Part shown: one piece after another, positions 1 to 64,000 of the stretch
How positions within the stretch are numbered: the first letter of the stretch is position 1
How the letters are laid out: each line of letters starts with the position of its first letter
Source of the DNA: Candidatus Bathyarchaeota archaeon
GTDB lineage: Archaea; Thermoproteota; Bathyarchaeia; Bathyarchaeales; Bathycorpusculaceae
Assembly (NCBI GenBank): GCA_026014745.1
Contig: JAOZHS010000002.1
Coordinates: 620,001-684,000, forward strand
Length of the DNA: 64,000 bases
Direction: 5' to 3'
Notes under the pieces: generated by a model
Told to the model about the DNA's origin: nothing
Seen by the model: only the letters and a program-made list of their open reading frames with translations
Databases searched by the model: none
Made by a program: the position numbers and the translations under genes

Positions 1-2977
1 TTGCCTGTTCAGGACGCCCTGTCTTGATGTAGTAGTTTCCTTTGTTGTACCAAGCGTCTGCGTATTGAGGGTTGATTTCTATCGCTTTATTGTAGTATGC
101 CAAGGCTTCGTCAAAATGGCCCAATTTTATTAGGCTGACGCCTTTGTTGTTTAATGCTGCCGCATTTAGCGGGTCAATTTCCAGAGCCTTATCATGGCAG
201 TATATCGATTCATGAAAGCGACCCAACCGGCGCAGGCTTGTTCCTTTGTTTATCCAAGCGTTTATTTTTTTAGGATCAATTTCCAGAGCCTTATCACAGC
301 ATTGTAGGCCTTCATCAAAGCGCCCTAAACCAGCAAGACTTATCGCTTTATTACTCCAAGCGTCTGTACTTTGCGGGTTGATTTCCAAAACCTTGTCATA
401 GCATTCGATCGCTTCATTGAAACGTGCCAGTTCTTGAAGAGCAACGCCTTTGTCGTTCCAACCTCTTGGATTTTTTGGGTTTATTTCTATGGCTTTGTCG
501 TGACATTTTATGGCTTCATCAAAACGTCCAAGTCTGCCTAGAGCGTTTCCTTTATTAAACCATGGTTCCGGGTAGTTAGCATTCATCTGTAAAGCTTTAT
601 CATAGCATTGTATTGCTTCTTCATAACGACCCACCCTTTCAAGGCTAGCACCCTTGTTGTTCCATTCCCAAAATTCGAACTCCGTTACCAATGGAAGTCC
701 CACTGTTTCGCCCGTTAGTCCTTTAAGAAGCGATTCCAAGTCTACCCTCAACTCCTTAAAGCTTTGATATCTTCTCTGAGGCTCTTTCTCTAAACACCGT
801 TGAACAACTGAGAAAAGGGGCGAGTTAAACCGTGGAACTGGAGCGTGACTGTGTAAACGAGACATTTCATTGTGAAACCGTGTCTGCTCTTCATAAGACT
901 CATCTTTTGGCCAAGTTGTTAAAAAAGGGAGAGCGCCGCCTGCTGCCATCTGGTATAGAACAATTCCAAACGCGTAAACATCGCTCCTTTCGTCACAAAC
1001 CTTTGCATTAATGAAATGCTCGGGTGACATGTATGGAGGCGTACCATAATTACTCTTAATCGAATCTAAACCGCTGGCTAAACCGAAATCGGTTATTTTC
1101 ACTACACTATTTGAAGTAATCATTATATTTTCGGGTTTTATGTCACGATGGGATTTTATTCCTTTTGAGTATGCGAATTCAATGCCATGGCAGAATTGAA
1201 TTGCCCATTTTATGCTCTGGGATAAATCAGGTGGCTGTTGCTTTAGATAGCCAGCTAGTGAATTCAAGCCCATCTCGTTTGGAGTGATGTATTCCATGCC
1301 AATATAGAGGCGTCCGCCCACTTCATCAACAAAGTAGGCACGAACAATGTATGGATGACGTTCTATTTCGGTCCAGGTGTAGGCTTCTTTTCGGAATAGC
1401 TCCCTTGCCTCAGCATCGAAGAGGCACTTTTCGTTGAAGGTTTTGAGGGCATAAACCTCTCTTGTTTCATGTGAGTAAACTAAGTAGACTACGCCGAATC
1501 CGCCGTGCCCCACTTCTCTAATAACTTCGTATTTCTCGCCTATGAAATTGCCTTTTTCACTCGCTACGAATCTGTGTATAGCATCGATTGCTTGATTTGT
1601 TAAACCTATGCCTTGATCTGCTTTCTCATATGCAAGTTGAACTCTAGCGGCGTCAACCTGTCGGCCTAGTGCTTGGTACATGTGCATGAGGTGCATTGGC
1701 GCTTCGTACTGGTTAGGATTAGTTGCGAGCGCCATTTCAAAATAGTGTAATGCATTGTCAACCTTTCCCGTGTAATCAAAAACGCATAATTCTCCGAGCA
1801 TCAAAAAAAGGTAATAGCCTAATGCATTTTGCTTAATTTTGTCCTCGCCCAAGGCGGATATGGCTTGTTGGAGTGTGTTCCAAGCGCCTTGAGGGTCTTT
1901 GACCCTTTGTTTTTGTATTCTTGCTTTCCAGGTGTAGGCGTCAACTAACTGGGGATCCAACTTTATTGCGCTATCTAAATTTTTTAATCCGCTTTCCACA
2001 GCATTCGGATAACGGGTTGGGAAGTCAGAGTCTCGGTAGTCTAGGACCCCGAGTCCCAGATAAGGTAGGGCATAAGATTCGTCTGTGGTAAGGGAGCGGG
2101 TGAACAGTTCTCGTGCTACTTCTTTATTGTTGCTGTAGTACTCGATGAGTCCGAGCAGAGCGATTGCCTTTGAATCTGATTTTCCCTCTCCATCAACATA
2201 GAATTTCAAATCCTCAAATGCCTTCTTTGATTTATCAAAAAATCTCGATCGTGACCTGAAGGCATTGTCAAGTTCTTTGTTGGCATTTGCCAAAATCTGG
2301 TCTGACAAGACTGTATCTGCCGCATTCCGCTCACCTGTTTGAGGCTCAGGGGATTTTTCGTTAGCGACTTCTGCAGCCTGTATGTCAGAGCCTTCATCTA
2401 TTTTGTAACTTGACGGGGTTGTTTTGTCTAGCTTTTTCCCACAGTTTTTGCAGTAATCAAGCGTAATCGGCATCAGTTTCCCGCAGCCGCTACAGTTAAC
2501 TTGACCTTCAGCAGTAGGGGGAGTTTTGATGTTTTGTGTTGTGACCCTTCCTTCAAGTTTCTTTCCGCAATTGCTGCAATATTCAAGTGAGTTGGGCATT
2601 GGTTTACCACAGCAAATGCAAATAACATGATCTTGTGAAAACTTATTTTCAGGTTTAAGTTCACTTATTGTGTTTTGCTGTTTTACGGTGGTAACCGTTG
2701 GTTCTTTTTGGTATTTTTGTTCGACTTTTCCTGCTGCCATTGCTCCAACTTTGGGGTCGAAAGAAACTTTGGATTCCATGACGCCCGTTGGTTTTGGTAT
2801 TTTCTCAAAGTAATCTGCTAGTGCAAGCATACATTTTGGACAAATATTCCAATCGGAGGTATCTTGTGCAACAATGCTGTTCTTCCAACCTTCAAATACG
2901 GTTTCGGCGGGCAGAAAAGAGGGCAACAATCCTAAAGCAAATGGGTTAAAACCATTCTTGAATACTGCAACCCGCAT
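1..2977 (-). CDS. Ser/Thr protein kinase with zinc ribbons and TPR repeats (C-terminus beyond window)
   Basis: The reading frame is open from the left edge and was read directly from the minus strand. N-terminal half: a CPKC pair and two short zinc ribbons (CICCG...CSNCG, CSGCG...CKNCG, about residues 110-185), then TPR-like helices (about 270-430). A complete Hanks-type kinase domain starts near residue 480: glycine loop GHGGFG, lysine in YALK, catalytic HRDIKPEN (about 605) and DFG. From about residue 750 onward there are regular TPR repeats of the form 'AIxCxDKALEINPxxxxAWxNKG', still running at the edge. No membrane segment is seen, so it is probably a cytosolic kinase using TPRs for partner binding. 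The first ATG is at 2977, but homologous-looking sequence continues in frame upstream (see findings). It heads a minus-strand neighbourhood with an FHA protein, a natural phosphothreonine reader. Confidence 0.9.
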   Translation of the reverse strand, partial: MRVAVFKNGFNPFALGLLPSFLPAETVFEGWKNSIVAQDTSDWNICPKCMLALADYFEKIPKPTGVMESKVSFDPKVGAMAAGKVEQKYQKEPTVTTVKQQNTISELKPENKFSQDHVICICCGKPMPNSLEYCSNCGKKLEGRVTTQNIKTPPTAEGQVNCSGCGKLMPITLDYCKNCGKKLDKTTPSSYKIDEGSDIQAAEVANEKSPEPQTGERNAADTVLSDQILANANKELDNAFRSRSRFFDKSKKAFEDLKFYVDGEGKSDSKAIALLGLIEYYSNNKEVARELFTRSLTTDESYALPYLGLGVLDYRDSDFPTRYPNAVESGLKNLDSAIKLDPQLVDAYTWKARIQKQRVKDPQGAWNTLQQAISALGEDKIKQNALGYYLFLMLGELCVFDYTGKVDNALHYFEMALATNPNQYEAPMHLMHMYQALGRQVDAARVQLAYEKADQGIGLTNQAIDAIHRFVASEKGNFIGEKYEVIREVGHGGFGVVYLVYSHETREVYALKTFNEKCLFDAEARELFRKEAYTWTEIERHPYIVRAYFVDEVGGRLYIGMEYITPNEMGLNSLAGYLKQQPPDLSQSIKWAIQFCHGIEFAYSKGIKSHRDIKPENIMITSNSVVKITDFGLASGLDSIKSNYGTPPYMSPEHFINAKVCDERSDVYAFGIVLYQMAAGGALPFLTTWPKDESYEEQTRFHNEMSRLHSHAPVPRFNSPLFSVVQRCLEKEPQRRYQSFKELRVDLESLLKGLTGETVGLPLVTEFEFWEWNNKGASLERVGRYEEAIQCYDKALQMNANYPEPWFNKGNALGRLGRFDEAIKCHDKAIEINPKNPRGWNDKGVALQELARFNEAIECYDKVLEINPQSTDAWSNKAISLAGLGRFDEGLQCCDKALEIDPKKINAWINKGTSLRRLGRFHESIYCHDKALEIDPLNAAALNNKGVSLIKLGHFDEALAYYNKAIEINPQYADAWYNKGNYYIKTGRPEQA

Positions 2978-3191
2978 GTCCTCTGAACTAACTAATACTC
3001 CGGTTCCCGGAGAACCACAGATATCACAAACGACTATAGTCAGTCACTCTTCTAAAAATAATCTCAATTCAATTATTGGTTTGGGATAGATTTACGCATT
3101 TCTATTCAACAATAAGTGTACTCTTTTAGGGAGATAACGAATCGATTGTTCTTTGTTTGATTAAGGAGTATCTTTAAAAAGAATGGGTGAG

Positions 3192-3644
3192 TTATACGGC
3201 GAATTGTTTTCTAATCAGTAGAAGGGAGTTCATGGTTGTGTTCGATACTTTTTGCAGCATATCCCTGAATTCATCATAGTCGAGGTTTTCAACGGGTCTT
3301 CTTAAGACGAGGTAGATTGTGTCGTGTTTTTCACTAAGTGCAAAGTGGGCAACGTCAGTTGAAAGGTAGTTCCATGCTAATAGTTGTCGGAAGAATACGA
3401 CAGGGTTTTCTTTTGGAACTTTTACTACTGGAGAGGAAAAAACAACGTCAGGTTTGGCTTGATTTTGTAGCTGCATTACCCCAACCTCGGTTGTTATGGA
3501 TGAGTATGTTATTAGTGTGTCAGCTAAAAAAGAGCCGCCGCTTGACGAGTCAGTAAGGGGGTTTTTGTTTCCGGTAAATTTATGCAGGTATTCGTTGATT
3601 TTATCAACCGCTTTTTTAAAATCACGAGGGGGCGCAAAAGTCAT
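3192..3644 (-). CDS. YbjN / type III secretion chaperone-like protein
   Basis: A 150-residue soluble protein with a clear Shine-Dalgarno site (GAGGG, 7 bases before the ATG). The alternating beta-rich and helical pattern, with a hydrophobic strand followed by 'IYLVLRRPVENLDYDEF' and a C-terminal helix, resembles the YbjN/Tir-chaperone fold; this assignment is from pattern memory and has no diagnostic catalytic motif. Such small proteins usually act as chaperones or adaptors. It lies between the kinase and a small membrane protein, all on the minus strand, so it may be part of the kinase/FHA signalling group. No enzymatic role can be proposed. Confidence 0.6.
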   Translation of the reverse strand: MTFAPPRDFKKAVDKINEYLHKFTGNKNPLTDSSSGGSFLADTLITYSSITTEVGVMQLQNQAKPDVVFSSPVVKVPKENPVVFFRQLLAWNYLSTDVAHFALSEKHDTIYLVLRRPVENLDYDEFRDMLQKVSNTTMNSLLLIRKQFAV

Positions 3645-3727
3645 GTTTCAACCCTCATTTTTTTAGAGTTTAATTTGTTATTAATACCTTATGTTTTTGT
3701 AACTAACCATTATTTGCTTAAAAACTG

Positions 3728-4015
3728 TTAAGTAATTATCAGCCCGACCACTGCTACAAGTGAGCAGGTGAGTCCTGCAAGGAAAGTTGAAGCAGAAATG
3801 GTCCACAGTTTTCTTTTTTCTGGATAAATTGTATAAAAGAATATGAAGAAGGCGCTTAAAACAAACATCATCGCATTCAACGAAAGGACAAATCTTATGA
3901 GAAAAAGCGCGTCTTTTCCAATAATTTGTAGAGCCGCAAGGCTTAATCCTGCCAAAGTTCCTGGATAACAAGCGTTAATGATTGGCTTTATGAGTCTGTC
4001 CTCAACATCTCTCAT
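3728..4015 (-). CDS. small membrane protein, unknown function
   Basis: A 95-residue protein starting at an ATG (MRDVEDRLIKP). Three hydrophobic stretches are visible, roughly residues 18-32, 39-62 and 72-94, separated by short charged loops including a YPEKRK turn, suggesting a three-helix integral membrane protein with a short cytoplasmic N-terminus. I do not recognise a family. It lies between the YbjN-like gene and the FHA gene in the same orientation, which makes a functional link with the kinase module plausible but unproven. Confidence 0.6.
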   Translation of the reverse strand: MRDVEDRLIKPIINACYPGTLAGLSLAALQIIGKDALFLIRFVLSLNAMMFVLSAFFIFFYTIYPEKRKLWTISASTFLAGLTCSLVAVVGLIIT

Positions 4016-4079
4016 AATCAGCCCTATAAGCAGTATCTTTTAGTTGTTTAAGTAGTTACCGTTAGCAGTTGCGTTGACT

Positions 4080-4478
4080 TTAGCCTCGTAGCCAATCTTT
4101 AAGTCCGAGTTTTTTAGCAAAAAACCTTAGCCGAGTTTCTCCACCGATAAGGATAATATCGCCGTGCTTCATTTTCACTCTGTCATTCTTAAACCATTTA
4201 GTACTTATTGTTGTACCGTTTGTGCTGTTGAGGTCTTCGTAGTAGTAGGCTCCTTCGGATTTGTCAAAGAGTATTTGCGCGTGAAACCTTGATATCTTTT
4301 GATCGTAAAGTAAACATATGTCATTATCGGGGTTTCTTCCGATAGTGAGTCGAGGCTTGTCAATCAAAAACTCTTTGCCCTTGTCCGGTCCGTTTTCAAT
4401 GACTATCTTTGCAGGCTCTACTTCTAAGTTGTAGGCACGGGTCGTTGATATTTTACCATCGGCATTATTGGTGCTCAT
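4080..4478 (-). CDS. FHA domain protein
   Basis: A forkhead-associated domain protein of about 132 residues. The FHA signature is complete: 'LTIGRNPDNDI' (the GR loop), 'ISRFHAQI' (SxxH) and 'DLNSTNGT' (NxxxT-type loop), spread over the middle of the chain. FHA domains bind phosphothreonine peptides, so with the Ser/Thr kinase a kilobase downstream it forms a likely writer/reader pair. About 20 residues before the domain contain several Thr residues that could be kinase targets, as in bacterial FHA substrates (inference). I chose the ATG at 4478; a TTG three codons upstream (4487) is the alternative. Confidence 0.87.
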   Translation of the reverse strand: MSTNNADGKISTTRAYNLEVEPAKIVIENGPDKGKEFLIDKPRLTIGRNPDNDICLLYDQKISRFHAQILFDKSEGAYYYEDLNSTNGTTISTKWFKNDRVKMKHGDIILIGGETRLRFFAKKLGLKDWLRG

Positions 4479-4499
4479 AACGACCAAAAATATTCATTC

Positions 4500-4673
4500 T
4501 CATATCGATATTAAAGTTGCTATTGAGGAATTTTCGATTAGTTCCAGTTGCCATCCAAGTTTAGGAAAGAAAAAGAGTGCCTGCGGGTCCACTTTGCAAA
4601 GAGTACAAATTCCTCTGTCCACCAGAATAACACGGATACATTTTGCGGATACTTTCTTTGCGTTCAAGGTCAC
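4500..4673 (-). CDS. possible 57-aa CxxC protein upstream of the FHA gene
   Basis: A GTG-initiated frame of 57 codons on the minus strand, ending about 20 bases before the FHA gene start in the same orientation. It contains a CTLC pair and a short hydrophobic strand. A clear Shine-Dalgarno site is missing and no homology is recognised, so this may be a chance frame. It is listed because it fills most of an otherwise empty 300-bp gap. The competing plus-strand frame across 4468-4749 has an unconvincing amino-acid composition. Confidence 0.25.
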   Translation of the reverse strand: MTLNAKKVSAKCIRVILVDRGICTLCKVDPQALFFFPKLGWQLELIENSSIATLISI

Positions 4674-4790
4674 CTACACGTTTTTCAACAATAACCAGTG
4701 CTTTGGCAAAAAAGCCTTATCTGACGTTAGCCTACCCGTTGCAAACTAGTTGTGACGACTCCAAAAGCAGCCGATAAACAATTGCCTTTT

Positions 4791-6329
4791 TTATTTGACC
4801 TTTTTCTGTCGATTCAGGAAAATTACAATCACTAACACTATACATCCAACCGCTGTAATTGCTACCGCTAAGATAGTCAATAAATTTCCTTCGAAAGGGG
4901 ATGCGTTTGCCTGAGAAGGCGTCTTGTCATGCGGAGCAGTGAAGATTGGGGAAAAAGTTACCATGCCCAATCGGGGGTCGTTTTTGCTGTCGTATATAGA
5001 TTGGCCTATAGCGTTTTCATCTGTTGTTCCCCACCAGTTATAGGCGACGTTTGTGTCGTTTTGAGTGGCGAGCACTAAATTGTACCCTATGTTACCGTAG
5101 ATATCGTTGCCTATGACGGCGCTTTGATTACTGTTTAAGCTCCAGTTTACTTCTGACTGATTGTAAGTTGCAGGGTTGATAACTGGCGACACGAGTTTGA
5201 TGCCGCAGTAATTGTTAGTGATTACGTTTTTGGTGACCGTCACGTTGCTGGAGTCAAGCGATAAGCCCACTTGGCAGCTTTCAATGCTGTTTCCAACGAT
5301 TTGAACGGATGTGGCTCTTGAGTCAACATTTATTCCTACCGGCCAACCATTTTGCGTAATGCCGAAGGGGCTGTTATTTAATCCAACGATTCGGTTATTT
5401 GAAATGTCAGCGTTACTACTCTTCCGGATGGAAAGTAGAGTTGTGTTTTTTGTGGCAATGAAGGAATTATTTATTACACTAACTTGGTCACCGCAAATGT
5501 CAAGTCCATCAAAAAAGCTGTTATTGTATAGAGAACAGGGTATTATTGCTGAAACTCTGCCCATAAACTTGTTTTCTAATAGAGTCGGTCCCGTATGTTT
5601 TGGGATGGCAAGCCCGAAAACTCGCCCATAAGATTCAGCGGATTCATCTATGATGACTTTGCCGTTAAAGGTGTTATTTTGGAAAGTACCGTAGGGAGCC
5701 GCAGTCATTCTATCTATAACGTTGCCGGTAATAACCGGTAACCCTGAACACACGTCCAAGTTTTCTATGTCGTTGTTTACTACTCTCGCTGAGCCGCCTA
5801 ATGCGTATAGTTCTGCGAGGTGGTTACCTGCTAATGTCGAGGCACCGTTATATATCTTGATGGAGCCTTCGAACGAAGAATTTGTTATAGTTATCGATTG
5901 GTCAGTATCAATGCTGATGCTTTTAGTGATCTTTGTGTACTCAAGAGCGCCTGCGCTGCCAACAGAAAAGGCAAGTATTGGATTTAGGTAAAAATAGGAA
6001 CTCATGTCTATGGATTCATCGTAAAATGAAGAGGTAAATGTAATCATGCTCTGATTTGTTCCTTTCGCGATAAGTGTCCCATATACAAGTATTCGCCAGC
6101 CTGCCGTGTCGATTACTACGCCAGATTCAATGGTGAGCGTAACGCCAGATTTGATTGTGACCCAACCGTTTAGTTTTATTGGGCTCTGCGAAATGCTCCA
6201 AACAGTGTCCGAGAAAATTGTGCTCTCTTCGCCGTCCGCATCGTACACGCGGGCATTTACTACAGCCATCTGACAAACCAGCAAAACAAACAAGAACACA
6301 ACAACCAGATGGAGCAGATACTTCTTCAT
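4791..6329 (-). CDS. NosD-like right-handed beta-helix surface protein
   Basis: A 512-residue exported protein. Residues 1-26 form a signal peptide (MKKYLLHLVVVFLFVLLVC). The body is made of parallel beta-helix turns with recurrent 'NxFxG', 'ISNNxI' and 'VTKNVITNNYCGI' motifs, typical of NosD/PbH1 repeat proteins. Near residues 430-440 'NVAYNWWGTTDENAIG' matches the common 'NWWG' element of archaeal and planctomycete surface beta-helix proteins. One membrane helix (about 483-505) followed by RQKKVK anchors the C-terminus. It therefore faces outward, probably as a cell-surface or adhesive protein; the ligand is unknown. Alone on the minus strand between the FHA block and the divergent 1022-aa surface protein. 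Confidence 0.85.
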   Translation of the reverse strand: MKKYLLHLVVVFLFVLLVCQMAVVNARVYDADGEESTIFSDTVWSISQSPIKLNGWVTIKSGVTLTIESGVVIDTAGWRILVYGTLIAKGTNQSMITFTSSFYDESIDMSSYFYLNPILAFSVGSAGALEYTKITKSISIDTDQSITITNSSFEGSIKIYNGASTLAGNHLAELYALGGSARVVNNDIENLDVCSGLPVITGNVIDRMTAAPYGTFQNNTFNGKVIIDESAESYGRVFGLAIPKHTGPTLLENKFMGRVSAIIPCSLYNNSFFDGLDICGDQVSVINNSFIATKNTTLLSIRKSSNADISNNRIVGLNNSPFGITQNGWPVGINVDSRATSVQIVGNSIESCQVGLSLDSSNVTVTKNVITNNYCGIKLVSPVINPATYNQSEVNWSLNSNQSAVIGNDIYGNIGYNLVLATQNDTNVAYNWWGTTDENAIGQSIYDSKNDPRLGMVTFSPIFTAPHDKTPSQANASPFEGNLLTILAVAITAVGCIVLVIVIFLNRQKKVK

Positions 6330-6378
6330 GATTTGTAGTCGTGTGTTGCAAGCTTAAAGTTTTGCATAAAAATTTCTC

Positions 6379-6397
6379 GTGCAGCGCTAAGCTGCAC
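6379..6397. repeat. 7-bp perfect inverted repeat upstream of the beta-helix gene
   Basis: GTGCAGC-gctaa-GCTGCAC is a perfect dyad about 50 bp upstream of the 6329 start. On the minus strand it is followed by a short T run, so it could be either the terminator of a minus-strand unit to its right or an operator of the beta-helix gene. Confidence 0.5.
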
Positions 6398-6420
6398 TGC
6401 CAAGGATTGTATGCTTAAGT

Positions 6421-6684
6421 TTAAAGAGAGGCAACTGCTTTAAGGCGGCGCATGTGACGTTTGAGCATGACCACTTCTAAGACCGAATCTTGGCAAAGGT
6501 AGTTTTGAACAACCAGATTTTTGGTAGATCTAAAGTCACTTTTGAAAGTTCTCTGTTCGCGGCAATCTTTGACAAGGCGAAGCATTTTTTTGGTTTCTCC
6601 ATTGAACATATTCTGGGAAAATGTGCCGCAATGCGAAAGATTAATGATTTTTTCCAGCACGCAGTCGGCTTCTTCTTTAGTCAA
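6421..6684 (-). CDS. doubtful small hypothetical protein
   Basis: An 87-codon TTG-initiated frame (TKEEADCVLEKIINL...) with a reasonable soluble composition, four cysteines and many basic residues. No Shine-Dalgarno site precedes it and no family is recognised. Overlapping plus-strand frames across 6490-6778 look less protein-like. It sits in the roughly 600-bp gap between two divergent surface-protein genes; the gap otherwise holds the 6379 dyad and the promoter of the 1022-aa protein. Confidence 0.3.
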   Translation of the reverse strand: MTKEEADCVLEKIINLSHCGTFSQNMFNGETKKMLRLVKDCREQRTFKSDFRSTKNLVVQNYLCQDSVLEVVMLKRHMRRLKAVASL

Positions 6685-6890
6685 TTTGGCACAAAGAAAA
6701 GGGAACTTGGCGAGTGATAATCCTAAGGCTTACGGAGGACAAATTCCCCCGGGTTCTCTCCAAATGTGCCAAGTTTAACCTTTTTAAAAAAACCTATTAC
6801 ATGCCGCCCGCAACAATTTTTTAGTTCAACTGAAATCGCTTCAGAAATACAGACATTCATAGAACAAGTTAGCGCTTTTTCCATATAGCC

Positions 6891-6896
6891 TTATAA
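6891..6896 (+). promoter_or_regulatory. TATA box and Shine-Dalgarno of the 1022-aa surface protein
   Basis: TTATAA lies about 42-47 bp before the ATG at 6938, placing transcription start near 6918-6922. A strong Shine-Dalgarno (AGGAG, 6929-6933) follows, so this gene has a leader and is probably well translated. Confidence 0.6.
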
Positions 6897-6937
6897 GCTT
6901 AGTTAAAAATCAAATCAAAAAGGGAGAAAGGAGAATA

Positions 6938-9900
6938 ATGCAAAAGCAAAAAGTAATTTCGTTAGTGGTAATTACAATTCTATTGTTATCATCAATCGCA
7001 ACATTTGCTACGGTTAAGGCAAACACAGGTGGACCAGACTCGTTTGGTTACACCTACATGGACAGCAACTCAATCGGCGGTCCCGTCTACAACTGGGTAG
7101 AAATCAGCGGCACAGGAAACAGAATTCTAACCAGTTCAGATGACAGCTACGTCAGCAACATACCTATGGGCTTCTTCTTTAACTTCTATGGAACCGACTA
7201 CAGTCAAGTATCAATCAGTAACAACGGCATCCTATTCACTAACTTAGGCTCAGGAGTATACACCAACCAACCAGTCACCCAATCAGGCATACACGGCTTC
7301 ATCGCCCCCTTCTGGGATGACATAGTCACTTGGGGAAGCGCAGGCGACATATTCTACCAGACACTAGGAACAGAACCCCACCGCACTTTCGTCGTTGAAT
7401 GGCAAGATAACCAACACTACTCCAGTTCACCCAGTGGAATCACCTTTGAAGCAATCATGCATGAAGGCAGCAACAACATACTATTCCAATACCAAGACAC
7501 CAGCTTTGGAACAGGCGATGATAACGGTGCATCAGCAACTGTAGGAATTGAAAATCCAGATGGAGACATTGGATTACAATACTCATACAACCAAGCAACC
7601 CTCGCACCGGGCTTAGCGATACTCTTCAAGTTTCCAGCCTTCAGCGGCACAAACATGTTCCTATCAATGCGTGGACCAGCAAGCATGGATCAAGGCCACT
7701 CAATGACCTACACAATTTCCTACAACAACTTCGGCAGCATTGCCGGTCAAGACGTTGTGTTACAGACAACGCTTTCACCAGACGTTACCTTTGTGTCTTG
7801 TGCAAATCAAGACCCAGCCGTAGACCAAGGAACATACGATTCCGTAACCCACACAGTAACATGGAACCTCAACCAGTTGCCAGCGTTTCCAAATGGCCGT
7901 GGTTCTGCCTCAGTAACTGTCCGCATTCCAAACACCACTCCTGTTGGAAGCACCGTGACATCTTCATCTGAGATTAGCACCAGCACCCTTGAAACAAGAT
8001 ATGACGACAACGCCGCAGCAGTATCCACCTTAGTCACTGGAACCAACCTGCCCCCTGACGTGGATGTTGGACCCTTAAACGGTAACTCAGGCACTGAACC
8101 AATGGTATATTGGCATAACCCAATTACCTTCACTTGGACAGACCCCCTTTGGAATACACCTGTCGCTGCATATGCAGTTGACATAAACATACACGTTAAC
8201 GACGGCGGAGCAGACATCTTCTCTGCAATGAGCGGACCAGACGCTTCTGGAACATGGACTTACACCGTCACATTCTATCCCAGACACGGAGAAGCCACAG
8301 TCACTTTCACGCCACATCGACCAAACACGGCAGATATCACAATCATATTCAATCTCTACATTGACCCAGCAGGATACGTCTACAACATTAACACAAACGC
8401 CCGAATCGAAGGTGCAACTGTTTGGCTACAGCGCCCCGATGGAGCAGGCGGATGGGAAAACGTCCCCGTGGGCGAAACACCAGCCATTATGCAACCCGAC
8501 ACAAACCCACTGATAACTAACGTTAACGGACAATACCAATGGGACACATTAGCAGGCACATACCGAGTACACGTTGAAGCACCCGGCTATGAACCAGCAG
8601 ACAGCATCGCAGTCACTGTACCACCACCAGTCTTTGACCTCAACGTAGGACTTACACCCATCTCTGGCGGAGATACAACACCACCAGTCACCACACTAAC
8701 TGTGGGAAACCCCAAAGTTGACGTAGCAGGAACAACCTATGTAACTTCCAGCACGCCCCTAACACTTTCTTCAACAGATGACAACAGCGGAGTGGCAACA
8801 ACAACCTACCAAATCACAGGTACAGACTACGATTCAGGTTTAATGACCTACACAGTACCATTCTACTTAACTGACTTAAACGACGGCACGTATGCTATAA
8901 CTTACAGTAGCACCGACAACGCAGCAAACGTAGAAACCGCAAGCACCGCAAACATAGTTCTTGATAACACGGCACCCCAAACAGGTAACGACTACGACAA
9001 CCTATGGCATCCAAGCGACTTCACCGTAACGCTAACTGCAACTGACAACGGATGTGGAACCCAAGCAACCTACTACAAAGTCAACGGCGGAGCAACCAAA
9101 AACATAGCAACTGACGGTCAACCGACCATAACAACCGAAGGCGCAAATAACCAAATCGAATACTGGAGTGTTGACTTACTCGGCAACGAGGAGGCACACA
9201 ACCTACTAACAGACATTAAACTGGACAAAACCGCACCTACCGGCTCATTAATGGTCGACTACAGAAGAGGTCTCACTAATTCAAAAACAGTCACGCTCTC
9301 CATAACTGGAAGTGACGAGTTATCAGGCGTCAGCAAAATGCGACTCAGCAACGACGGCACATGGGATACCGAAACATGGGAAACCTTTGCCGCGACAAAA
9401 GTGTGGACATTAGCCAATGGTGACGGCGTAAAAACCGTTTATTACCAAGTGCAAGACCAAGCAGGCTTAGCCTCACCTACATACAGCGCCACCATAACAT
9501 TAGACACCACAGCACCCACAATTGACACAAGCCAAACAATAGTTCTGTGGAAATACCGTCAAGCACAGTTGGATGCATCCGGCACTACCGATAGTTCAGG
9601 CATATCAAGTTACACATGGAATTGCGGTGACGGAAAAACCGAAACAGGCCAAATGGTAATTCACTCGTTCCCGCACTTTGGATCATACGCGGTTACCTTA
9701 AGCGTTAAAGACAATGCAGGAAACGTTGCAAGCAAAATAATAGAGGTTACTTTCGCCACACCTGATTGGTACCTCGCTTCACTAAACAGCAACCCAACAC
9801 CTGCACCCACCACAAACCCCACACCAACAGAAACTCCAACACCAACCGAAACACCAGAACCAACACCTGCAACAACAGCTACTCCAACACCAACAAGTGA

Positions 9901-10006
9901 ACCTACCCCAACAGAAACACCGCTATGGATCATAATCGGCTTTGTCGTGGTCATATTTGCCGCGGTCCTAGTGGGATTCATGGTGTTTTCACGCAGAAAA
10001 AAATAG
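6938..10006 (+). CDS. large multidomain S-layer-like surface protein, Thr/Pro stalk and C-terminal anchor
   Basis: 1022 residues. Signal peptide 1-28; a nidogen-like/lectin-like beta domain (about 40-235, with 'NNGILF' and 'FIAPFWDD'); a DUF11-like repeat (about 240-365); a transthyretin-like carboxypeptidase-regulatory domain (about 480-570, 'GYVYNINTNARIEGATV'); several Ig-like OmpL47-type repeats (about 580-870); a PKD-type domain (about 880-945, 'SYTWNCGDGKTETG'); a Pro/Thr-rich stalk (TPTPTETPTPTETPEPTP...) likely O-glycosylated; a membrane helix at about 993-1015; and SRRKK. The architecture means it is exported and anchored, projecting from the envelope. It is followed by a hairpin/T-rich terminator, so it is a single-gene unit. 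Function beyond surface structure or adhesion cannot be read. Confidence 0.9.
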   Translation: MQKQKVISLVVITILLLSSIATFATVKANTGGPDSFGYTYMDSNSIGGPVYNWVEISGTGNRILTSSDDSYVSNIPMGFFFNFYGTDYSQVSISNNGILFTNLGSGVYTNQPVTQSGIHGFIAPFWDDIVTWGSAGDIFYQTLGTEPHRTFVVEWQDNQHYSSSPSGITFEAIMHEGSNNILFQYQDTSFGTGDDNGASATVGIENPDGDIGLQYSYNQATLAPGLAILFKFPAFSGTNMFLSMRGPASMDQGHSMTYTISYNNFGSIAGQDVVLQTTLSPDVTFVSCANQDPAVDQGTYDSVTHTVTWNLNQLPAFPNGRGSASVTVRIPNTTPVGSTVTSSSEISTSTLETRYDDNAAAVSTLVTGTNLPPDVDVGPLNGNSGTEPMVYWHNPITFTWTDPLWNTPVAAYAVDINIHVNDGGADIFSAMSGPDASGTWTYTVTFYPRHGEATVTFTPHRPNTADITIIFNLYIDPAGYVYNINTNARIEGATVWLQRPDGAGGWENVPVGETPAIMQPDTNPLITNVNGQYQWDTLAGTYRVHVEAPGYEPADSIAVTVPPPVFDLNVGLTPISGGDTTPPVTTLTVGNPKVDVAGTTYVTSSTPLTLSSTDDNSGVATTTYQITGTDYDSGLMTYTVPFYLTDLNDGTYAITYSSTDNAANVETASTANIVLDNTAPQTGNDYDNLWHPSDFTVTLTATDNGCGTQATYYKVNGGATKNIATDGQPTITTEGANNQIEYWSVDLLGNEEAHNLLTDIKLDKTAPTGSLMVDYRRGLTNSKTVTLSITGSDELSGVSKMRLSNDGTWDTETWETFAATKVWTLANGDGVKTVYYQVQDQAGLASPTYSATITLDTTAPTIDTSQTIVLWKYRQAQLDASGTTDSSGISSYTWNCGDGKTETGQMVIHSFPHFGSYAVTLSVKDNAGNVASKIIEVTFATPDWYLASLNSNPTPAPTTNPTPTETPTPTETPEPTPATTATPTPTSEPTPTETPLWIIIGFVVVIFAAVLVGFMVFSRRKK

Positions 10007-10017
10007 TCATTTGACTG

Positions 10018-10051
10018 CCCCTTTTTGGGGAACCTTTTCTTTTTTTATTTT
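10018..10051 (+). terminator. hairpin and T-rich terminator after the 1022-aa protein
   Basis: CCCC-ttttt-GGGG stem-loop followed by a 17-base T-rich tract starts 11 bp after the stop codon. Confidence 0.65.
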
Positions 10052-10232
10052 AGCTTAAAACTCTTAATTCGGATTATCACTTCCTAAATCTCTTAAGTAC
10101 GAATTAACCATACAACCTGCATTCGCCTGCTGGTAGTAATCAACCCATGCCTACAACAAACGCTTATCACTCAAGTTGCATCAACCAATTAATGAAGCGC
10201 ATTCCAGCAAAATACGGGGGCATATTTTAGCA

Positions 10233-10490
10233 ATGGCTAAAGCCAGAACAGTCCCGCATACTGTTGGCTTGAAACTAGTTTTTCATGGTGCAGGCATAAG
10301 TTGTTTAGCTGGAGCCGTATTGTTGGAGTTACTTGTTTTCATGGGGATATTAACACAGGGCACGTTTATGGGTGTGGAAAGCAACCCATTAATTTTAAAT
10401 GCTGAAATCGGCTGCGCGGTCTTTTGTGTGATTTACCTTGGGTATGTTTCCATCTCAAGCATACGTTCACTGCTAAACTCAAAAAGATAA
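10233..10490 (+). CDS. small two-helix membrane protein
   Basis: An 85-residue protein (MAKARTVPHTVGLKL...) with two hydrophobic helices, about residues 17-40 and 52-75, and a basic C-terminus (LLNSKR). The frame is open upstream to a TTG at 10176, but the ATG at 10233, with a G-rich stretch 11-15 bases before it, gives a compact membrane protein. No family is recognised. It stands alone between two large plus-strand genes. Confidence 0.55.
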   Translation: MAKARTVPHTVGLKLVFHGAGISCLAGAVLLELLVFMGILTQGTFMGVESNPLILNAEIGCAVFCVIYLGYVSISSIRSLLNSKR

Positions 10491-10675
10491 AATAGGCAGC
10501 CTTAAGGAAGATTCTTTTCTTAGATTTAATATCTCAGAGGGGCAAATCTCGCTATCCGCCTGCCGATTTCGCTTCTTTGTTCAGCGCTCCTATTGTATTT
10601 CAGAACAACAATAGTACAAATCCCTAACAAACCGCAACCCACCCAAGGTTTATTAAGATTCAATGTTTAAAGCAA

Positions 10676-13054
10676 GTGGTGACTAACTTGACTTTTAATT
10701 CAGACAGCAAAAAAATAACAATAGCCCCTAAAACATTAACAAACAAAACAACAATAAGACAGCCACAGCGAAACAAAGTCGTCATCTCTGTAGACATAAA
10801 AGTGTTAGATGAAGCAAAACCTGAAGACATCTCCAAAGGCACGGTTTACGCTTTTTCTAGAGGAGGCACACTTTTAGCCAAAACAAACTTGGACGCAAAA
10901 GGGACCGCCCAAGTAGCGGTTAATTTACCTATTTTAGAAACTGCCCAATCGCTTCGCCTCATCGTTGGTCCCGATCTAGCAGATAAACAAACCGTGACTG
11001 AACTACTGCGCCTCGGAGGAGAGCAAATCTACGTACAAGTACCACCCAAAACCTACCAGAAAAATGTAACTATTCAAGTTATTTCTAAGCAGGTCCTCTG
11101 TTGGGTCTTAAGCAGATGTATAGTTCGTGGAAGTGTATTCAAGAAAGTCGTAAGCGGCGGAATCACAATGGACCTTCCGGTATGCGGAGGGGAAGTTGAA
11201 ATCTATGAAGTAGATCCCATCTGCATTCTGATTCCTAAACTGCCAATCGAAATCATTGAGCGCATAAGAGACTTCATAATAAAGCCTCCACCAATTCCCG
11301 ATCCTATAGAAATCCGTGAAGAGCGCCCGACCATTGGTCCAATACCGCCTCAACCACTCATTATTGGCAGCAACAAAATAAACCAAGTTTTAGCCTACAA
11401 ACAAACTCCCGAAACTCGAATGCTAAAACAAAAAATAAATTGCTTAGATGAATCCTATGTCGAAAGCAGCCCAAGCGTCCAATCACTGCTTGCAGGCGAA
11501 GACCTACAGAATCTGCGGATTTTAGCCCAAACAACAAATACCGAACAATTCAGACAAGTCCTAATCAACTATGGAACAATTACAAAAGCCATCATATGCT
11601 TGTTCCCATTCATAGCAGCACATATGGATTTAGTTGCCACCACAACTACAGCTGAATGCGGCAAATTCAAAGCCATGTTTTTCCGAGGATGCAACAACAT
11701 CGACAAACCAGACCTCTACTTTAGAGTTAAACAAAAAATCTTCGCATTCTTGCCACCCATAAACATCTACGCACCAACCCCAATACTTTGCAACACCTTC
11801 TGGAATTATCAATGCGGCACACAAGAAGTAACACTCTACGTTACACATCCACTAGCTAGAACCTGCGCGCCCTGCCAACCTGTCGATGCACCACTAAACT
11901 GGGTCTTATTCATGGCAATCGGCAATCACCCCTTAAGTAAAATCCGTGGAACCAGTGTCCCACTCGCAGCAACCACCACATCGCAAAACCTTGGTTTAAC
12001 GGATACAGATGCACCATTCGGTGAAACCCTGCGACCCAGAATTGAATTTGACAACAGCTTACGCGAAGATTTAGGCGTCAAATACTACCGAGTATCTTAC
12101 CGAAAAGGCACATCAGGAACTTTCATTCCGCTAAATATGCCAATTAACCGACACTATACCCATGAAGTAGGCGACGATTTAGTTCTTGAAGTGTACAATC
12201 TTGGACCCAAATCAGAAAAATCCCCCGGCGTACCTTTAGAGAACCAAAACATATTTGAAATTCCCCCCGCGTTGCCGCCCATAGGACAATGGAGCATCCC
12301 CGACGCAGTTGAAGACACCACCAGCGCGAAATTCCCAACCTTAAACTTGGCTAACCTTCAAGACCCCGGCGTTATGTGGCCAGAAAGCGGACAATACCAA
12401 CTTAAAGTAGACCTCTTTGATGTCGACGGAAAAATTGTGGACATTGATGCCTTAGATATTAAATTCCGTGTACCCAAATCAACAGATCTTTCGGGAACAA
12501 TAGAAACCGAAGACGCAGCCAGCAGCACATTAGAAAACGGAATACCCTCAAGCACAGGCTTGATATACGATGATGATGGCGACGGCAAGAAAAGCATGAT
12601 TATTAGCCTAAACATCAACAACAGCCTCTGCAAAGCTGAAATCCCCGCACCTACCCTCGACGGAGTCCCTGCAGGAGACGACTGCGGCGTTATGAAGTAC
12701 GAGTTTGGCCCAGCACCACTCAAAGAACCCCAAGGAACAGTAACACTCTACTATCGACCAGAACATCCTTCAGGCGTCGGAACAGATGGATTTGCAACCT
12801 ACAACTTCTCAATCACTCGAGGCGGAAACCCAGCATCTCTGATAGATTCAGGCAGAACACCCTTACCTCCAGCAACTAAATCGGCAACACGAACCGTTAC
12901 AGAAATCCTTGGCATATGCGATACAGCAGGATTTGTTGAGCACATGCATGTGTATGCCATGGCTACCTCGGGATGGCGCAGACTCTATGAATACGACGCG
13001 CATGCAGTGAGAGGCTTTGTCTTAGCACCCAAAACCAAACATCCAGAACCATAA
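10676..13054 (+). CDS. 792-aa soluble multidomain protein of unknown function (Cys-rich N-terminal beta domains)
   Basis: No signal peptide or membrane helix. The N-terminal about 110 residues look like a transthyretin-like beta sandwich ('GTVYAFSRGGTLLAKTNLD'). It continues with a distinctive block around residues 135-195, 'VLCWVLSRCIVRGSVFKK' then 'LPVCGGEVEIYEVDPI', ending in 'LPIEIIERIRDFIIKPP'. From memory, similar blocks occur in uncharacterised bacterial proteins, but I cannot name a family. The central part has several CxxC-type pairs (e.g. 'TCAPCQ') and the C-terminal third returns to beta-rich segments. The start is GTG (10676), with an alternative GTG immediately after it; a TATA-like TTTATTA about 26 bp upstream suggests a leaderless transcript. 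Single-gene unit, convergent with the nuclease gene. Confidence 0.8.
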   Translation: MVTNLTFNSDSKKITIAPKTLTNKTTIRQPQRNKVVISVDIKVLDEAKPEDISKGTVYAFSRGGTLLAKTNLDAKGTAQVAVNLPILETAQSLRLIVGPDLADKQTVTELLRLGGEQIYVQVPPKTYQKNVTIQVISKQVLCWVLSRCIVRGSVFKKVVSGGITMDLPVCGGEVEIYEVDPICILIPKLPIEIIERIRDFIIKPPPIPDPIEIREERPTIGPIPPQPLIIGSNKINQVLAYKQTPETRMLKQKINCLDESYVESSPSVQSLLAGEDLQNLRILAQTTNTEQFRQVLINYGTITKAIICLFPFIAAHMDLVATTTTAECGKFKAMFFRGCNNIDKPDLYFRVKQKIFAFLPPINIYAPTPILCNTFWNYQCGTQEVTLYVTHPLARTCAPCQPVDAPLNWVLFMAIGNHPLSKIRGTSVPLAATTTSQNLGLTDTDAPFGETLRPRIEFDNSLREDLGVKYYRVSYRKGTSGTFIPLNMPINRHYTHEVGDDLVLEVYNLGPKSEKSPGVPLENQNIFEIPPALPPIGQWSIPDAVEDTTSAKFPTLNLANLQDPGVMWPESGQYQLKVDLFDVDGKIVDIDALDIKFRVPKSTDLSGTIETEDAASSTLENGIPSSTGLIYDDDGDGKKSMIISLNINNSLCKAEIPAPTLDGVPAGDDCGVMKYEFGPAPLKEPQGTVTLYYRPEHPSGVGTDGFATYNFSITRGGNPASLIDSGRTPLPPATKSATRTVTEILGICDTAGFVEHMHVYAMATSGWRRLYEYDAHAVRGFVLAPKTKHPEP

Positions 13055-13060
13055 ACCTAA

Positions 13061-13086
13061 TTTCTTTTATTTTTTTTAAAAAAAAA
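13061..13086. terminator. bidirectional T/A-tract between convergent genes
   Basis: A 17-base T-rich tract immediately followed by nine A's lies just after the 792-aa gene and about 115 bp before the end of the convergent nuclease gene. Archaeal termination needs only T runs, and this one can serve both strands. Confidence 0.5.
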
Positions 13087-13199
13087 GTCAGAGCGATTTT
13101 GGATCTTGGGTATTTTGTCTAAAATTATTTGACTTTTTTCGGTTTCTTTGAATGCCACTCGGCCTTTCTCCATAAAACTAAAAAAACAGGCTGACAGGC

Positions 13200-14045
13200 T
13201 TACGGTGACCATAAGGTTTCGGTTGTATGCCGTACTTTTTCCAGAATCGACGCCACAGCTTCAGGGGATAACCCCAGTTTTCGTTCGAGGTAGCGGCTAT
13301 CTTGCTGGAGCAACTGTGGAATAAGCACAATACCCATCTCGACTAGCCGCAGCCGCACCGAGGGGTTTAAGCCTCGCAGACAACTCAAAGGATACAACCT
13401 GTGCCGTTCCACCACGTCACGTAGCCCCCAACCTTCCGGAGACGCCCAGCCCACTTGCAAAATCCCGCGGCAACCACCATAGTTGATGGCATGTTCAGAG
13501 TATCGGGTGTTAGTAACCAACAGGGCACGGTCAATTTTGACTGATGTTACGCCTTCGCGGTAGCCGTCCGTTACGTCTTCAAGTATTGCACGGGCTATGC
13601 GGCTCTCATCCAATCCTGTAAGAGCATGGTATTCAGCGTGATGTTTTGCCTCCACAAAATAGGTAACGCCGCCTTTAGATGCGATGGCGTCGACTTCATG
13701 TTCCCCGCACAAACCCCGTAGAATCGCGTTGGGTTGAACTTGAAAACCGCTGTAAGAAAGGAGCACACGCACAAAAGCCTCGAATTCGGGTTTAGACTCC
13801 ATGAGGCTTATGCCACGTTTTAGGTCAAAGAGATGTCTCACTGCAGGTTTAGATTTACGCATGAGAATAAAGATGAGTTGGAGGATTCTTCTGGTAGGCA
13901 TACCCTCGTAGACGTTGCCCGCTATTTTTTCTGCGACTTGAGCAGCGACTTCGGGGGTGGCGCCTAATCGGAGGCAGGTCTGGATGACTTTTGCTTTATC
14001 GAAGGGCTGTTTTGTGCCATCTGCTTTAGTTACAAAAAATACCAA
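13200..14045 (-). CDS. ATP-cone domain fused to Mrr-like restriction endonuclease-fold nuclease
   Basis: 281 residues. Residues 1-85 match an ATP-cone (begins 'VTKADGTKQPFDKAKVI', ends in 'MPTRRILQLIF'), the nucleotide-sensing module of ribonucleotide reductases and NrdR. Residues about 95-215 form a PD-(D/E)xK nuclease core: 'EHEVDAIAS' supplies Asp, 'YFVEAKHH' supplies the ExK pair, preceded by 'FEAFVRVLLSYSGFQV', the usual Mrr_cat first helix. The last about 60 residues resemble helix-hairpin-helix DNA-binding elements ('RGLNPSVRLRLVEMGI'). A DNA nuclease gated by nucleotide level is inferred; the target is unknown. It may belong to repair rather than restriction since no methylase is nearby. 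It is separated from clpB by a palindromic non-coding locus. Confidence 0.82.
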   Translation of the reverse strand: MVFFVTKADGTKQPFDKAKVIQTCLRLGATPEVAAQVAEKIAGNVYEGMPTRRILQLIFILMRKSKPAVRHLFDLKRGISLMESKPEFEAFVRVLLSYSGFQVQPNAILRGLCGEHEVDAIASKGGVTYFVEAKHHAEYHALTGLDESRIARAILEDVTDGYREGVTSVKIDRALLVTNTRYSEHAINYGGCRGILQVGWASPEGWGLRDVVERHRLYPLSCLRGLNPSVRLRLVEMGIVLIPQLLQQDSRYLERKLGLSPEAVASILEKVRHTTETLWSP

Positions 14046-14130
14046 GTGCGCTCCATCCTCATAGAAGATTGACTGGATAACGTTTTAATTTTGTGGGTTA
14101 CCGTCATTGTAGTTCATTTTTTTGTTTTTT

Positions 14131-14418
14131 CTCTTTGTGTGGGTTTGGTGCTTTACGGGATGCCACAGGTTGGTTGTTGGTTTGGGTTGTTTTTTGGGTT
14201 TGCTTTGTGTTTTGGGGTCTGTTTGGGTGTGGTATAACTGGATTTACCACACGTTCAACATAGGTCTATGTTGAAGCCGTCGCCATGTGCGCGTGGCGAC
14301 ATGTAGAAACTGGTTTTCTTCCCACAAGAACCAACACCCAAACACAACGCGCACCAAACAATTTTTTATCTCGTTCAAAAAAAGGTGCAAAAAAGAAAAA
14401 AAGGCACACTACAAAGAG
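14131..14418. other. nested palindromic, strand-asymmetric non-coding locus
   Basis: The about 380-bp gap between clpB and the nuclease gene has a G/T-rich left arm and an A/C-rich right arm. Nested complementary segments are visible: GTTTGGTGC (14143-14151) with GCACCAAAC (14351-14359); TGTTTGGGTGT (14220-14230) with ACACCCAAACA (14334-14344); CTCTTTG at the far left with CAAAGAG at the far right. In the centre sit three hairpins: 14227-14252 (8-bp stem), 14254-14275 (perfect 22-bp palindrome, TTCAACATAG arm) and 14279-14300 (7-bp stem). The first hairpin shares bases with the inner stem, so both cannot form at once. No open frame fits. It could be a structured RNA, a degraded MITE-like element or a complex terminator for clpB. 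Confidence 0.65.
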
Positions 14419-14424
14419 AAGAGA

Positions 14425-17019
14425 TTACGGTTTATTCTTAAACACTAACCCACCGTTCTTCTCATCCACCACAATCACCGACGCCTTATCCACTTTCTCC
14501 GCCAAAATAATCTTAGACAACTCATTGAGCACATTCTTTTGGATAACCCGTTTTATAGGTCTGGCGCCGAATTGAGGGTCAAACCCTACTTTAGCAATGT
14601 AATCAATGGCTTTCTTGGTGACTTCAACATTAACGCCGTTTTTCTCCAGCATCTTCTGCACTGCTTTGAGTTGGTTTTCCACAATTTTTCGCACTTCCTC
14701 TTCAGTGAGAGGCTGGAACATGATAATTTCGTCAACACGGTTGAGGAATTCGGGTTTAATGGTGCGTTTGACGAGGTTGAAGACTTCTTCTTTTGTGTGG
14801 TTCCAGATTTCTTCGCGGTTGTCGGCAGTTACTTTTTCGAGGTTTTCTTGGATGATGTGGGAGCCGATGTTGGAGGTCATGATGATTATAGTGTTCTTGA
14901 AATCCACTGTGCGTCCCTTGTTGTCTGTTAATCGTCCGTCGTCCAATACTTGTAGGAGTATGTTGAAGACATCAGGGTGTGCTTTCTCGATTTCATCAAG
15001 GAGCACAACAGAGTAGGGTTTTCTGCGCACAGCCTCGGTTAACTGTCCGCTTTCCTCATACCCAACGTAGCCGGGGGGAGCACCGACCAATCTGGAAACT
15101 GTATGGCGTTCCTGATACTCCGACATGTCGATTCGGACCATGTTGTTCTCGTTGTTGAAGAGGAAGTCTGCAAGCGCCTTTGCCAATTCAGTTTTGCCAA
15201 CGCCTGTTGTGCCTAAGAAGATGAAGGAGCCGATGGGACGTTTGGGGTCTTGCAGTCCAGCTCGGCTGCGGCGGATGGCATCAGAGACGGCGCGGATAGC
15301 GTCTTCTTGCCCGATGACGCGTATGTGAAGTTCAGTTTCGAGGTTAAGCAGCTTTTGCTTCTCGCTCTGCAGCATACGGCTAACGGGTATGCCTGTCCAG
15401 TGCGAAACTACCTCTGCGATTTCCTCTGCATCCACTTCCTCATTTATTAGGGGTGAGTCTTTTTGGATTTCCGAGAGTTTTGCTTTTAGGGTTTCGATGG
15501 CCTTGGTTGCTTCGGGGATTCTGCCATAACGAATTTCCGCCACTTTACCAAGGTCGCCGCGGCGGTTGGCATCTTCTTCCGTGAATTTTAGCTGTTCAAT
15601 TTCATTCTTTTTGTTCTGGATTTGCTCCACAATGTCTTTTTCGGCTTGCCATTTGGCCTTTAGTTTGTTACGTTGTTCACTTAGGTTGGCGATTTCTTCG
15701 TTTAGCACTTTGAGTTTGGCTTCGTCTTTTTCTCGTTTTATGGCTTCACGTTCAATTTCTAGCTGACGGATTTTGCGTTCTATTGTTTCAAGTTCTTCGG
15801 GGGCAGAGTTGATTTCTAAGCGCAACTTCGAGGCGGCTTCATCTATGAGGTCTATGGCTTTGTCAGGTAGGAAACGGTCAGAAATGTAGCGCTGAGATAA
15901 CTCAACAGCAGCAATTATCGCTTCATCCTTTATTCTGACATGGTGAAATACCTCGTAACGTTCTTTTAAGCCGCGAAGAATGCTAATCGCGTCTAGGGTA
16001 TCAGGTTCATTAACCATTACTGGCTGGAAACGACGTTCGAGGGCTTTGTCTTTTTCAAAGTACTTCTGGTATTCCTTAAGCGTGGTTGCACCGATAACCC
16101 GCAGGTCACCTCGGGCTAAGGCAGGTTTTAGAATGTTTGCGGCATCCATAGCGCCCTCGCTTGCGCCTGCCCCGACCAGCGTGTGAATTTCGTCAATAAA
16201 CATGACGATTTCGCCCTCAGATGAGATGACTTCTTTTATGACGCTTTTTAGGCGTTCTTCGAATTCGCCCTTGTATTTAGCGCCCGCTATTAGGGCGCCC
16301 ATGTCGAGGGAGTAGAGTTTTTTGGATTTTAGGTTCTCGGGTACGTCACCGTTTACGATGCGGTGGGCTATGCCTTCGGCTATGGCGGTTTTGCCGACGC
16401 CTGGTTCACCGATAAGAATAGGGTTGTTTTTTGTTCGCCTCGATAGGATTTGGAGGACGCGGCGGATTTCTTCGTCTCGTCCAATGACGGGGTCAAGTTT
16501 TCCAGTTCTTGCCCGCTCATTTAAGTTGGTTGCAAAACGGTTCAGCGCGTTGTAGGTTTCATCTGTTGTTTGTGAATTCACAGTTGATCCCTTCCTCAAT
16601 TGCTTAATTGCCTCTTTTAGTTCTTTTTCTGTAACTCCACTACTTTGAAGTAGCCTCGAAGCCGAATCGCCCGAGGATAGAATTGCTAGTAGGAGCTGTT
16701 CGAGGGAGACAAATTTGTCTTGGCTCTCAGCAGCTAACTCCTGAGCTTTTCGAAGAACCTTGTTAGAGTTAGTTGATAGGTAGTGTTCTCCGCCGGTGAC
16801 TTTTGGCAGAGAATCAATCAGCCGCTCAAGCGAGCCCAAAAAGGCGTCCATGTTGATGTTGAAGTGTTTTAGCAGATAAGGAATCACATTGTCGTCAACG
16901 GTTAGCAGGGCTTTTAGCAGATGTGCTGGTTCGATGGCTTGGTTTTGCTTGGCAGATGCTATTTCTAAGGCTTTTTGGAGTGCCTCTTGTGATTTAACGG
17001 TAAAATTGTCAAAGCTCAT
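14425..17019 (-). CDS. clpB: ATP-dependent disaggregase ClpB
   Basis: 864 residues, the normal ClpB length. Order: Clp-N double repeat (1-145, starting '[16 protein letters not shown]'), AAA+ module 1 with Walker A GEPGVGKT (about 205) and Walker B '[10 protein letters not shown]', a long coiled-coil M-domain (about 400-530, rich in '[16 protein letters not shown]'-type heptads), AAA+ module 2 with GTTGVGKT (about 605), pore loop GYVG, '[11 protein letters not shown]', and a D2-small domain. It threads aggregated proteins through its pore, normally with DnaK. ClpB is mainly bacterial and patchy in archaea, so acquisition from bacteria is likely (inference). No DnaK, GrpE or small Hsp lies within the window. 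Expression probably ends in the palindromic locus downstream. Confidence 0.96.
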
Positions 17020-17058
17020 AAAGAAGACTCGTTTGGCAAGATATTTGAATTTTTTTGC

Positions 17059-17517
17059 TTAGAGCCAGCTTAGGCTAATTAACCAAGGAAGAGCAGGGTT
17101 GGATAGAACGAATTTGAAGACGCCTTCTGCAACGCAGAAAAAGAAGGCCGCTACCACAAAGATTGCGCCGAACAGCGAGGGGTAGAGCTTGCTGGGTTTA
17201 ATACCGATTAGTTTGCCGATTATGGCTAACTGTATGGGTGAGAGCACCACGATACCTAGAACGATGCCAATGCATCCGTATTTGTCAATGATTTTTCTGC
17301 CGCGTTGCAGCTTTTTTTCCAGCCATGGTCGAAGACCCTTTTTCCAATTCATCAACCCCTCTATCAGGTAAGTAACAAGCAACACGGATAAGAAATTGAG
17401 GAGGATAGCTGCCGTAAAAACAAACAGAGGGTCGTAGCCAATTGCCACTCCATACACTATCCCCATGCCGCATTCCAAAGTAAGAGATAACACGATGAAG
17501 ATTGCAAGCTCGAACAC
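17059..17517 (-). CDS. small multidrug export-like membrane protein (COG2426 type)
   Basis: 152 residues with about four membrane helices: N-terminal 'LAIFIVLSLTLECGMGIVYG', a second near 33-55, then a basic cytoplasmic loop (NWKKGLRPWLEKKLQRGRKI), and two C-terminal helices around 'GIVLGIVVLSPIQLAIIGKLIG' and 'IFVVAAFFFCVAEGVF'. The loop followed by a 'P-x-x-x-G' helix resembles the 'small multi-drug export' family, whose transport activity is poorly established. It is separated by only 39 bp from clpB on the same strand, so the two may be cotranscribed, with this gene first. Confidence 0.65.
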   Translation of the reverse strand: MFELAIFIVLSLTLECGMGIVYGVAIGYDPLFVFTAAILLNFLSVLLVTYLIEGLMNWKKGLRPWLEKKLQRGRKIIDKYGCIGIVLGIVVLSPIQLAIIGKLIGIKPSKLYPSLFGAIFVVAAFFFCVAEGVFKFVLSNPALPWLISLSWL

Positions 17518-17634
17518 TTATGCACCCATCAGCTTAGTGATTGCTCCTTCGTTAGGGAATATTAATTTTTTGGGTTAATGAGCAAAATAGCGGTAATCGG
17601 TTAAAGATGCAGAAGAGTAAAGTTCAGGGGAGTT

Positions 17635-18198
17635 ATGCAAAAATTTATAGCGCAGTTGGCTAAACCAGAAATGGCGACCACGATGGATACAGCAGGCCTT
17701 AAAGCACTTCCAAAAACCGAAGTCCCAAAAGCAGCAGAAACCCTAACAGCAGGTGACCTTGATTTTCTGGTTGAAACCCTCAAAGAAAAAGATGACAAAC
17801 TACGCTACAACGCCTTTTTACTGCTTCAGGCGCATTCCAAAAAACACCCCGCCGTCTATGCGTATTGGGATGAATTAGAAAAGAAACTTGACAGTGACAA
17901 CTCGTATCAGCGGAGTTTGGGTTTGATGCTGCTCGCTGAGAATGTACGCTGGGATAGCGAAGGCAAATTCGGCGGGACAATCGGCAAGTACTTAGCGTGT
18001 TGCCAAGACGAGAAATTCATAACAGCCCGACAGGCAATACAAGGACTCCAAACCATCACAGAAGCCACAGGCAAATACAACTCACAGATAGCGGAGGGGT
18101 TGGGGAAGCTGGATATGTCGGTTTACAAGGAGAACCAGCAAAGCCTACTTAAAAAGGACGTAGCAAATGTCTTAAAAGCCATGCAACCAAAAAAGTAG
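17635..18198 (+). CDS. HEAT-like helical-repeat protein
   Basis: 187 residues, almost entirely alpha-helical, with HEAT-type helix pairs such as 'LRYNAFLLLQAHSKKHP' and 'YQRSLGLMLLAENVRW' followed by 'ARQAIQGLQTI'. A strong Shine-Dalgarno (GGGGAG two bases before the ATG) supports this start. Such proteins are scaffolds; no partner is evident. It is divergent from the exporter-like gene and about 140 bp ahead of a coiled-coil gene in the same direction. No catalytic motif is visible. Confidence 0.7.
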   Translation: MQKFIAQLAKPEMATTMDTAGLKALPKTEVPKAAETLTAGDLDFLVETLKEKDDKLRYNAFLLLQAHSKKHPAVYAYWDELEKKLDSDNSYQRSLGLMLLAENVRWDSEGKFGGTIGKYLACCQDEKFITARQAIQGLQTITEATGKYNSQIAEGLGKLDMSVYKENQQSLLKKDVANVLKAMQPKK

Positions 18199-18339
18199 GC
18201 TTCTCTTTGAAATAAAAAGAAAAAATGAAGGCTACTTGCAGTTTGCTGCCATTTTTCGCCTTGAAAGTGGCAGATTTTCGCTTTTTACAAAGGGTTATGC
18301 AGGAAAAACTAGCAGGTTTGCGTTATTAAGCTATATATA

Positions 18340-18822
18340 ATGGCTCAGAGAGTTGATGAAATCGTATTACGGCTAATTGGGGTAGACCTGATGGATGAAG
18401 TCCTTGAAATGCTAGATAGAACCGCAAAGCGGATTCAAAAAACTGTAGATGATGCAAAAGATGCGAATGTGAAGCATTCGGTAATTTTTGACCAGCTCTT
18501 GTCTTCGACGGATGCCTCTCAGGAACAGAAAATGAGGGCGTTTGTACGTAAAACTGTGGAGTTGGAGCGGTTGGAATGGTTAAATTCTCAGTTGACTTTG
18601 CTGTATTCGCTACAGATTTTCGCCTTCAAAGTCAAAGTGCTCGAAGTCGGAGTGGAAAAAATCAATCAGCAACTCGTCCAGTCAGGTGTTTTGCAGAAAA
18701 GCGGCGAAGTGGAGGACATAAAAAAGAACATCGACGCCCTAAAAATCCTCATCGAAGCCCACTATGAATCGATGAAGGAGATCAATGAAACTCAAAACCA
18801 AAACTTAGCTTACATCAAATAA
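18340..18822 (+). CDS. coiled-coil protein of unknown function
   Basis: 160 residues, helical throughout, with heptad-like hydrophobic spacing in 'LEMLDRTAKRIQKTVDDAK' and in the C-terminal 'GEVEDIKKNIDALKILIEA'. No membrane helix or catalytic motif. An AT-rich TATATATA lies only a few bases before the ATG; if that is the TATA box, the true start would be an internal ATG (MDEVLEML at 18391). Preceded by a hairpin (CTGCCA...TGGCAG) that may terminate the HEAT gene. I do not recognise the family. Confidence 0.65.
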   Translation: MAQRVDEIVLRLIGVDLMDEVLEMLDRTAKRIQKTVDDAKDANVKHSVIFDQLLSSTDASQEQKMRAFVRKTVELERLEWLNSQLTLLYSLQIFAFKVKVLEVGVEKINQQLVQSGVLQKSGEVEDIKKNIDALKILIEAHYESMKEINETQNQNLAYIK

Positions 18823-18852
18823 GCTAACTCATTTTGTTTTTAAATAAGTTAG

Positions 18853-18874
18853 GCGGGGAGCGTGGGGCTCCCGC
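18853..18874 (+). terminator. GC-rich hairpin after the coiled-coil gene
   Basis: GCGGGGAGC pairs with the facing GGCTCCCGC across a three- to four-base loop, 30 bp after the plus-strand stop. No long T run follows immediately, so its termination role is inferred from position. Confidence 0.4.
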
Positions 18875-18902
18875 TTTGCGGTTCTCCCTTCAGATAATAT
18901 AA

Positions 18903-18938
18903 TAAAAAAGAGCAGCCTAAGTGGCTTGTGCCACTAGG
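18903..18938 (-). terminator. hairpin and T-run terminator of the TIM-barrel gene
   Basis: On the minus strand CCTAGTGGC-acaa-GCCACTTAGG forms a stem with one bulge and is followed by CTGCTCTTTTTT, a good terminator layout 25 bp after the 18963 stop codon. Confidence 0.6.
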
Positions 18939-18962
18939 TTTTCTGCGTTATTCTTTTTGGGC

Positions 18963-19883
18963 TTAGAAGAGTTTTTCCCAGCTTGTTACTAAGTCTAGGA
19001 CTTCTTGGCCTGCTTTGCCGCCGTAACTCTTTAGGCGTTCCCGAGTGTCTTTTTCTGCGATTGCTTTCTTTTGGAATTCTTGCATTTGGGCTGCTTTGTC
19101 GGTGAGGTATAGTAAACCGTCAGCGCCCGCGCGTGCCATACGGACTGATACGGTGAGGAGTTCGCTTGGTGTTGGGGTTTCTTTGGGGTCGTCGCCGGGG
19201 CCGATGACGTATAGTGCAATGTTTAGCTTTACGTCTTTGAAGAGTTTCTTGAAGTTACGTGTGAGCATTTCCCAGTACCAGGGTGTAGCGTAGTTCTTGC
19301 TGAACATGACGACGAACATTTCAGTTGTGAGTGGTAGCAAGTCGTCGAACCAGACGCCGAAACGTTCATAGTTGGTAACAGGGTCTGGTAGGATGCCGAT
19401 GTAGAGTGGTTTTTTGGCTTTGTTGATTACGCGGTCGCTTGTTGCTGCCATGTAGTCGCTGACTTCTTTGCGTCTCCATTCATACCATGAGAGACCACTT
19501 TTTGCGTGGAGTTCTTTACAGCGTGGGCAGATGCAGTGGTGGTGTTCTGCAAAGTGAATGCTGTTTAGCCAGACACCTTGACTTTTGCGTGCTACGTCTT
19601 CCATGTAGTCTAGTTGTTCTGCTCTGTGTTCGGGTTGTGTTTGGCAGAGTACTTCCCAGCGTACGTTGAAGTTGTCGTTGGTTCTCCATGCGGGGCCTAG
19701 GTCTGATTGGCTAATCCAGTCAGGGTGTAGGCGTGCAGCTACGTTGTCACCGAAAATTGCGACGTTGCTGTACATATCAGCTTTGGGGGGTAATCGTCTT
19801 CCGACTTCAGGCTTAGTGCGGAAAAGGTCAAAGTCAAAGCCAGGAACTTTCTTAGCTTCAAACATGTATGTGCCGAATTTCAA
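18963..19883 (-). CDS. glycoside hydrolase-like TIM-barrel protein
   Basis: 306 residues without signal peptide. The chain resembles the N-terminal TIM-barrel half of uncharacterised glycoside-hydrolase-like proteins: a long 'GVWLNSIHFAEHHHCICPRCKELHAKSG' segment (about 117-143) places His residues next to a CPRC metal or structural pair, as in proteins that follow 'CxC..C' after a barrel strand, and later 'ARAGADGLLYLTDKAA' looks like a barrel strand. A catalytic acid pair cannot be assigned, so the activity is uncertain. TATA (TTTATAA, about 45 bp upstream on the minus strand) and an AGGT site precede the ATG. It is divergent from the P-type ATPase gene. Confidence 0.6.
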   Translation of the reverse strand: MKFGTYMFEAKKVPGFDFDLFRTKPEVGRRLPPKADMYSNVAIFGDNVAARLHPDWISQSDLGPAWRTNDNFNVRWEVLCQTQPEHRAEQLDYMEDVARKSQGVWLNSIHFAEHHHCICPRCKELHAKSGLSWYEWRRKEVSDYMAATSDRVINKAKKPLYIGILPDPVTNYERFGVWFDDLLPLTTEMFVVMFSKNYATPWYWEMLTRNFKKLFKDVKLNIALYVIGPGDDPKETPTPSELLTVSVRMARAGADGLLYLTDKAAQMQEFQKKAIAEKDTRERLKSYGGKAGQEVLDLVTSWEKLF

Positions 19884-20235
19884 TTTGATTCTACCTTTTT
19901 AGAACAGAAAACGTGCGGCGCGGTTATAAAGTTTTGCGTAAAACCCCTCACCATAGGTTTCAAAAAACAAATTGCACACCCAAGGTTGCGTACAATAGCA
20001 AAAAGGCGCAAATTAAGTGTTAAGAGCCGTTTCTGAAGCCACACGCCAATCACAAAGTCAACAAATAAAACAATAATCACACAGCTTTGCCTGCTCACAT
20101 CAGTTGCAACAGAAAACCCAAAAACCTAAACAGGCTCAAGCAAAAATTCTGCAAGTTATCTGCACAATCTTTTTAGGGCATGTGACTCCGCAAGTTTATA
20201 ACCCCAACACAAAGAAAACTATAGACGGTACTACC
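19884..20235. promoter_or_regulatory. 352-bp divergent intergenic region with two TATA boxes
   Basis: TTTATAA near 19924-19930 (minus strand) serves the TIM-barrel gene, and TTTATA at 20195-20200 serves the ATPase, about 35 bp before the ATG at 20236. No other structure or coding frame was convincing here; the ATPase frame is open back to 20104 but that stretch lies upstream of its own TATA box. Confidence 0.5.
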
Positions 20236-22881
20236 ATGAGTCAAATGCACTCCAAACAGCCCCAACAAGCCACAGAAGAATTAGGCGTAAATCCGCAGCG
20301 TGGCTTAAGCAGTCAACAGGCAGCGCAACGACTCAGCCAGTATGGCAAAAACAGTTTGGTGCAGCCACGCGAAATCCGCTTCCTATCAATTCTGCGAGAA
20401 GAAATCACCGAACCCATGATTCTGCTGCTCTTAGCCATAGGCGTCTTATACAGCGTTTTGGGGTTCCTTGCAAACACAGGGTTCACTGATGCAGCAACCA
20501 TCATAGTCATCATAATAGTCCTTGTCCTAGCCGAGGTCTGGAATGAATACCGCGCCAAACGCTCCGTCAACGCATTACGGCAGTTAGCGCCTCCAACCGC
20601 GTTGGTTTTGCGGGATGGGCAACCCGTAGAGGTGGAGACTGCGGTGTTGGTTCCCGGAGATGTGCTTCTGCTTAAAGTGGGGCAACGGATTGCAGCTGAT
20701 GCACGGCTTTTAGAAGCGTATGGATTAGAAATCGACGAGTCCTCGTTAACTGGTGAGTCGTTTGCAGCTCAAAAAGACGCCAAGGCCGTGTTACCAGCAG
20801 AGACGCCAATCATAGACCAAACGAACATGCTTTTTACGGGAACGGTGATTACGCGGGGCAGCGGAAGAGCCCTCGTTACAGCCACGGGCGTACGGACAGA
20901 GTTGGGTAGAATTTCAGGCATAACCCAAGCCGCCAAAGAACCCAAAACCGAACTGCAATTGGCGATGAAACAGCTTTCCAAGACGCTGGTTTGGGTGGCG
21001 CTGTTCTTTAGCATCTTAATCCCGATTCTCAGTTATGTTCGGGGGTTGCAGCCGGGTCCAGCCGAAGCTGTTCTATATGGGCTGTCATTGGCATTTGTGG
21101 TTATCCCCGAAGAGTTGCCCATTATCATCACTATGGTTTTGGGTGTGGGCAGCTACGCGTTGTCTCGTCGAGGCGCCATTGTTAAGCGGCTACGGGCAGC
21201 GGAAACTTTGGGCAACGTAACTGTTATAGCAACCGACAAAACAGGCACCATCACCGAAAACAAGATGCGCCTTGAACATCTCTACTTCGACGGCGCTGTC
21301 ACCGCCTCAGTCAAGTTTGGACCTAACGAGAAATCAGCTCTACGAACGGCACTTCTTGCTAGCGATGCTCCGCGTAACTATAGCGATAAAGCCTTCATAG
21401 GCAACCCGATGGCACAGGCGATTCTTGAACGGCTAAAGCAAGAAAACCTCACAATCGCTGAACTCTCCGAGGGCTGGGTACTCAAGAACGAGTTAAGTTT
21501 TGATGTTAACCGCAAAGTTGCAAGCTACATCTACCAGTACGGAAACGCTCAGGTTGTTCTCTCGAGTGGGGCTCCTGAGAGAATCTTGGCGAATGCCAGT
21601 CGCATCTTGCTTCGAGGAGAGGAAACCGCAATTTCCGACGAGATAAGACAGGAAGCCACTCGGGTGATTGTGGAGATGGCAAAAAGCGGAGAGCGGCTGC
21701 TTGCGTTTGGCTACCACCGACTACCGGCGAATGATGAAGCTGGAGTCAATCTTGAAGGGAACATAGTATTTGTGGGGGTTGCAGGCTTCATTGACCCGCC
21801 ACGAAGAGAAGTCCGCGGCGCCATCTTGAGCTGTCAACAGGCAGGCATCAAAGTCATCATGATAACAGGCGACCACCCCCAAACCGCCAAAACCATCGCG
21901 GGACAAGTCAGCATCCCAAACAGCCGCGTCTTAACTGGCAGCGACATATCAAACATGCCCGACAGCGAACTAAAAGCGGCGCTGCGGAGCACTTTTGTGT
22001 TTGCACGGGCAACTCCAGAGGATAAGTTGCGGTTGGTGCGGTTGCTCAAAGAGAACGGAGAAACCGTGGCAGTGACTGGAGATGGCATCAACGACGCCCC
22101 AGCGCTAAAGGAAGCCCACATCGGCATCGCCATGGGGTTGCGGGGCACTGACGTAGCTAAAGAAGCCGCAGACATGATTTTGACCGATGACAACTTTGCC
22201 ACCATAGAAAACGCTGTCAAAGAAGGCCGCCGACTCTACAGCAACCTCCGCAAAGGCGTCCGATACTACCTCGCCTGCAAAGTTGCTTTAGTCAGCATCT
22301 TCCTTATCCCAATAATCTTGGGCATTCCGTTGCCGTTTGCACCTATCCAAATTATCGTGTTAGAGTTGTTTATGGATTTGGCGGCGTCTGCCACGTTTGT
22401 CGCTGAACCCCAAGAAGCAGGCGCTATGAAGAAGCCGCCCATCAGCGCCAGAGAACGCTTCATCAATAAGCAACTGCTAAGAACGCTGTTTTTGGGCGCT
22501 ATTAGCCTCTTTGTAGCCGTGACAGTCACCTACCTTGTAGCGTGGTACACTGCCTCCGCCACGATGACCCCTGCCGACGCGGAAACCTATGCTCGAACCG
22601 TTGCATTTGCCACATGGATGTTTGGCCACATTTTCTTAGCTTTCAACTTCCGCTCTGAACAAGAACCCCTACTCAAAGAAGGCTTACTATCCAACAAGGT
22701 AATGCTACTCTGGGCGTTGCTGGTGTTTGCGGTTTTGGTGGCAGGCACCACTTTAGCGCCACTACAGGCAGCATTGCAGATTACGAGTTTGCAGGCGCTG
22801 GATTGGGTACTGGTGGTGGGGGTTGCGTTTGTTTCGACGTTTTGGATGGAAGCAGCTAAGTTGCTTGGCAAAAGGCTCTAA
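20236..22881 (+). CDS. P-type cation-transporting ATPase (Ca2+/H+ pump family)
   Basis: About 881 residues from the ATG at 20236; the open frame starts at 20104, but the TATA box at 20195 and homology beginning with 'ATEELGVNPQRGLSSQQAAQRL' support the shorter form. Cation_ATPase_N domain, actuator loop TGES (about 168), membrane motif 'VIPEELPIIITM' (PEELP, where SERCA-type pumps have PEGLP), phosphorylation site DKTGT (about 333), 'MITGDHP' and hinge 'TGDGINDAP' (about 614). About ten membrane helices. It couples ATP hydrolysis to cation export across the cytoplasmic membrane. The ion cannot be fixed from sequence; the type II layout suggests Ca2+ or a monovalent cation. Confidence 0.93.
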   Translation: MSQMHSKQPQQATEELGVNPQRGLSSQQAAQRLSQYGKNSLVQPREIRFLSILREEITEPMILLLLAIGVLYSVLGFLANTGFTDAATIIVIIIVLVLAEVWNEYRAKRSVNALRQLAPPTALVLRDGQPVEVETAVLVPGDVLLLKVGQRIAADARLLEAYGLEIDESSLTGESFAAQKDAKAVLPAETPIIDQTNMLFTGTVITRGSGRALVTATGVRTELGRISGITQAAKEPKTELQLAMKQLSKTLVWVALFFSILIPILSYVRGLQPGPAEAVLYGLSLAFVVIPEELPIIITMVLGVGSYALSRRGAIVKRLRAAETLGNVTVIATDKTGTITENKMRLEHLYFDGAVTASVKFGPNEKSALRTALLASDAPRNYSDKAFIGNPMAQAILERLKQENLTIAELSEGWVLKNELSFDVNRKVASYIYQYGNAQVVLSSGAPERILANASRILLRGEETAISDEIRQEATRVIVEMAKSGERLLAFGYHRLPANDEAGVNLEGNIVFVGVAGFIDPPRREVRGAILSCQQAGIKVIMITGDHPQTAKTIAGQVSIPNSRVLTGSDISNMPDSELKAALRSTFVFARATPEDKLRLVRLLKENGETVAVTGDGINDAPALKEAHIGIAMGLRGTDVAKEAADMILTDDNFATIENAVKEGRRLYSNLRKGVRYYLACKVALVSIFLIPIILGIPLPFAPIQIIVLELFMDLAASATFVAEPQEAGAMKKPPISARERFINKQLLRTLFLGAISLFVAVTVTYLVAWYTASATMTPADAETYARTVAFATWMFGHIFLAFNFRSEQEPLLKEGLLSNKVMLLWALLVFAVLVAGTTLAPLQAALQITSLQALDWVLVVGVAFVSTFWMEAAKLLGKRL

Positions 22882-22986
22882 CCGTCCACTTTTTTATCTG
22901 CATAGAAACATTTTGGGTTGATTTTGGTTAATTTTATTAGCTAACCCATCGTAAAGGGAGAGCTAACTCGGTGGGGAAATACTGGA

Positions 22987-24048
22987 ATGGAGGGGAACAA
23001 TGGGGTTGGTTATTCTCCAGACTTAATTCGCACAATAGCCATATTCCTAGTTGTTCTGGTGCACTGCTGTGGATTCCCCTATTTCATCGACTCAGACACA
23101 ATCACTCCTCAGGTTGTTCTGGGGTGGTTCACATCGGATGTTTACGGCGCATTTGGCTACTTGGGTGTGCCCCTCTTTGTCATGCTATCAGGTGCATTGC
23201 TGCTTGAACCCACCAAAGCCGATGAACCGCTGGGTGTGTTCTTTAAGAAACGGTTTAACCGCATTGCATTTCCCATGATTTTTTGGAGCATTATCTACTT
23301 TATCTGGAGCTACTACATACACGGCAAACAATTATCGCTGTTCAACATTGCCCAAGGCGTAATCGGGGGAACCTACGATCACCTATGGTTTTTGTATCTG
23401 CTAATCGGACTCTACGCAGTAACACCCATACTCCGCGTGTTAGTCAAACATTTAGACCGAAAAAAATTCACCCTGCTACTTAGCCTGTGGTTCGTCGGCA
23501 CCGTCATAACCCCGATAATCCACACCTTCACAACCCTTAGCTTCAATCCACTCATGTTTATTTTCATGGATTGGGTCGGCTACTTCCTGCTAGGCACTTA
23601 TCTGGCGAAAAACAAAATCCGCTCAGGAATACTCTACGCCGCCTTCATTTTTGGATTATTAACAGCAATTATAGGCGACTGGCTCGTAACCGCCACGTTA
23701 GGCCACACCTACACAGGCTACTTCCATGGCTACTTAAGCTTCAACATGATAATCGCCTCCGCCGCCCTCTTCGCCCTACTAATCGCCATTCCACCCAGCC
23801 GCGCAGAAAGCCGTTTTGGCAGCGTTAACCGCGTGATTCACTGGATAGGGCACAATACGCTGGCGATTTACTTGCTGCACATGATTGTTCTTGAAACTCT
23901 TGCGATAGGGCTCTTGGGCTTCACCATACCCTACATAGATAACCCCATCATACGCATCCCCACCATGGCAGCGATAGTGTTTGTGATTACAGCAGCCATA
24001 ATTTATCCCCTCTCAAAAATCCCCTACCTCAAACGATTAATCGGCTAA
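22987..24048 (+). CDS. acyltransferase 3 family membrane protein
   Basis: 353 residues with about ten hydrophobic helices. The family signature is clear: 'LIRTIAIFLVVLVHC' near the N-terminus with the catalytic-type His in the first helix, 'LGVPLFVMLSGALLL' in the second, and basic 'KKRFNRIAFPMIFW' after it. Near the C-terminus 'GHNTLAIYLLHMIVLETLA' is the usual last conserved helix. Such enzymes O-acylate glycans or other envelope sugars on the membrane. A Shine-Dalgarno GGTGGGG lies about 9 bases before the ATG. Probably part of cell-surface modification; the substrate is unknown. About 100 bp downstream of the ATPase gene in the same direction. Confidence 0.88.
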   Translation: MEGNNGVGYSPDLIRTIAIFLVVLVHCCGFPYFIDSDTITPQVVLGWFTSDVYGAFGYLGVPLFVMLSGALLLEPTKADEPLGVFFKKRFNRIAFPMIFWSIIYFIWSYYIHGKQLSLFNIAQGVIGGTYDHLWFLYLLIGLYAVTPILRVLVKHLDRKKFTLLLSLWFVGTVITPIIHTFTTLSFNPLMFIFMDWVGYFLLGTYLAKNKIRSGILYAAFIFGLLTAIIGDWLVTATLGHTYTGYFHGYLSFNMIIASAALFALLIAIPPSRAESRFGSVNRVIHWIGHNTLAIYLLHMIVLETLAIGLLGFTIPYIDNPIIRIPTMAAIVFVITAAIIYPLSKIPYLKRLIG

Positions 24049-24141
24049 TCAACCCGTAGAGCCTTTGCAAAAATCAGGCGGGAAAGCACGCAACTTTTTA
24101 ACCCAAACCACTACATCAAGAGGTTGGAAGAGGGAAAAGGT

Positions 24142-24552
24142 GTGCCCATAAAATATTATGACGCCCCAGAAATCAAAAAACAAGTAGACCAACTAGCGCA
24201 AGAATGCGAGTTCTATCATGTGGTGCCCCAGTTTGTGTTCTGCGTCCGCAGCAGAGGCAGCAAAGCGCGTCGCACCATCGCCCGCATCCATGGGCTGGGC
24301 AAAATCTGGCAAGGCGTCCTCAACTTACCGCCATCTTACACCATCGAGGTCATCTCCGAGATTTTTGACAAGATGTCGCCTGAAGATAAAGAAAGAACGC
24401 TCATCCATGAACTCATGCACATCCCCGGCGGCTTTAGCGGAGGCTTTCGACCCCACAAGGGATATGTGGAACGCAAGAACGTTGAGGCAGTTTACAAGAA
24501 ACTGTTAAGTGACCGTGTGGCGCGGCGTCAAAAACAGCTTTTTCCCCGATGA
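24142..24552 (+). CDS. putative zinc metallopeptidase (COG4900/phage-metallopeptidase type)
   Basis: About 136 residues. 'LIHELMHIPGGFSGGFRPH' contains the HExxH zinc motif with a third His 13 residues further, the typical small-metallopeptidase geometry. Upstream, 'FVFCVRSRGSKARRTIARI' resembles the substrate-binding region of uncharacterised archaeal metallopeptidases. The start is uncertain: I prefer GTG at 24142 because an AGGG-rich site precedes it, whereas TTG at 24124 sits directly behind its own possible ribosome site. Cytosolic, no signal peptide. It lies 98 bp before topoisomerase IB on the same strand. Confidence 0.75.
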   Translation: MPIKYYDAPEIKKQVDQLAQECEFYHVVPQFVFCVRSRGSKARRTIARIHGLGKIWQGVLNLPPSYTIEVISEIFDKMSPEDKERTLIHELMHIPGGFSGGFRPHKGYVERKNVEAVYKKLLSDRVARRQKQLFPR

Positions 24553-24650
24553 AAGACGCATGTTTTGGTGAAGGTTTTTAAGCCTCAAAGAAGCCAATTG
24601 GAAAGCCAAAGAATACCTAACGAAAAATTAAAAAACCCTCTATGTTATAG

Positions 24651-26363
24651 TTGGACAGACTAAAGAAACTTTGCCGCAACAAGGTGTCTCATTTGAAGCA
24701 TGTTATGAAGAGTTTAAAGCACAATGGCATATACGTGCCCCCATACGACTCCAAAGGCTTCACCGTAAAAATCCAAGGGCAAACCTTCAAGCTTACAGAA
24801 AAAACCGAGCCTATGGCGATGGCGTGGACACGCAGAATCCTCTCCACCACCATAGCGCCACCAGACAAAGTGTTCAAACTGAATTTTATGCGGGAATTTC
24901 TCGGCAAACTCAAAGAAGAAAACCCCCAAGCCACCATACTTGAGGGCTTTACCAACAAATATCTGGATCAAATCGAGAATTCTCCAGACCCCCAAAACGA
25001 CGGCGGCAAACCGTTAGCGTTAGATATCGATTTTAGCCAAGTAACCCGCTATGTCGAAGCCGATAAAGCTGCTAAACTTGCTGTAAGCAAAGAGGAGAAG
25101 AAAAAGCAGGCGGAAGAACGCAAAGAGGCACGGCAAAAACTCCGAGACCACTTCGGCTACGCAGAGGTGGATGGGCAACGTCTCGAGGTGGCAAACTGGA
25201 CCGCCGAACCCAGCTGCTTATTTGCGGGACGCGGTGATCATCCGCAGCGGGGCAAATGGAAAGAAGGCCCCAGCCAAGAAGACATTACACTTAACCTTTC
25301 ACCAAACACCCCCAACCCAGAGGGATGGAAAGGCAAAGTCACCTGGGAACCCAACAAGATGTATGTCGCCAAATGGATCGATAAACTCACAGGCAAAGTC
25401 AAATACGTCTGGTTCAGCGACACCGCATTTCTAAAGCAGAACCGTGAGATGGAGAAATTCAAAAAAGCCGAAAACCTAGGCAAACAAATCGGTCAAGTTG
25501 AAAAACACATCCTAAAAAACCTTGAAGCTAAAGAATTGGAACGCCGAAAAGTAGCCACAGTTGCTTGGCTTATCTTCGCGGTGAACATGAGGGTTGGCGA
25601 CGAAAAGGACCCTGACGAAGCCGACACTGTAGGCGCCATCACCCTGCGTGATGAGCACATTAGCATCGAAGGCGACCAAGTTACCTTTGACTTCTTAGGC
25701 AAAGACAGCGTCCGATGGGTAAAAACCATCCAGGCCCCCGCCGCCGTCGTCAAGAACCTTGCTGCTTTCAAGAAGGACAAATCAGTCCAGTACCTCTTTG
25801 AAGGCATCGACAGCAAAAAAGTCAGCCGCTTCCTCTCCGAGAAAGTGCCTAAGCTCACCGCTAAGGTGTTTCGTACCTGGAAATGCACTAAAACCCTAAA
25901 AGAAGAACTGGACAAAAGCAGGGTAACCAAAGCTGACCCTGACTACAAAAAAACCTACGCGGCGAAAATGGCTAACTTCAAAGTCGCCGAAGTCGCTAAC
26001 CACAAACGCAAAATCCCGCCCACCTTTGACCAACGTGTCGCAGAAAAAGAAGCCAACCTCAAAGAGCTCCAAGTTCAGCTGAAAACCAAAAAGGCAGAGG
26101 GCAAAAAAGTCGAGTCCATAGAAGCGCGTATTGAACGGGCTAAACTTGACATCGAACTCACCAAGCTCACCCGCGAATACAATCTGGGCACCTCGCTAAA
26201 AAGCTACATTGACCCCACAGCATATGTGAAGTGGGCTAAGAAAGTCAAGTTTGACATCGAAAAATTCTACCCTAAAACGCTACGCAGCAAGTTTAGCTGG
26301 GCGTTGCAACAGAAACGCAAAACCGAAGAATCCTGCCCCGAGTCCGAGTGCATCACCCCATGA
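24651..26363 (+). CDS. DNA topoisomerase IB, eukaryote-like
   Basis: 570 residues. The N-terminal part matches the eukaryotic topoisomerase I core: 'SLKHNGIYVPPYDSKGF' corresponds to the LEHNGPYFAPPYEPL element of human TOP1. The C-terminal catalytic domain has 'VAWLIFAVNMRVGDEKDPDEAD' with the catalytic-type Arg, 'DFLGKDSVRW', 'FRTWKCTKTL' and 'VANHKRKIPP' with the conserved His-Lys-Arg. 'LGTSLKSYIDP' supplies the nucleophilic tyrosine, residue about 519 (TOP1: LGTSKLNYLDP). A linker of charged coiled coil precedes it. The enzyme relaxes supercoils through a 3'-phosphotyrosine. The start is TTG (24651), with later GTG/ATG options. This type is known from Thaumarchaeota and relatives, supporting the TACK assignment. 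Confidence 0.95.
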   Translation: MDRLKKLCRNKVSHLKHVMKSLKHNGIYVPPYDSKGFTVKIQGQTFKLTEKTEPMAMAWTRRILSTTIAPPDKVFKLNFMREFLGKLKEENPQATILEGFTNKYLDQIENSPDPQNDGGKPLALDIDFSQVTRYVEADKAAKLAVSKEEKKKQAEERKEARQKLRDHFGYAEVDGQRLEVANWTAEPSCLFAGRGDHPQRGKWKEGPSQEDITLNLSPNTPNPEGWKGKVTWEPNKMYVAKWIDKLTGKVKYVWFSDTAFLKQNREMEKFKKAENLGKQIGQVEKHILKNLEAKELERRKVATVAWLIFAVNMRVGDEKDPDEADTVGAITLRDEHISIEGDQVTFDFLGKDSVRWVKTIQAPAAVVKNLAAFKKDKSVQYLFEGIDSKKVSRFLSEKVPKLTAKVFRTWKCTKTLKEELDKSRVTKADPDYKKTYAAKMANFKVAEVANHKRKIPPTFDQRVAEKEANLKELQVQLKTKKAEGKKVESIEARIERAKLDIELTKLTREYNLGTSLKSYIDPTAYVKWAKKVKFDIEKFYPKTLRSKFSWALQQKRKTEESCPESECITP

Positions 26364-26641
26364 GCATCAAGGAGACCCAAGAAGGCGTCCTCCTCACAAT
26401 CTACGTGAAACCCAACAGCCCCAAATTCAAACTTGAACGAGACGGAGACGAATTCGTCGTTTACGCTACCGAGGAACCCCAGAAGGGCAAAGTTAACAAA
26501 GAAATCCTCAAAGAAACCAGCAAACTACTGGGCACCGCTGTGGAGCTTGTTTCGGGTGCGACATCGAGGCAAAAAGTGCTTTTAATCCGCGGCAAAGACA
26601 AAACAGCTCTAGAAGCCGCGTTAAGTAAACGGTTAATTTAG
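26360..26641 (+). CDS. DUF167/YggU family protein
   Basis: 93 residues from the ATG at 26360, which overlaps the topoisomerase stop as ATGA, a sign of translational coupling. 'LTIYVKPNSPKFKLERDGDEF', 'PQKGKVNKEILKETSKLLG' and 'GATSRQKVLLIRG' are the three hallmark stretches of the DUF167 (YggU) family. Its function is unknown in all domains. The longer frame from 26348 is not preferred. Co-expression with topoisomerase IB is likely. Confidence 0.9.
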   Translation: MSIKETQEGVLLTIYVKPNSPKFKLERDGDEFVVYATEEPQKGKVNKEILKETSKLLGTAVELVSGATSRQKVLLIRGKDKTALEAALSKRLI

Positions 26642-26675
26642 TAAAATTCTTAAGTTCTAAAAGCTGAAGGGCTTT

Positions 26676-28010
26676 ATGCATAAGCGTCTTGTTTTAGGTG
26701 CCAGCGCATGCTTAATTGTTATCGTAGTTTCTGCTTCGCTGGTACTCTATGCAGAGACACTTACACCTCATTATGATACCGCTGATGGGGACAGTATCGT
26801 TTGGCAGGTTGGGTTAGAACATTTTGTGGATGATTTTGCCGTTGCAGATGGAAGAGTGTTCATAGCAGAGACCAGTGGGGGCGGTTTGCAGGGTTACGAC
26901 GCGAACAATGGGCAGTTGCTTTGGAATCAAAGTATAGCGGGCACTCAAGTTGCTGCGTTTGACGGCAAAGTGTATGTTGCAACAAATGGGCTTAACGTAG
27001 ACCAAGTTAATGAGCGTACAGGTGAAATTGAAAATTCTTATGGCGTTTTAGGGGATGAATTTTCATACAAGTGGAGCCCCACGTTATTCATCGCTGACAA
27101 CAAATTGTTTGCATCCCACGGCAGCAGCATTGCCGTGTACAGTTTGGAGACTAACCAAGAACTCTGGTCCAATTTCATGCAGCATGAAGTGATTGGCGGC
27201 GCGAGCAACGCTTTGTCTAATAGCACTTACATCTATGTCCACTACAATCCTAATCGGGCGGCAACTTACCGTTTGAACCCCAATAGTGGAGATGAAATCT
27301 GGAAATATTCAGGCTCCACAGGTGCACCGATAACGTCAGGACAGCAGGTAATTTTGTGGAATTCTTTACCCAGTGAACTAATCATCAATGGAAGCATTCC
27401 GCAACAATACACAATGGTTTGTTTAGACGTTAACAGCGCAGAAAAACGCTGGGATTTTAACACAACCTCAAGCATCTTTGAACCCATCATACGCGAAGAC
27501 GTGGTTTTGTTTGCTGCACATGACGGCTATTTTTACGCATTAAACATCTCAGATGGCAGTCTAAAATGGAAAATCAACGTTGACCCCCTTGACGTTATCA
27601 AGAACTCAGCCTCTATCAGAGGGGTTTACTTTTTCGAGAGGACAGCAAAACCGTTGCTTGATGCGGAAAATCAATCAGTCTATTGGACGCTTATTCGAAC
27701 GGATATCGTCAAACATTATACCACAGAAGAGAGCAGTCCAGCAGGCATGGTTATTGCAGTGGATTTGCAAAATGCCAGCACCAAATGGTATACACCCCTC
27801 AACAGCAGCGCTGCATGTGTTGGCAATGGGGAGATGGCTTTGCTAAACAATCGACTGTTCGTCAGCGGCAATGCAGGTTTGCTGTGTTTAAACGCAGACT
27901 CAGGGGGTTGCCTGTGGGAGAGAAGCTTTGACCACTACGTCAACATACCCATAGTTTATGGAAACAGAGTGTTTGTGACTGCTGACACATACGTCATATC
28001 GTACAAATGA
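26676..28010 (+). CDS. membrane-anchored PQQ-type beta-propeller protein
   Basis: 444 residues. An N-terminal helix (about 8-26, 'LGASACLIVIVVSASLVLY') acts as signal anchor. The rest is a PQQ-like propeller with blade motifs 'LQGYDANNGQLLWNQS', 'VYSLETNQELWSN', 'CLDVNSAEKRWDF' and 'ALNISDGSLKWKIN'. Such propellers are scaffolds for binding or, with a cofactor, dehydrogenases; no PQQ-binding or haem motif is seen, so it is more likely structural. Shine-Dalgarno GAAGGG precedes the ATG. A larger double-propeller relative is at 49.8 kb. It follows the YggU gene by 34 bp. Confidence 0.83.
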   Translation: MHKRLVLGASACLIVIVVSASLVLYAETLTPHYDTADGDSIVWQVGLEHFVDDFAVADGRVFIAETSGGGLQGYDANNGQLLWNQSIAGTQVAAFDGKVYVATNGLNVDQVNERTGEIENSYGVLGDEFSYKWSPTLFIADNKLFASHGSSIAVYSLETNQELWSNFMQHEVIGGASNALSNSTYIYVHYNPNRAATYRLNPNSGDEIWKYSGSTGAPITSGQQVILWNSLPSELIINGSIPQQYTMVCLDVNSAEKRWDFNTTSSIFEPIIREDVVLFAAHDGYFYALNISDGSLKWKINVDPLDVIKNSASIRGVYFFERTAKPLLDAENQSVYWTLIRTDIVKHYTTEESSPAGMVIAVDLQNASTKWYTPLNSSAACVGNGEMALLNNRLFVSGNAGLLCLNADSGGCLWERSFDHYVNIPIVYGNRVFVTADTYVISYK

Positions 28011-28096
28011 AGCCAAATTCCTGGGTGAATGCTGTCTCAAAAAGCAAGCACATAAGTTAAAATTACCTAAAAACAGACGGCTTATTGTGATTATTT

Positions 28097-28531
28097 ATGA
28101 AAGCTGATAGCAAAACGCAAAACGAAGTAACCTCCACGCTTAAGCAAATGTTTGATGCTTACCAAAAAAGAGACCTAACAGCCATGTTAGCAGTTGTAGC
28201 GCCCGACAAGGACGTGATAGTTATCGGTTCAGGCGCCGACGAACGCTCCCTTGGTCCTGAAGAATTCGGCAAAAGCGCCAAACGCGACTGGGCACAATCC
28301 GAAACCGCATCAATCAACCTTGGAGACACCAAAGTATCCATGGCAGGCGTGATTGCATGGTTTGCCGCGGACGTTACTTTCCAATTCGCCATCAGAGGAG
28401 AACAATCCAAGTTGCCAGGACGCTTAACAGGTGTTATGGAGAAGCGTGAGGGTAAGTGGCTGTTGATGCAGATGCATTTCTCTACGCCCAGTAGCCAGCA
28501 GCAACAGGGACAATCATGGCCCCAAGCATAA
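28097..28531 (+). CDS. SnoaL/NTF2-like protein
   Basis: 144 residues. 'LKQMFDAYQKRDLTAMLAVV' then 'VIVIGSGADERSLGPEEF' and 'WFAADVTFQF' followed by 'RLTGVMEKREGKWLLMQMHFS' are the ordered elements of the SnoaL_3/DUF4440 NTF2-like fold. These small alpha+beta barrels bind or isomerise small molecules, but many have no known ligand. The extended Gln-rich tail (SSQQQQGQSWPQA) is unusual. The gene is isolated on the plus strand between the propeller and PEP carboxylase genes. Confidence 0.82.
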   Translation: MKADSKTQNEVTSTLKQMFDAYQKRDLTAMLAVVAPDKDVIVIGSGADERSLGPEEFGKSAKRDWAQSETASINLGDTKVSMAGVIAWFAADVTFQFAIRGEQSKLPGRLTGVMEKREGKWLLMQMHFSTPSSQQQQGQSWPQA

Positions 28532-28711
28532 TGGGGGACCTATCGAAAATCGAAATATCCCTTTTAAATAGAAAACGAGTATTGTTCGTTTAAGCAGGAA
28601 AGGAGAGAAAGGAGAAAGATAAGCGAGGGACTTACACCCTCATCCCCCAACCACAACTTTTAGAGCCGAAAGTGACTGTTTCAGGGTATTTTTCGCGTCA
28701 GATATCTGTAA

Positions 28712-28722
28712 AATTAAAATAA
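28712..28722 (+). promoter_or_regulatory. TATA-like element of PEP carboxylase
   Basis: An AT-rich TTAAAATAAA lies about 25 bp before the ATG at 28740, the spacing of a leaderless archaeal transcript. An earlier CTTTTAAAT (about 28560) and a purine-rich AGGAAAGGAGAGAAAGGAG stretch (about 28596-28615) have no open frame behind them and remain unexplained. Confidence 0.45.
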
Positions 28723-28739
28723 ACCGTGTTTAAACTCTC

Positions 28740-30353
28740 ATGGAGCAAATTAGGATAGAAAACTCCATGAGCAGCCCAAACGAATATCGAAATATCCCCA
28801 AAACCATGTCCACCCAGCACCCCGACAACGCCAACGTGCCCGAGTGGAACAAAGACGAAGTCATCAACGGCAACGCCGAGGTTATGGAGGCATATTACGC
28901 ATATAGCAATCTGGGCTGTCAAGAAGTCATGTGGGACAGCGAAGGCAAAGACACCGACACCCGCGTCGCCCGCAAACTCGTCCAAAAATACTGGGACTAC
29001 TTTGCAAGCCACACCATCGGCGAAGACGTATTCCTCACATACCGTATCCCAAACCCCAAAATCGAGGGCGCCGAGAAAAAAATCATAGTTGAAACCTTAC
29101 AGAACATCCCAGTCGCCTACGACGTGGCTTCGCTGGTTTACAAACGGGAAGTTGCCCCAATCTTTGAAGTTATCCTTCCGTTCACAACGGAAGCTAAAGA
29201 AATCATCATGCTCTACAACTACTACAAAAAAGCCATCGTCGAAGCCCAAGACGCCACCCTCTACGAGGGAACCACCGTCAAAGACTGGATAGGCAACTTC
29301 AACCCCAAAGCCATCCAAGTCATCCCCCTAGTCGAGGACTACGACAGCATCCTCCACGTAGACAAAATCGTGGCACCCTACCTTAAAGCCTTCAAACCCC
29401 GCCAGCAACGGGTCTTCATCGCACGCAGCGACCCCGCACTCAACTACGGCTTCATCTCCGCAGTGTTGCTCACCAAAATCGGGCTTAGCAAACTAAAAGC
29501 ACTCGAAAAACAGCAAGACACAGAAATCCACCCGATTCTTGGCGTAGGTTCAAAACCGTTCCGTGGTCACCTTTCACCAGATAACATTGACAATTTCCTC
29601 GAAGAATACCGAGGCTTATCCACCGTCACTATCCAATCCGCCTTCCGCTACGATTACCCCCAAGAACAAGTCAAAGAATGCATCCAAATCCTCAACCAAC
29701 GTCTCCCCAACGGCACCCCCCACATCATAGAAGACGAAGACCACGAAATCCTAACGACGATTTTAGAGAAGTGCCGAATACAATACGAACGCCAAATCGA
29801 GGTCATGGCGCCCTTTATCAACAGCGTCGCAGCATACGTGCCACAACGTAGAGCCCGCAAACTCCACATTGGACTCTTCGGATATAGCCGATGCGTCGCA
29901 GGCGTTTGCTTACCCCGAGCCATATCCTTCGCAGCTGCACTCTATAGCGTCGGGTTCCCTCCAGAATTCATAGGAGCCAAAGCACTCGCTGAACTTAACG
30001 ATCAAGAATGGACTACCCTAAACAAGCACTACCTCAAAATGCACTCTGACCTCAAACTTGTCGGCGAATACGTCTCAATCGGCAACCTAAACATGCTCCT
30101 TGAAATGAGCCACGCAGTCGCCAAACGCTCAGGTATGGCAGAAGACAAACTCAAGGAAGCCATCACCACAGCTATAGAAGACCTCAACACCGTCGAACAA
30201 AAACTCGGCATCAAACTTGGACCCAAAGGTGTAGCTCAGCGTAAACATGAAAACTTCACCAACAACTTCCTACTCTCCTACCTACAAAAACAGGATACAG
30301 AAGCAAAAACGGCGCTCACAGAATCGGCGAAACTAAGAAAATGCCTCGGCTAG
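28740..30353 (+). CDS. ppcA: phosphoenolpyruvate carboxylase, archaeal type
   Basis: 537 residues, close to the usual about 500 of archaeal PEPC (less than half of the bacterial enzyme). Diagnostic stretches: 'NIPKTMSTQHPDNANVPEW' at the N-terminus, 'EVMWDSEGKDTDTRVARKL' supplying PEP/metal ligands, 'FIARSDPALNYGF', 'ILGVGSKPFRGHLSPDN' and 'TIQSAFRYDYP'. The enzyme fixes bicarbonate on PEP to give oxaloacetate, an anaplerotic step feeding the partial TCA cycle; aconitase lies 6 kb on. The start is ATG 28740, with ATG 28767 (MSSPNEYRN) possible, since the family conservation begins after it. Cytosolic. Confidence 0.95.
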   Translation: MEQIRIENSMSSPNEYRNIPKTMSTQHPDNANVPEWNKDEVINGNAEVMEAYYAYSNLGCQEVMWDSEGKDTDTRVARKLVQKYWDYFASHTIGEDVFLTYRIPNPKIEGAEKKIIVETLQNIPVAYDVASLVYKREVAPIFEVILPFTTEAKEIIMLYNYYKKAIVEAQDATLYEGTTVKDWIGNFNPKAIQVIPLVEDYDSILHVDKIVAPYLKAFKPRQQRVFIARSDPALNYGFISAVLLTKIGLSKLKALEKQQDTEIHPILGVGSKPFRGHLSPDNIDNFLEEYRGLSTVTIQSAFRYDYPQEQVKECIQILNQRLPNGTPHIIEDEDHEILTTILEKCRIQYERQIEVMAPFINSVAAYVPQRRARKLHIGLFGYSRCVAGVCLPRAISFAAALYSVGFPPEFIGAKALAELNDQEWTTLNKHYLKMHSDLKLVGEYVSIGNLNMLLEMSHAVAKRSGMAEDKLKEAITTAIEDLNTVEQKLGIKLGPKGVAQRKHENFTNNFLLSYLQKQDTEAKTALTESAKLRKCLG

Positions 30354-30462
30354 TCGCATCAGCAACACCCGTTAGAACCTATCACTAACCAGAAGCAAAA
30401 CCACTACACTTTCTCTTTAAATTCCCATTTTGGGACTCTTTTTACGATTTATACTTACATAC

Positions 30463-30525
30463 GGAGGGGCAGGTCTCTGAAGTGACCTCCAACTTGAGGT
30501 TGGCTGTTGGTTTCCTGTCCTTTTT
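30463..30525 (+). ncRNA. candidate small structured RNA upstream of ftr
   Basis: Within the 293-bp gap before ftr: a TATA-like ATTTATAC (about 30448) is followed by a block with several foldable parts (AGGTC...GACCT; CCAAC-ttgag-GTTGG; GGGGCAGG facing CCTGTCC) and a TTTTT run at 30521-30525. ftr itself has another TATA-like element at about 30607-30614. This suggests a short independent transcript rather than an ftr leader; some of these stems are mutually exclusive and no known RNA family is recognised. Confidence 0.3.
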
Positions 30526-30646
30526 AGGTTGACGAGAAGGGAGTGTTTGGGTTTGTTTTTGTCCAGAATCGGTCAAGTTGAAAGCTTAAAATTCATGAAA
30601 ACTCTTAAATTATACAAAAGCCCACTCAAGAGGCAAGGTCTCTTCA

Positions 30647-31660
30647 ATGTCGAATAACTCTAAGGTTGAAATCCAAAGTTACGATGAAACCCAGAAGATG
30701 TTTTACGTCAAATCGCCCTCCGGCGAGGTTGTACAGGTACAGGACACCTTTGCAGAGATGTTCCCGCTTTGGGCAAGCCGCATCCTCATCACCGCCCAAA
30801 ACGAGAAATGGGCACAAATCGCCGCGTCCGTAACCACTGGGTTCGCCACAAGCGTCATCATGGCGCCCGCAGAAGCCGCCATCGAACGCTACGTACCCGC
30901 CGACCAAACCCCCGACAAACGCCCCGGCGTACTGGTACAAATCTACAATAGAGACCGATTCGAACTCAAACACCAACTCATGCAACGCATCGGGCAATGC
31001 ATCATGACCTGCCCCACAACCACCGCATTCAACGGTTTAACTGGCAAACGCGTCCTCGCCGTCGGCAGCAGCCTCCGTTACTTTGGAGACGGCTGGCAGA
31101 AGAAAGCCCTAGTCGGCGGACGAAAATGTTGGAAAATCCCCGTTATGGAAGGCAACTTCTTCGTAGAAGACGGATTCGGCGCCATGGAAGGCGTCGCCGG
31201 CGGCAACTTTATGATATTCGCTAAAACTCAAGAGCAAGGCTTAGTCGCTTCTGAAGCAGCAGTCGAAGCCATACGCGCCAACGCCCCCGATGTCATAATG
31301 CCCTTCCCAGGAGGCGTATGTCGCAGTGGCAGCAAAGCAGGCTCACTCAAATACAAAATGAAAGCCTCCACCAACCAAGCCTACTGTCCCACCCTGCGCA
31401 CCATCGTGCCCGACACCGTGGTTCCCGAAGGCGTAACCAACGTCTACGAGATCGTCATGAACGGCTTAACGCTGGACGCCATCAACAAAGGCATGGCTGA
31501 AGGCGTCTTAGCATCGCTGTCTTGCCCTGGAATTGTAAAAATCTCCGCAGGCAACTACGGCGGCAAACTCGGTCCTTTCAAGGCGTTTCTGCGTGATACA
31601 ATCGGCGCACCCGCCCCAGCGGTTCCTGAAGCACCACCGGCAAAAAAGGCTAAAGCCTAA
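30647..31660 (+). CDS. ftr: formylmethanofuran:tetrahydromethanopterin formyltransferase
   Basis: 337 residues. The core is unmistakable Ftr: 'VQDTFAEMFPLWASRILIT', 'TTGFATSVIMAPAEAAIE', 'QTPDKRPGVLVQIY', 'IGQCIMTCPTTTAFNGL' and 'LRYFGDGWQKK', with the usual C-terminal 'ISAGNYGGKLGPFKAFL'. It transfers the formyl group between methanofuran and H4MPT in archaeal C1 metabolism (methanogenesis or the H4MPT Wood-Ljungdahl methyl branch). About 30 residues precede the normal N-terminus and an Ala/Pro/Lys tail (PAPAVPEAPPAKKAKA) follows; both are extra compared with the about 297-residue family norm. ATG at 30647 with TATA-like AAATTATA about 33 bp upstream. No other C1 gene is adjacent. Confidence 0.95.
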   Translation: MSNNSKVEIQSYDETQKMFYVKSPSGEVVQVQDTFAEMFPLWASRILITAQNEKWAQIAASVTTGFATSVIMAPAEAAIERYVPADQTPDKRPGVLVQIYNRDRFELKHQLMQRIGQCIMTCPTTTAFNGLTGKRVLAVGSSLRYFGDGWQKKALVGGRKCWKIPVMEGNFFVEDGFGAMEGVAGGNFMIFAKTQEQGLVASEAAVEAIRANAPDVIMPFPGGVCRSGSKAGSLKYKMKASTNQAYCPTLRTIVPDTVVPEGVTNVYEIVMNGLTLDAINKGMAEGVLASLSCPGIVKISAGNYGGKLGPFKAFLRDTIGAPAPAVPEAPPAKKAKA

Positions 31661-31737
31661 CCCCGGTTTTTGGTCGCAACTTTTATTTGAGTCCTGTTAG
31701 CGTAAGTTATGCGGATTAACCAGTTAGTGAAGAAAGT

Positions 31738-33000
31738 TTGAGTACAGAAAAAAAGTCGTCTTTGGAGCTGTTTAGGCTAAGAAAAACAATCGATGCCCTA
31801 GCCCGCAAAGAAGGCAGCCACACCGAACTCATCACCATCTATGTGCCGCCCGACAAGCAAATCAGCGATGCCCTCAACCTGCTCCGCAACGAGTACGGCA
31901 CCGCCAGTAACATCAAATCTAACGTGACCCGCAAAAACGTGCTTGACGCCATTGTGAAGGCACAGCAGAAACTCAAACTCTTCAAAGACCCCGGAGAAAA
32001 GGGCATAGTTATCTTCACCGGCGCATTGCCTCAAGAGGGCGGTGGACCGGGCACAGAACGCATGGAGTCCTATGTGATTGTGCCACCGGAGCCTATTCGG
32101 ATTTTCCTTTATCGATGTGATAGCCGTTTTCACACGGAGCATCTGCAGGAGATGTTGCGTGAGAAGGAGGCTTATGGAATTTTGCTGGTGGATGCCAATA
32201 ACGCCACCATCGCCACGTTGCAAGGCAAACACCTCAACATTATAATGCAGATGCATTCAGGTGTTACGGGCAAGACCCGTGCGGGTGGCCAGTCAGCGCG
32301 TCGGTATGAGCGTCTTCGCGACATGCAACTAAACGAGTATTACGGTCGTGTGGCGCATCATGCAGATGAAGTGTTTTTGCCAATCGACAACCTCAAGGGC
32401 ATCATCCTTGGCGGTCCGGGTCCCACGAAGTATGATTTCCAGAAGGGTAATTACCTCAATTATCAGTTGCAAAACAAAATCCTTGACGTCGTGGACACCG
32501 CATATGTGGAGGAGCAGGGCGTGAAGGAAGTGGTGGATAAAGCGCCTGATATCATGAAAAAAGTCCGCTACATTGAAGAGAAAGAAATCATGCAGAAATT
32601 CCTCTACGAAGTCGGTCACGACAGTGGGCTTATTACTTATGGTGAAGCCGAGGTGCGTCGGTTAATGAATAGTGGCGCCGTGCGGCTGGTGCTGCTCTCT
32701 GAAGAGGTAGATTTGGTGCGTGTCATCGTGAAATGTAGCGCCTGCAACTATGAGGAGCAACATACAGTCAAAGGTAAAGACCTTGCCGCGTTTGAGCAGG
32801 GTCTAGTCGGCAAACCCTGCGGCGGTTGTCAAGCTCCCTCGCTCACAGTTGTGGATAAAAAAGACCTCGTGGACGACCTCGCCGAACTCTCACAACTAAC
32901 AAACACCGACATCGAAGTCATTTCAACCGAAACCGAAGAAGGGCAGATGCTCAAAAACGCGTTTGGCGGCATAGCAGCCTTCCTACGATTCAAACTCTAA
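31738..33000 (+). CDS. prf1: peptide chain release factor aRF1
   Basis: 420 residues, full length for archaeal/eukaryotic class-1 release factor. Domain 1 contains the stop-codon-reading 'TASNIKSNVTRKNVL' (NIKS). Domain 2 has the catalytic 'KTRAGGQSARRYERLR' (GGQ, peptidyl-tRNA hydrolysis). Domain 3 includes a zinc-binding mini-domain with 'CSACNYEEQ' and 'CGGCQAPSL'. It decodes all three stop codons at the ribosome and works with the aIF/ABCE1 recycling system. The start is TTG (31738) just after a GAAGAAAG site; no better codon is near. Confidence 0.97.
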   Translation: MSTEKKSSLELFRLRKTIDALARKEGSHTELITIYVPPDKQISDALNLLRNEYGTASNIKSNVTRKNVLDAIVKAQQKLKLFKDPGEKGIVIFTGALPQEGGGPGTERMESYVIVPPEPIRIFLYRCDSRFHTEHLQEMLREKEAYGILLVDANNATIATLQGKHLNIIMQMHSGVTGKTRAGGQSARRYERLRDMQLNEYYGRVAHHADEVFLPIDNLKGIILGGPGPTKYDFQKGNYLNYQLQNKILDVVDTAYVEEQGVKEVVDKAPDIMKKVRYIEEKEIMQKFLYEVGHDSGLITYGEAEVRRLMNSGAVRLVLLSEEVDLVRVIVKCSACNYEEQHTVKGKDLAAFEQGLVGKPCGGCQAPSLTVVDKKDLVDDLAELSQLTNTDIEVISTETEEGQMLKNAFGGIAAFLRFKL

Positions 33001-33241
33001 AACCGTTCTGATTTGCTGACAGAGGACTCACCCTCCCTTTTTGAGGTATAACGAGACAGGATTTCAACTGATTTTCAACATATTATTGGATAGGTTTTCA
33101 GCCAATACCGACCTACCCCTCTTAGTGTTCTGCGCCGCGATGAATTTATTGGGGCAGCCAAATACGGGGGCTAACGGATTTTTTACATCTGAGGTTGTGT
33201 TTATGAGGTTGTACGCAAATATTGAGTTGAAGGTTTAAGCT

Positions 33242-34072
33242 ATGTCAGCGCAGGTTAATTGGCAACAGATTTTCGCTGAATTGAAAGTTAACATTTGGGA
33301 GGCAGTTAAACCCTGCCTTTGCTCGCTAAAGTCGCCTTTGCCAGATTTGGGTGTGGGCGCAGGCGGAGACCGAACCAAACCCGCAGATTTAGCGGCAGAA
33401 GGCGCCATTGTTGACACACTCCAGCGCTGGGGGATCTCATTTACGTTGGTGAGTGAGGAATCTGGCATCCAAGCCTATGGCGCCAAAGCAGAATCGTGCT
33501 ATGTGACGACTGACCCCATCGACGGAACCACCAACCTCATGCACGGGTTACCTTTCTACGCCGCATCCATCGCAATCTCGGACAAACCCATGCTTGCCGA
33601 GGTGCATGCCGCTATGGTTGCAGACTTTATCCATAATCAAACCTACACGGCAATCCGTGGAGCAGGCGCCTACCGCAACGGCACGCCCATTCATACATCC
33701 AAAATTGTGTCACTTGATGACGCCGTAGTAGGCTTAGATGTCAACACTTACAAAACTAAACCCAACATCCCCACTTTTGCAGCTATAATTGAGAACACTA
33801 GGCATACTAGGCATTTTGGCGCTAATGCGTTGGAGGTCTGCTACGTTGCGGATGGTTCAACGGATGGGTTTGTGGATTTTAGGGGCAAAATACGCACCAC
33901 TGATGTCGCCGCAGGCTTTCTAATCCTTAAAGAGGCAGGCGGAATAGTGTCTGACCCAAAGAATCAGCCCATAAATGTTCCCTTAGACCCCAAGCAGACC
34001 CTTGACTTCATCGCATCCGCCAACATGGAAATCCATAAAGCACTATTGGGTCTGGTCAAACCAAATGTTTAG
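33242..34072 (+). CDS. inositol monophosphatase / fructose-1,6-bisphosphatase family enzyme
   Basis: 276 residues. Metal sites: 'VSEESG' (about 72), 'DPIDGTTNLMHGLPFYAASIA' region (about 91-110, quoted in part) and 'RTTDVAAGFLILKEAGG' near residue 220, the last metal-ligand Asp. This is the archaeal IMPase/FBPase-IV type, dephosphorylating inositol-1-phosphate and/or fructose-1,6-bisphosphate in gluconeogenesis or inositol-lipid synthesis; which one cannot be told. Shine-Dalgarno GAAGGT lies before the ATG. The phosphoesterase gene begins inside its last codons, so the two are translationally coupled. Confidence 0.93.
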   Translation: MSAQVNWQQIFAELKVNIWEAVKPCLCSLKSPLPDLGVGAGGDRTKPADLAAEGAIVDTLQRWGISFTLVSEESGIQAYGAKAESCYVTTDPIDGTTNLMHGLPFYAASIAISDKPMLAEVHAAMVADFIHNQTYTAIRGAGAYRNGTPIHTSKIVSLDDAVVGLDVNTYKTKPNIPTFAAIIENTRHTRHFGANALEVCYVADGSTDGFVDFRGKIRTTDVAAGFLILKEAGGIVSDPKNQPINVPLDPKQTLDFIASANMEIHKALLGLVKPNV

Positions 34073-34907
34073 TCTGCTGCTACCCAACCCAGCCGCCATG
34101 GCAAAAACCCCCCAAACCAAAACCCTTCTTATCTCTGACCCACACCTCGGCTGGGAACTCGAACTCCAAGAAAAAGGCATACACGTCCCCAGCCAAACCC
34201 AGAAACTCCAAACCAAACTAACCGCAATCCTAGAAGAATACAAACCCGACAAACTAACCATCCTTGGCGATGTCAAGTACACGGTGGTATCTAGTGAACA
34301 TGCGGAGTGGCGGGATATCCCCGAATTCTTCCATCAACTCCAAACCCACGTCAAAGGCATTTCGGTGGTGCGGGGCAACCATGACGCTAACCTTGAACCG
34401 CTTCTCCCAGAAAACGTGGAACTCCTCCCCGCTACGGGGGCAGTGATTGGTGATGTGGGGGTGTTTCATGGGCATAAGTGGCCTTCGCCTGCGCTTTTAG
34501 GCTGCAAAACCTTGGTTATGGGGCATCTGCATCCTGTGGTGGTTTTCCTTGACCCTGCAGGGTTTAAGTTGACGCGGCAGGTTTGGATGCGAGCAACCAT
34601 TGACACTGAGGCGTTGGGAAAGGTTTTGCTCACCAAGCAGGGCGTTAAGGTTGAAGGTTCAGTTGGGGAGACACTACAGAAGCATTATGGCGTCAAATTA
34701 CGGGCGCAGGAGCTCTTTATTATGCCCAGCTTCAACGATTTTTTGGGTGGCAGACCCATAAACGAGACGCGTCCCAGAAAAGAAAGCGGCGCCGAAGCCC
34801 TCATCGGACCCGTGCTGCGTTCCGAAGCGGTAGATGTGGATAATTCGGAGCTTTACCTATTAGACGGCACATACCTAGGGACGCTTAACCAATTACGAAA
34901 ATTATGA
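34065..34907 (+). CDS. calcineurin-like metallophosphoesterase (COG1407 type)
   Basis: About 280 residues. Metal motifs in order: 'LISDPHLGW' (DxH), 'TILGDVKY' (GDxx), 'VVRGNHDAN' (GNHD) and 'VFHGHKWP' / 'VMGHLHPVV' (GHxH). These form the two-metal phosphoesterase active site. 'LLPNPAA...KTLLISDPHLGWE' matches the usual N-terminus of the COG1407 family, so I chose the ATG at 34065, which overlaps the preceding gene by eight bases; the frame continues upstream to 34002, and ATG 34098 is an alternative. The substrate of COG1407 proteins is not firmly known; some are linked to nucleic-acid processing in other archaea. Confidence 0.88.
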   Translation: MFSLLLPNPAAMAKTPQTKTLLISDPHLGWELELQEKGIHVPSQTQKLQTKLTAILEEYKPDKLTILGDVKYTVVSSEHAEWRDIPEFFHQLQTHVKGISVVRGNHDANLEPLLPENVELLPATGAVIGDVGVFHGHKWPSPALLGCKTLVMGHLHPVVVFLDPAGFKLTRQVWMRATIDTEALGKVLLTKQGVKVEGSVGETLQKHYGVKLRAQELFIMPSFNDFLGGRPINETRPRKESGAEALIGPVLRSEAVDVDNSELYLLDGTYLGTLNQLRKL

Positions 34908-35000
34908 CTACCCTCGGATTTCTCGGTCAGGTTGGCCGCTTCATAGACTCAAACGAAAGAGCGGCATGGATTGATGATTTCGTGCGAGACACGCCAACTC

Positions 35001-35025
35001 TTATATGTGCCACATAACATATGGC
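35001..35025 (+). promoter_or_regulatory. TATA box with overlapping operator-like dyad of the RHH gene
   Basis: TTATAT (35001-35006) is followed at 35009-35025 by GCCACATA-a-CATATGGC, a mostly symmetric 17-mer, about 30 bp before the ATG at 35055. This placement suits autoregulation by the ribbon-helix-helix protein encoded there. Confidence 0.5.
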
Positions 35026-35054
35026 TAACATAGTTTAAGGGAGAGAAACAAAAA

Positions 35055-35210
35055 ATGAAACTTGTAACAGTCTTATTGCCAGAGGCGTATCTGGAAGGTT
35101 TAGATGAACTCGTCCGAGCAAACATGTACCCCAGCCGAAGCAGCGTCATCCGAAGCGCAGTTCGAGACCTGCTCAAAAAAGAACTCTGGGAAAACAAACG
35201 CGGAAGATAA
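35055..35210 (+). CDS. ribbon-helix-helix (CopG-type) regulator, 51 aa
   Basis: A complete 51-codon gene. 'MKLVTVLLPEAYLEGLDELV' is the N-terminal strand and first helix, then 'MYPSRSSVIRSAVRDLLKKE' is the turn and second helix of the ribbon-helix-helix fold; the S/R-rich turn followed by a hydrophobic helix is characteristic. These proteins bind DNA as dimers through the N-terminal strand. The leader 'AAGGGAGAGAAAC' supplies a Shine-Dalgarno site. No partner toxin is adjacent, and the upstream dyad makes autoregulation plausible. It lies convergent to pyrF, six bases away. Confidence 0.85.
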   Translation: MKLVTVLLPEAYLEGLDELVRANMYPSRSSVIRSAVRDLLKKELWENKRGR

Positions 35211-35216
35211 CCGCGC

Positions 35217-35984
35217 CTAAATCCCCTTTATTGACTCACAAAGCATACGCGCTGCCCGAGCAGGATCAGCTGCATTCACTATTTCTCGTCCAACAATCAA
35301 GTAGTCAGAGCCTGCTTTGATGGCTGTTTCTGCCCCGCCGCCCTGTGCACCGACACCAGGCGAATAAATCGCGACGTTGCCGCCCAAAATCTGCTTGACT
35401 TCGGCGATTTTCTTAGGCACCGTAGCCCCCACCACCACACCGTCAGCACCCCATTTCAAAGCCTTCTTTGCAAAAGACACATACTGCGGCATCTGATTGC
35501 CCGTCTCAGCCTCCACAATGGTTTGCCCATAACCCTCCACGGCACCTTTGTGACTCATGTAGGTTAACAGGATTACGCCGCGTTGAAGTTCTTGGGAGAC
35601 TTCAAAAATGGGTTTTAAGCCTTCTTCCCAACCCACAAACGGATTAGCGATGAGAGCGTCAAAGCCTGCAGCATAGTAGTACCGCGCGATGATTTGGTTG
35701 GTGTTGCCGATGTCGTTTACTTTGGCGTCCATTATGGCGAGCATGCCTTTTTCATGGACAAGCTTCACCAACTCCGCTACTCCATCAAACGTCCCCAAAG
35801 GCAAAGTGAGATGGTGGTTGAATTTTACGGCGCAGACGTAGGGGTGAACTGCCTCCAAAACCCCTCGAGCCCTATCAAAGAGGCTGTTTTTGTTGGGAAC
35901 GGGTTCGAAGGGGAAGTCTAGGGCTAAGACGATTTTGGAGTTTTTGCTCTGAGATACATGCTGCATACGCTGCTTAAACGACAC
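35217..35984 (-). CDS. pyrF: orotidine-5'-phosphate decarboxylase
   Basis: 255 residues of the archaeal OMP decarboxylase form. 'LALDFPFEP' carries the first Asp, 'CAVKFNHHL' the substrate Lys, and 'DAKVNDIGNTNQ' is the catalytic DxKxxDI-like tetrad. 'VVVGATVPKKI' and 'SPGVGAQGGG' form the phosphate-binding loop, ending in 'YLIVGREIV'. It makes UMP, the last pyrimidine step. The start is taken as GTG (35984); ATG six codons later is possible. It is alone on the minus strand between the RHH gene and aconitase. Confidence 0.95.
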   Translation of the reverse strand: MSFKQRMQHVSQSKNSKIVLALDFPFEPVPNKNSLFDRARGVLEAVHPYVCAVKFNHHLTLPLGTFDGVAELVKLVHEKGMLAIMDAKVNDIGNTNQIIARYYYAAGFDALIANPFVGWEEGLKPIFEVSQELQRGVILLTYMSHKGAVEGYGQTIVEAETGNQMPQYVSFAKKALKWGADGVVVGATVPKKIAEVKQILGGNVAIYSPGVGAQGGGAETAIKAGSDYLIVGREIVNAADPARAARMLCESIKGI

Positions 35985-36133
35985 GTCAAATCCTCGCTTG
36001 TACTGTTAGCGGCTAGCTATTTCATTTTTTCCCTCAAACGCCTCCTAAACCGCAAAGGCGCATGCGAAAGTTAAAATTTCTCTGCTGCCAAGTTTGCCTA
36101 AAAACAATCACGTTTATTTGAGGTTGAAGAAGC

Positions 36134-38050
36134 ATGAAGTTAACTGTTGCCCAAAAAGTCATCAGCAAACACATAGTCGAAGGCAAAATGCAAGCCGGAG
36201 AAGAAATCGCGCTAAAAATCGACCACACCCTCACCCAAGACTCCACAGGCACCCTGGCCTACCTCGAATTCGAAGCCATGGGCGTCCCAAAAGTCAAAAC
36301 CCAACTAAGCCTCAGCTTCGTCGACCACAACATGCTCCAAAACGACTTCCGCAACGCCGACGACCACCGCTACCTCCAAGACGCCGCCGCCAAATACGGC
36401 ATAATCTTTAGCCGCCCCGGCAACGGAATATGCCACCAACTCTTCTTAGAACGCTTCGCCCGCCCAGGCTATACGCTACTGGGAAGCGACAGCCACACCC
36501 CAACCGCAGGCGGCGCAGGTGTAATAGCCATCGGCGCAGGAGGCCTCGACGTCGCCGCAGCCATGGCAGGAGAACCCTTCTATCTCGAAATGCCCAAAAT
36601 CGTCGGCATCAAACTCGTCGGCAAACTCCAACCCTTCGTCTCAGCCAAAGACGTAATCCTCGAAGTCCTAAGACGCCTAACCGTGAAAGGCGGCGTCAAC
36701 AAAATTCTCGAATACTACGGACCCGGAGTAGAAACTCTTAGCGTGCCTGAACGGGGGACCATAACCAACATGGGCGCAGAAACCGGCGCAACCACCTCGA
36801 TTTTCCCCTCCGACAACGTCACCAAAGCATTCCTCGCCGCGCAGGGACGAGAAGTAATGTGGGTAGAACTATTAGCTGACGAAGGCGCAGTCTACGATGA
36901 AACCCTCGAAATCGACCTCTCCACACTTGAGCCCCTCATCGCGTTGCCCCACAGCCCCGACAACGTCAAACCCGTCCGCGAACTCGAAGGCACCCCTGTG
37001 GATCAAGTCTGCATCGGCAGCTGCACCAACAGTTCCCTGCGGGACCTCAAAATCGTCTCCGCCCTGCTTAAAGACAAAAAAGTGCATGAAAACACCAGTC
37101 TCACCGTCTCGGCAGGTTCACGTCAAGTCATGGAGAACCTCGCAGTCGCAGGCGAACTTGAACCCTTCATACTTTCAGGCGCAAGAATCCTAGAGAACGC
37201 CTGTGGACCCTGCATCGGCATCGGACAAGCCCCACCCACCGCCGCCGTCTCATTACGCACCTTTAACCGCAACTTTAAAGGACGCAGCGGCACCCAAGAC
37301 GCCAAAGTCTACCTCGTCAGCCCCGAAACCGCCGTCGCAGCCGCCCTAAACGGCAAAATCACCGACCCACGCAAACTCGGCAGCTTCCCCCAAATCAGCA
37401 TGCCCAAAAAATTCTTGCTAAGCGACGCCATGTTTATTCAGCCCAGCTTCTGCGCAACCCACAAAGTAGTCATGGGCCCCAACATCAAGCCACTCCCAAC
37501 CTTCCCGCCCCTGCCAGAGAAGCTCTCAGGTGAGGTGCTCATAAAGACAGGCGACAACATCACCACCGACGACATCATCCCCGGCGGCTCCGAAATCATG
37601 TCGCTACGCAGCAACATCCCCGAAATCAGCAAATACACCTTTGTCCACATCGACAAAACCTTCGCCTCAAGGGCACTTGAGAAGTGCGGCGGCTTCATCG
37701 TAGGCGGAGAAAACTATGGCCAAGGCAGCAGTCGCGAACACGCAGCCATGGCACCCAAATATCTCGGTGTAAAAGCAATCCTCGCCAAATCCTTCGCACG
37801 CATCCACCTCGCAAACCTCACCAACTTCGGAATCGTCCCCCTTACCTTCGCCGACAAATCCGACTACGCAAAAATTGAGCAAGGCGATGTGCTTGAGATT
37901 GCAGTAGACGGCTTGACGGAGACGCTGGTGGTTAAAAACTTAACCAAAGGCACCGAAATAAAAGTCAAGGTCAATCTTAGCGGCTTAGAGAAGGAAATGG
38001 TCAAGGCAGGCGGAAAATTAGCCTACATTAAAGCTAAACAAAAACAGTAA
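36134..38050 (+). CDS. acn: aconitate hydratase, single-chain (putative aconitase family)
   Basis: 638 residues, the size of the compact aconitases (TIGR01342-like) rather than the about 890-residue AcnA. Cluster ligands: 'CIGSCTNSSLRDL' gives one Cys and 'CGPCIGIGQAPP' the other two for the [4Fe-4S]. 'DSHTPTAGGAGVIAIGAGGLD' region (quoted in part) and 'NITTDDIIPGG' plus 'GENYGQGSSREHAAMAPK' are substrate-binding loops, the latter with the swivel-domain Ser-Arg. It isomerises citrate to isocitrate in the partial TCA route to 2-oxoglutarate. A homoaconitase/isopropylmalate isomerase activity is less likely at this length, but cannot be excluded. Shine-Dalgarno GAGGTT. Confidence 0.9.
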   Translation: MKLTVAQKVISKHIVEGKMQAGEEIALKIDHTLTQDSTGTLAYLEFEAMGVPKVKTQLSLSFVDHNMLQNDFRNADDHRYLQDAAAKYGIIFSRPGNGICHQLFLERFARPGYTLLGSDSHTPTAGGAGVIAIGAGGLDVAAAMAGEPFYLEMPKIVGIKLVGKLQPFVSAKDVILEVLRRLTVKGGVNKILEYYGPGVETLSVPERGTITNMGAETGATTSIFPSDNVTKAFLAAQGREVMWVELLADEGAVYDETLEIDLSTLEPLIALPHSPDNVKPVRELEGTPVDQVCIGSCTNSSLRDLKIVSALLKDKKVHENTSLTVSAGSRQVMENLAVAGELEPFILSGARILENACGPCIGIGQAPPTAAVSLRTFNRNFKGRSGTQDAKVYLVSPETAVAAALNGKITDPRKLGSFPQISMPKKFLLSDAMFIQPSFCATHKVVMGPNIKPLPTFPPLPEKLSGEVLIKTGDNITTDDIIPGGSEIMSLRSNIPEISKYTFVHIDKTFASRALEKCGGFIVGGENYGQGSSREHAAMAPKYLGVKAILAKSFARIHLANLTNFGIVPLTFADKSDYAKIEQGDVLEIAVDGLTETLVVKNLTKGTEIKVKVNLSGLEKEMVKAGGKLAYIKAKQKQ

Positions 38051-38086
38051 AAAACAGCAAGTGCACAGCCCTGTTCGAGTGTGCCC

Positions 38087-38506
38087 TTAAAGCCCCATTT
38101 CGGCTAGTTTTCTGGGGCTGTTTATTTCTATGCCTTTGGTGCCTGTGATTAGCCGTGTTAGCTTTGAGTTGGCTTCTGCGCCCATGGTGACGACGCGGTC
38201 GCCTTTGTAAGAAACCGTTATGGTTATGCCTTCGCGGCAGAAATCCTCAACTATCTCTCTAATCCACGGCATATCTTTTTGCACTTCCCGTAACCCATCG
38301 ATACCGCGGTGGAGACTCTCCGTTAGACCTTTCTGTGTGGAGCCTTTGCGGGCGCTGGAAACGATTTCTTTTATGAACTGTTTGTCTTTGGCATTGACAT
38401 CGATTTTTTTGTCCTGGACAATGACTTCCACGGCTTCAACATTATTTTGGCTAATGATTACTTTGCCTGATTTGAGAGACTCAACTAGCAAAGTAGTTAA
38501 CTGCAC
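38087..38506 (-). CDS. conserved-looking archaeal protein of unknown function
   Basis: 139 residues, GTG start with a strong GAGGT five bases upstream. The chain has an N-terminal alpha/beta part ('AVEVIVQDKKIDVNAKDKQF') and a C-terminal 'ITITVSYKGDRVVTMGAEANSKLTRLI' of beta-hairpin type. No motif for a known enzyme is recognised. It follows the 38531 gene by 24 bp on the same strand, with its ribosome site overlapping the intergenic space, so the two are likely an operon. It converges on aconitase. Confidence 0.65.
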   Translation of the reverse strand: MQLTTLLVESLKSGKVIISQNNVEAVEVIVQDKKIDVNAKDKQFIKEIVSSARKGSTQKGLTESLHRGIDGLREVQKDMPWIREIVEDFCREGITITVSYKGDRVVTMGAEANSKLTRLITGTKGIEINSPRKLAEMGL

Positions 38507-38530
38507 GCTACCTCGCCTAAAATGGAAGTT

Positions 38531-38734
38531 TTAAGTTGCTTCTTTAGCCATAACAATGTCGAGTACGACTGCACCGTTGACGCGAGCTTTAAAGACGCCT
38601 GTGTCGAGGGTGAGGTCTTCGAAGCTGAGTTTGAGGTCGGATTGTTTACCTGCGAGTTTGTCGAGCACTGCAATAATTGTGTCACCCATGGTTTGAGCAG
38701 TTCGTTCCATTGATTCAGAAACATTTTTTTCCAT
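38531..38734 (-). CDS. small soluble protein, probable operon partner
   Basis: 67 residues from the ATG at 38734 (MEKNVSESMERTAQTM), with a GGTG site seven bases before it; the frame runs on to a GTG at 38746. An amphipathic helix is followed by beta strands ('SFEDLTLDTGVFKARVNGAVV'). Family unknown. Its arrangement with the 38087 gene suggests the products act together, possibly as small subunits or binding partners. Confidence 0.6.
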   Translation of the reverse strand: MEKNVSESMERTAQTMGDTIIAVLDKLAGKQSDLKLSFEDLTLDTGVFKARVNGAVVLDIVMAKEAT

Positions 38735-38908
38735 TAAAAACACCACTAAAATTTGGATTGGACGCTATAAATACATAACCGACATAAAAAAATAAACAAA
38801 CGCGTCTTGTTTGGATTGTTTTGCCTGAATTTTTTATTTAAAAAATTAAATTTTTATGGTTACCTCATAGAGGTAGTAACCACTTAACGGTTAATTAAAA
38901 AGGGGAAA

Positions 38909-39604
38909 CTAAACGTCCCAAACGGTGCTGTTTTTGAGTTGCCAAACGACAACTAGCGTCATCTGGGGGTTATTGTAGCCCTGTACATTCGTTAGGGTGT
39001 CAAGGACGCCTGTTTCTTGGTCAAAGAACGCGGTAATGTAGTCATTGCGCCATGTGCTTTGGGTTGGGTCGTTGATGTCAAAGAACGAGTTCTCAACAGT
39101 GAAACAGTTTCTCACTCGGCTGCTGTTTGCATATGTTTTGGTGTCAGTACTGTTTACGATTAGGCCATCTGCTCCTGTTGGGCGTAGTTTATCGTTTTGT
39201 TGTAGGCCACCGGCATAGATAGCCCAGAAGCCATTTTCGTCGGTTTGGTTACCGTTTGATATGTCAATTGTGTTTTGGGATGTTAGCGAGGTTCCGTTTT
39301 GAAATTTCCATTCTGTGCTAAGAGACACAAATGTGCCCTGAACATCGGTTATGGTGACTTTGTAGTATTGTGTGGCGTTATATTGCCCGAACTCGGCGGG
39401 TTGCGTTGCGTTTTCGCCTGTCAAAATGGAAGTGCCGCGCAATTGATATGTGAATGAATCGCCAACGCTAACGCCAGCAACCACTGCTTTCGGTGTATTA
39501 GTGCTAGTGGCATATATGATGGCTGCAGAAGCCACAATCAAAACAACTACCAGAATGATTGCGAAGTAGACCTTTGTTGGGGTTCCTTTCTTTCGGCGGT
39601 ACAT
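38909..39604 (-). CDS. membrane-anchored exported protein of unknown function
   Basis: 231 residues. 'MYRRKKGTPTK' is a basic cytoplasmic start and residues about 12-32 ('VYFAIILVVVLIVASAAII') an uncleaved signal anchor. The outer domain is beta-rich and starts with 'VGDSFTYQLRG', a phrase seen in several uncharacterised archaeal exported proteins; many NxT/NxS sequons (e.g. NAT, NGT, NST) suggest N-glycosylation. No catalytic signature. It stands alone on the minus strand with a 430-bp gap on its far side. Confidence 0.72.
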   Translation of the reverse strand: MYRRKKGTPTKVYFAIILVVVLIVASAAIIYATSTNTPKAVVAGVSVGDSFTYQLRGTSILTGENATQPAEFGQYNATQYYKVTITDVQGTFVSLSTEWKFQNGTSLTSQNTIDISNGNQTDENGFWAIYAGGLQQNDKLRPTGADGLIVNSTDTKTYANSSRVRNCFTVENSFFDINDPTQSTWRNDYITAFFDQETGVLDTLTNVQGYNNPQMTLVVVWQLKNSTVWDV

Positions 39605-40034
39605 AGCTTATTCATTGCCGTCAGGGACTATTTAGTTCTTTTCCCAAAAGCAAACCGTAACACCCAGCTTACACTCGCAGTCAAAGATCAACCCAAAGAC
39701 ATGTGTGCCATGTTAAAAACCCCAAGAGCAAACATCTGATTGCTTCCAAGATCGAAAAAAAGACAACAAAACGCACAAGCTACAAGCAAACCAATAATCC
39801 ACCAAGCACTAAGCTGAAATAGAACACAAATTGTTAACTGTTTTTAAATTAATACGAACAAGCATGCATCGATTATGTTGTTATATTGAAATATGTCCAA
39901 GATGGACACAAGGTATAATAATCAAACTCTCGGTTGTCAATAGAGCTATTGGATGCCAAGGAATTGTTAACAGGGCAGTAGAGAAGGGGGATGCTTGTTG
40001 ACAATACTACATCGGATAGCCTACGGTTGGGCCT
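39605..40034. other. 430-bp intergenic region, A-rich, with a promoter dyad
   Basis: No coding frame was convincing on either strand. TGTCC-aagat-GGACA at 39894-39908 is a perfect five-base dyad directly followed by TATAATA (39914-39920), more than 110 bp before the methylthiotransferase start, so a promoter with an overlapping operator and a leader of about 90-130 nt is possible. Nothing else was seen. Confidence 0.4.
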
Positions 40035-41333
40035 TTGCCTAAAGAGTTAAAAAATGTTCAGCGAGTTGAATCCATGAACGACCTTAATCCTCCAGAGCAC
40101 ACCCTGCGGAAATTTTACGCTGCCAGTAACGGTTGCCCAGAAAACCGAATAGACACAGCTCGCGTCCAAAAATATTTAGTAACGCAAGGTTGGGAACCCG
40201 CGCCTAATTGGCAAAACGCGGATTTGATACTTTTCAATACATGCGGCCAAACCGACATAACGGCACAGCATTCCATTGGAATAATCAAAGAAATCGAAAA
40301 CGGAAAAAAAACAGAACAGCAACTAATCATTTGGGGTTGCCTTCCCAAAATCGACATGGAACTGCTAAAAGAAAATATCTGCACAGGTCTTATATCTCCC
40401 GGCTCAGAATTACCTGAACTTCCCTCATTAATAAATGCAAAAAACACAATCGACATGGTCTCAGCCAACACAATTTCATCTAAATGGCCAGTCAAAAAGG
40501 AAAACGCTAAAGAGCACAAGCGTTTCAGCGGTTCACAGGTAAGTCAATTAACCAAAAAGGTTGTTTTATCATGGGAAGATTATCTGGGGTCTAGAATTAA
40601 TCTTGTTCGAGTCAAGGACCCAACAATATTTTACATAAAAATATCTACCGGATGCCAAAACAACTGCGCCTATTGTGCAATAAGAAAATCCCGCGGAAAA
40701 ACCCGCAGTAAACCCATCGGGACCATTGTCTCCGAATTTAAAGAGGGTCTACAAAAAGGCTTCAAACGATTCAGCTTTTTGGGAACTGACTTAGGCTCCT
40801 ACGGAGTAGATATCGACACGGACTTAGTTAACCTATTAAACGAACTTACAAGCATTGAAGGCAAATACACGATTAGCCTCAGAAACATACATCCATACGA
40901 CATGAATCGGATGCTGGACCGATTTATCCCTCTATTTAAAACTGGAAAAATCCCCTACATCGAATTAGCTGCAGAATCAGGCAATAACCGAATTCTAGAA
41001 TTGATGAACCGAAAATACACCATCGAAGAATACAAAAACATAGTGAACACTATTCGGCAAACAAACCCGAACATAATTATCAGAACACAAATAATTGCGG
41101 GATTTCCAACTGAAACTGAAGAAGAATTCCTCGATTCGATGCGCCTTCTTGATGAGGTTATCTTTGACTATGTTGAGGTCTATGAGTTTTCACCCAGAAA
41201 AGGCACACCAGCCGAAAAAATGGAACAGCTACCCAACAAAGTAAAACGTGACAGATTTATAAGATTGTACAAAAAAGCCCTCTTAAACCGAACCGCACTA
41301 AAAATCAAAGACCTCATCTCAAACAAAATGTAA
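40035..41333 (+). CDS. MiaB-like radical SAM methylthiotransferase lacking TRAM domain
   Basis: 432 residues. The UPF0004 half has the three cluster cysteines: 'NGCPENRIDTARV', 'LFNTCGQTDIT' and 'IWGCLPK'. The radical SAM core has 'CQNNCAYCAIRKSRGKTRS' (CxxxCxxC, about 206-213), then 'GTDLGSYGVDIDTDL', 'ELAAESGNNRILELMNRKYT' (family: PLQSGSNRVLxxMxRxY) and 'IIAGFPTETEEEF'. Such enzymes methylthiolate tRNA adenosines (position 37) or ribosomal protein S12. The chain ends after 'SPRKGTPAEKMEQLPNKVK' plus one helix, so the C-terminal TRAM RNA-binding domain is absent. TTG start at 40035; ATG at 40074 is equally plausible. Confidence 0.88.
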   Translation: MPKELKNVQRVESMNDLNPPEHTLRKFYAASNGCPENRIDTARVQKYLVTQGWEPAPNWQNADLILFNTCGQTDITAQHSIGIIKEIENGKKTEQQLIIWGCLPKIDMELLKENICTGLISPGSELPELPSLINAKNTIDMVSANTISSKWPVKKENAKEHKRFSGSQVSQLTKKVVLSWEDYLGSRINLVRVKDPTIFYIKISTGCQNNCAYCAIRKSRGKTRSKPIGTIVSEFKEGLQKGFKRFSFLGTDLGSYGVDIDTDLVNLLNELTSIEGKYTISLRNIHPYDMNRMLDRFIPLFKTGKIPYIELAAESGNNRILELMNRKYTIEEYKNIVNTIRQTNPNIIIRTQIIAGFPTETEEEFLDSMRLLDEVIFDYVEVYEFSPRKGTPAEKMEQLPNKVKRDRFIRLYKKALLNRTALKIKDLISNKM

Positions 41334-41375
41334 AACAATAGCTAAAGCGCAATCAATGCTCGTATCTTTATTGTT

Positions 41376-42236
41376 TCAGCAAAACAATCTCATTGCAATA
41401 AGCCCTATTACGAACAGCACCAAAGTAAGGTAAAGCTGGCGAATTCTGGTGCGTCCCTCTTTTATCGTGCGGCTGCGTAACAACTTGAGAGTTAAGTAGC
41501 CTACGACCAAATCGGTTGGGAAAATCAACAACAGATAGACAAGCCCAAACCAATCTACAAAACAGAGCACCAAGGTTACCGCAATAAATGAAGCAAACAA
41601 ACACGTAGAGAACCGAAGCGCAGCAGTCCTCCCTCGGATACTTGCAAAGGTTTTTGCGTGCCGCTGTTTGTCACCTTCAAGATCCATGGCGCCTCCCGCA
41701 ATTTCCTCCCCAAAATCAAACATGAAAGCCAAAGCGCCAAAAAGCCAGACAACGCCATTGAAAGCTTCACCTGCGATTACTCCGCCAAAAATAAACGTCA
41801 TGGCAACAGAGGAACTCACCATCGCGTTCCCAGGCAGACCAGCGTCTTTGAGTTTCCAGTTATATAATACACCAACAGCCCAGAGTATAGAGGCAAGAAT
41901 TAGTTGCAGGTACCCTAAAGCGGCAGCTGCCAAGATGCCAGAGGCTGAGAATACCAACATCAAAAGTTTTAGCTCAGAAATAGTAATCCTCCCAGAGGGC
42001 AGAGGACGCGTGGGATGATTAATCCGGTCGACGTTTAGGTCGAAATAGTCATTTGAAATCATCGCGGCACCAGAAATAAAGAAGCCGGTGAGGAAACCCA
42101 AAACCGCAATAGATACTGAGGGTAAATGCCCCAAGGCCAGTATCTCGCCGGCTACAACGCATATTCCTGCGGCGAGGGGCAACTCCGTTTTTAGAAGATC
42201 AGAAACCGCCTTGACTTTTGAAGTGAGGTTAACCAA
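41376..42236 (-). CDS. UbiA prenyltransferase, probable digeranylgeranylglyceryl phosphate synthase
   Basis: About 286 residues from the TTG at 42236, preceded by the strong site TTAGGAGAG; the open frame extends to 42440 but that would overlap the flavodoxin gene by 73 bp. 'NDYFDLNVDRINHPTRPLPSG' region (quoted in part) is the first Asp-rich prenyl-diphosphate motif, 'FGEEIAGGAMDLEGDKQRHAK' part of the second. About eight membrane helices. The spacing of 'DRxNHPxRPLPSG' is typical of the archaeal enzyme that attaches the second geranylgeranyl chain to the glycerol backbone in membrane lipid synthesis; a quinone role is less likely. It lies 131 bp downstream of the flavodoxin operon. Confidence 0.86.
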   Translation of the reverse strand: MVNLTSKVKAVSDLLKTELPLAAGICVVAGEILALGHLPSVSIAVLGFLTGFFISGAAMISNDYFDLNVDRINHPTRPLPSGRITISELKLLMLVFSASGILAAAALGYLQLILASILWAVGVLYNWKLKDAGLPGNAMVSSSVAMTFIFGGVIAGEAFNGVVWLFGALAFMFDFGEEIAGGAMDLEGDKQRHAKTFASIRGRTAALRFSTCLFASFIAVTLVLCFVDWFGLVYLLLIFPTDLVVGYLTLKLLRSRTIKEGRTRIRQLYLTLVLFVIGLIAMRLFC

Positions 42237-42367
42237 TTTATGCTCTCCTAAACTGTTTTTTGGGAAACAAAATGGGGAAGGAAATTCGCCGTTTAGCGAG
42301 GGTATACCTGTTTTCCTCACCAGCGAACCTGCAAAGAGGGCGACGGCGTATACCCTGTCTGAGAACT

Positions 42368-42874
42368 CTAGTGCCCCCCTTGAGCGAACTGCAAAACTGG
42401 TTTTTTGCGCGATAATATTCCGCCTAACTCCTGCGCCCAAGCACTAATTCGGCTTTTGTCTCTGTTATCAGTTGTTACGCGACCTGCGAACTTCATTCGT
42501 CCTCCAAAGACCTCCATGGCAACGGGTTTAACGGCAAGGTATTCTTTTGCGACCATTTCGAGGTAACGTTCCACTGCGGCAGGGTAGGTTTCCGGGTTTT
42601 CGCCTTGATACATGGCTGACACGAAAAGGGCCACGTTTTTGTCTTCAAAGTTGCTTTTTAGGAATTGCAATGCTTCTTTGTACCATTTCCCCATTCTTAT
42701 GCCGCTGGCGACAACCACACTGCCGTAAGCGGAGAAATCGGGATGCCCGTTTCGACGTAAATCAACCAGATCAACGTCGAGGGCATATTGGTTTTGGAGG
42801 GTGTCTGCAATTAGTTGAGCGGTGTCTTCTGTTGCGCCGGATTTGGTTGCGAAGGCAATTAACACTTTATTCAT
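42368..42874 (-). CDS. flavodoxin-domain protein (HemG-like)
   Basis: 168 residues. 'VLIAFATKSGATEDTAQLI' is the FMN phosphate loop (T/SxxGxT) of flavodoxins, 'VVVASGIRMGKWYKEAL' and 'VALFVSAMYQGENPETYP' are the isoalloxazine-side strands. The family (COG4635) includes the quinone-dependent protoporphyrinogen oxidase HemG and many redox partners of unknown function. It follows a two-TM protein and a small soluble protein in a tight minus-strand operon whose divergent neighbour is a FilR1-like regulator. Electron transfer is likely; haem synthesis is unproven. Confidence 0.85.
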   Translation of the reverse strand: MNKVLIAFATKSGATEDTAQLIADTLQNQYALDVDLVDLRRNGHPDFSAYGSVVVASGIRMGKWYKEALQFLKSNFEDKNVALFVSAMYQGENPETYPAAVERYLEMVAKEYLAVKPVAMEVFGGRMKFAGRVTTDNRDKSRISAWAQELGGILSRKKPVLQFAQGGH

Positions 42875-42889
42875 TTTTTTGGCCTCCGG

Positions 42890-43087
42890 TTATGGTTTCT
42901 TGGATTTATATGCCATCAGAGCCATTGTTCCGAAGCTTGCAAGGATTGTTATGATGGCAAAGCCAGCGTGGAATTGTAGGCTGCTTGGTTCGATGGTTGC
43001 CGCTTGAGAGATGCTAAAGCCGCAGACGACGGTGGAAAAGGCGAAGAGGGCGGTTATGGCGATTCCGAGTTTTGTTAGGACATTCAT
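42890..43087 (-). CDS. small two-helix membrane protein of the flavodoxin operon
   Basis: 65 residues with two hydrophobic helices (about 7-27 and 40-58) and a positive tail (YKSKKP). The ATG overlaps the stop of the upstream gene as ATGA, showing translational coupling, and the flavodoxin starts 15 bp after its stop. No cofactor-binding motif is seen. It may anchor or connect the flavodoxin to the membrane (inference). Family not recognised. Confidence 0.7.
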   Translation of the reverse strand: MNVLTKLGIAITALFAFSTVVCGFSISQAATIEPSSLQFHAGFAIITILASFGTMALMAYKSKKP

Positions 43088-43329
43088 TGTTTTTTCACCT
43101 CGGTTCTGTTTTGATTTCTTATTTGGTCAGGCGATAAGTCGACGCGGAGAGTTCCCTTGCTGCCGACAACTTCGAGCATTACGCCTTCAACGAATTCGGC
43201 GTGTAGCAATTGCCCGATTGTGCCTTCAACCAGCACGTTTTCGCAGGTGCCGTTGGCAAGGTTTATTGTTTTGAGGCATTCCTTCGATTTCAGTTCAATC
43301 GAGAAGGAATTTTCGCCATTTTTTTGCAT
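43084..43329 (-). CDS. small soluble protein, first gene of the flavodoxin operon
   Basis: About 81 residues from the ATG at 43329, preceded by GGAGAT seven to eight bases upstream; the longer frame from 43359 starts at an upstream ATG without a ribosome site. The chain is beta-rich ('SIELKSKECLKTINLANGTC', 'GTIGQLLHAEFVEGVMLEVV', 'GTLRVDLS'), consistent with a small beta barrel, and contains two Cys. Family not recognised. Coupled to the following two-TM gene. Confidence 0.65.
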   Translation of the reverse strand: MQKNGENSFSIELKSKECLKTINLANGTCENVLVEGTIGQLLHAEFVEGVMLEVVGSKGTLRVDLSPDQIRNQNRTEVKKQ

Positions 43330-43409
43330 TTTATTTATCTCCAAGAATCCATGTTGCAATAAAAAGCCATTAATGTTAGTTGACGAAAATACTAAATCAC
43401 AAACAACAG

Positions 43410-43425
43410 TGTATACGTGTAAACA
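43410..43425. promoter_or_regulatory. operator-like dyad between the FilR1-like gene and the flavodoxin operon
   Basis: TGTATAC-gt-GTAAACA is a near-perfect dyad (six of seven positions) four bp before the GTG and ten bp before the ATG of the regulator gene, and 80 bp before the divergent operon. A binding site for the regulator is likely. Confidence 0.45.
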
Positions 43426-43434
43426 TCGGTGATA

Positions 43435-44187
43435 ATGTTGGATGGCGAAGGGATAGAGAATCTGTTTTTTAATTTATCCAGCAAAAGCAGACTAGACATA
43501 CTACGCTCCATCAGTGTTGAAAACCTGCGGATGAACGAGATAGCCCGAAAAAACGATATAACCGCAACTGAGGCGTCAAGGCAGATTCAACGGTTACTAG
43601 ATGAACTCATAATTGAGAAACAGCCAGACGGCTCATATACGCTGACAAGTTATGGAAAACTGTTCCTGCATTTTTTTCCAACGCTTGAGTTCATCTCCAA
43701 GCACAGACAATACTTCCTGAGGCATGATGTCTGGCGGCTACCTTCTCAATTCATCAGCAGACTTGGCGAGCTAAACGGCGGAACATTATATTCGGAGATA
43801 GCTGAAACCGTAAACAACATCGAAAAAATGATGCAAACAGCAGAAGAGTTCGTGTGGGTGTTAACTGACCAAGCCATGACTTCCCACAGTAACGTCATGA
43901 TAGAGCAGGTTTCGAAGGGAGTCAAATTTAGGTCGTTAATCCACGAAAATATGAGGTCTAATCAGGTCAGGGTGTTTGGTAAAACTGTGGAGCGTCGAGT
44001 TTTGCCTTCTATTCCAGCGCTGGTTGTGATTACTGATAAAGAAGCTTTCCTTTCGCTTTTAGCCGTGGATGGCAAGATTGTTCATTCAGGCTTTTTTGGG
44101 AGCGACCCTAATTTTATGGGGTGGGTTACGGATTTATACCTCTATTTCTGGAACCAAACCAAACTTGGCTATCCAAAATTGGGGTAA
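43435..44187 (+). CDS. winged-helix regulator with FilR1-type middle domain
   Basis: About 250 residues. N-terminal winged helix: 'SSKSRLDILRSISVENLRMNEIARKNDITATEAS' region (part quoted) with recognition helix 'TEASRQIQRLLDELIIEKQ' and wing 'DGSYTLTSYGKLF'. The C-terminal half matches the FilR1/DUF1724 middle domain of archaeal regulators ('EEFVWVLTDQAMTS', 'GVKFRSLIHENMR', 'SIPALVVITDKEAFLSLL', 'FGSDPNFMGWVTDLYLYFW'). FilR1 types sense metabolites in methanogens and relatives. The dyad just before it and the divergent flavodoxin operon make control of that operon, and autoregulation, the most likely job. GTG 43429 is an alternative start. Confidence 0.85.
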   Translation: MLDGEGIENLFFNLSSKSRLDILRSISVENLRMNEIARKNDITATEASRQIQRLLDELIIEKQPDGSYTLTSYGKLFLHFFPTLEFISKHRQYFLRHDVWRLPSQFISRLGELNGGTLYSEIAETVNNIEKMMQTAEEFVWVLTDQAMTSHSNVMIEQVSKGVKFRSLIHENMRSNQVRVFGKTVERRVLPSIPALVVITDKEAFLSLLAVDGKIVHSGFFGSDPNFMGWVTDLYLYFWNQTKLGYPKLG

Positions 44188-44234
44188 TATGAGGTTTTTT
44201 GTTGTTGTGCAGGATAGGTATTTATGCCAGCCCG

Positions 44235-44270
44235 ATATAGACTGAAGAGTCTAGACCGATGAGTCTATAT
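44235..44270. promoter_or_regulatory. 36-bp symmetric operator upstream of the TetR gene
   Basis: ATATAGACT (44235-44243) and AGTCTATAT (44262-44270) are perfect 9-bp arms, and GTCTAGAC (44249-44256) sits exactly at their common centre, so the TAGACT/AGTCTA core occurs three times symmetrically. It ends 20 bp before the ATG at 44290, overlapping the expected promoter. Confidence 0.75.
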
Positions 44271-44289
44271 CCTAATTGGTGAGTGCACC

Positions 44290-44904
44290 ATGGACAGATT
44301 CGAAAAACCCTTCGAACACAAACAAGAACTACAAGAAGCCGCACTAAAAGAATTCAACAAAAAAGGCTACAGCAAAGCCTCACTAAGCGGCATCCTAAAA
44401 ACCGCAAAAATGAGCAAAGGCTCATTCTATTACCACTTCAAAAACAAAGAAGACCTCTACTTTGGCCTCATTGAAGTGCTCATAAACAAGAAAAAAGCCT
44501 TCTTGACCGAGAACGTTAAACCGGCAATGCTGGAAAAAGACATTTTCACCATCCTCAAATACCAAATGAAAGTAAGCATCAAGTTTGCCAACCGCTACCC
44601 TGAAATCGGAAAATTCTCTGAACGCTTCATCAAAGAAAAAGGCAACGCCATCTATCAAAAAGCACTCAAAAAATACAACTTCATGAACAACGACGCCCTC
44701 AAACCCCTAATCGACGCCTCACACCAGCGAGGCGAATTCAGGGAGGATTTGCCCCCAGAATTTGTCAGCAACATGATTGGCTACTTTCTCACCCACGCTG
44801 TAGAAATAACCCAGATGTCCAAAACAGACGACTACGAAGAGAACATCAATCACTTGATTGATTTTTTGAAAAATGGGCTTGAAAGAAAGGAGCAATTACA
44901 ATGA
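44290..44904 (+). CDS. TetR family regulator
   Basis: 204 residues. N-terminal helix-turn-helix: 'EHKQELQEAALKEFNKKGY', 'SKASLSGILKTAKMSKGSFYYHFKNKEDLYF' (parts), the standard TetR_N layout. The C-terminal part is a helical ligand-binding domain. The hydrolase gene starts in its stop codon (ATGA), so regulator and enzyme are coupled; the symmetric operator just upstream suits autorepression relieved by a hydrolase substrate (inference). TetR proteins are less common in archaea, and this pair may be of bacterial origin. Confidence 0.92.
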   Translation: MDRFEKPFEHKQELQEAALKEFNKKGYSKASLSGILKTAKMSKGSFYYHFKNKEDLYFGLIEVLINKKKAFLTENVKPAMLEKDIFTILKYQMKVSIKFANRYPEIGKFSERFIKEKGNAIYQKALKKYNFMNNDALKPLIDASHQRGEFREDLPPEFVSNMIGYFLTHAVEITQMSKTDDYEENINHLIDFLKNGLERKEQLQ

Positions 44905-46034
44905 TGACTTTTACTTTTCCAGTAGGCTACTATGATTTGCACAGGACGAAAATTATCGATTTTCAGCTCAATAGGTGGTACTCGTTTGGTTACAGCCGCC
45001 TAGAAGACATGCAAGACGCCGCAAGCAAAATTCGCAACCTCAACGACTGGAAACCTGAGATGGTTCGACAGGCAGAAAAAGCCCTCACCGAAAACAGAAC
45101 CCTCAACGCCGCATTCTATTACCGAGCAGCAGAATTCTTCACACCCTCCTCAGACCCCGATAAAGAGGTGCTCTACTCCAAATTCAAAGACATCTTCTAC
45201 AATGTCGTCTTCAAAGATGAACCGCTTGAACGGTTCAGTGTACCATACGAAGGCTCTTTTCTGCCTGCACTGCGTGTGCCATCGAAAGGCTCAGAAAAGA
45301 AAGGCACCATAGTGATTCATGGAGGATTTGATTCCTACATTGAAGAGTTCTATTCGATGGCGTCTTACTTTGCAGGCCTAAACTACGATGTGGTCATGTT
45401 TGAGGGTCCCGGCCAAGGTGCAGCTTTGAAAGAGTTCGGTTTCCCTTTGATTTATCAGTGGGAAAAGCCGGCTAAAGCAATCTTGGACTACTTCCAGCTT
45501 GATGATGTCACTTGGCTTGGTATATCCATGGGCGGGTGGCTCTGCTTTAGAGCGGCTGCATTTGAACCCCGAATAAAAAGGGTAATCGCCTCAAGCATCG
45601 CCTACGACTACATGAAGATACCACCCAAGCCGGTTGCAGCTTTTGCTCGTTGGCTCTTCAACTATCCTCGCCTGATGACTTACTTGGCGGATTTGAAGAT
45701 GAAGAAGATGCCTCAAGAGAACTGGGGCGCCAAAAATCTCATGTACATCACAAAAAAAGACAACCCCTATGAAGCCAGCAAAGTGCTATTGGATTTCAAC
45801 GAAGAAAACCTCGAATCTGATTTGGTGAGGCAGGACGTGCTCATCCTCACTGGGGCTGAAGACCATTTTATTCCACTAAAAATGCATAATCTTCAAGTGA
45901 AAGCGCTAACGAACGCAAAGTCGGTGACCGAACGTATTTTCACTGAAGCAGAACAGGGACAAAACCACTGCCAAGTAGGGAACATACAACTTGCACTGGA
46001 CACGATGGTTGACTGGATTTCAAAAAACAGTTAA
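44901..46034 (+). CDS. alpha/beta hydrolase (esterase/FrsA-like)
   Basis: 377 residues. Nucleophile elbow 'WLGISMGGWLCFRAA' (G-x-S-x-G, about residue 210), Asp in 'LTGAEDHFIPL' and His in 'QNHCQVGNI' complete the Ser-Asp-His triad. The N-terminal about 110 residues form an alpha-helical cap ('MVRQAEKALTENRTLNAAFYYRAAEFF'-like) and 'GTIVIHGGFDSYIEEFYSMA' carries the oxyanion HGG. This architecture resembles FrsA/dipeptidyl peptidase-related serine hydrolases with an N-terminal cap. The substrate is unknown. Coupled to TetR (4-bp overlap). Confidence 0.88.
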   Translation: MMTFTFPVGYYDLHRTKIIDFQLNRWYSFGYSRLEDMQDAASKIRNLNDWKPEMVRQAEKALTENRTLNAAFYYRAAEFFTPSSDPDKEVLYSKFKDIFYNVVFKDEPLERFSVPYEGSFLPALRVPSKGSEKKGTIVIHGGFDSYIEEFYSMASYFAGLNYDVVMFEGPGQGAALKEFGFPLIYQWEKPAKAILDYFQLDDVTWLGISMGGWLCFRAAAFEPRIKRVIASSIAYDYMKIPPKPVAAFARWLFNYPRLMTYLADLKMKKMPQENWGAKNLMYITKKDNPYEASKVLLDFNEENLESDLVRQDVLILTGAEDHFIPLKMHNLQVKALTNAKSVTERIFTEAEQGQNHCQVGNIQLALDTMVDWISKNS

Positions 46035-46120
46035 AACTGAAGAAAGAAAGCCTAATAAATCCTAAATAGACCTATTTTTTGTGTTCTTTTTCCTTTCAAC
46101 AAAGATTGTAAGATGATTAT

Positions 46121-47479
46121 TTGATTGCATCCCACAGAATCCAACAACTAAACGACAAGAGCATCCGAAACCGAGAATACGTTCTATACTGGATGCAGTC
46201 TTCTCAGCGGATTCAACACAATTTAGCTCTCGAATACGCCGTCCAAGAAGCTAACAAACTAAACAAACCGCTTACAGTCTTCTTTGGCATCAAAACAGAT
46301 TTTCCCGAAGCCAACCGAAGACATTTCCATTTTATGCTCCAAGGCCTAAACGAAGCCCAAAAAGCCTTGCAAGATAGGGGCATAAAAATGGTTATTGAAG
46401 CTAAATCTCCCGAGGTGGGAGCAGTGGAGTTGGCTAAAGATGCCTGTGTGGTTGTTGTTGACCGAGGCTACCTCAAGATTAACAGGTCAGGGTATAGATT
46501 TGTTGCCCAAAACATAGACTGCGCGTTGGTTCAGGTTGAGGATAATGTGGTTGTCCCCGTTAAAGAAGCCAGCGACAAAGAAGAATATTCAGCTGCGACG
46601 CTTAGACCCAAAATTCTCAAGAAAAAAGACAACTACCTCACTGAGATAACGCCCCAGAAGCCAAAAGTTGACTCGACAGGCTTAAAGCTTGATTCACTGC
46701 ACTTAGACAATGTTAACGGCGTCCTTGACGAGCTCAAAGTGGATTCGTCAGTTGACGCATCAAGGTATTTTCAGGGGGGCACAAACCAAGCCATCAAACG
46801 CCTTGACGACTTCCTCAAAAACAAACTCCCCGAGTACCCACTCTACAAAAAGGACCCCACATGCGACTACGTTTCCAACCTCAGCCCCTACCTACATTTT
46901 GGTCAAATCTCACCGCTACATATCGCTCGACTTGTCCAATCCTCGGCAGCTCCTGAAGGCTGCAAAGAAGCCTTCCTTGAAGAACTCATTGTAAGACGAG
47001 AACTGGCAATAAATTACGTAACCTACAACCCAAACTACGACACATATGAGGGGATTCCAAAATGGGCAAAAGACACTCTTGCACGGCACCAAACCGACCG
47101 CCGAGATACCTACTATTACTTAGAAGCTTTAGAAAACGCAGAAACCTACGACGCCTACTGGAATGCTGCCCAACAAGAAATGCGCGTTACGGGCAAGATG
47201 CATGGTTATATGCGGATGTATTGGGGCAAAAAAATCTTGGAGTGGAGCCCAACGCCCCAAGAAGCTTTTGAGAGGGCACTGTATCTGAATAACAAGTACG
47301 AGTTGGATGGAAGAGACCCCAACGGTTATGCAGGGGTGGCGTGGTGTTTTGGTAAACATGACCGCCCATGGGGGAGCAGACCGATTTTTGGCGCTGTCAG
47401 GTACATGAACAGTAGGGGGTTGGAGCGGAAGTTTGATGTTGAAACGTATGTGCGTAGAGTGGCACAGTTGCAGGCATAG
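46121..47479 (+). CDS. phr: class II CPD photolyase
   Basis: 452 residues, the length of class II deoxyribodipyrimidine photolyases. The N-terminal antenna domain starts 'YVLYWMQSSQRIQHNLALEY', the characteristic class II opening. FAD domain signatures: 'SNLSPYLHFGQISPLHIARL', 'LIVRRELAINYVTYNPNYD', 'WNAAQQEMRVTGKMHGYMRMYWGKKILEW' (parts) and 'NKYELDGRDPNGYAGVAWCFGKHDRPW'. It splits cyclobutane pyrimidine dimers with blue light, so the organism or its ancestors met light. The start is TTG (46121), with AGATGAT before it. Stand-alone gene. Confidence 0.95.
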   Translation: MIASHRIQQLNDKSIRNREYVLYWMQSSQRIQHNLALEYAVQEANKLNKPLTVFFGIKTDFPEANRRHFHFMLQGLNEAQKALQDRGIKMVIEAKSPEVGAVELAKDACVVVVDRGYLKINRSGYRFVAQNIDCALVQVEDNVVVPVKEASDKEEYSAATLRPKILKKKDNYLTEITPQKPKVDSTGLKLDSLHLDNVNGVLDELKVDSSVDASRYFQGGTNQAIKRLDDFLKNKLPEYPLYKKDPTCDYVSNLSPYLHFGQISPLHIARLVQSSAAPEGCKEAFLEELIVRRELAINYVTYNPNYDTYEGIPKWAKDTLARHQTDRRDTYYYLEALENAETYDAYWNAAQQEMRVTGKMHGYMRMYWGKKILEWSPTPQEAFERALYLNNKYELDGRDPNGYAGVAWCFGKHDRPWGSRPIFGAVRYMNSRGLERKFDVETYVRRVAQLQA

Positions 47480-47599
47480 AGCAGATATTGTGTTCAGAAT
47501 AATCTATATCTCACCAGTTTAAAGGAACTCAGTAAAAAGTTGGCAGGGGAGTTAACCCCAAAAAGCTGGGTCAAACGTGCCGTTTCTGCGAGCGCCATA

Positions 47600-49183
47600 C
47601 TATCGTGTGCTAACGTCAACTGAACGCTTTTTGAATAACAAAAACGCCGCAAAACATGACCCAACGGCGACCAGAGCACCCAATTGGTATTCTGGAACAA
47701 CAAAAAAGCCGCAGTTTCCGTCAACCGTCACATCAAGGTTATCAACTGCGTCTCCAGTGTCGTATTTGCCGTTCTGGTTTACGTCGACAACAATATCATA
47801 AAGTCCCGGGGCAGGATTAGCCCAGATAGCTGTTGTCGTCAATACACCAGCACCAGTGGTGGTCACGGTTTCTTTTCCGCCACTTTGATCTAAAAGCAAA
47901 TCGTTTAATGACCATGTATCTTGGTGGGTTACTATGTAGATGTCAACTTTGTCCGCGCCGTAGAAGTATTGTCCTGATGCATAGATGGAGTCAGTTATGC
48001 TGAATTCGTTCTTTATTACTCCGGTTGAGGTGGTGCTTTGAACGGTGGCCGTGACAAGGGTTGTTTGAGGTTGGGAACCAGATAGAAGGAAGGGTAAAGC
48101 GTAAGCGTAATACCAAGCATTTGTTGTCCAAGTGAAAGTTGTTCCAGATGTTGGGGAAACGGTTGGGGTAAACGTGATATCGAGATATTCGCCAGGAGTT
48201 ATCCTATTAGACGAGCTGGATGCAACTGCTTTTATCATGCCGGCAGATACGACGGGGGTATTCCAAGTTTTTGAATACGAATTGATTGTGGCTGAGGTTA
48301 CGGTGTAGCCGGTCGGTATCGTTATTTCAAGGTAACCTATGTTTCTCCCCGAGGGGTTTGTGGCTAAATTGGTTACTCTAATTGTATATTGAAGGTTTGT
48401 TCCCGAGGTAAATTTGTCAGGGGTAATTGTTGACGTCAAATATCCGTAACCAATCTGAAGGGTTTGGACATCTGAAGTAGAAGCTCTCCAAACTCCACCC
48501 GTTTTGTACTCAGCAAAGTATGCTCTAACCTTTACGGTACCAGTTGCTGGTGGAGCATTGGATGTTTTACTGAAGTAGCCGTCTTCACCAATTGTGGCGG
48601 TAGTAAAATCATACCAATCATAACCTGTAGCATACTGCAATTTGACTGTCGCGCCATTGGGTACGGGAGACGCTACAACTTGACCAGAATAAAGGACACC
48701 TGATTGACTTGCAATAAGCATTGAAGGGAGCGAGTCTAGTTGGGTGGTTGTTGGGTAACTTACGGTTACTGTCCACGTTGAGGATACTGCTTCATTGTAG
48801 GTTTCGCTTCCGACGGTTTGTGTTGGGAAGTGTCCTCGGTAATAGTAGGTTCCTGTGGTGGATGGAGCTGTGAAAGTGGAACTGTAGTAGGTGTTTAGAG
48901 TTTGTGTTGTGGCCGCTGTTGTCCATGGACCAGATGAGCTTGAGCTAATTTGTAGTTCTACAGTAAGCCCACTTGGCACGTAATATGTGTAGCCGCCCTT
49001 TTGAACCCACAGATAACCAGAAAAGCGTATACCCGTCTCGTTTGGAGCAAGTGTAGATGAGCCTAAACTAAAAGGAAAGGAAGTTATGTCATATGATGTT
49101 GCCGCAGAAACTTCACTAACAACGCCGCATAATAGTAAAATAACTACCAAATTTGTCAATAGAAGAGATAACCATTTCTTCAC
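47600..49183 (-). CDS. surface protein with Ig-like domains and VPEY-type C-terminal sorting segment
   Basis: 527 residues. Signal peptide 1-27 (MKKWLSLLLTNLVVILLLC). The body has Ig-like beta domains ('GYLWVQKGGYTYYVPSGLTVELQ', 'SGQVVASPVPNGATVKLQY', 'IGYLEITIPTGYTVTSATI') and a Thr/Ser-rich surface. Near the C-terminus comes 'GDAVDNLDVTVDGNCGFFVVPEYQLG' and then a hydrophobic helix with 'CFAAFLLFKKRSVDV'. The VPEY + helix + KKR layout resembles archaeosortase (PEF-CTERM-like) sorting tails; whether it is cleaved is not testable here. Envelope protein of unknown ligand. Convergent with the photolyase gene. Confidence 0.85.
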   Translation of the reverse strand: MKKWLSLLLTNLVVILLLCGVVSEVSAATSYDITSFPFSLGSSTLAPNETGIRFSGYLWVQKGGYTYYVPSGLTVELQISSSSSGPWTTAATTQTLNTYYSSTFTAPSTTGTYYYRGHFPTQTVGSETYNEAVSSTWTVTVSYPTTTQLDSLPSMLIASQSGVLYSGQVVASPVPNGATVKLQYATGYDWYDFTTATIGEDGYFSKTSNAPPATGTVKVRAYFAEYKTGGVWRASTSDVQTLQIGYGYLTSTITPDKFTSGTNLQYTIRVTNLATNPSGRNIGYLEITIPTGYTVTSATINSYSKTWNTPVVSAGMIKAVASSSSNRITPGEYLDITFTPTVSPTSGTTFTWTTNAWYYAYALPFLLSGSQPQTTLVTATVQSTTSTGVIKNEFSITDSIYASGQYFYGADKVDIYIVTHQDTWSLNDLLLDQSGGKETVTTTGAGVLTTTAIWANPAPGLYDIVVDVNQNGKYDTGDAVDNLDVTVDGNCGFFVVPEYQLGALVAVGSCFAAFLLFKKRSVDVSTR

Positions 49184-49341
49184 TTATCAGTTCCCCTGTC
49201 GAGCGCAAAGTAACCAAATTATCGTATTTAATTCTTATTCCCGTAACTTGAGTAACGAGAAATAGCATTTAACCGCCCACCATAATTTTGCATATGATAC
49301 ATAAACGAGCTTTGAACCCCTCCAGCCATGTGGAAGCCCTG

Positions 49342-49360
49342 CGTTTCGGATTTTGAAACG
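49342..49360. repeat. 6-bp inverted repeat upstream of the small secreted protein
   Basis: CGTTTC-ggatttt-GAAACG is a perfect dyad about 70 bp before the 49429 start, in the divergent region between two surface-protein genes. An operator or RNA hairpin are both possible. Confidence 0.35.
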
Positions 49361-49428
49361 GTTAGTTCAAAGTGTCCCTTAAATCAAACGCGGAATAATC
49401 TTGAAACACGAAAGTTGGAGGTAAAAAT

Positions 49429-49641
49429 ATGAAAAAAATCGTAGTGCTTGTCTTTTCCCTTTTAGTTGTCTGTGGAATGGTCTGCGGAATGGCAGCTGCC
49501 AGTGTTGGCCCTGCGCCCAACTCCGGCGATTGCATTCCAGATGGCAGCGGCTTTGACCAGCCTCAACATCTAAATGCGGGTAGTGGCATGGGTCCAGCAC
49601 CAAATTCTGGCGATGGAATACCTGACGGAAGCGGGTTTTAA
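49429..49641 (+). CDS. small secreted protein with duplicated GPAPNSGD motif
   Basis: 70 residues. Residues 1-25 are a signal peptide (MKKIVVLVFSLLVVCGMVC) ending at an Ala-Ala-Ala-Ser site. The mature part has two copies of a 16-residue unit: 'GPAPNSGDCIPDGSGF' and 'GPAPNSGDGIPDGSGF', joined by 'DQPQHLNAGSGM'. Each has an N-S-G-D-x-I-P-D-G loop that resembles Asp-rich calcium-binding turns. A strong Shine-Dalgarno (GGAGGT) precedes the ATG, suggesting high translation. It lacks an anchor, so it is probably released or trapped in the envelope. I do not recognise a family; a T-rich terminator (about 49660-49672) follows. Confidence 0.85.
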   Translation: MKKIVVLVFSLLVVCGMVCGMAAASVGPAPNSGDCIPDGSGFDQPQHLNAGSGMGPAPNSGDGIPDGSGF

Positions 49642-49808
49642 CAAAAAGTAACCCCTCTTCCATTTTTTTATAAAATTACGCTCATGCCCACTTTTTGCGT
49701 CTAAGAATTGGGAAGAACGCCGCCTTTTAATCAACATACCTGACAGATATTTCGGTCAACAGTAACCTTGCAAAAATTCATAAAACAACACAAACACAAT
49801 AAGCAGCT

Positions 49809-52472
49809 ATGTACTGTAAAGGCAAGACTTTAACCACAATTATAGTTATTCTCTGCCTTTTATCAGTAACCTCTGCCTTTCCAAGGCTAACACAAGCTGA
49901 ATCTGACTCTGAAAATTGGCCAATGTTTCGCCAAAACCCAGCCCACACCGCATCTTCAGGCGTCTCAGGACCGTCAGCGCCCAAAGTTCTTTGGACATTT
50001 TCAGATGGCGACAACGCTCTACGGGGTTCGCCTGCTATTGTTGATGGTAAACTATACATAGGTTCAGCAAACGGGAACATCTATTGCCTTGACGCCACAA
50101 ATGGGCACGAAATCTGGTTTAACTTCAAAATAAACTCAGAAATCCAATCCTCCCCAGCAATTGAAAACGGCTATTTGTACATTAACGGCTGGGACGGCGT
50201 GATATATTGCCTAAATGCTCAAACAGGCGACATCGTATGGAAATTTGAGACTGGCTATGGAACAAGCGCTTCGCCAACAGTAGTTAACGGTTACGTTTAT
50301 GCTACTTCACAGGATTGTAACTTGTACTGTCTAAACGCCTTAAATGGACAAGAAGCTTGGCGATTCTCATTAACCAGCCTTAAGGGACCGCCAACGCAAT
50401 ATGACATGACCTGTGGAGGCACCTCCCCAGCAGTTGTCGATGGTTACGTCTATGTCGGGGGCACAAACTTATACTGTCTAAACGCCGTCTCGGGGGAACT
50501 AAGATGGAGCTTTTCAGCAATCGTAGATGCTTCACCAACAGTTTATGAAGACAAAATCTATTTTTCTGCCCGTGACAAAAACGCCTACTGCTTAGATGCT
50601 TCAACTGGCAAAAAAATTTGGGAAAAACCCATCATAACATCGGAACTATACGGAGGAAGCGCGCCAGCAGCTGCAGATGACCGTGTATACTTTGGCAGTT
50701 GGGTTCAATGTGTAGATGCTTCTACTGGAGAAAGAGTCTGGCGCTATGGTACGGGAGACATCTACGCATCTTCTGCTCCGACGGTAGCGGGTCAATACGC
50801 ATACTTTTGCGGTAATGACAACAACATTTACTGCGTCAAGGCAGCCACGGGGGAATATGTTTGGAAAACCAAAACCTCAGGGGACTCACCTGTTGTTGTT
50901 GACGGTGTTCTCTATATTGCAGGCAGTTCACTCGTCGCCTACTCAGACTCAGGCATTATCCCAATCCCAACACCATCCCCCAGTCCATACAATCCACAGT
51001 CTCCAACCCCAACTCCTTTAATATCAAAAGGCGCAATCGTTTCAATCCAAATAGTGATAATCTTCTCGATTGCTGCAATTTCAGCCGCCATCCTTATCTA
51101 CGTAAGCAAACAAAGAGGAGGCGCACCCAAAACCGCCTTAAAGAAAGGTCTTAGACTCCCGATAGCTATTATCCTAATTTTCCTCATCGCCGCATCCTCA
51201 GCTATAGCGTTATATGAAAAAAACCAGAGCATTCCTAACAGCGAACCTGAATCTAATGTTCCATCAGGACGTCTGTGGCAGACCACGATTGGGAACTCTG
51301 AAAGTAGCATGGTAATGGGGAATGGAAAATTATTCATTGTAACCCGCCATGGAGCATATGCAAACGACGCCCTAGACGGACACTTAGTCTGGAAAAACGA
51401 AAACGTCTCGGGCACAAAAATTCAGTGGTACGATGACAGTGTATATGTTGGAGTATTTGGCTCGGTGGTGTATCGTCTAGACGAAAATACAGGAGAAAAA
51501 ATCATGACGTACCCAGCACCTGGCTATTCAAAAAGTTCGCCAAGATTTGTTGTTGCAGACGGAAAAGTAATCGTGTCATATGATGGAACATCAGTTTTCG
51601 ACACTAACAGTGGAGGGCTCTACTGGACGATTACACAACCCTTCACCTATCCTTGGATACCGTATCCAACACCAACATTAGGAGAATTAAGCAGTTCCGC
51701 AAAACCAAGCAACTATATCTACATTGCATATGGAGGCCGAGTGGACCAAAACAATGGCAACATGCTTTGGAACACAGGAAATCACTACGCATCAAACAAC
51801 ATTGTTACAGATAACAAAGTAATTTTTTGGAACTTCTGGATTGACGAAGCAAACCCAAACAATATTCTTTGTGTCGAGGCATCAAGTGGAAAAACACTTT
51901 GGAAATTCAATTCAGAACGCCCAATTTATCAACCAACCCTCTATGAGGGATTATTGCTTTTTCCAAGGGAAGAAGGCAACATATTTGCATTAAGGGTAAA
52001 TGATGGCTCCTTAGCGTGGACGGTCGAGGGCGATGGCAAAGGAATGATGAAAGGCAATAATCTTCCAGCCGACGCTAAAAGTTTTAGTGACCCCTCAGTT
52101 TCCCAAATAGTCGTTGACCCTCAAACAAATAGTGCCACATGGGGTTTCCTGATCACCCAACGCCAAATAAACGGAACAAACGGCAACGACCTATACGTCG
52201 GAGACTTTACAAGTATAGCGCTTTCAGATGGTGCCATCCTACAAAAAACAAGCATTCAAAAAAGTGGTTCAATAGAAAATGGCGCAAGCTTAGGTTTGGC
52301 TCTTGGAAAAAAAGACTTATACTTGACTGCGGGTAACGACCTTTGGACTATTGATATATTATCTGGAAATTCATCGTTAATCGAGCACTTCAAATCAGCG
52401 GCAGGAACCATAATTTCAAACAACAACAAGGTTTACGTCGCCGCAGGCACGTATCTATCAGCCTATGAATAA
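49809..52472 (+). CDS. double PQQ-type propeller membrane protein
   Basis: 887 residues. Signal peptide 1-29, then propeller 1 (about 35-375) with blades 'IYCLDATNGHEIWFN', 'IYCLNAQTGDIVWKFE', 'AYCLDASTGKKIWEK' and so on. A Pro/Ser/Thr stretch ('PTPSPSPYNPQSPTPTP') leads into membrane helix 1 (about 417-435), a short basic loop 'KQRGGAPKTALKKGLRLP', and helix 2 (about 456-476). The second half (about 490-887) is another propeller with 'LDENTGEKIMTYP' and 'CVEASSGKTLWKFNS'. Both propellers therefore face outside around a hairpin of two helices. It looks like two propeller-anchor genes joined end to end. No cofactor ligand is evident; function is likely surface binding. Confidence 0.85.
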   Translation: MYCKGKTLTTIIVILCLLSVTSAFPRLTQAESDSENWPMFRQNPAHTASSGVSGPSAPKVLWTFSDGDNALRGSPAIVDGKLYIGSANGNIYCLDATNGHEIWFNFKINSEIQSSPAIENGYLYINGWDGVIYCLNAQTGDIVWKFETGYGTSASPTVVNGYVYATSQDCNLYCLNALNGQEAWRFSLTSLKGPPTQYDMTCGGTSPAVVDGYVYVGGTNLYCLNAVSGELRWSFSAIVDASPTVYEDKIYFSARDKNAYCLDASTGKKIWEKPIITSELYGGSAPAAADDRVYFGSWVQCVDASTGERVWRYGTGDIYASSAPTVAGQYAYFCGNDNNIYCVKAATGEYVWKTKTSGDSPVVVDGVLYIAGSSLVAYSDSGIIPIPTPSPSPYNPQSPTPTPLISKGAIVSIQIVIIFSIAAISAAILIYVSKQRGGAPKTALKKGLRLPIAIILIFLIAASSAIALYEKNQSIPNSEPESNVPSGRLWQTTIGNSESSMVMGNGKLFIVTRHGAYANDALDGHLVWKNENVSGTKIQWYDDSVYVGVFGSVVYRLDENTGEKIMTYPAPGYSKSSPRFVVADGKVIVSYDGTSVFDTNSGGLYWTITQPFTYPWIPYPTPTLGELSSSAKPSNYIYIAYGGRVDQNNGNMLWNTGNHYASNNIVTDNKVIFWNFWIDEANPNNILCVEASSGKTLWKFNSERPIYQPTLYEGLLLFPREEGNIFALRVNDGSLAWTVEGDGKGMMKGNNLPADAKSFSDPSVSQIVVDPQTNSATWGFLITQRQINGTNGNDLYVGDFTSIALSDGAILQKTSIQKSGSIENGASLGLALGKKDLYLTAGNDLWTIDILSGNSSLIEHFKSAAGTIISNNNKVYVAAGTYLSAYE

Positions 52473-52548
52473 TTGAAAAGGCTGGTTATTTAGCGACAAA
52501 CTGTGGACGGGCGACGGTTACGAAATTTTGAAGGCGCTTAAGTTTTAA

Positions 52549-52635
52549 GGTACAGGGGCGGGATTCGAGAACCCACATTTTGTTGGCGATATAGCCAGTT
52601 TCCCTTTATGCAGCTTCCTTCCCCTTTTTACTATA
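52549..52635 (-). pseudogene. degenerate tRNA-like 3' end (oldest attachment-site remnant)
   Basis: On the minus strand the stretch ends like a tRNA T-arm and acceptor ('GGTTC...CGAATCCCGCCCC...') but has an extra base in the T loop and no matching 5' half. Its further part resembles the fragment at 53212, including TGGCxATxTxGCCA. It is not a functional tRNA. Confidence 0.5.
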
Positions 52636-52686
52636 GCACAAATCGATGAATAATATTTCAAAATGGACTAGAATAACTATTGCCTA

Positions 52687-53136
52687 TCAAACCAATACCT
52701 TTCTTAATACTACCATGTCCTTAAGTTGAATTCCTTCTTCGTAAATTGGCTCTGAATAATTGTCAACAAAAAAGTTCTCCCTAGCGCCAAACAACTCGAA
52801 CCCTTCTTTACGATAAAACCGCAATATCGCTGAAACGTCTCCCGTTCCCACGACAATTGCCTTGAACCCTTTTTCCTTCGCTCTAATTGTCGCATCTCTC
52901 AGCATTAGTCTGCCGAATCCTCTTCCTTGACAGTTGGCAGCAACAGCAATATTTTTTATCTCAATCTCATCGCTGCTGATTGCTTGAAGCACGAATACAC
53001 CAATGATATTGTCATTTTGCTCCAAGACGTAAATGTCAGAGTTGAAAATGTACCTCTTTATTGCTTCCTCGGTTGGGTCTGCAAGAAGTAACAAGTCGAA
53101 AGGTATCTCTTCATCCTTGCCAAGTTGCCTTATCAT
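52687..53136 (-). CDS. GNAT family N-acetyltransferase
   Basis: About 149 residues from the internal ATG at 53136 (MIRQLGKDEEIPFDLLLLA), which fits the family's usual N-terminus; the frame runs on through ATG 53160 to TTG 53187. 'VLEQNDNIIGVFVLQ', 'EIEIKNIAVAANCQGRGFG' (acetyl-CoA-binding loop Q-x-x-G-x-G/A, here QGRGFG) and 'IVVGTGDVSAILRFYRKEGFE' are the ordered GNAT motifs. It transfers acetyl from acetyl-CoA to an unknown amine. It occupies the leftmost module of the tRNA-Leu-anchored island, between two degenerate tRNA remnants. Confidence 0.87.
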   Translation of the reverse strand: MIRQLGKDEEIPFDLLLLADPTEEAIKRYIFNSDIYVLEQNDNIIGVFVLQAISSDEIEIKNIAVAANCQGRGFGRLMLRDATIRAKEKGFKAIVVGTGDVSAILRFYRKEGFELFGARENFFVDNYSEPIYEEGIQLKDMVVLRKVLV

Positions 53137-53211
53137 CTGTTTTTCTAATCCCTTTTTCATGTCATTATGCTTATTAGAATTTGACAATAGGTATGAAAAG
53201 GTTTTTCGATT

Positions 53212-53300
53212 TGGTGCATGGGGGTGGGATTCGAACCCCTAACACGCTGGCGACATCGCCAATTCTCCTTATTCTACGCAACCACTTTCCTTTTTTTAAG
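53212..53300 (-). pseudogene. degenerate tRNA-like 3' end (attachment-site remnant)
   Basis: Reads TGGTGCATGGGGGTGGGATT on the plus strand, nearly the same as the 3' end of tRNA-Leu at 57227 (including encoded CCA), but the T-stem pairs badly and there is no 5' half. The region up to about 53300 aligns by eye with the fragment at 52549. Interpreted as an older integration scar. Confidence 0.6.
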
Positions 53301-53467
53301 CAATTAGAAAACATATGAACCTTTGGAGCGGCGAATCCGATGGGATATGCTCCCAGTTCTCAGAGGTGACATCTCCAGCCAATCTTTTTTTGGAATTTCT
53401 ATTCTTGATCTGTTCTTAGACTTTGCTGCGGTAGGATGGCAATTTAACCAGAAACAGGGAATTAGGC

Positions 53468-53659
53468 CTATTCGAAGATGAATAATTCATCAATCGTTGT
53501 ATGTAAAGTTTTTGCGATATCATACGCTAGCTTGAGCGAGGGATTGTAGTTTCCTTTTTCTATGAAGAGTATGGTTTCTCTTCGCACTCCCACCTTTTTA
53601 GCGAGGTCTTCCTGTGTTAGGTCGTATCTTGCCCTCAATTCCTTTATTCTGGTCCGCAT
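53468..53659 (-). CDS. XRE/Cro-type helix-turn-helix regulator
   Basis: 63 residues, almost purely HTH_3: '[20 protein letters not shown]' is the first helices and '[24 protein letters not shown]' the recognition helix and scaffold. This compact form, next to a DUF2178 membrane protein, is a common archaeal/bacterial pair. It starts at an ATG five bases after the DUF2178 stop, so it is the last gene of a three-gene minus-strand operon. Part of the middle island module, bounded by two tRNA-like sites. Confidence 0.93.
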
Positions 53660-53664
53660 TGCTG

Positions 53665-54009
53665 TTATGGTTCTCCTTTTCTGCCAAAATACAATCGAAG
53701 CACAATAAAGGATAACGCGGAAACCAGGAGTGCAGCTATCAACGGGTAGCCTGCTTCGATTTCAGGCATTCCAAATAATTCTTTTCCAACGAAAGTAATC
53801 CACAGGTATGCTAAGATGAAGTATTGGCATATGAACATCGCGTAGTATGCCGCTTTCCCGTTTAGCTTCTGAGTTCTTTCATCCTTTAACGGAAAACCAG
53901 ACTTTTTTTCTTTGATCATAGCGCGCGTTTTCCAAAGCGCTAAAACGCCGATTAGAATAATCAATACAAGTATTCCAATGCTTACGATGGGCCAAATGAA
54001 ATCAGCCAC
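53665..54009 (-). CDS. DUF2178-type membrane protein
   Basis: 114 residues with three hydrophobic helices: about 5-27, 58-75 and 86-105. The charged segment after the first helix, '[22 protein letters not shown]', with the DERT motif, is characteristic of DUF2178 proteins, which usually lie next to small XRE regulators as here. Function unknown; probably a membrane-signal/regulator pair. The start overlaps the preceding gene by eight bases. Confidence 0.82.
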
Positions 54010-54241
54010 TCAACACACCTCTATTTGATGTTTTGTTTTTTGATGATATGGATGCAAATGTAGCACCAGAAGTGCCGATCAAGCCAATTCCGACTATTCC
54101 TATAACAGTTGCAATGCCAGTATGCTTTTCTCCTAAGAGTGCATCTCCGAAAGCCATCAATACAGCTCCCGTCAAGCAAATTGCCAACCCCAGCGCAAAG
54201 ATTGCTATCGCATATTTTCTCATTTTTTCAATCTCCGTCAT
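54002..54241 (-). CDS. small two-helix membrane protein of the XRE/DUF2178 operon
   Basis: 79 residues: 'MTEIEKMRKYAIAIFALGLAI' with helix 1 (about 9-30), then helix 2 (about 42-64, 'VIGIVGIGLIGTSGATFA') and a polar tail. No family is recognised. It is the first gene of the three-gene minus-strand operon and overlaps the DUF2178 gene by eight bases. Confidence 0.7.
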   Translation of the reverse strand: MTEIEKMRKYAIAIFALGLAICLTGAVLMAFGDALLGEKHTGIATVIGIVGIGLIGTSGATFASISSKNKTSNRGVLSG

Positions 54242-54293
54242 TTATTTCACATATTATGTTATGTTTAAAACGCTTTAAGTTAGATATATGTAA

Positions 54294-54431
54294 CATCAGG
54301 TATTTAACTGTTCTCGCTGCATCTCAAAAGCTGCGAAAACTCAGAAAGACATCTACCGCTTAGTCGAAGCAGGATTTGAATACGTTACCGAATTTGAAGG
54401 CCCAAAAATCCTTCGAAAAACAAAGCTATAG
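54294..54431 (+). pseudogene. tyrosine-integrase C-terminal remnant
   Basis: A 45-codon open stretch with a stop at 54429-54431 and no upstream catalytic part. From 'ISKAAKTQKDIYRLVEAGFE' to 'YVTEFEGPKILRKTK' it matches, from memory, the conserved tail of archaeal XerC-like tyrosine integrases ('YISKVAKT..E...LIEAGFEYV...G.K.FRK'). The catalytic R..HxxR..Y core is missing, so it is inactive. It ends 52 bp before the tRNA-Leu attachment copy at 54484, where an integrase would be expected. Confidence 0.65.
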
Positions 54432-54483
54432 TCTGCAAAACATAAGTAACCGTCGCGGGACAATAGACCTGCCTATTTATTTA

Positions 54484-54540
54484 TGGTGCAGGGGGTGGGA
54501 TTCGAACCCACGAACGCCTACGCGAAAAGGGTCTAAGTCA
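54484..54540 (-). repeat. attachment-site duplicate: 3' part of tRNA-Leu
   Basis: Positions 54484-54525 are identical over 42 bp to 57227-57268, i.e. the CCA end, acceptor 3' strand, T-arm and part of the variable arm of tRNA-Leu(UAG). Similarity continues with small losses through the anticodon region (GGGTCTAAG versus GGGTCCTAAG), then stops; the 5' half is absent. This is the classical attL/attR pattern of integration at a tRNA 3' end. Confidence 0.85.
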
Positions 54541-54578
54541 AAAAACTGAGTCCTTAACTTTTGAAAAGATGCTCGGAG

Positions 54579-56990
54579 TCATTTGAGTAAACGCTGCAAA
54601 ATGACGTATGCTGCCTTCTTATCTAATGGGTCGTTCCCGTTTCCACATTTAGGCGAGTAAATGCATGATGGGCAACCATCTTTGCATTCACAGGTCTCAA
54701 TCAACTCAAACGTTTTTTCAAGTAAGGGTCTTATGTTTGAATAGAGGTTTTCTGAAATACCAATTCCCCCCTCAAAACCATCGTAAATAAAAATTGTCGG
54801 TTTTCCCGTGTCCACATGTACGGCTGTTGACAATCCACCTATATCCCATCGGTCACACATTGCAAACATTGGCGCCATCGCAATAATCGCATGTTCAAGA
54901 GCATGCAACCCACCGTCAAAATTCAAGCCAGCCTCTTCAATTTCTTCTCTGACCTGCTCAGGAACAGTAAACCACATACCTACCGTTGAGAAAGACGAAG
55001 AGGGCAAATCAAGCGTATGCTTTTTGAAAATTACATCATTAGCTTTTACTACATATGAAGGATAATTTTCAGTGATTGTTAATTCGCCCAAAGTCGTTTT
55101 GAATGTTTTTTGTGTTTCCTCCAATGTCTTCTTGATTGCTACTTCGACGGTTTTTTGTGTTTCAGTATAATAGTTGGTGCTCTCTTTCCGAACCGTTGCA
55201 GTACAATTTTCGAGGTTTAGTTCTTCTGAGCGGTAGGTTTCGCCCTGATGTAGCAGAATTGCCCCCGCATGGGTTTCTTCATAAGCCTTGTTTAAGGGAA
55301 GCGTTTCAAGAACATACCCATTGCAGAGCACCTTCACGGTTTTTCCGCTGATGCTTTCGAGGTTAACAACTCTGGTTGCCCGCTCCAGCCCAGAGTAAAC
55401 CCAGCCTTGAGCGGTTTTTTTAAGAAGGTCTTTTTCTGAAAGTGCGTGTATGCTTTCTTTGAAGAGTTCTGGAAAGAATTTTTCGTCGGAATCGGTTAGG
55501 GGCAGCTCGTCAGCGGCGCACATAATGTGGCCTGAAGTGATTTGCCGATTATGCAGGTCAATAATTGCCTGCTCATGCGGTCTTTCAAAGAAGTCTTGGG
55601 GGTGCTTCATGAAGTACTGATCAAGCGGGTTCTGAAAGGCAACCAAGGTTACGGTTGAATCGTTTTTGCTTCTGCCTGCACGTCCGGCCTGCTGCCAGGT
55701 GGATATGACTGTCCCGGGATAACCCGAAATTATCACGGCATCCAATGAACCTATATCGATGCCGAGCTCTAGCGCGTTTGTTGAAACCAAACCGATCAAG
55801 TCCTTGGTTTTTAGACGATTCTCTATATCCCGTCGCTCTTGTGGAAGGTAGCCTGCCCTGTAGGCAGTTACTGCGCCGTATAGCTTGGGGTTTCTTCGTT
55901 TCAGGTCTTCTTTAGTCCATCGTGTTATAAGCTCAGCCATCTGCCGCGAAGTTGTAAAGCAAAGCGTTTGCAGGTTTTTCATGACGCTTACGGTTAGAAG
56001 GTCTTTAGTTTCTTGGTGCGTTGACCGGCGAACAGTTTTCTGTGGGTTCATGAACGGCGGATTCCAAAACACGAATGATTTTTTTCCTCTTGGGGAGCCA
56101 TCGTTTGAAATTATTTCAAAATCTTTTCCGGTTAGTTTCTTTGCGTGTTCCTGCGGGTTAGCTATGGTTGCTGACGAGAGTATGATTTGGGGGTCTGCAT
56201 GGTAAAAACTGCAGATTCTTAGCAGTCTTCGTAGAAGCATGGCTACGTTTGAGCCGAAAACGCCTCGATAAACATGCGCTTCATCAAGTATAATGTACTT
56301 TACGTTTTGGAAAAAAGACCGCCAAAGCGTATGCCAAGGCAAGTACAAATGCAAACCGTAAGGGTTAGTCAAAATTATCCTCGAATTCTCCCGTATAGAT
56401 GCCCGTTGCTCTTTTGGTGTGTCGCCGTCATAAACGTTAGAATCCACTTTGATGCCGGTGCCCATCTCGATTTCTTGTAAAACTTTGAGTTGATCATTTG
56501 TTAGGGCTTTTGAGGGGTAAATGTAGAGCGCTGTTGCTTTTTTGTCGTTTGTGAGGGCGTCAAAAACAGGGATATTAAACGCCAATGTTTTTCCTGAAGC
56601 CGTCTGGGTGGCGATAATTACGTTTTTGCCTTGTCGGGCTTTGTTTATGGTTTCTGCTTGATGAGAATAGAACGTGATTTCCTTGTTTTGCAAGTAGGTG
56701 CTTATGTTTTCTGGAAGGGGTTTGTCCAACTCGCCATAGCATGCGTCTTGCGCAGGAATTATTTGAGTATGTGCAATAGGGGTTTGTTGAGTTTGCGTTT
56801 TTTGCGGGGTGGTTTCTTTTGAGGCGTTTACTGGTTTAGATTGTGACGGCTTACTGATTTGGGGAGGTCTGAAATTGCTTGGTCTGCTACCCCGCGTAAG
56901 AAAGGTGCCGCATTCTGTGCAGAATAAGCTCTGGGCGTATTCCTTTTGAGAGTGGGTTTTGCCACATTTTTTGCAGTAGTAAGTCGGCAA
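54579..56990 (-). CDS. MrfA/YprA-like DEAH-box helicase with C-terminal zinc domain (DUF1998)
   Basis: 803 residues. An N-terminal zinc ribbon 'YYCKKCGKTHSQ...LFCTECG' precedes a Pro/Gln-rich linker. Helicase core: 'ATQTASGKTLAFNIPVF' (Walker A), 'YIILDEAHVYRG' (DEAH), 'LSSATIANP' (motif III), 'GLVSTNALELGIDIG' (motif V) and 'TWQQAGRAGR' (motif VI). The C-terminal DUF1998-type domain ends with 'CECKDGCPSCIYSPKCG', the four-Cys metal site of MrfA. MrfA homologues remove mitomycin-type DNA damage with an MrfB exonuclease; no MrfB is nearby. It is the sole gene of the right-hand island module between the 54484 and 57227 tRNA-Leu sites. Confidence 0.93.
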   Translation of the reverse strand: MPTYYCKKCGKTHSQKEYAQSLFCTECGTFLTRGSRPSNFRPPQISKPSQSKPVNASKETTPQKTQTQQTPIAHTQIIPAQDACYGELDKPLPENISTYLQNKEITFYSHQAETINKARQGKNVIIATQTASGKTLAFNIPVFDALTNDKKATALYIYPSKALTNDQLKVLQEIEMGTGIKVDSNVYDGDTPKEQRASIRENSRIILTNPYGLHLYLPWHTLWRSFFQNVKYIILDEAHVYRGVFGSNVAMLLRRLLRICSFYHADPQIILSSATIANPQEHAKKLTGKDFEIISNDGSPRGKKSFVFWNPPFMNPQKTVRRSTHQETKDLLTVSVMKNLQTLCFTTSRQMAELITRWTKEDLKRRNPKLYGAVTAYRAGYLPQERRDIENRLKTKDLIGLVSTNALELGIDIGSLDAVIISGYPGTVISTWQQAGRAGRSKNDSTVTLVAFQNPLDQYFMKHPQDFFERPHEQAIIDLHNRQITSGHIMCAADELPLTDSDEKFFPELFKESIHALSEKDLLKKTAQGWVYSGLERATRVVNLESISGKTVKVLCNGYVLETLPLNKAYEETHAGAILLHQGETYRSEELNLENCTATVRKESTNYYTETQKTVEVAIKKTLEETQKTFKTTLGELTITENYPSYVVKANDVIFKKHTLDLPSSSFSTVGMWFTVPEQVREEIEEAGLNFDGGLHALEHAIIAMAPMFAMCDRWDIGGLSTAVHVDTGKPTIFIYDGFEGGIGISENLYSNIRPLLEKTFELIETCECKDGCPSCIYSPKCGNGNDPLDKKAAYVILQRLLK

Positions 56991-57226
56991 CTTTTTTCCG
57001 ACTACAATCTCTTATGTTATTATAAAAGCGCTATTGCCAAAATCAGCTTTTTACACATTCAACCACTGGAGGCGGCAATGTTTCATGATGATCTACCTGT
57101 TTAAAAAAATTTAATATCGAATATTGAATAGTGAACGGTCTACTTTATGCAACATATTCCTCGTGGAGAATTTATCTTTCATAATGCGGGGCAAGGGCTC
57201 TTCTATTCAAGATTAGAAAATCAGAT

Positions 57227-57314
57227 TGGTGCAGGGGGTGGGATTCGAACCCACGAACGCCTACGCGATAGGGTCCTAAGCCCTACTCCGTTGACCTGGC
57301 TTGGAGACCCCTGC
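57227..57314 (-). tRNA. tRNA-Leu (anticodon UAG), CCA encoded
   Basis: Minus strand. Acceptor GCAGGGG (5' end 57314) pairs with CCCCTGC; the 3' end is A-CCA at 57227-57230, so CCA is in the genome. D-arm 'CCAAGCCAGGTCAACGG', anticodon stem TAGGG/CCCTA with loop CTTAGGA (anticodon TAG), long variable arm (CGCGTAGGCG) as in class II tRNAs, and T-arm GTGGG-TTCGAAT-CCCAC. It is the intact end of the island; its 3' end is duplicated at 54484. Confidence 0.95.
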
Positions 57315-57467
57315 ACACGTTGCCAAAGAAAAATAGCGCACTGCCTAATATTTATTTAATCAAAAAAAGCACCAACAAATCGCCAAACACCACTTTTTAG
57401 CTAAAATGCGTCTTGCGACTTCAAGGCAACAGATGTTTTAAATTTGTTTTCTCGCATTATTGATGGT

Positions 57468-58691
57468 ATGGTTTTTGAGGGTTTTTTCCAGTGGCTAGGC
57501 AGCTTAACCATCTGGGATTTTATTCTAATCTTTTGGCTATTCCTCCTTGTTGACGCCGCCCGAACCATCGGTAAACCCATCATTTTGTTACTCCACAAAC
57601 CATTCGAGAAAAAACCCAACGCCGTCTCTATCTATAGACCCAAAATTTCAATCATTATCCCCGCCCATAACGAAGAAGCCGTGATCGTGAAATCAATCAA
57701 ATCTGCCTTAGACGCGGACTACCCCAACAAAGAAGTAATCGTGGTCGACGACGGTTCCAAAGATAGAACCTATCAGTTGGCAAGTTTTTTTGCCGCAAAT
57801 GGCTCCATTAAGCTGGTTCACCGGGAAAAGTCAAGCGGAAGCAAAGCCATGGCGCTAAACTATGGTATCCTGTTCGCGTCTGGCGACGTGTTAGTCATGG
57901 TTGATGCTGACACGCTCATTGCACATGATGCACTCAACAAACTTGTTGCTACTTTAGATGAACCCGACGTGAGCGCTGCTTCAGGAAACGTTCGCATCCT
58001 CGGCGGAGACAGAGGCAAACGAAACCTCTTGGTTCGCCTCCAGGAATATGAGTATTTTGTTGCCTTCGATTTGGGACGCCGTTTCAGCTCCCTTATTGGA
58101 ACCATGATTATTATTTCAGGCGCGTTTGGCGCTTTCCAAAGCAAAGAACTCAAGACACTGGGGCGATATGACAAGGACACTATCACTGAAGACTTTGATT
58201 TAACCATAAAACTACGCAAACTGCACAAAAAATTGGTCTATGTAGACGATGCGGTTTCATACACCATCGCTCCAGATTCTTGGAGGGCTTGGAGAACCCA
58301 GAGGATACGTTGGACTTACGGGGAAGCCGAGACCATTTGGAAACATAGAAATCTGTTTCGCCGCAAAGGCTTTGAACGGCGCTCAGTTTTAGCCCTCTAT
58401 GACATGTTATTTAACGATGTAGTTTTGCTTGTGCTTAGGGCAGCTTGGTTTGTTAGCTTATTATTTATTTTTTCGTATACCATTCTTTACGTTTTTATTC
58501 TTATGTTCGTGATGTATTTTTTACTCGAGTTTTTTTCCGTGATTTTGGGCGCAGTCATATCGGGACACAAAAGTAACCTGAAATATTTACCGCTGGGACC
58601 CGTGATGGTTCTGTTTTATCGTCCCTACTATGCAATTGTGCGGTCTCGGGCTTTCCTGAAGTGGATGCTCAAAAAACCAACAGCTTGGTAA
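57468..58691 (+). CDS. family 2 glycosyltransferase, membrane-bound (BcsA/HAS-like)
   Basis: About 407 residues from the ATG at 57468; a TATA-like GTTTTAAATT about 28 bp upstream points to a leaderless transcript, so the TTG at 57444 is less likely. One N-terminal helix, then the GT-A domain: 'ISIIIPAHNEEAVIVKSI', 'VIVVDDGSKDRT', 'MVDADTL' (DxD), 'TITEDFDLTIKL' (TED) and 'QRIRWTYGE' (Q-x-x-R-W). Three C-terminal helices. Such processive or poly-sugar synthases transfer sugars from nucleotide donors to form an envelope polysaccharide; the product is unknown. Directly convergent with the KaiC-like gene (one base apart). Confidence 0.92.
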   Translation: MVFEGFFQWLGSLTIWDFILIFWLFLLVDAARTIGKPIILLLHKPFEKKPNAVSIYRPKISIIIPAHNEEAVIVKSIKSALDADYPNKEVIVVDDGSKDRTYQLASFFAANGSIKLVHREKSSGSKAMALNYGILFASGDVLVMVDADTLIAHDALNKLVATLDEPDVSAASGNVRILGGDRGKRNLLVRLQEYEYFVAFDLGRRFSSLIGTMIIISGAFGAFQSKELKTLGRYDKDTITEDFDLTIKLRKLHKKLVYVDDAVSYTIAPDSWRAWRTQRIRWTYGEAETIWKHRNLFRRKGFERRSVLALYDMLFNDVVLLVLRAAWFVSLLFIFSYTILYVFILMFVMYFLLEFFSVILGAVISGHKSNLKYLPLGPVMVLFYRPYYAIVRSRAFLKWMLKKPTAW

Positions 58692-58692
58692 C

Positions 58693-59958
58693 CTACGCGG
58701 GGTTGTAACTTGGCTGCATCGCTTCCTGTTTGCCCTTATCGGTTAATTCGTAGCTGAATTGGGTTTGCAATTTTCCCTCGTTTAGATCGAATTGTTCTCG
58801 GCATTGAGCACAAACAAAAACAATTTTTGGAATCGAGAAGAAGTGCTTATTGCTGCAACGGTAGCCGACACCTACTCTTCGGTAATCTACTCCTAACTGT
58901 TTCAATTCCTTGTTGCATTTTTCACAGAAAAGCGTGTCTCCACGGGTAAATTTGCCCTCAAAATCTACATTGCCGCATTTGAAATGTTCTATTATGTAGC
59001 CTTTTTCGTGGACACGACTTTGGCATTCGGGGCATTGCAGGAAAAATTCAAGCGCCAGCGAGTTACAATTAGGACAGTATATAGTTGAGCAGCTAGGCGT
59101 TTGGGTTACGTTGTTGGCTTTTATTAGGGGCTCCATTTTTTGAGGTAACTCTTCAGCTATGTAGCCAGTGTCATATGAGGGAACTAAACTCAGGGTAGGA
59201 ACCGATTTTAGAACTCTCACGTCAGACAGAACGCTGAGTAAGGGAACTTTTACAACCTCATCGTTGCCTACTTCAGATGGCGGCACTTTGAGAAAGATTT
59301 TTCCGTCTTTTCCAGCGGACACTATAAGGACATCGTTGTGTTCATGTTCGAAGTTTGCTACAGTTACAACCCCGTCTTTGAAGACAATGTTTCCATCGGA
59401 GTTTGTCATTACAGAATCTGTTTCCGCCATCTGTTTGTACATGGCTCCAACGATTATGAGGTTGAAGGCTCTACCCAACAGTTTGATTTGCCTCACGAAA
59501 TCGTAGGCTTCCTTTGAATTCATGTTCAGAGTCAAAGTGGTAAGGGTATCGATAATTATGAAACCATTTTTGATCCAATCCAAAAAGGGACCGAGTGTAT
59601 TTATCAACATATCTGGCGTGTACTCTATGGCTTGAAGTGTCGGGCTTTCAATCAGAGCGTTTTGGCTATAGGTAAAGAGGTCAACAAAAAATAGGCTATA
59701 GTCACGGTCGTAAGCATCAATGTCTAAACCCAATCGTTTGAATTGTTTTTTGGTTTCGGCTGCGGGGCGATCTAAACAGACATATAAGCCCTTTAAGCCT
59801 TTTTGAAGAAAGTTACAGATCATTTGAAGAAGAAAATTGCGTTGGCTAAGGTTTGATTGACCGCTGATGCAGATACAAGAAGGAGAGACGATTCCTTCGT
59901 CCAAAAGTTTGTCAAGTTCAGGGAAACCCGTCGGCACATGTTCCAACTGTTTCACCAT
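58693..59958 (-). CDS. KaiC/RadA-like protein with degenerate P-loop and C-terminal zinc ribbons (TackOD1-like)
   Basis: 421 residues. 'VPTGFPELDKLLDEGIV' is the KaiC opening, but the P-loop reads 'ISGQSNLSQRNFLL' without the GK[T/S] lysine, so ATP hydrolysis is doubtful. A Walker B-like 'GFIIIDTLTTL' remains. After a linker (about 240-285) the last 130 residues hold at least four CxxC pairs ('YCPNCNS', 'QCPECQS', 'FCEKCNKEL', 'VCAQCREQF') with 'LGVDYRRVGVGYRCSNKHFF'. This resembles the TackOD1 output domain of TACK archaeal signalling proteins (from memory). A regulatory role, sensing or binding nucleotides without turnover, is inferred. Confidence 0.8.
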   Translation of the reverse strand: MVKQLEHVPTGFPELDKLLDEGIVSPSCICISGQSNLSQRNFLLQMICNFLQKGLKGLYVCLDRPAAETKKQFKRLGLDIDAYDRDYSLFFVDLFTYSQNALIESPTLQAIEYTPDMLINTLGPFLDWIKNGFIIIDTLTTLTLNMNSKEAYDFVRQIKLLGRAFNLIIVGAMYKQMAETDSVMTNSDGNIVFKDGVVTVANFEHEHNDVLIVSAGKDGKIFLKVPPSEVGNDEVVKVPLLSVLSDVRVLKSVPTLSLVPSYDTGYIAEELPQKMEPLIKANNVTQTPSCSTIYCPNCNSLALEFFLQCPECQSRVHEKGYIIEHFKCGNVDFEGKFTRGDTLFCEKCNKELKQLGVDYRRVGVGYRCSNKHFFSIPKIVFVCAQCREQFDLNEGKLQTQFSYELTDKGKQEAMQPSYNPA

Positions 59959-60113
59959 CAATTTTTAGCAGAGTTTAGAGATAAATCTTACTATGCTCAA
60001 AAGATACATGAGTTGCTGATGGGAATTTGGTTTTTTCAGCGTGTTTACGGTGAGAGGGAACCGTAAGCTCTTTATTTACTATCGTAATTGTTTTGGGGGC
60101 AGAGAAGAAATTT

Positions 60114-60190
60114 GCCTTCGTAGCCTAGCCCGGTGGGGCGTTACCTTGGTAAGGTAATGGTCGCGGGTCCAAATCCCGCCGAAGGCTCCA
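60114..60190 (+). tRNA. tRNA-Thr (anticodon GGU), CCA encoded
   Basis: Acceptor GCCTTCG pairs with CGAAGGC; D-arm 'GCCTAGCCCGGTGGGGC'; anticodon stem TTACC/GGTAA with loop TTGGTAA (anticodon GGT); T-arm GCGGG-TCCAAAT-CCCGC; discriminator T and encoded CCA (60188-60190). Confidence 0.95.
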
Positions 60191-60288
60191 ATTCTACCTC
60201 ATTTTGCAAGGCAGGTTTATCCCATACCGTGCGTCTGAAATGGTTGGCATAAAAATTCTTAAGAGCCCACAAAGGAAACAAGAATCTG

Positions 60289-60921
60289 ATGAAAACCAAA
60301 ATCGACCTCAACACGTGGCCTAGACGAGAGCATTACGATTATTTTGGCAGCTGCGATGACCCCTTTTTTGGCGTGGTAGTTAACGTTGACTGCACAAAGG
60401 CGCATCAACGCTGCAAGAAGTTGGGGGAGTCGATTTTTCTTTGTTACATGTATGAGTCGATTAAGGCATTAAATCTGGTTGAGAATTTTAGGTACCGAAT
60501 CATCGATGGCGAAGTGTGGCTCTTTGACAGGGTACATGCGGGCACAACGATTGGTCGGGGGGACTCTTTTGGCTTTGCTCTCTTCGAGTTCACCGATAGC
60601 TTCGCCGAGTTTAAGGGGATAGCCGAAAAAGAAATCTCTGAAGTCCAAAAAACGGTGGGGCTGCGGGTAGACGAAAACGCTCTGCGAATCGATGTTATAC
60701 ATTACACGACGTTGCCTTGGTTTAGTTTCACAGGGTTAAAGCATGAGAAGAATATTTCCCGCGAAGAAAGCATCCCCAAAATCGCGTTTGGTAAATTCTT
60801 TGAGGCTAACGGCAAAACCCTGATGCCTGTTTCCGTCAGCGCCAACCATGGCTTGGTCGATGGGTATCATGTGGCAAAGTTTTTAGAGTACTTTCAAGCG
60901 GGCCTAGATAAACCCGCCTAA
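60289..60921 (+). CDS. chloramphenicol acetyltransferase-fold protein
   Basis: 210 residues, the standard CAT length. 'IDLNTWPRREHYDYF' is the family N-terminus, 'FLCYMYESIKALNLVENFRYRI' follows in the CAT order, and 'VSANHGLVDGYHVAKF' is the active-site region, where the normal HHAxxDGxH is here 'NHGLVDGYH' with the catalytic His retained. It acetylates an unknown acceptor; archaeal members are not proven to confer drug resistance. ATG with no strong Shine-Dalgarno; probably a short leader. It follows tRNA-Thr by about 100 bp. Confidence 0.9.
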   Translation: MKTKIDLNTWPRREHYDYFGSCDDPFFGVVVNVDCTKAHQRCKKLGESIFLCYMYESIKALNLVENFRYRIIDGEVWLFDRVHAGTTIGRGDSFGFALFEFTDSFAEFKGIAEKEISEVQKTVGLRVDENALRIDVIHYTTLPWFSFTGLKHEKNISREESIPKIAFGKFFEANGKTLMPVSVSANHGLVDGYHVAKFLEYFQAGLDKPA

Positions 60922-60927
60922 AAGGGG

Positions 60928-61404
60928 TTAGTGTCGATTTAATTCTTTTAGCAACTCTCGCGCTTTGGTCGGTAGCTCGGGCTGTTTTCTGCGGTTCACA
61001 ACCAAAAACACCAACCCGATAACAATCAGGGTTACCCCAAAAAAAGCTACACTTGCAGGGGGCAAAAGCCCGAATTCAAGCGAGAACGTAAAGAAGAGTA
61101 TGGCGACGCCGATGCCAATCATGGTTAAATTACTTCGATAAGCTGTGGCGTGGAGCGCGAATTCTTTTTTGCCGTCTTCAGTTACCAGGAAGTAGCCTTG
61201 TTTTTCCTCAATCATGCCGGAGCTGATTAGGTAGTTCCAGTCGTAATGGAAGTGACCGTCGGATTTGTAGCCTAACGCGGAGCAGAGGCTAGATTTTACG
61301 CCAGGTTCAGCTTTGATTCGGCTGTTTGAAGCTGAGTAAATGAAGTAGAGTAACCTTGTACGAGGGGATTGAATATCGGAGTTTATTCCGCGGGATTTAG
61401 CCAA
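60928..61404 (-). CDS. winged-helix-like domain fused to two membrane helices
   Basis: 158 residues. The first about 80 resemble a winged helix: 'SPRTRLLYFIYSASNSRIK', 'HYDWNYLISSGMIEEKQGYFLVTEDGKKEF' (parts), i.e. recognition helix and a beta wing. Two membrane helices follow (about 92-112 and 118-138) with a short turn and a basic tail. A membrane-tethered DNA-binding or adaptor protein is suggested. Family not recognised. Convergent with the CAT gene. Confidence 0.65.
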   Translation of the reverse strand: MAKSRGINSDIQSPRTRLLYFIYSASNSRIKAEPGVKSSLCSALGYKSDGHFHYDWNYLISSGMIEEKQGYFLVTEDGKKEFALHATAYRSNLTMIGIGVAILFFTFSLEFGLLPPASVAFFGVTLIVIGLVFLVVNRRKQPELPTKARELLKELNRH

Positions 61405-61619
61405 TTACTTCTTGTGCTCCTATAGGGTAGCCGCTACCTCCATTATAGAGGTGGGTAGCTAAATTTTGTTTGTATATTTTTATTATAGTTTATGGGTAAT
61501 TTATCTACCTCTAACACTCAGAGAGGCTGCTCTTAACTTTAGCTGTGCGGCTCTAACTGTTAGGGCTATATCCAGTGGCAACATTAGGGGTACAGGAACC
61601 CGAAAGGGAGGAAAACAGG

Positions 61620-62306
61620 ATGGCGACAAGTTTCGAATACTGCAAAACCTTAGCAATGGAAGGCTCAATCCTACTCATACTAGGCGTAGTTCCATACGTC
61701 GGCTGGGTCTTAGGCATCGTAGGCATCTTTCTTTTAGTCCGAGCCATGAGAGAATTCGCCAGCTACTACCAAGACAACAGCATCTACCACAACGCTGTTG
61801 GCGGCATCAAATATTACATTGTTGCCTTAATCGCGTTAGGAGTTTCAGGCGCAGGATTCATCGTTGGCTTAGTCGTCACAGATATAGTCAGTCCATTGAG
61901 CGTAGGCAACGTTGTTGGAGTAACCGTTGGCGCCGTATTCCTTGTCGTCGCGTTCATATTTTACATACTTGCCGCTGCTCGACTAAGAAAAACCTTCAAC
62001 GCGTTAGCACAGAAAACAGGGGAACACTCGTTTGCTACTGCAGGCATGCTGCTCTGGATAGGCTCCATCTTAACAATAATCGTGATAGGTTTACTGCTAA
62101 TCTTCATCGCTTGGGTATTTGCAATAGTTGGGTTCTTCTCCATGAAGTCACCCATGCAGAAGCAATACAACTCGCAAACCTACGAATACACTCCATCACA
62201 ACCTCAACCCACAACAACCTCAACAGAGACCTATTGCTCAAATTGCGGTGCCCCACTAAAGCCTCAGGACACTTACTGTTCTAGCTGCGGCAAAAAAGTG
62301 GAATAA
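61620..62306 (+). CDS. DUF996-type membrane protein with C-terminal zinc ribbon
   Basis: 228 residues from the ATG at 61620, chosen for the strong site GGGAGG nine bases upstream; the open frame extends to 61575. Six or so membrane helices with DUF996-like features ('GSILLILGVVPYVGWVLGIV', 'LVRAMREFASYYQD') and then a zinc ribbon 'YCSNCGAPLKPQDTYCSSCG' at the end, after a Gln/Pro/Thr-rich linker. The zinc ribbon probably faces the cytoplasm. Function unknown. Promoter features were not clear. Confidence 0.8.
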   Translation: MATSFEYCKTLAMEGSILLILGVVPYVGWVLGIVGIFLLVRAMREFASYYQDNSIYHNAVGGIKYYIVALIALGVSGAGFIVGLVVTDIVSPLSVGNVVGVTVGAVFLVVAFIFYILAAARLRKTFNALAQKTGEHSFATAGMLLWIGSILTIIVIGLLLIFIAWVFAIVGFFSMKSPMQKQYNSQTYEYTPSQPQPTTTSTETYCSNCGAPLKPQDTYCSSCGKKVE

Positions 62307-62437
62307 AAACACTCATTTTCTTTCATTATCCTCGAAATAGAAAAGCTGGGTTTAAACATAAAAAATAGAGAAATATGTAATTTATCTTACCAATCGATAT
62401 AAGAACCGCCAGTCCATTGGTTGCAGAGGCGACAGAG

Positions 62438-63289
62438 ATGCAGCAACTAGACAAGAAAACGTCCTCCACGTTCAACATAGGCATCAACGCCCGCATGATT
62501 AAAGAAGTCCTCAAGGGTCCCATAGACGCAGAAGAAGTTGACCTCATAGAAATCAGTATAGGCGATTCAGGCGTCCTCAAAAAAGAAATCGACTACAAGC
62601 TCCTTGAAGAATTCCGCAGCTTAAGCAACAAATTCTCCATCCATGGCCCCTACACCAACGACGACTATTTCGGTAACACGGTAAACTGGGGTGTACTTAG
62701 CAAACGAAACTTTGAGGTTATGGAAAAAGTGTTCACCATCGCCGACTATTTAGATGCCCAATACATCGTGCTGCACGGCGACAGGGCAGATGGCGACTAC
62801 CGTGAAGCCTTCCTAAATGTTATTGCCAATCTAAAACAACTTGCCAAGATGGCAGCCGACCACTCCCTAACTCTGCTACTGGAGAACCTGCACAAAGAAA
62901 AACGCGGAGACCGCATCGGAGTCCTACCCCACGAAATCCTGCAGGTACTCGAAACGGTGGATGAGGAGAATTTGAAGTTCTGCTTTGATGTTGGACACGG
63001 AAACCTATCCGCAAACCAATACAGATTTGAACTTACAGACTTCGTAGTCAAACTTGCACCCTATCTTTCCCATATGCATATCCACGACAACATGGGCATT
63101 CCTGAGGTTGTGGATGAGCGATTCGGCGACCAGCATCTCCCGGTAGGTATGGGAAAGATCGATTACAACAAAATCTTTAGCGCCATCCAGGGCTTGAACG
63201 TGAAGAATCTGGTTTTAGAGTTGCGCCCTCAAAACGACAAAGAAGCCGTCCTCAAAAGCATAGCTCTTCTGAATGATGCAAGAAACTAA
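62438..63289 (+). CDS. sugar-phosphate isomerase/epimerase-like TIM barrel (AP endonuclease 2 family)
   Basis: About 283 residues from the ATG at 62438, with GAGG eight to nine bases before it; the open frame starts at TTG 62417. Barrel strands with 'FSIHGPYTNDDY', 'YIVLHGDRADGDY', 'LTLLLENLHKEK' (Glu metal ligand), 'FCFDVGHGNLSA' (Asp/His ligands) and 'HMHIHDNMG' (His ligands) form the divalent-metal site of this superfamily. Substrate unknown: a sugar or sugar phosphate, or less likely abasic DNA. Stand-alone plus-strand gene. Confidence 0.87.
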   Translation: MQQLDKKTSSTFNIGINARMIKEVLKGPIDAEEVDLIEISIGDSGVLKKEIDYKLLEEFRSLSNKFSIHGPYTNDDYFGNTVNWGVLSKRNFEVMEKVFTIADYLDAQYIVLHGDRADGDYREAFLNVIANLKQLAKMAADHSLTLLLENLHKEKRGDRIGVLPHEILQVLETVDEENLKFCFDVGHGNLSANQYRFELTDFVVKLAPYLSHMHIHDNMGIPEVVDERFGDQHLPVGMGKIDYNKIFSAIQGLNVKNLVLELRPQNDKEAVLKSIALLNDARN

Positions 63290-63422
63290 CCTGCAACAGA
63301 TATCCTAAGAGGGTAGGTCGTATTGGCGTTTTTTTAGGTCAAACCATAGAGGGCAGGTTGGGGTTGGTTTTGGAAAAAGCTTCTTATTCCAAAGCCGCGT
63401 GTATCTTCGTGAGAGGGGAAAC

Positions 63423-64000
63423 GTGGTTAACTTCTCATGGGATAAACGTGAAATTAGTCTTTTAGCGTTGGTTCTTGCCGTTTCCGCTTTAGTTAGGGTT
63501 CTGCTGTTTCCCCTACAAGGCTACCAAACCGACACGAATTGTTTTACTTCGTGGTTTAGCACGGCGACAACTTACGGCATACACGACTTCTACCAGAATG
63601 CTGGATTTGCCGATTACCCACCGTTTAACGTTTACATATTCTGGTTCTTCGGCTCATTGGCAAACGCCGCTAACCTCAGCATGGCAGCCATGGTTAAAGT
63701 CGTCCCCAACCTCTTCGACTTAGCCACGGGACTGCTCATTTACATGTTTGTCCGTCGGCAAGCCACCTTTAAAGTTGCCTTACTCTCCACCGCCCTCTAC
63801 GTCTTTAACCCCGCAGTCATCTACAACGCTGCAGTCTGGGGGCAATATGACGCCGTCTACACCTTCTTCTTGGTGCTTTCGCTGTTTCTGGCGCTTAAAG
63901 ACAAACCCGAAGCCGCTGCTATCACGTTCGCGTTAGGCATACTAGTAAAACCGCAGGGCATCGCGTTAGCGCCGCTGCTCATACTATTGATTTACATGAA
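63423..64000 (+). CDS. GT-C type membrane glycosyltransferase (C-terminus beyond window)
   Basis: 192 codons are visible, open to the right edge. GTG start at 63423 with GAGAGGGGAAAC before it. Helix 1 (about 8-27) is followed by an outside loop with 'QTDTNCFTSWF' and 'FYQNAGFADYPPFNVYIFW', then 'YNAAVWGQYDAVYTFFLV' and 'GILVKPQGIALAPLLILL'. The 'D-x-x-x-F-x-x-W' loop, the 'DYPPF' motif and 'WGQYDA' are hallmarks of lipid-linked-sugar (GT39/ALG-type) transferases. Probably part of envelope or S-layer glycosylation, in keeping with the surface proteins in the window. Donor and acceptor cannot be named. Confidence 0.88.
   Translation, partial: MVNFSWDKREISLLALVLAVSALVRVLLFPLQGYQTDTNCFTSWFSTATTYGIHDFYQNAGFADYPPFNVYIFWFFGSLANAANLSMAAMVKVVPNLFDLATGLLIYMFVRRQATFKVALLSTALYVFNPAVIYNAAVWGQYDAVYTFFLVLSLFLALKDKPEAAAITFALGILVKPQGIALAPLLILLIYM

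Follow-up and report, generated by a model that had tools for sequence, protein, structure and literature searches.

Background

Among the described systems closest to the present locus is that of the Actinobacteria composed of PknG, OdhI or GarA, GlnX and GlnH. PknG, a soluble kinase, has C-terminal TPRs and, at its N-terminus, a metal-binding rubredoxin domain (absent in corynebacteria); its substrates, OdhI and GarA, are recruited through binding of the FHA domain to autophosphorylated threonines in the N-terminal extension of the kinase (PMC8546545). The TPR domain has been proposed to contact GlnX, a membrane protein with four helices and two large periplasmic domains (PMC9769921). In Sulfolobus, ArnC (two TPRs and a kinase domain) phosphorylates two proteins, ArnA with an FHA domain and ArnB with a vWA domain; likewise, ST0829 phosphorylates the FHA protein ST1565 (PMC5300886, PMC6509490). 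In bacteria, genes for kinases, phosphatases and FHA proteins have long been known to cluster (PMC1262709).

The locus described here lies at the edge of a 64,000-nucleotide stretch of DNA from a Candidatus Bathyarchaeota archaeon, the whole of which is referred to as the window. On balance, we read it as an accessory, probably acquired phospho-signalling pair, in which a kinase of the Hanks type with zinc ribbons and TPRs is the writer and an OdhI/GarA-like FHA protein the reader. A genome whose single PknB-type kinase neighbours its single FHA protein offers a minimal writer-reader pair in which cause and effect would be directly testable. To our knowledge, the substrates of archaeal kinases are little known outside the Sulfolobales.

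Gene content and organization

The four genes that the first-pass annotation had placed in a row on one strand were recovered as ORFs in that arrangement, all on the minus strand and in the transcription order FHA protein, three-helix membrane protein, CesT/YbjN-like protein and kinase (Table 1). Since the gaps between them measure 64, 83 and 148 bp, a single operon is not evident, and intergenic distances of this size (64–148 bp) are no proof of co-transcription. The kinase ORF overruns the window edge by 107 bp, to G000:C2:619894, and has a total of 1,049 codons counted from the upstream stop.

Table 1. Features of the locus and its surroundings (window positions unless another contig or locus is named)
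Feature	Location	Strand	Basis or remark
Hanks-type kinase, in-window part	1..3043	-	Pfam Pkinase, TPR, double zinc ribbon
CesT/YbjN-superfamily protein, 150 aa	3192..3644	-	Pfam CesT; PDB 2plg
Small membrane protein, 95 aa	3728..4015	-	three hydrophobic stretches
Single-FHA protein, 132 aa from ATG 4478 (or start TTG 4487)	4080..4478	-	Pfam FHA; PDB relatives
HEAT-repeat gene	L003:14001-14708, outside window	- (same as kinase)	185 bp downstream of kinase
Variable site	G000:C2, adenosine-specific-kinase gene (L003:12917) to ATP-cone/ClpB genes (window 13200-17019)		flank synteny

The kinase

The kinase possesses the GHGGFG glycine loop, the catalytic lysine within ALK, and the HRD, DFG and SPE motifs of a Hanks-type (PknB-like) Ser/Thr kinase. 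Its kinase domain is of the PknB type, with StkP/PknB as the top PDB matches. Pfam matches to Pkinase (1.9e-42), the double zinc ribbon DZR (6.5e-8) and many TPR repeats (4.7e-70) agree with its previous description as a Hanks-type kinase with zinc ribbons and TPRs. The TPRs flank the kinase domain on both its N-terminal and C-terminal sides, and six CxxC motifs form three zinc-ribbon-like pairs (CDIC/CPKC, CICC/CSNC and CSGC/CKNC). The N-terminal zinc part has no relatives in plasmids, and against the PDB it gave generic TPR matches only. Threonine is enriched in the N-terminal linker region, where 14 of the 48 threonines fall within 168 of the 1,049 residues (p = 0.014, uncorrected).

The first in-frame ATG is at position 2977, and the frame is open upstream until a TGA at 3044-3046, with no ATG, GTG or TTG in that frame in the intervening stretch (window 2978-3046). 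Since CDIC, the first CxxC of the protein, which completes a zinc-ribbon pair, lies upstream of this ATG, translation probably starts between 2980 and 3043 at a codon other than ATG (CTG 3043 or nearby); alternatively, there is a sequence error in the start region.

The FHA protein

The FHA domain (Pfam, 1.2e-17) retains the GR, SRxH (SxxH) and NG motifs of the phosphothreonine site (PMC1262709), and the proposal that this protein is a phosphothreonine reader is upheld as a prediction by the domain match and its complete motifs. Its best relatives in the PDB are OdhI (6.7e-14) and GarA (2.8e-11), followed by ArnA (1.5e-8), and no close relative was found within the family. The N-terminus was earlier called threonine-rich, which is only modestly so, there being three threonines in the first 20 residues. 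It does carry a TTRAY motif, which is comparable to the TT motif carried by OdhI, and by analogy the FHA protein is probably also a substrate of the kinase through this motif. Between TTRAY and the first strand of the FHA domain the linker is about 7–8 residues long, the structure model being poor (pLDDT 56, a low confidence for which it was left out as evidence); such a linker looks short, and may be too short, for an intramolecular switch of the OdhI type.

These features suggest a scheme in which the soluble kinase would write phosphothreonine and the neighbouring small FHA protein would read it. By analogy with PknG and OdhI/GarA, autophosphorylated threonines in the threonine-containing linkers of the kinase would be the docking site for the FHA protein, which, once docked, would itself be phosphorylated and then switch its bound target. 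Signal inputs or targets may bind to the TPRs of the kinase, the three-helix protein may be a membrane anchor or an input, and the CesT-like protein may act as a peptide-binding adaptor or chaperone. We infer the kinase activity, the phospho-docking and the roles of the latter two proteins.

Association of the kinase with the FHA protein

The kinase is the sole PknB-type kinase, and the FHA protein the sole FHA domain, of a 2.7 Mb genome, and the two genes are 1,037 bp apart; the rough chance of their lying on the same strand at this distance is about 4e-4. No PP2C phosphatase was found in the window genome. Profile searches for FHA and Pkinase covered 32 genomes of the genus and revealed FHA domains in five. 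Four genomes have strong PknB-type kinases, scoring over 100 bits. All remaining Pkinase matches in the genus were weaker (66 bits or less), and their length and position suggest kinases of the Bud32, RIO or UbiB type, which are common in archaea. FHA domains occur in all four kinase-bearing genomes, as compared with one of the remaining 28 (Fisher p = 1.4e-4, or p = 0.002 when the weaker kinases of G012 and G014, both genomes without FHA, are counted), though these p-values are guides only, the genomes being related and the counts ignoring shared ancestry.

Kinase and FHA genes are, moreover, physically linked in every kinase-bearing genome of the genus (the window genome, G024, G027 and G031). 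In G024 and G027 an FHA protein stands in a row with two kinase-FHA fusions; in G031 about 10 kb separate an FHA-kinase from a TPR/WD40 kinase, and there is a second FHA gene. Because the only PknB-type kinase and the only FHA protein lie close together, and because co-occurrence and linkage hold in four of the four genomes, the predicted writer-reader pairing is well supported, and with it that half of the first-pass proposal.

Several further clusters were encountered in these searches. The zinc-ribbon FHA protein and two kinase-FHA fusions of G027 (L079:3794-10664) and of G024 (L043:1659-4485) form Arn-like clusters, that of G027 being adjoined by vWA and PP2C genes. Two congeners without FHA (G012:C18 and G014:C122) each have a divergent Pkinase match (60–66 bits) with a PP2C gene at a distance of about 2 kb. 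In G058 (L042:9361-17077) the neighbours of ESCRT-III-like and Vps4-like genes include a zinc-ribbon FHA protein and a kinase that bears Ig-like/CARDB-like repeats; this locus resembles the kinase-linked archaeal ESCRT loci for which kinases with Ig-like repeats have been described (PMC11188069).

The CesT-like and membrane proteins

The 150-residue protein had been labelled YbjN-like. It does belong to the CesT/YbjN superfamily, with a match to PDB entry 2plg (1.8e-4), but the YbjN profile itself (PF10722) gave E 0.025 and 15.3 bits against a cut-off of 22 bits, while the CesT profile (PF05932) matched at 2.9e-9 and 37.5 bits against a 22-bit gathering cut-off; CesT-like is therefore the better name. 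CesT and YbjN proteins share a class I type III chaperone-like fold. The alignment-free model of the present protein (pLDDT 48) did not confirm this fold, and a Foldseek search with it, which ranked the type III chaperone ExsC first and also listed CesT and SigE, of the same kind, gave E-values of 0.17 or worse amid many kinases and was discarded. No secretion-system genes were seen beside the CesT-like gene. Some CesT/YbjN-like proteins bind partners outside secretion, as DR1245 does with DdrB (PMC3575483).

No other carrier of the CesT-like protein was found in 91 genomes of the family or in 398 of the phylum (397 besides its own). A CesT profile search over 300 genomes matched in the window genome only, and genome contigs, plasmids and viral contigs yielded no relatives. 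The membrane protein, the three hydrophobic stretches of which bear out its earlier description as three-helical, has no confident Pfam or NCBIfam family and no relative in the 31 congeners (32 genomes of the genus including its own).

Comparison with known systems

The succession of zinc-binding, kinase and TPR segments in the window kinase is that of PknG, and the set likewise includes a small single-FHA protein and a membrane protein gene near the kinase. It departs from PknG in that the kinase is PknB-type and has extra TPRs before the kinase domain, from OdhI in that the FHA protein lacks an N-terminal arm of OdhI length, and from GlnX in that the membrane protein has 95 residues and three helices; no GlnH was seen at the locus, and the CesT-like protein is an addition. 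The kinase scored E 0.38 and 11.2 bits against the PknG rubredoxin model (PF16919; cut-off 28.5 bits), and the FHA protein 52.3 bits against the OdhI/GarA equivalog (NCBIfam NF041660; cut-off 200 bits). We propose that the set operates in the manner of PknG and OdhI, but the failure of these two models places it outside the PknG-OdhI/GarA system. An archaeal counterpart of that system in which a bacterial-type kinase and an FHA protein are joined by an adaptor of the CesT fold and a small anchor in the membrane is, in our estimation, quite unlikely; this combination was present in no other genome searched and was not described in the literature searched.

With the Arn system the locus shares an archaeal Ser/Thr TPR-kinase for which, in Sulfolobus, phosphorylation of an FHA protein is reported. 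In contrast, ArnA has its own zinc finger and a vWA partner, and ArnC only two TPRs, situated before the kinase domain; a CesT-like or small membrane gene is not mentioned in the available portions of the reports (PMC5300886, PMC6509490). The window FHA protein has no zinc finger, and no vWA gene was present among the neighbours scanned. The set had initially been thought unusual for an archaeon. As regards the kinase-FHA pairing it is not, because archaeal TPR-kinase/FHA pairs are already known (PMC5300886). A CesT-like protein beside a kinase-FHA pair was not found in the literature searched.

Genomic context and origin

In a 20-kb DNA comparison no congener matched from about L078:3906 to 15736 among the matches listed, the one listed exception within this stretch being a second partial copy of a surface-protein gene elsewhere in the same genome. 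The flanks of the block are syntenic in congeners; Mrp/adenosine-specific-kinase genes make up one of them and ATP-cone/ClpB genes the second. The distance between them is about 14.3 kb in the window genome, 1.9 kb in G025, 4.4 kb in G029 and 30 kb in G031, and the latter three carry unrelated genes, different in each. Since different cargo lies between the same flanks in all four genomes, this is a variable site of the genus, and the block an accessory insert within it. The GC3 of its five genes (the four described and the HEAT-repeat gene) is 0.37–0.44 versus a regional mean of 0.50.

An accessory location would suit an anti-phage or conflict kinase system, and the kinase domain does match PADLOC mad6 (9e-59) and PD-T4-6. 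These matches span only the generic kinase domain, however, and no defence model gave a match to the FHA, CesT-like or membrane protein; because the kinase domain alone matches, this reading was rejected as very improbable.

The first-pass annotation had proposed a four-part signalling system, to be judged by conservation of gene order in related genomes. That comparison was run, and the order was found nowhere else, with no second instance in any collection searched; as the order is not conserved and the CesT-like and membrane genes are in no other phylum or genus genome, respectively, of those searched, the proposal fails by its own measure. Elsewhere in the genus, kinase-FHA clusters are accompanied by different genes, none of them CesT-like. 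It is possible, though less likely than not, that only the kinase and the FHA protein belong together and that the other two genes are passengers of a hypervariable site, the varied cargo of G025, G029 and G031 and the absence of CesT-like genes from the other clusters pointing this way, together with the want of relatives of either gene by which an association could be tested. Against this, both genes are located between the kinase and FHA genes and share their strand; the gaps are short, and GC3 is similarly low.

A private system of four or five parts (kinase, CesT-like adaptor, membrane anchor, FHA protein and perhaps the HEAT protein) seems rather unlikely. It would account for the uninterrupted same-strand run of five genes, their shared low GC3 and their joint absence from congeners at the DNA level among the matches listed, and the DR1245-DdrB pair offers a precedent for partner binding outside secretion (PMC3575483); yet no second example exists in any collection searched. 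That the set is missing elsewhere is no disproof of a private module, the support for which is adjacency and shared base composition, nothing more. Were the CesT-like protein a partner, a type III chaperone-like fold would be tied to archaeal phospho-signalling, but as partners of the pair both it and the membrane protein are speculative. The locus is best described as a lineage-specific and probably acquired kinase-FHA pair with two unproven neighbours.

The nearest match of the kinase domain, at about 51% identity, is the kinase domain of a Bacteroidetes bin (L046, WAS_Bin_9). In the kinase tree the closest branch to the window kinase, as its sister, is the L046 TPR-kinase (100/99), the G031 kinase branching next, less surely (92/80). 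The nearest relative being from a Bacteroidetes bin, a transfer between domains, in one direction or the other, is suggested as the likely reason.

Clusters with an FHA-kinase, a TPR or WD40 kinase and ClpB are common to G031 (L039 and L040; G031:C1:44001-80000) and the Bacteroidetes bin (L046:5495-14368), with PP2C as an extra in the latter and two DnaK/GrpE pairs and a CDC48-like ATPase in the former. Their FHA-kinases are sisters in the tree (99/95). Although related to the present locus through the kinase, these clusters differ from it in having fused FHA-kinases with ClpB, PP2C or DnaK/GrpE, and in the absence of a CesT-like gene. Such kinase/FHA/ClpB clusters, in the bin and in this archaeal genus, merit study. 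Elsewhere in the window, an intergenic repeat of about 230 bp (14110-14380), in which the only repeats are short inverted ones, recurs at least six more times in the genome, at 79–88% identity.

Follow-up and report, generated by a model that had tools for sequence, protein, structure and literature searches.

Genes and features of the locus

The window, by which we mean the whole 64-kb stretch of DNA analysed, contains an intact tRNA-Leu(TAG) gene, here listed with the features to its left, from left to right and with the strand.

52554-52629, plus: older, degenerate left end, which bounds a 0.66-kb segment with one GNAT gene (E 6.6e-5 and E 3.4e-7)
52687-53187, minus: GNAT acetyltransferase, in the next outward segment
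53213-53297, plus: left element end, a 26-nt copy of the tRNA 3' end followed by the conserved interior GCTGGCGACATCGCCAATT (leave-one-out model, E 4.8e-14, the best in the window)
53338-53403, plus: second, degenerate left end, candidate start of the tail's element (E 3.9e-4, 2.9e-4 and 1.4e-4 in three model scans)
53468-53659, minus: HTH regulator (HTH_3), cargo of the tail's element
53665-54009, minus: DUF2178 membrane protein, cargo of the tail's element
54002-54241, minus: 79-aa membrane protein, cargo of the tail's element
54303-54431, plus: C-terminal tail of a tyrosine integrase, with homology from 54303 and the stop codon at 54429-54431; no start, no catalytic core
54432-54483, plus: right-end spacer of 52 nt, which aligns with the spacers of intact tRNA-Leu(TAG) elements in two other genomes, G013 and G107
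54484-54537, minus: partial copy of the 3' part of tRNA-Leu(TAG), 93% identical over 54 nt and reaching the anticodon loop
54579-56990, minus: DEAD/Helicase_C/MZB (MrfA/Hrq1-like) helicase; the inner segment 54484-57226 holds no other gene
57227-57314, minus: intact tRNA-Leu(TAG), the anchor of the array

An integrase tail devoid of a catalytic core

The plus-strand stretch at 54294-54431 comprises 45 codons and a stop codon (translation HQVFNCSRCISKAAKTQKDIYRLVEAGFEYVTEFEGPKILRKTKL), without any ATG, GTG or TTG start. A first-pass annotation had proposed that it is the C-terminal tail of an archaeal tyrosine integrase lacking its catalytic core, to be checked by a protein search. Scanned by themselves, the 45 residues had no match in Pfam or NCBIfam. 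Direct comparison did identify integrase ends: 35 residues of the tail align at 66% identity with the end of a 391-codon ORF of the same genome (E 3.2e-10), and this full relative is a Phage_integrase protein (PF00589, E 9e-20). The closest intact relative of the tail is a 442-codon frame in G013, a genome of the same genus (75% over 36 residues, E 8.7e-12), which is the best match among the 61 genomes searched, own genome included, 55 of which match the tail at E <= 0.01. A profile of 383 positions built from 27 full integrases, window excluded, matches 54303-54425 at its positions 342-383 (34.7 bits, i-E 2.8e-12). This is the sole place in the whole 64 kb that scores above 0 bits, and 30 mononucleotide shuffles gave at most -2.4 bits. 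These analyses confirm that the stretch represents the last ~41 codons of an archaeal tyrosine integrase.

The catalytic core of tyrosine recombinases has the motif R..HxxR..Y. It is missing here, as the profile match is confined to positions 342-383, beyond the catalytic Tyr. No integrase core was found upstream of the tail, where the minus-strand gene at 54002-54241 starts 62 bp before the homology. Because the match starts past the catalytic Tyr, the tail is a remnant and not an enzyme, in agreement with the annotation.

The closest named relatives of the full integrase come from Bathyarchaeota MAGs, some of them labelled Crenarchaeota or uncultured archaeon, and they point to Bathyarchaeia as the lineage of the window. 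The relatives of the tail carry PF00589 and, besides it, only an N-terminal match (DUF7838 or an InsA-type zinc ribbon). Two of the integrases (L034 11536-12708 and L043 2693-3871) have an N-terminal zinc-binding stretch like that of IS1/InsA transposases. In IMG/VR, two contigs of 32 and 26 kb (L146 and L147) terminate close to integrases that share 42-45% identity with the full relative, which suggests that some carriers may be viruses.

Right and left ends of the tail's element

As annotated at first, the tail ends 52 nt before a tRNA-Leu copy, its stop codon ending at 54431 and the copy starting at 54484. Intact relatives are similarly placed: the 391-codon integrase ends 38 nt before an intact tRNA-Leu(CAG), and the intact gene in G013 ends 46 nt before tRNA-Leu(TAG), the same tRNA as that duplicated in the window. 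The tRNA-Leu(TAG) locus was fetched from 18 other genomes, and in nine of them an intact integrase of the tail's family abuts this tRNA. In order and spacing, the tail, its spacer and the tRNA copy correspond to the right end of intact elements. Alignment with the G013 and G107 spacers showed that the window spacer has lost part of the right arm motif, TCGCCAGCGGGAC. At one other locus (L037 9514-9587), the geometry is unlike the rest: another integrase frame has a tRNA-Ala(CGC) on its own strand, immediately upstream of its 5' end or overlapping it.

At the far ends of related elements, the tRNA copies have a common interior motif of the type TGGMGAYATCGCC. A left-end model built without the window ranked 53213-53287 first in the 64 kb (E 4.8e-14). 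Leaving aside the bare tRNA copies at 54485 and 57228, the next ranks go to two degenerate ends, 52553 with E 6.6e-5 and 53340 with E 3.9e-4. Without its tRNA part, the model still placed 53242-53300 at the top of the window (E 2.7e-4), and other genomes match the first 60 bp inside this left end at 80-85%.

With this end to its left, the tail closes an element that has no integrase and measures 1.27 kb, or 1.15 kb should it start at 53338. The tail's element therefore lies leftward, from 53213 or 53338 to 54483. Between 53213 and 54483 no integration gene was found beyond the tail, the loss of such genes being one of the marks of CIMEs (see below). Of its att ends, the left is well preserved and the right has a damaged arm motif. 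The copy at 54484 is both its right boundary and the outer boundary of the helicase segment. The operon of three genes (HTH, DUF2178 and 79-aa membrane protein) recurs elsewhere in the genomes G065 and G070, and the 125-bp scrap between 53213 and 53338 is integrase-less.

The helicase segment and the layering of insertions

The same helicase segment is found at tRNA-Leu(TAG) in genome G025, with 88% protein identity. There, homology stops exactly at the partial tRNA copy, the flanks beyond it differ, and no integrase tail is present beyond the copy. We considered the tail as part of the helicase segment and rejected this possibility, since the G025 segment occurs without a tail and the tail's geometry fits a leftward element. 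The first-pass reading of the tRNA duplicates as traces of a mobile element gains support from the tail, with the correction that the latter belongs to the left element.

In genome G015, the tRNA is occupied by a full-integrase element that has its left end ~35.5 kb away, 845 bp before the helicase. The helicase has thus been displaced from the tRNA by the newer integrase element, which argues that newcomers enter at the tRNA and that older insertions are pushed outward. In the window, the tail's element may instead have used the outer tRNA copy of the helicase segment as its entry site, which makes the order of insertions ambiguous. The copy that bounds the helicase segment reaches the anticodon loop (54 nt here, 44 nt in G025), whereas those of integrase elements are 26 nt long, and this greater length suggests the possible involvement of a different recombinase. 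In all, three or more insertions are layered at the locus.

Tail-only remnants in related genomes

We surveyed 12 genomes, in which 59 tail and 70 core matches were paired by position. Thirty-eight of the tails are paired with a core and 21 are not; one of the latter lies at a contig edge, leaving 20 informative tail-only loci, window included. Their profile matches begin at positions 319-359 with no core upstream, a range set partly by construction, as the 'no core' definition excludes starts much before 319. Conversely, 29 cores have no tail match. Fourteen are in frames of at least 300 codons and 15 are short; the check for diverged tails covered the short ones, of which 10 keep a diverged tail, one is cut by a contig end and four are truly tail-less. 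With 20 tail-only loci versus four core fragments truly without a tail in the 12 genomes, the loss is strongly one-sided. Erosion that cannot cross an essential tRNA gene accounts for this in part. Tails of 22-62 codons recur beside tRNAs, and several tail-only remnants delimit compact segments of one to a few genes whose ends are well kept.

In eight of the 20 tails, in seven genomes, the HMM match starts at 319-326, within a few codons of the motif LGHKNIKN, just before the catalytic Tyr (L068, L072, L075, L078, L080, L188, L189 and L194). This common breakpoint may be real, or it may reflect a local-alignment effect or assembly chimerism. Upstream of the tail in L075 is a reading frame that may be that of a phage prohead protease.

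Arrays and compact segments in the same genome

A census of the genome that contains the window, using a left-end model of 22 sequences (three of them its own) and the fetched loci, gave eight left ends in four arrays, at tRNA-Leu(TAG) (three), tRNA-Leu(CAG) (two), tRNA-Cys (two) and tRNA-Phe (one, weak, with the motif half only). Two elements encode a full integrase of the tail's family, at tRNA-Leu(CAG) and tRNA-Phe. The rest are integrase-less: the 0.66-kb GNAT segment, the tail's element, the AAA ATPase segment, the two at tRNA-Cys and the 125-bp scrap. The compact ones (GNAT, AAA ATPase with a 12-codon tail, and the two at tRNA-Cys) have one gene in 0.66-2.3 kb. At tRNA-Leu(CAG), the left neighbour of the full-integrase element ends in a 12-codon tail, FEGAKIFRKHKL and the stop; the AAA ATPase segment (L034 4649-6645, contig C1) is 2.0 kb long and codes for this single protein, whose best PADLOC hit is AriA, ahead of its 12-codon tail.

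A 54% homologue of the AAA ATPase cargo is found 284 bp from a tRNA-Ala(CGC) in G015 (contig C1; L198 7753-9740), where no left end was recognised. At tRNA-Cys, two integrase-less single-gene segments stand in tandem (L197 4906-9216, contig C1, 958905-963215). The right end of the outer one reads LFRIRK and a stop, then ATCGCCA, which by eye resembles the final codons of the integrase elements and their arm motif.

Similar compact segments in other genomes, among the loci reached by the searches and thus not a random sample, code for proteins such as an Mrr-type nuclease, a RhuM protein, a PQQ-type beta-propeller or an ABC exporter. The left-end scores of integrase-less and integrase-bearing elements overlap.

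Origin of the integrase tail

We consider it highly probable that the tail is the 3' remnant of a classical integrase gene, i.e. with the att site outside the gene, in a decayed CIME-like element that is ordinary in kind. An element whose integrase points at, and ends ~50 nt from, the tRNA 3' end would have entered tRNA-Leu(TAG). After insertion, a rebuilt tRNA would have stood beside the end of the integrase gene, and the far, left end of the element would have carried a tRNA copy of 26 nt. The integrase would then have been lost up to its last ~41 codons, probably by deletion rather than by arrival of an element already devoid of it, leaving a presumably immobile segment of 1.15-1.27 kb with the HTH/DUF2178 operon and both ends recognisable. 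A second, unrelated-looking segment, that of the helicase, now lies between the tRNA and this right end, and its insertion, presumably a later one at the same tRNA, would account for the 54-nt copy at 54484.

The pN/pS of the window tail relative to the nearest intact gene is 0.36, compared with 0.33 for 30 tail-only sequences and 0.23 for 35 full genes, a small shift in a comparison of low power; the tail-only set includes frameshifted longer copies and contig-edge cases. The raised ratio and the damaged right motif are signs in line with decay. The decay after integration put forward in the first-pass annotation is likely, without being the sole possibility, since the order has repeated cases of tail-only elements whose ends are preserved. 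The 41 tail codons contain no stop and are still 75% identical to an intact relative, a degree of preservation that would not be required of old neutral debris. Simple decay is also at odds with how well the left ends are kept and with the compact, single-gene make-up of the segments, and these features keep alive, as a minority view, the alternative considered next.

These segments might be non-autonomous cassettes that never carried, or have long shed, an integrase, that kept both ends and that are or were moved in trans by the full-length integrases of the family, a reading that we regard as possible and clearly the less probable of the two. It agrees with the excess of tail-only remnants over tail-less core fragments in the 12 genomes, with the compactness of the segments that run from a left end to a tail, to a right end or to a tRNA, with the eight left ends versus two full integrases in elements bounded by such ends in the own genome, and with the overlapping left-end scores. 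However, no full second copy of the 1.25-kb tail element, of the ATPase cassette or of the tRNA-Cys cassette was found in 162 genomes, which counts against recent mobility, and in G015 and G008, which encode homologues of the tRNA-Cys cargo, these are not flanked by element ends. Erosion that cannot cross an essential tRNA gene would also leave the tail in place, and the right-end motif in the window is damaged. In its full form, the proposal would be that Bathyarchaeia harbour integrase-less cassettes of ~0.7-4 kb, with a tRNA-3'-end copy and a TGGCGAYATCGCCA-like left end, and a right end retaining the last integrase codons, which move in trans and stack at tRNA genes, the window tail being such a right end; we advance this tentatively.

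The open frame and the recurrence of short tails beside tRNAs might suggest that the host retains the tail as a small functional gene or as a conserved DNA signal, but this is improbable. The window copy has no start codon, and in-frame stops are present in 4 of the 14 tails that were read out (L066, L069, L082 and L091). Tail lengths vary widely and pN/pS is above that of full genes, and this comparison, of low power, gives no support to selection on the tail as a protein.

Suicidal integration of the SSV type, with the tail as the int(C) piece left by crossover inside the integrase gene, is very improbable, although the mechanism is known from archaea as described in PMC8371274. The gene remains unsplit after insertion in the relatives, the closest of which end 35-50 nt from the tRNA with the copy outside the gene. 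In addition, an int(C) piece would carry the catalytic domain, which is missing here, and the family matches PF00589, whereas the account in PMC8371274 gives PF16795 for suicidal integrases. We therefore rejected such splitting for the tail's family, whose integrated copies are intact PF00589 proteins. Finally, chance resemblance, conceivable for a short stretch without a Pfam match, is refuted by the E-values (3e-10 and 9e-12), the profile score (34.7 bits versus at most -2.4 in shuffles) and the geometry.

Arrays formed by site re-use and suicidal integrases have been described (PMC6563490, PMC8371274), as have integrase-carrying viruses of Bathyarchaeia (PMC10848311). Lateral transfer has been suggested for PQQ genes in this class, according to PMC11697101, and one tail-capped segment (L201) carries a PQQ-type beta-propeller gene. 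The present analysis shows how tRNA genes act as sites of gene gain in an archaeal class that is abundant and uncultured. The left-end model and the integrase-tail profile provide sequence handles for detecting insertions now devoid of an integrase. Were the segments still mobile, they would represent the archaeal equivalent of cassette arrays and might partly account for patchy gene distributions.

Comparison with known systems

Tycheposons, which have family-specific recombinase and replication genes, are similarly tRNA-bounded, carry cargo and use a tyrosine recombinase, and we compare them by analogy only. With 4-200 kb, as given in PMC10872708, they are far larger than the window segments.

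The ssrA islands of Dehalococcoides are likewise arranged in tandem at one RNA gene and bounded by 3' repeats, of ~20 bp, and 15 of them without an integration module were suggested to be CIMEs (as reported in PMC3146451). They involve a serine recombinase and the tmRNA gene, in contrast with the tyrosine integrase and several tRNA genes here, where the segments also look smaller.

With the pNOB8-type, or classical, archaeal integrases, the tail's family shares a gene left intact on integration, att sites outside the gene and a tRNA target (as described in PMC6563490 and PMC8371274). Unlike them, only the tail is left in the window, and its relatives have an IS1-like zinc-binding N-terminus.

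CIMEs (cis-mobilizable elements), as defined in PMC5704250, have lost their integration genes, keep attL and attR, and form tandem arrays with elements inserted later into the 3' end of a target gene. The window element differs from them in being archaeal, in the size of the segments (0.7-4 kb), in that no conjugation genes were seen, and in the graded integrase stub that marks one end. CIMEs are mobilised in cis with a neighbouring element, and the window element is likened to them by its sequence: as in CIMEs and the tandem accretion of ICEs or IMEs, an integrase-less element stands in tandem with probable later insertions at the same target.
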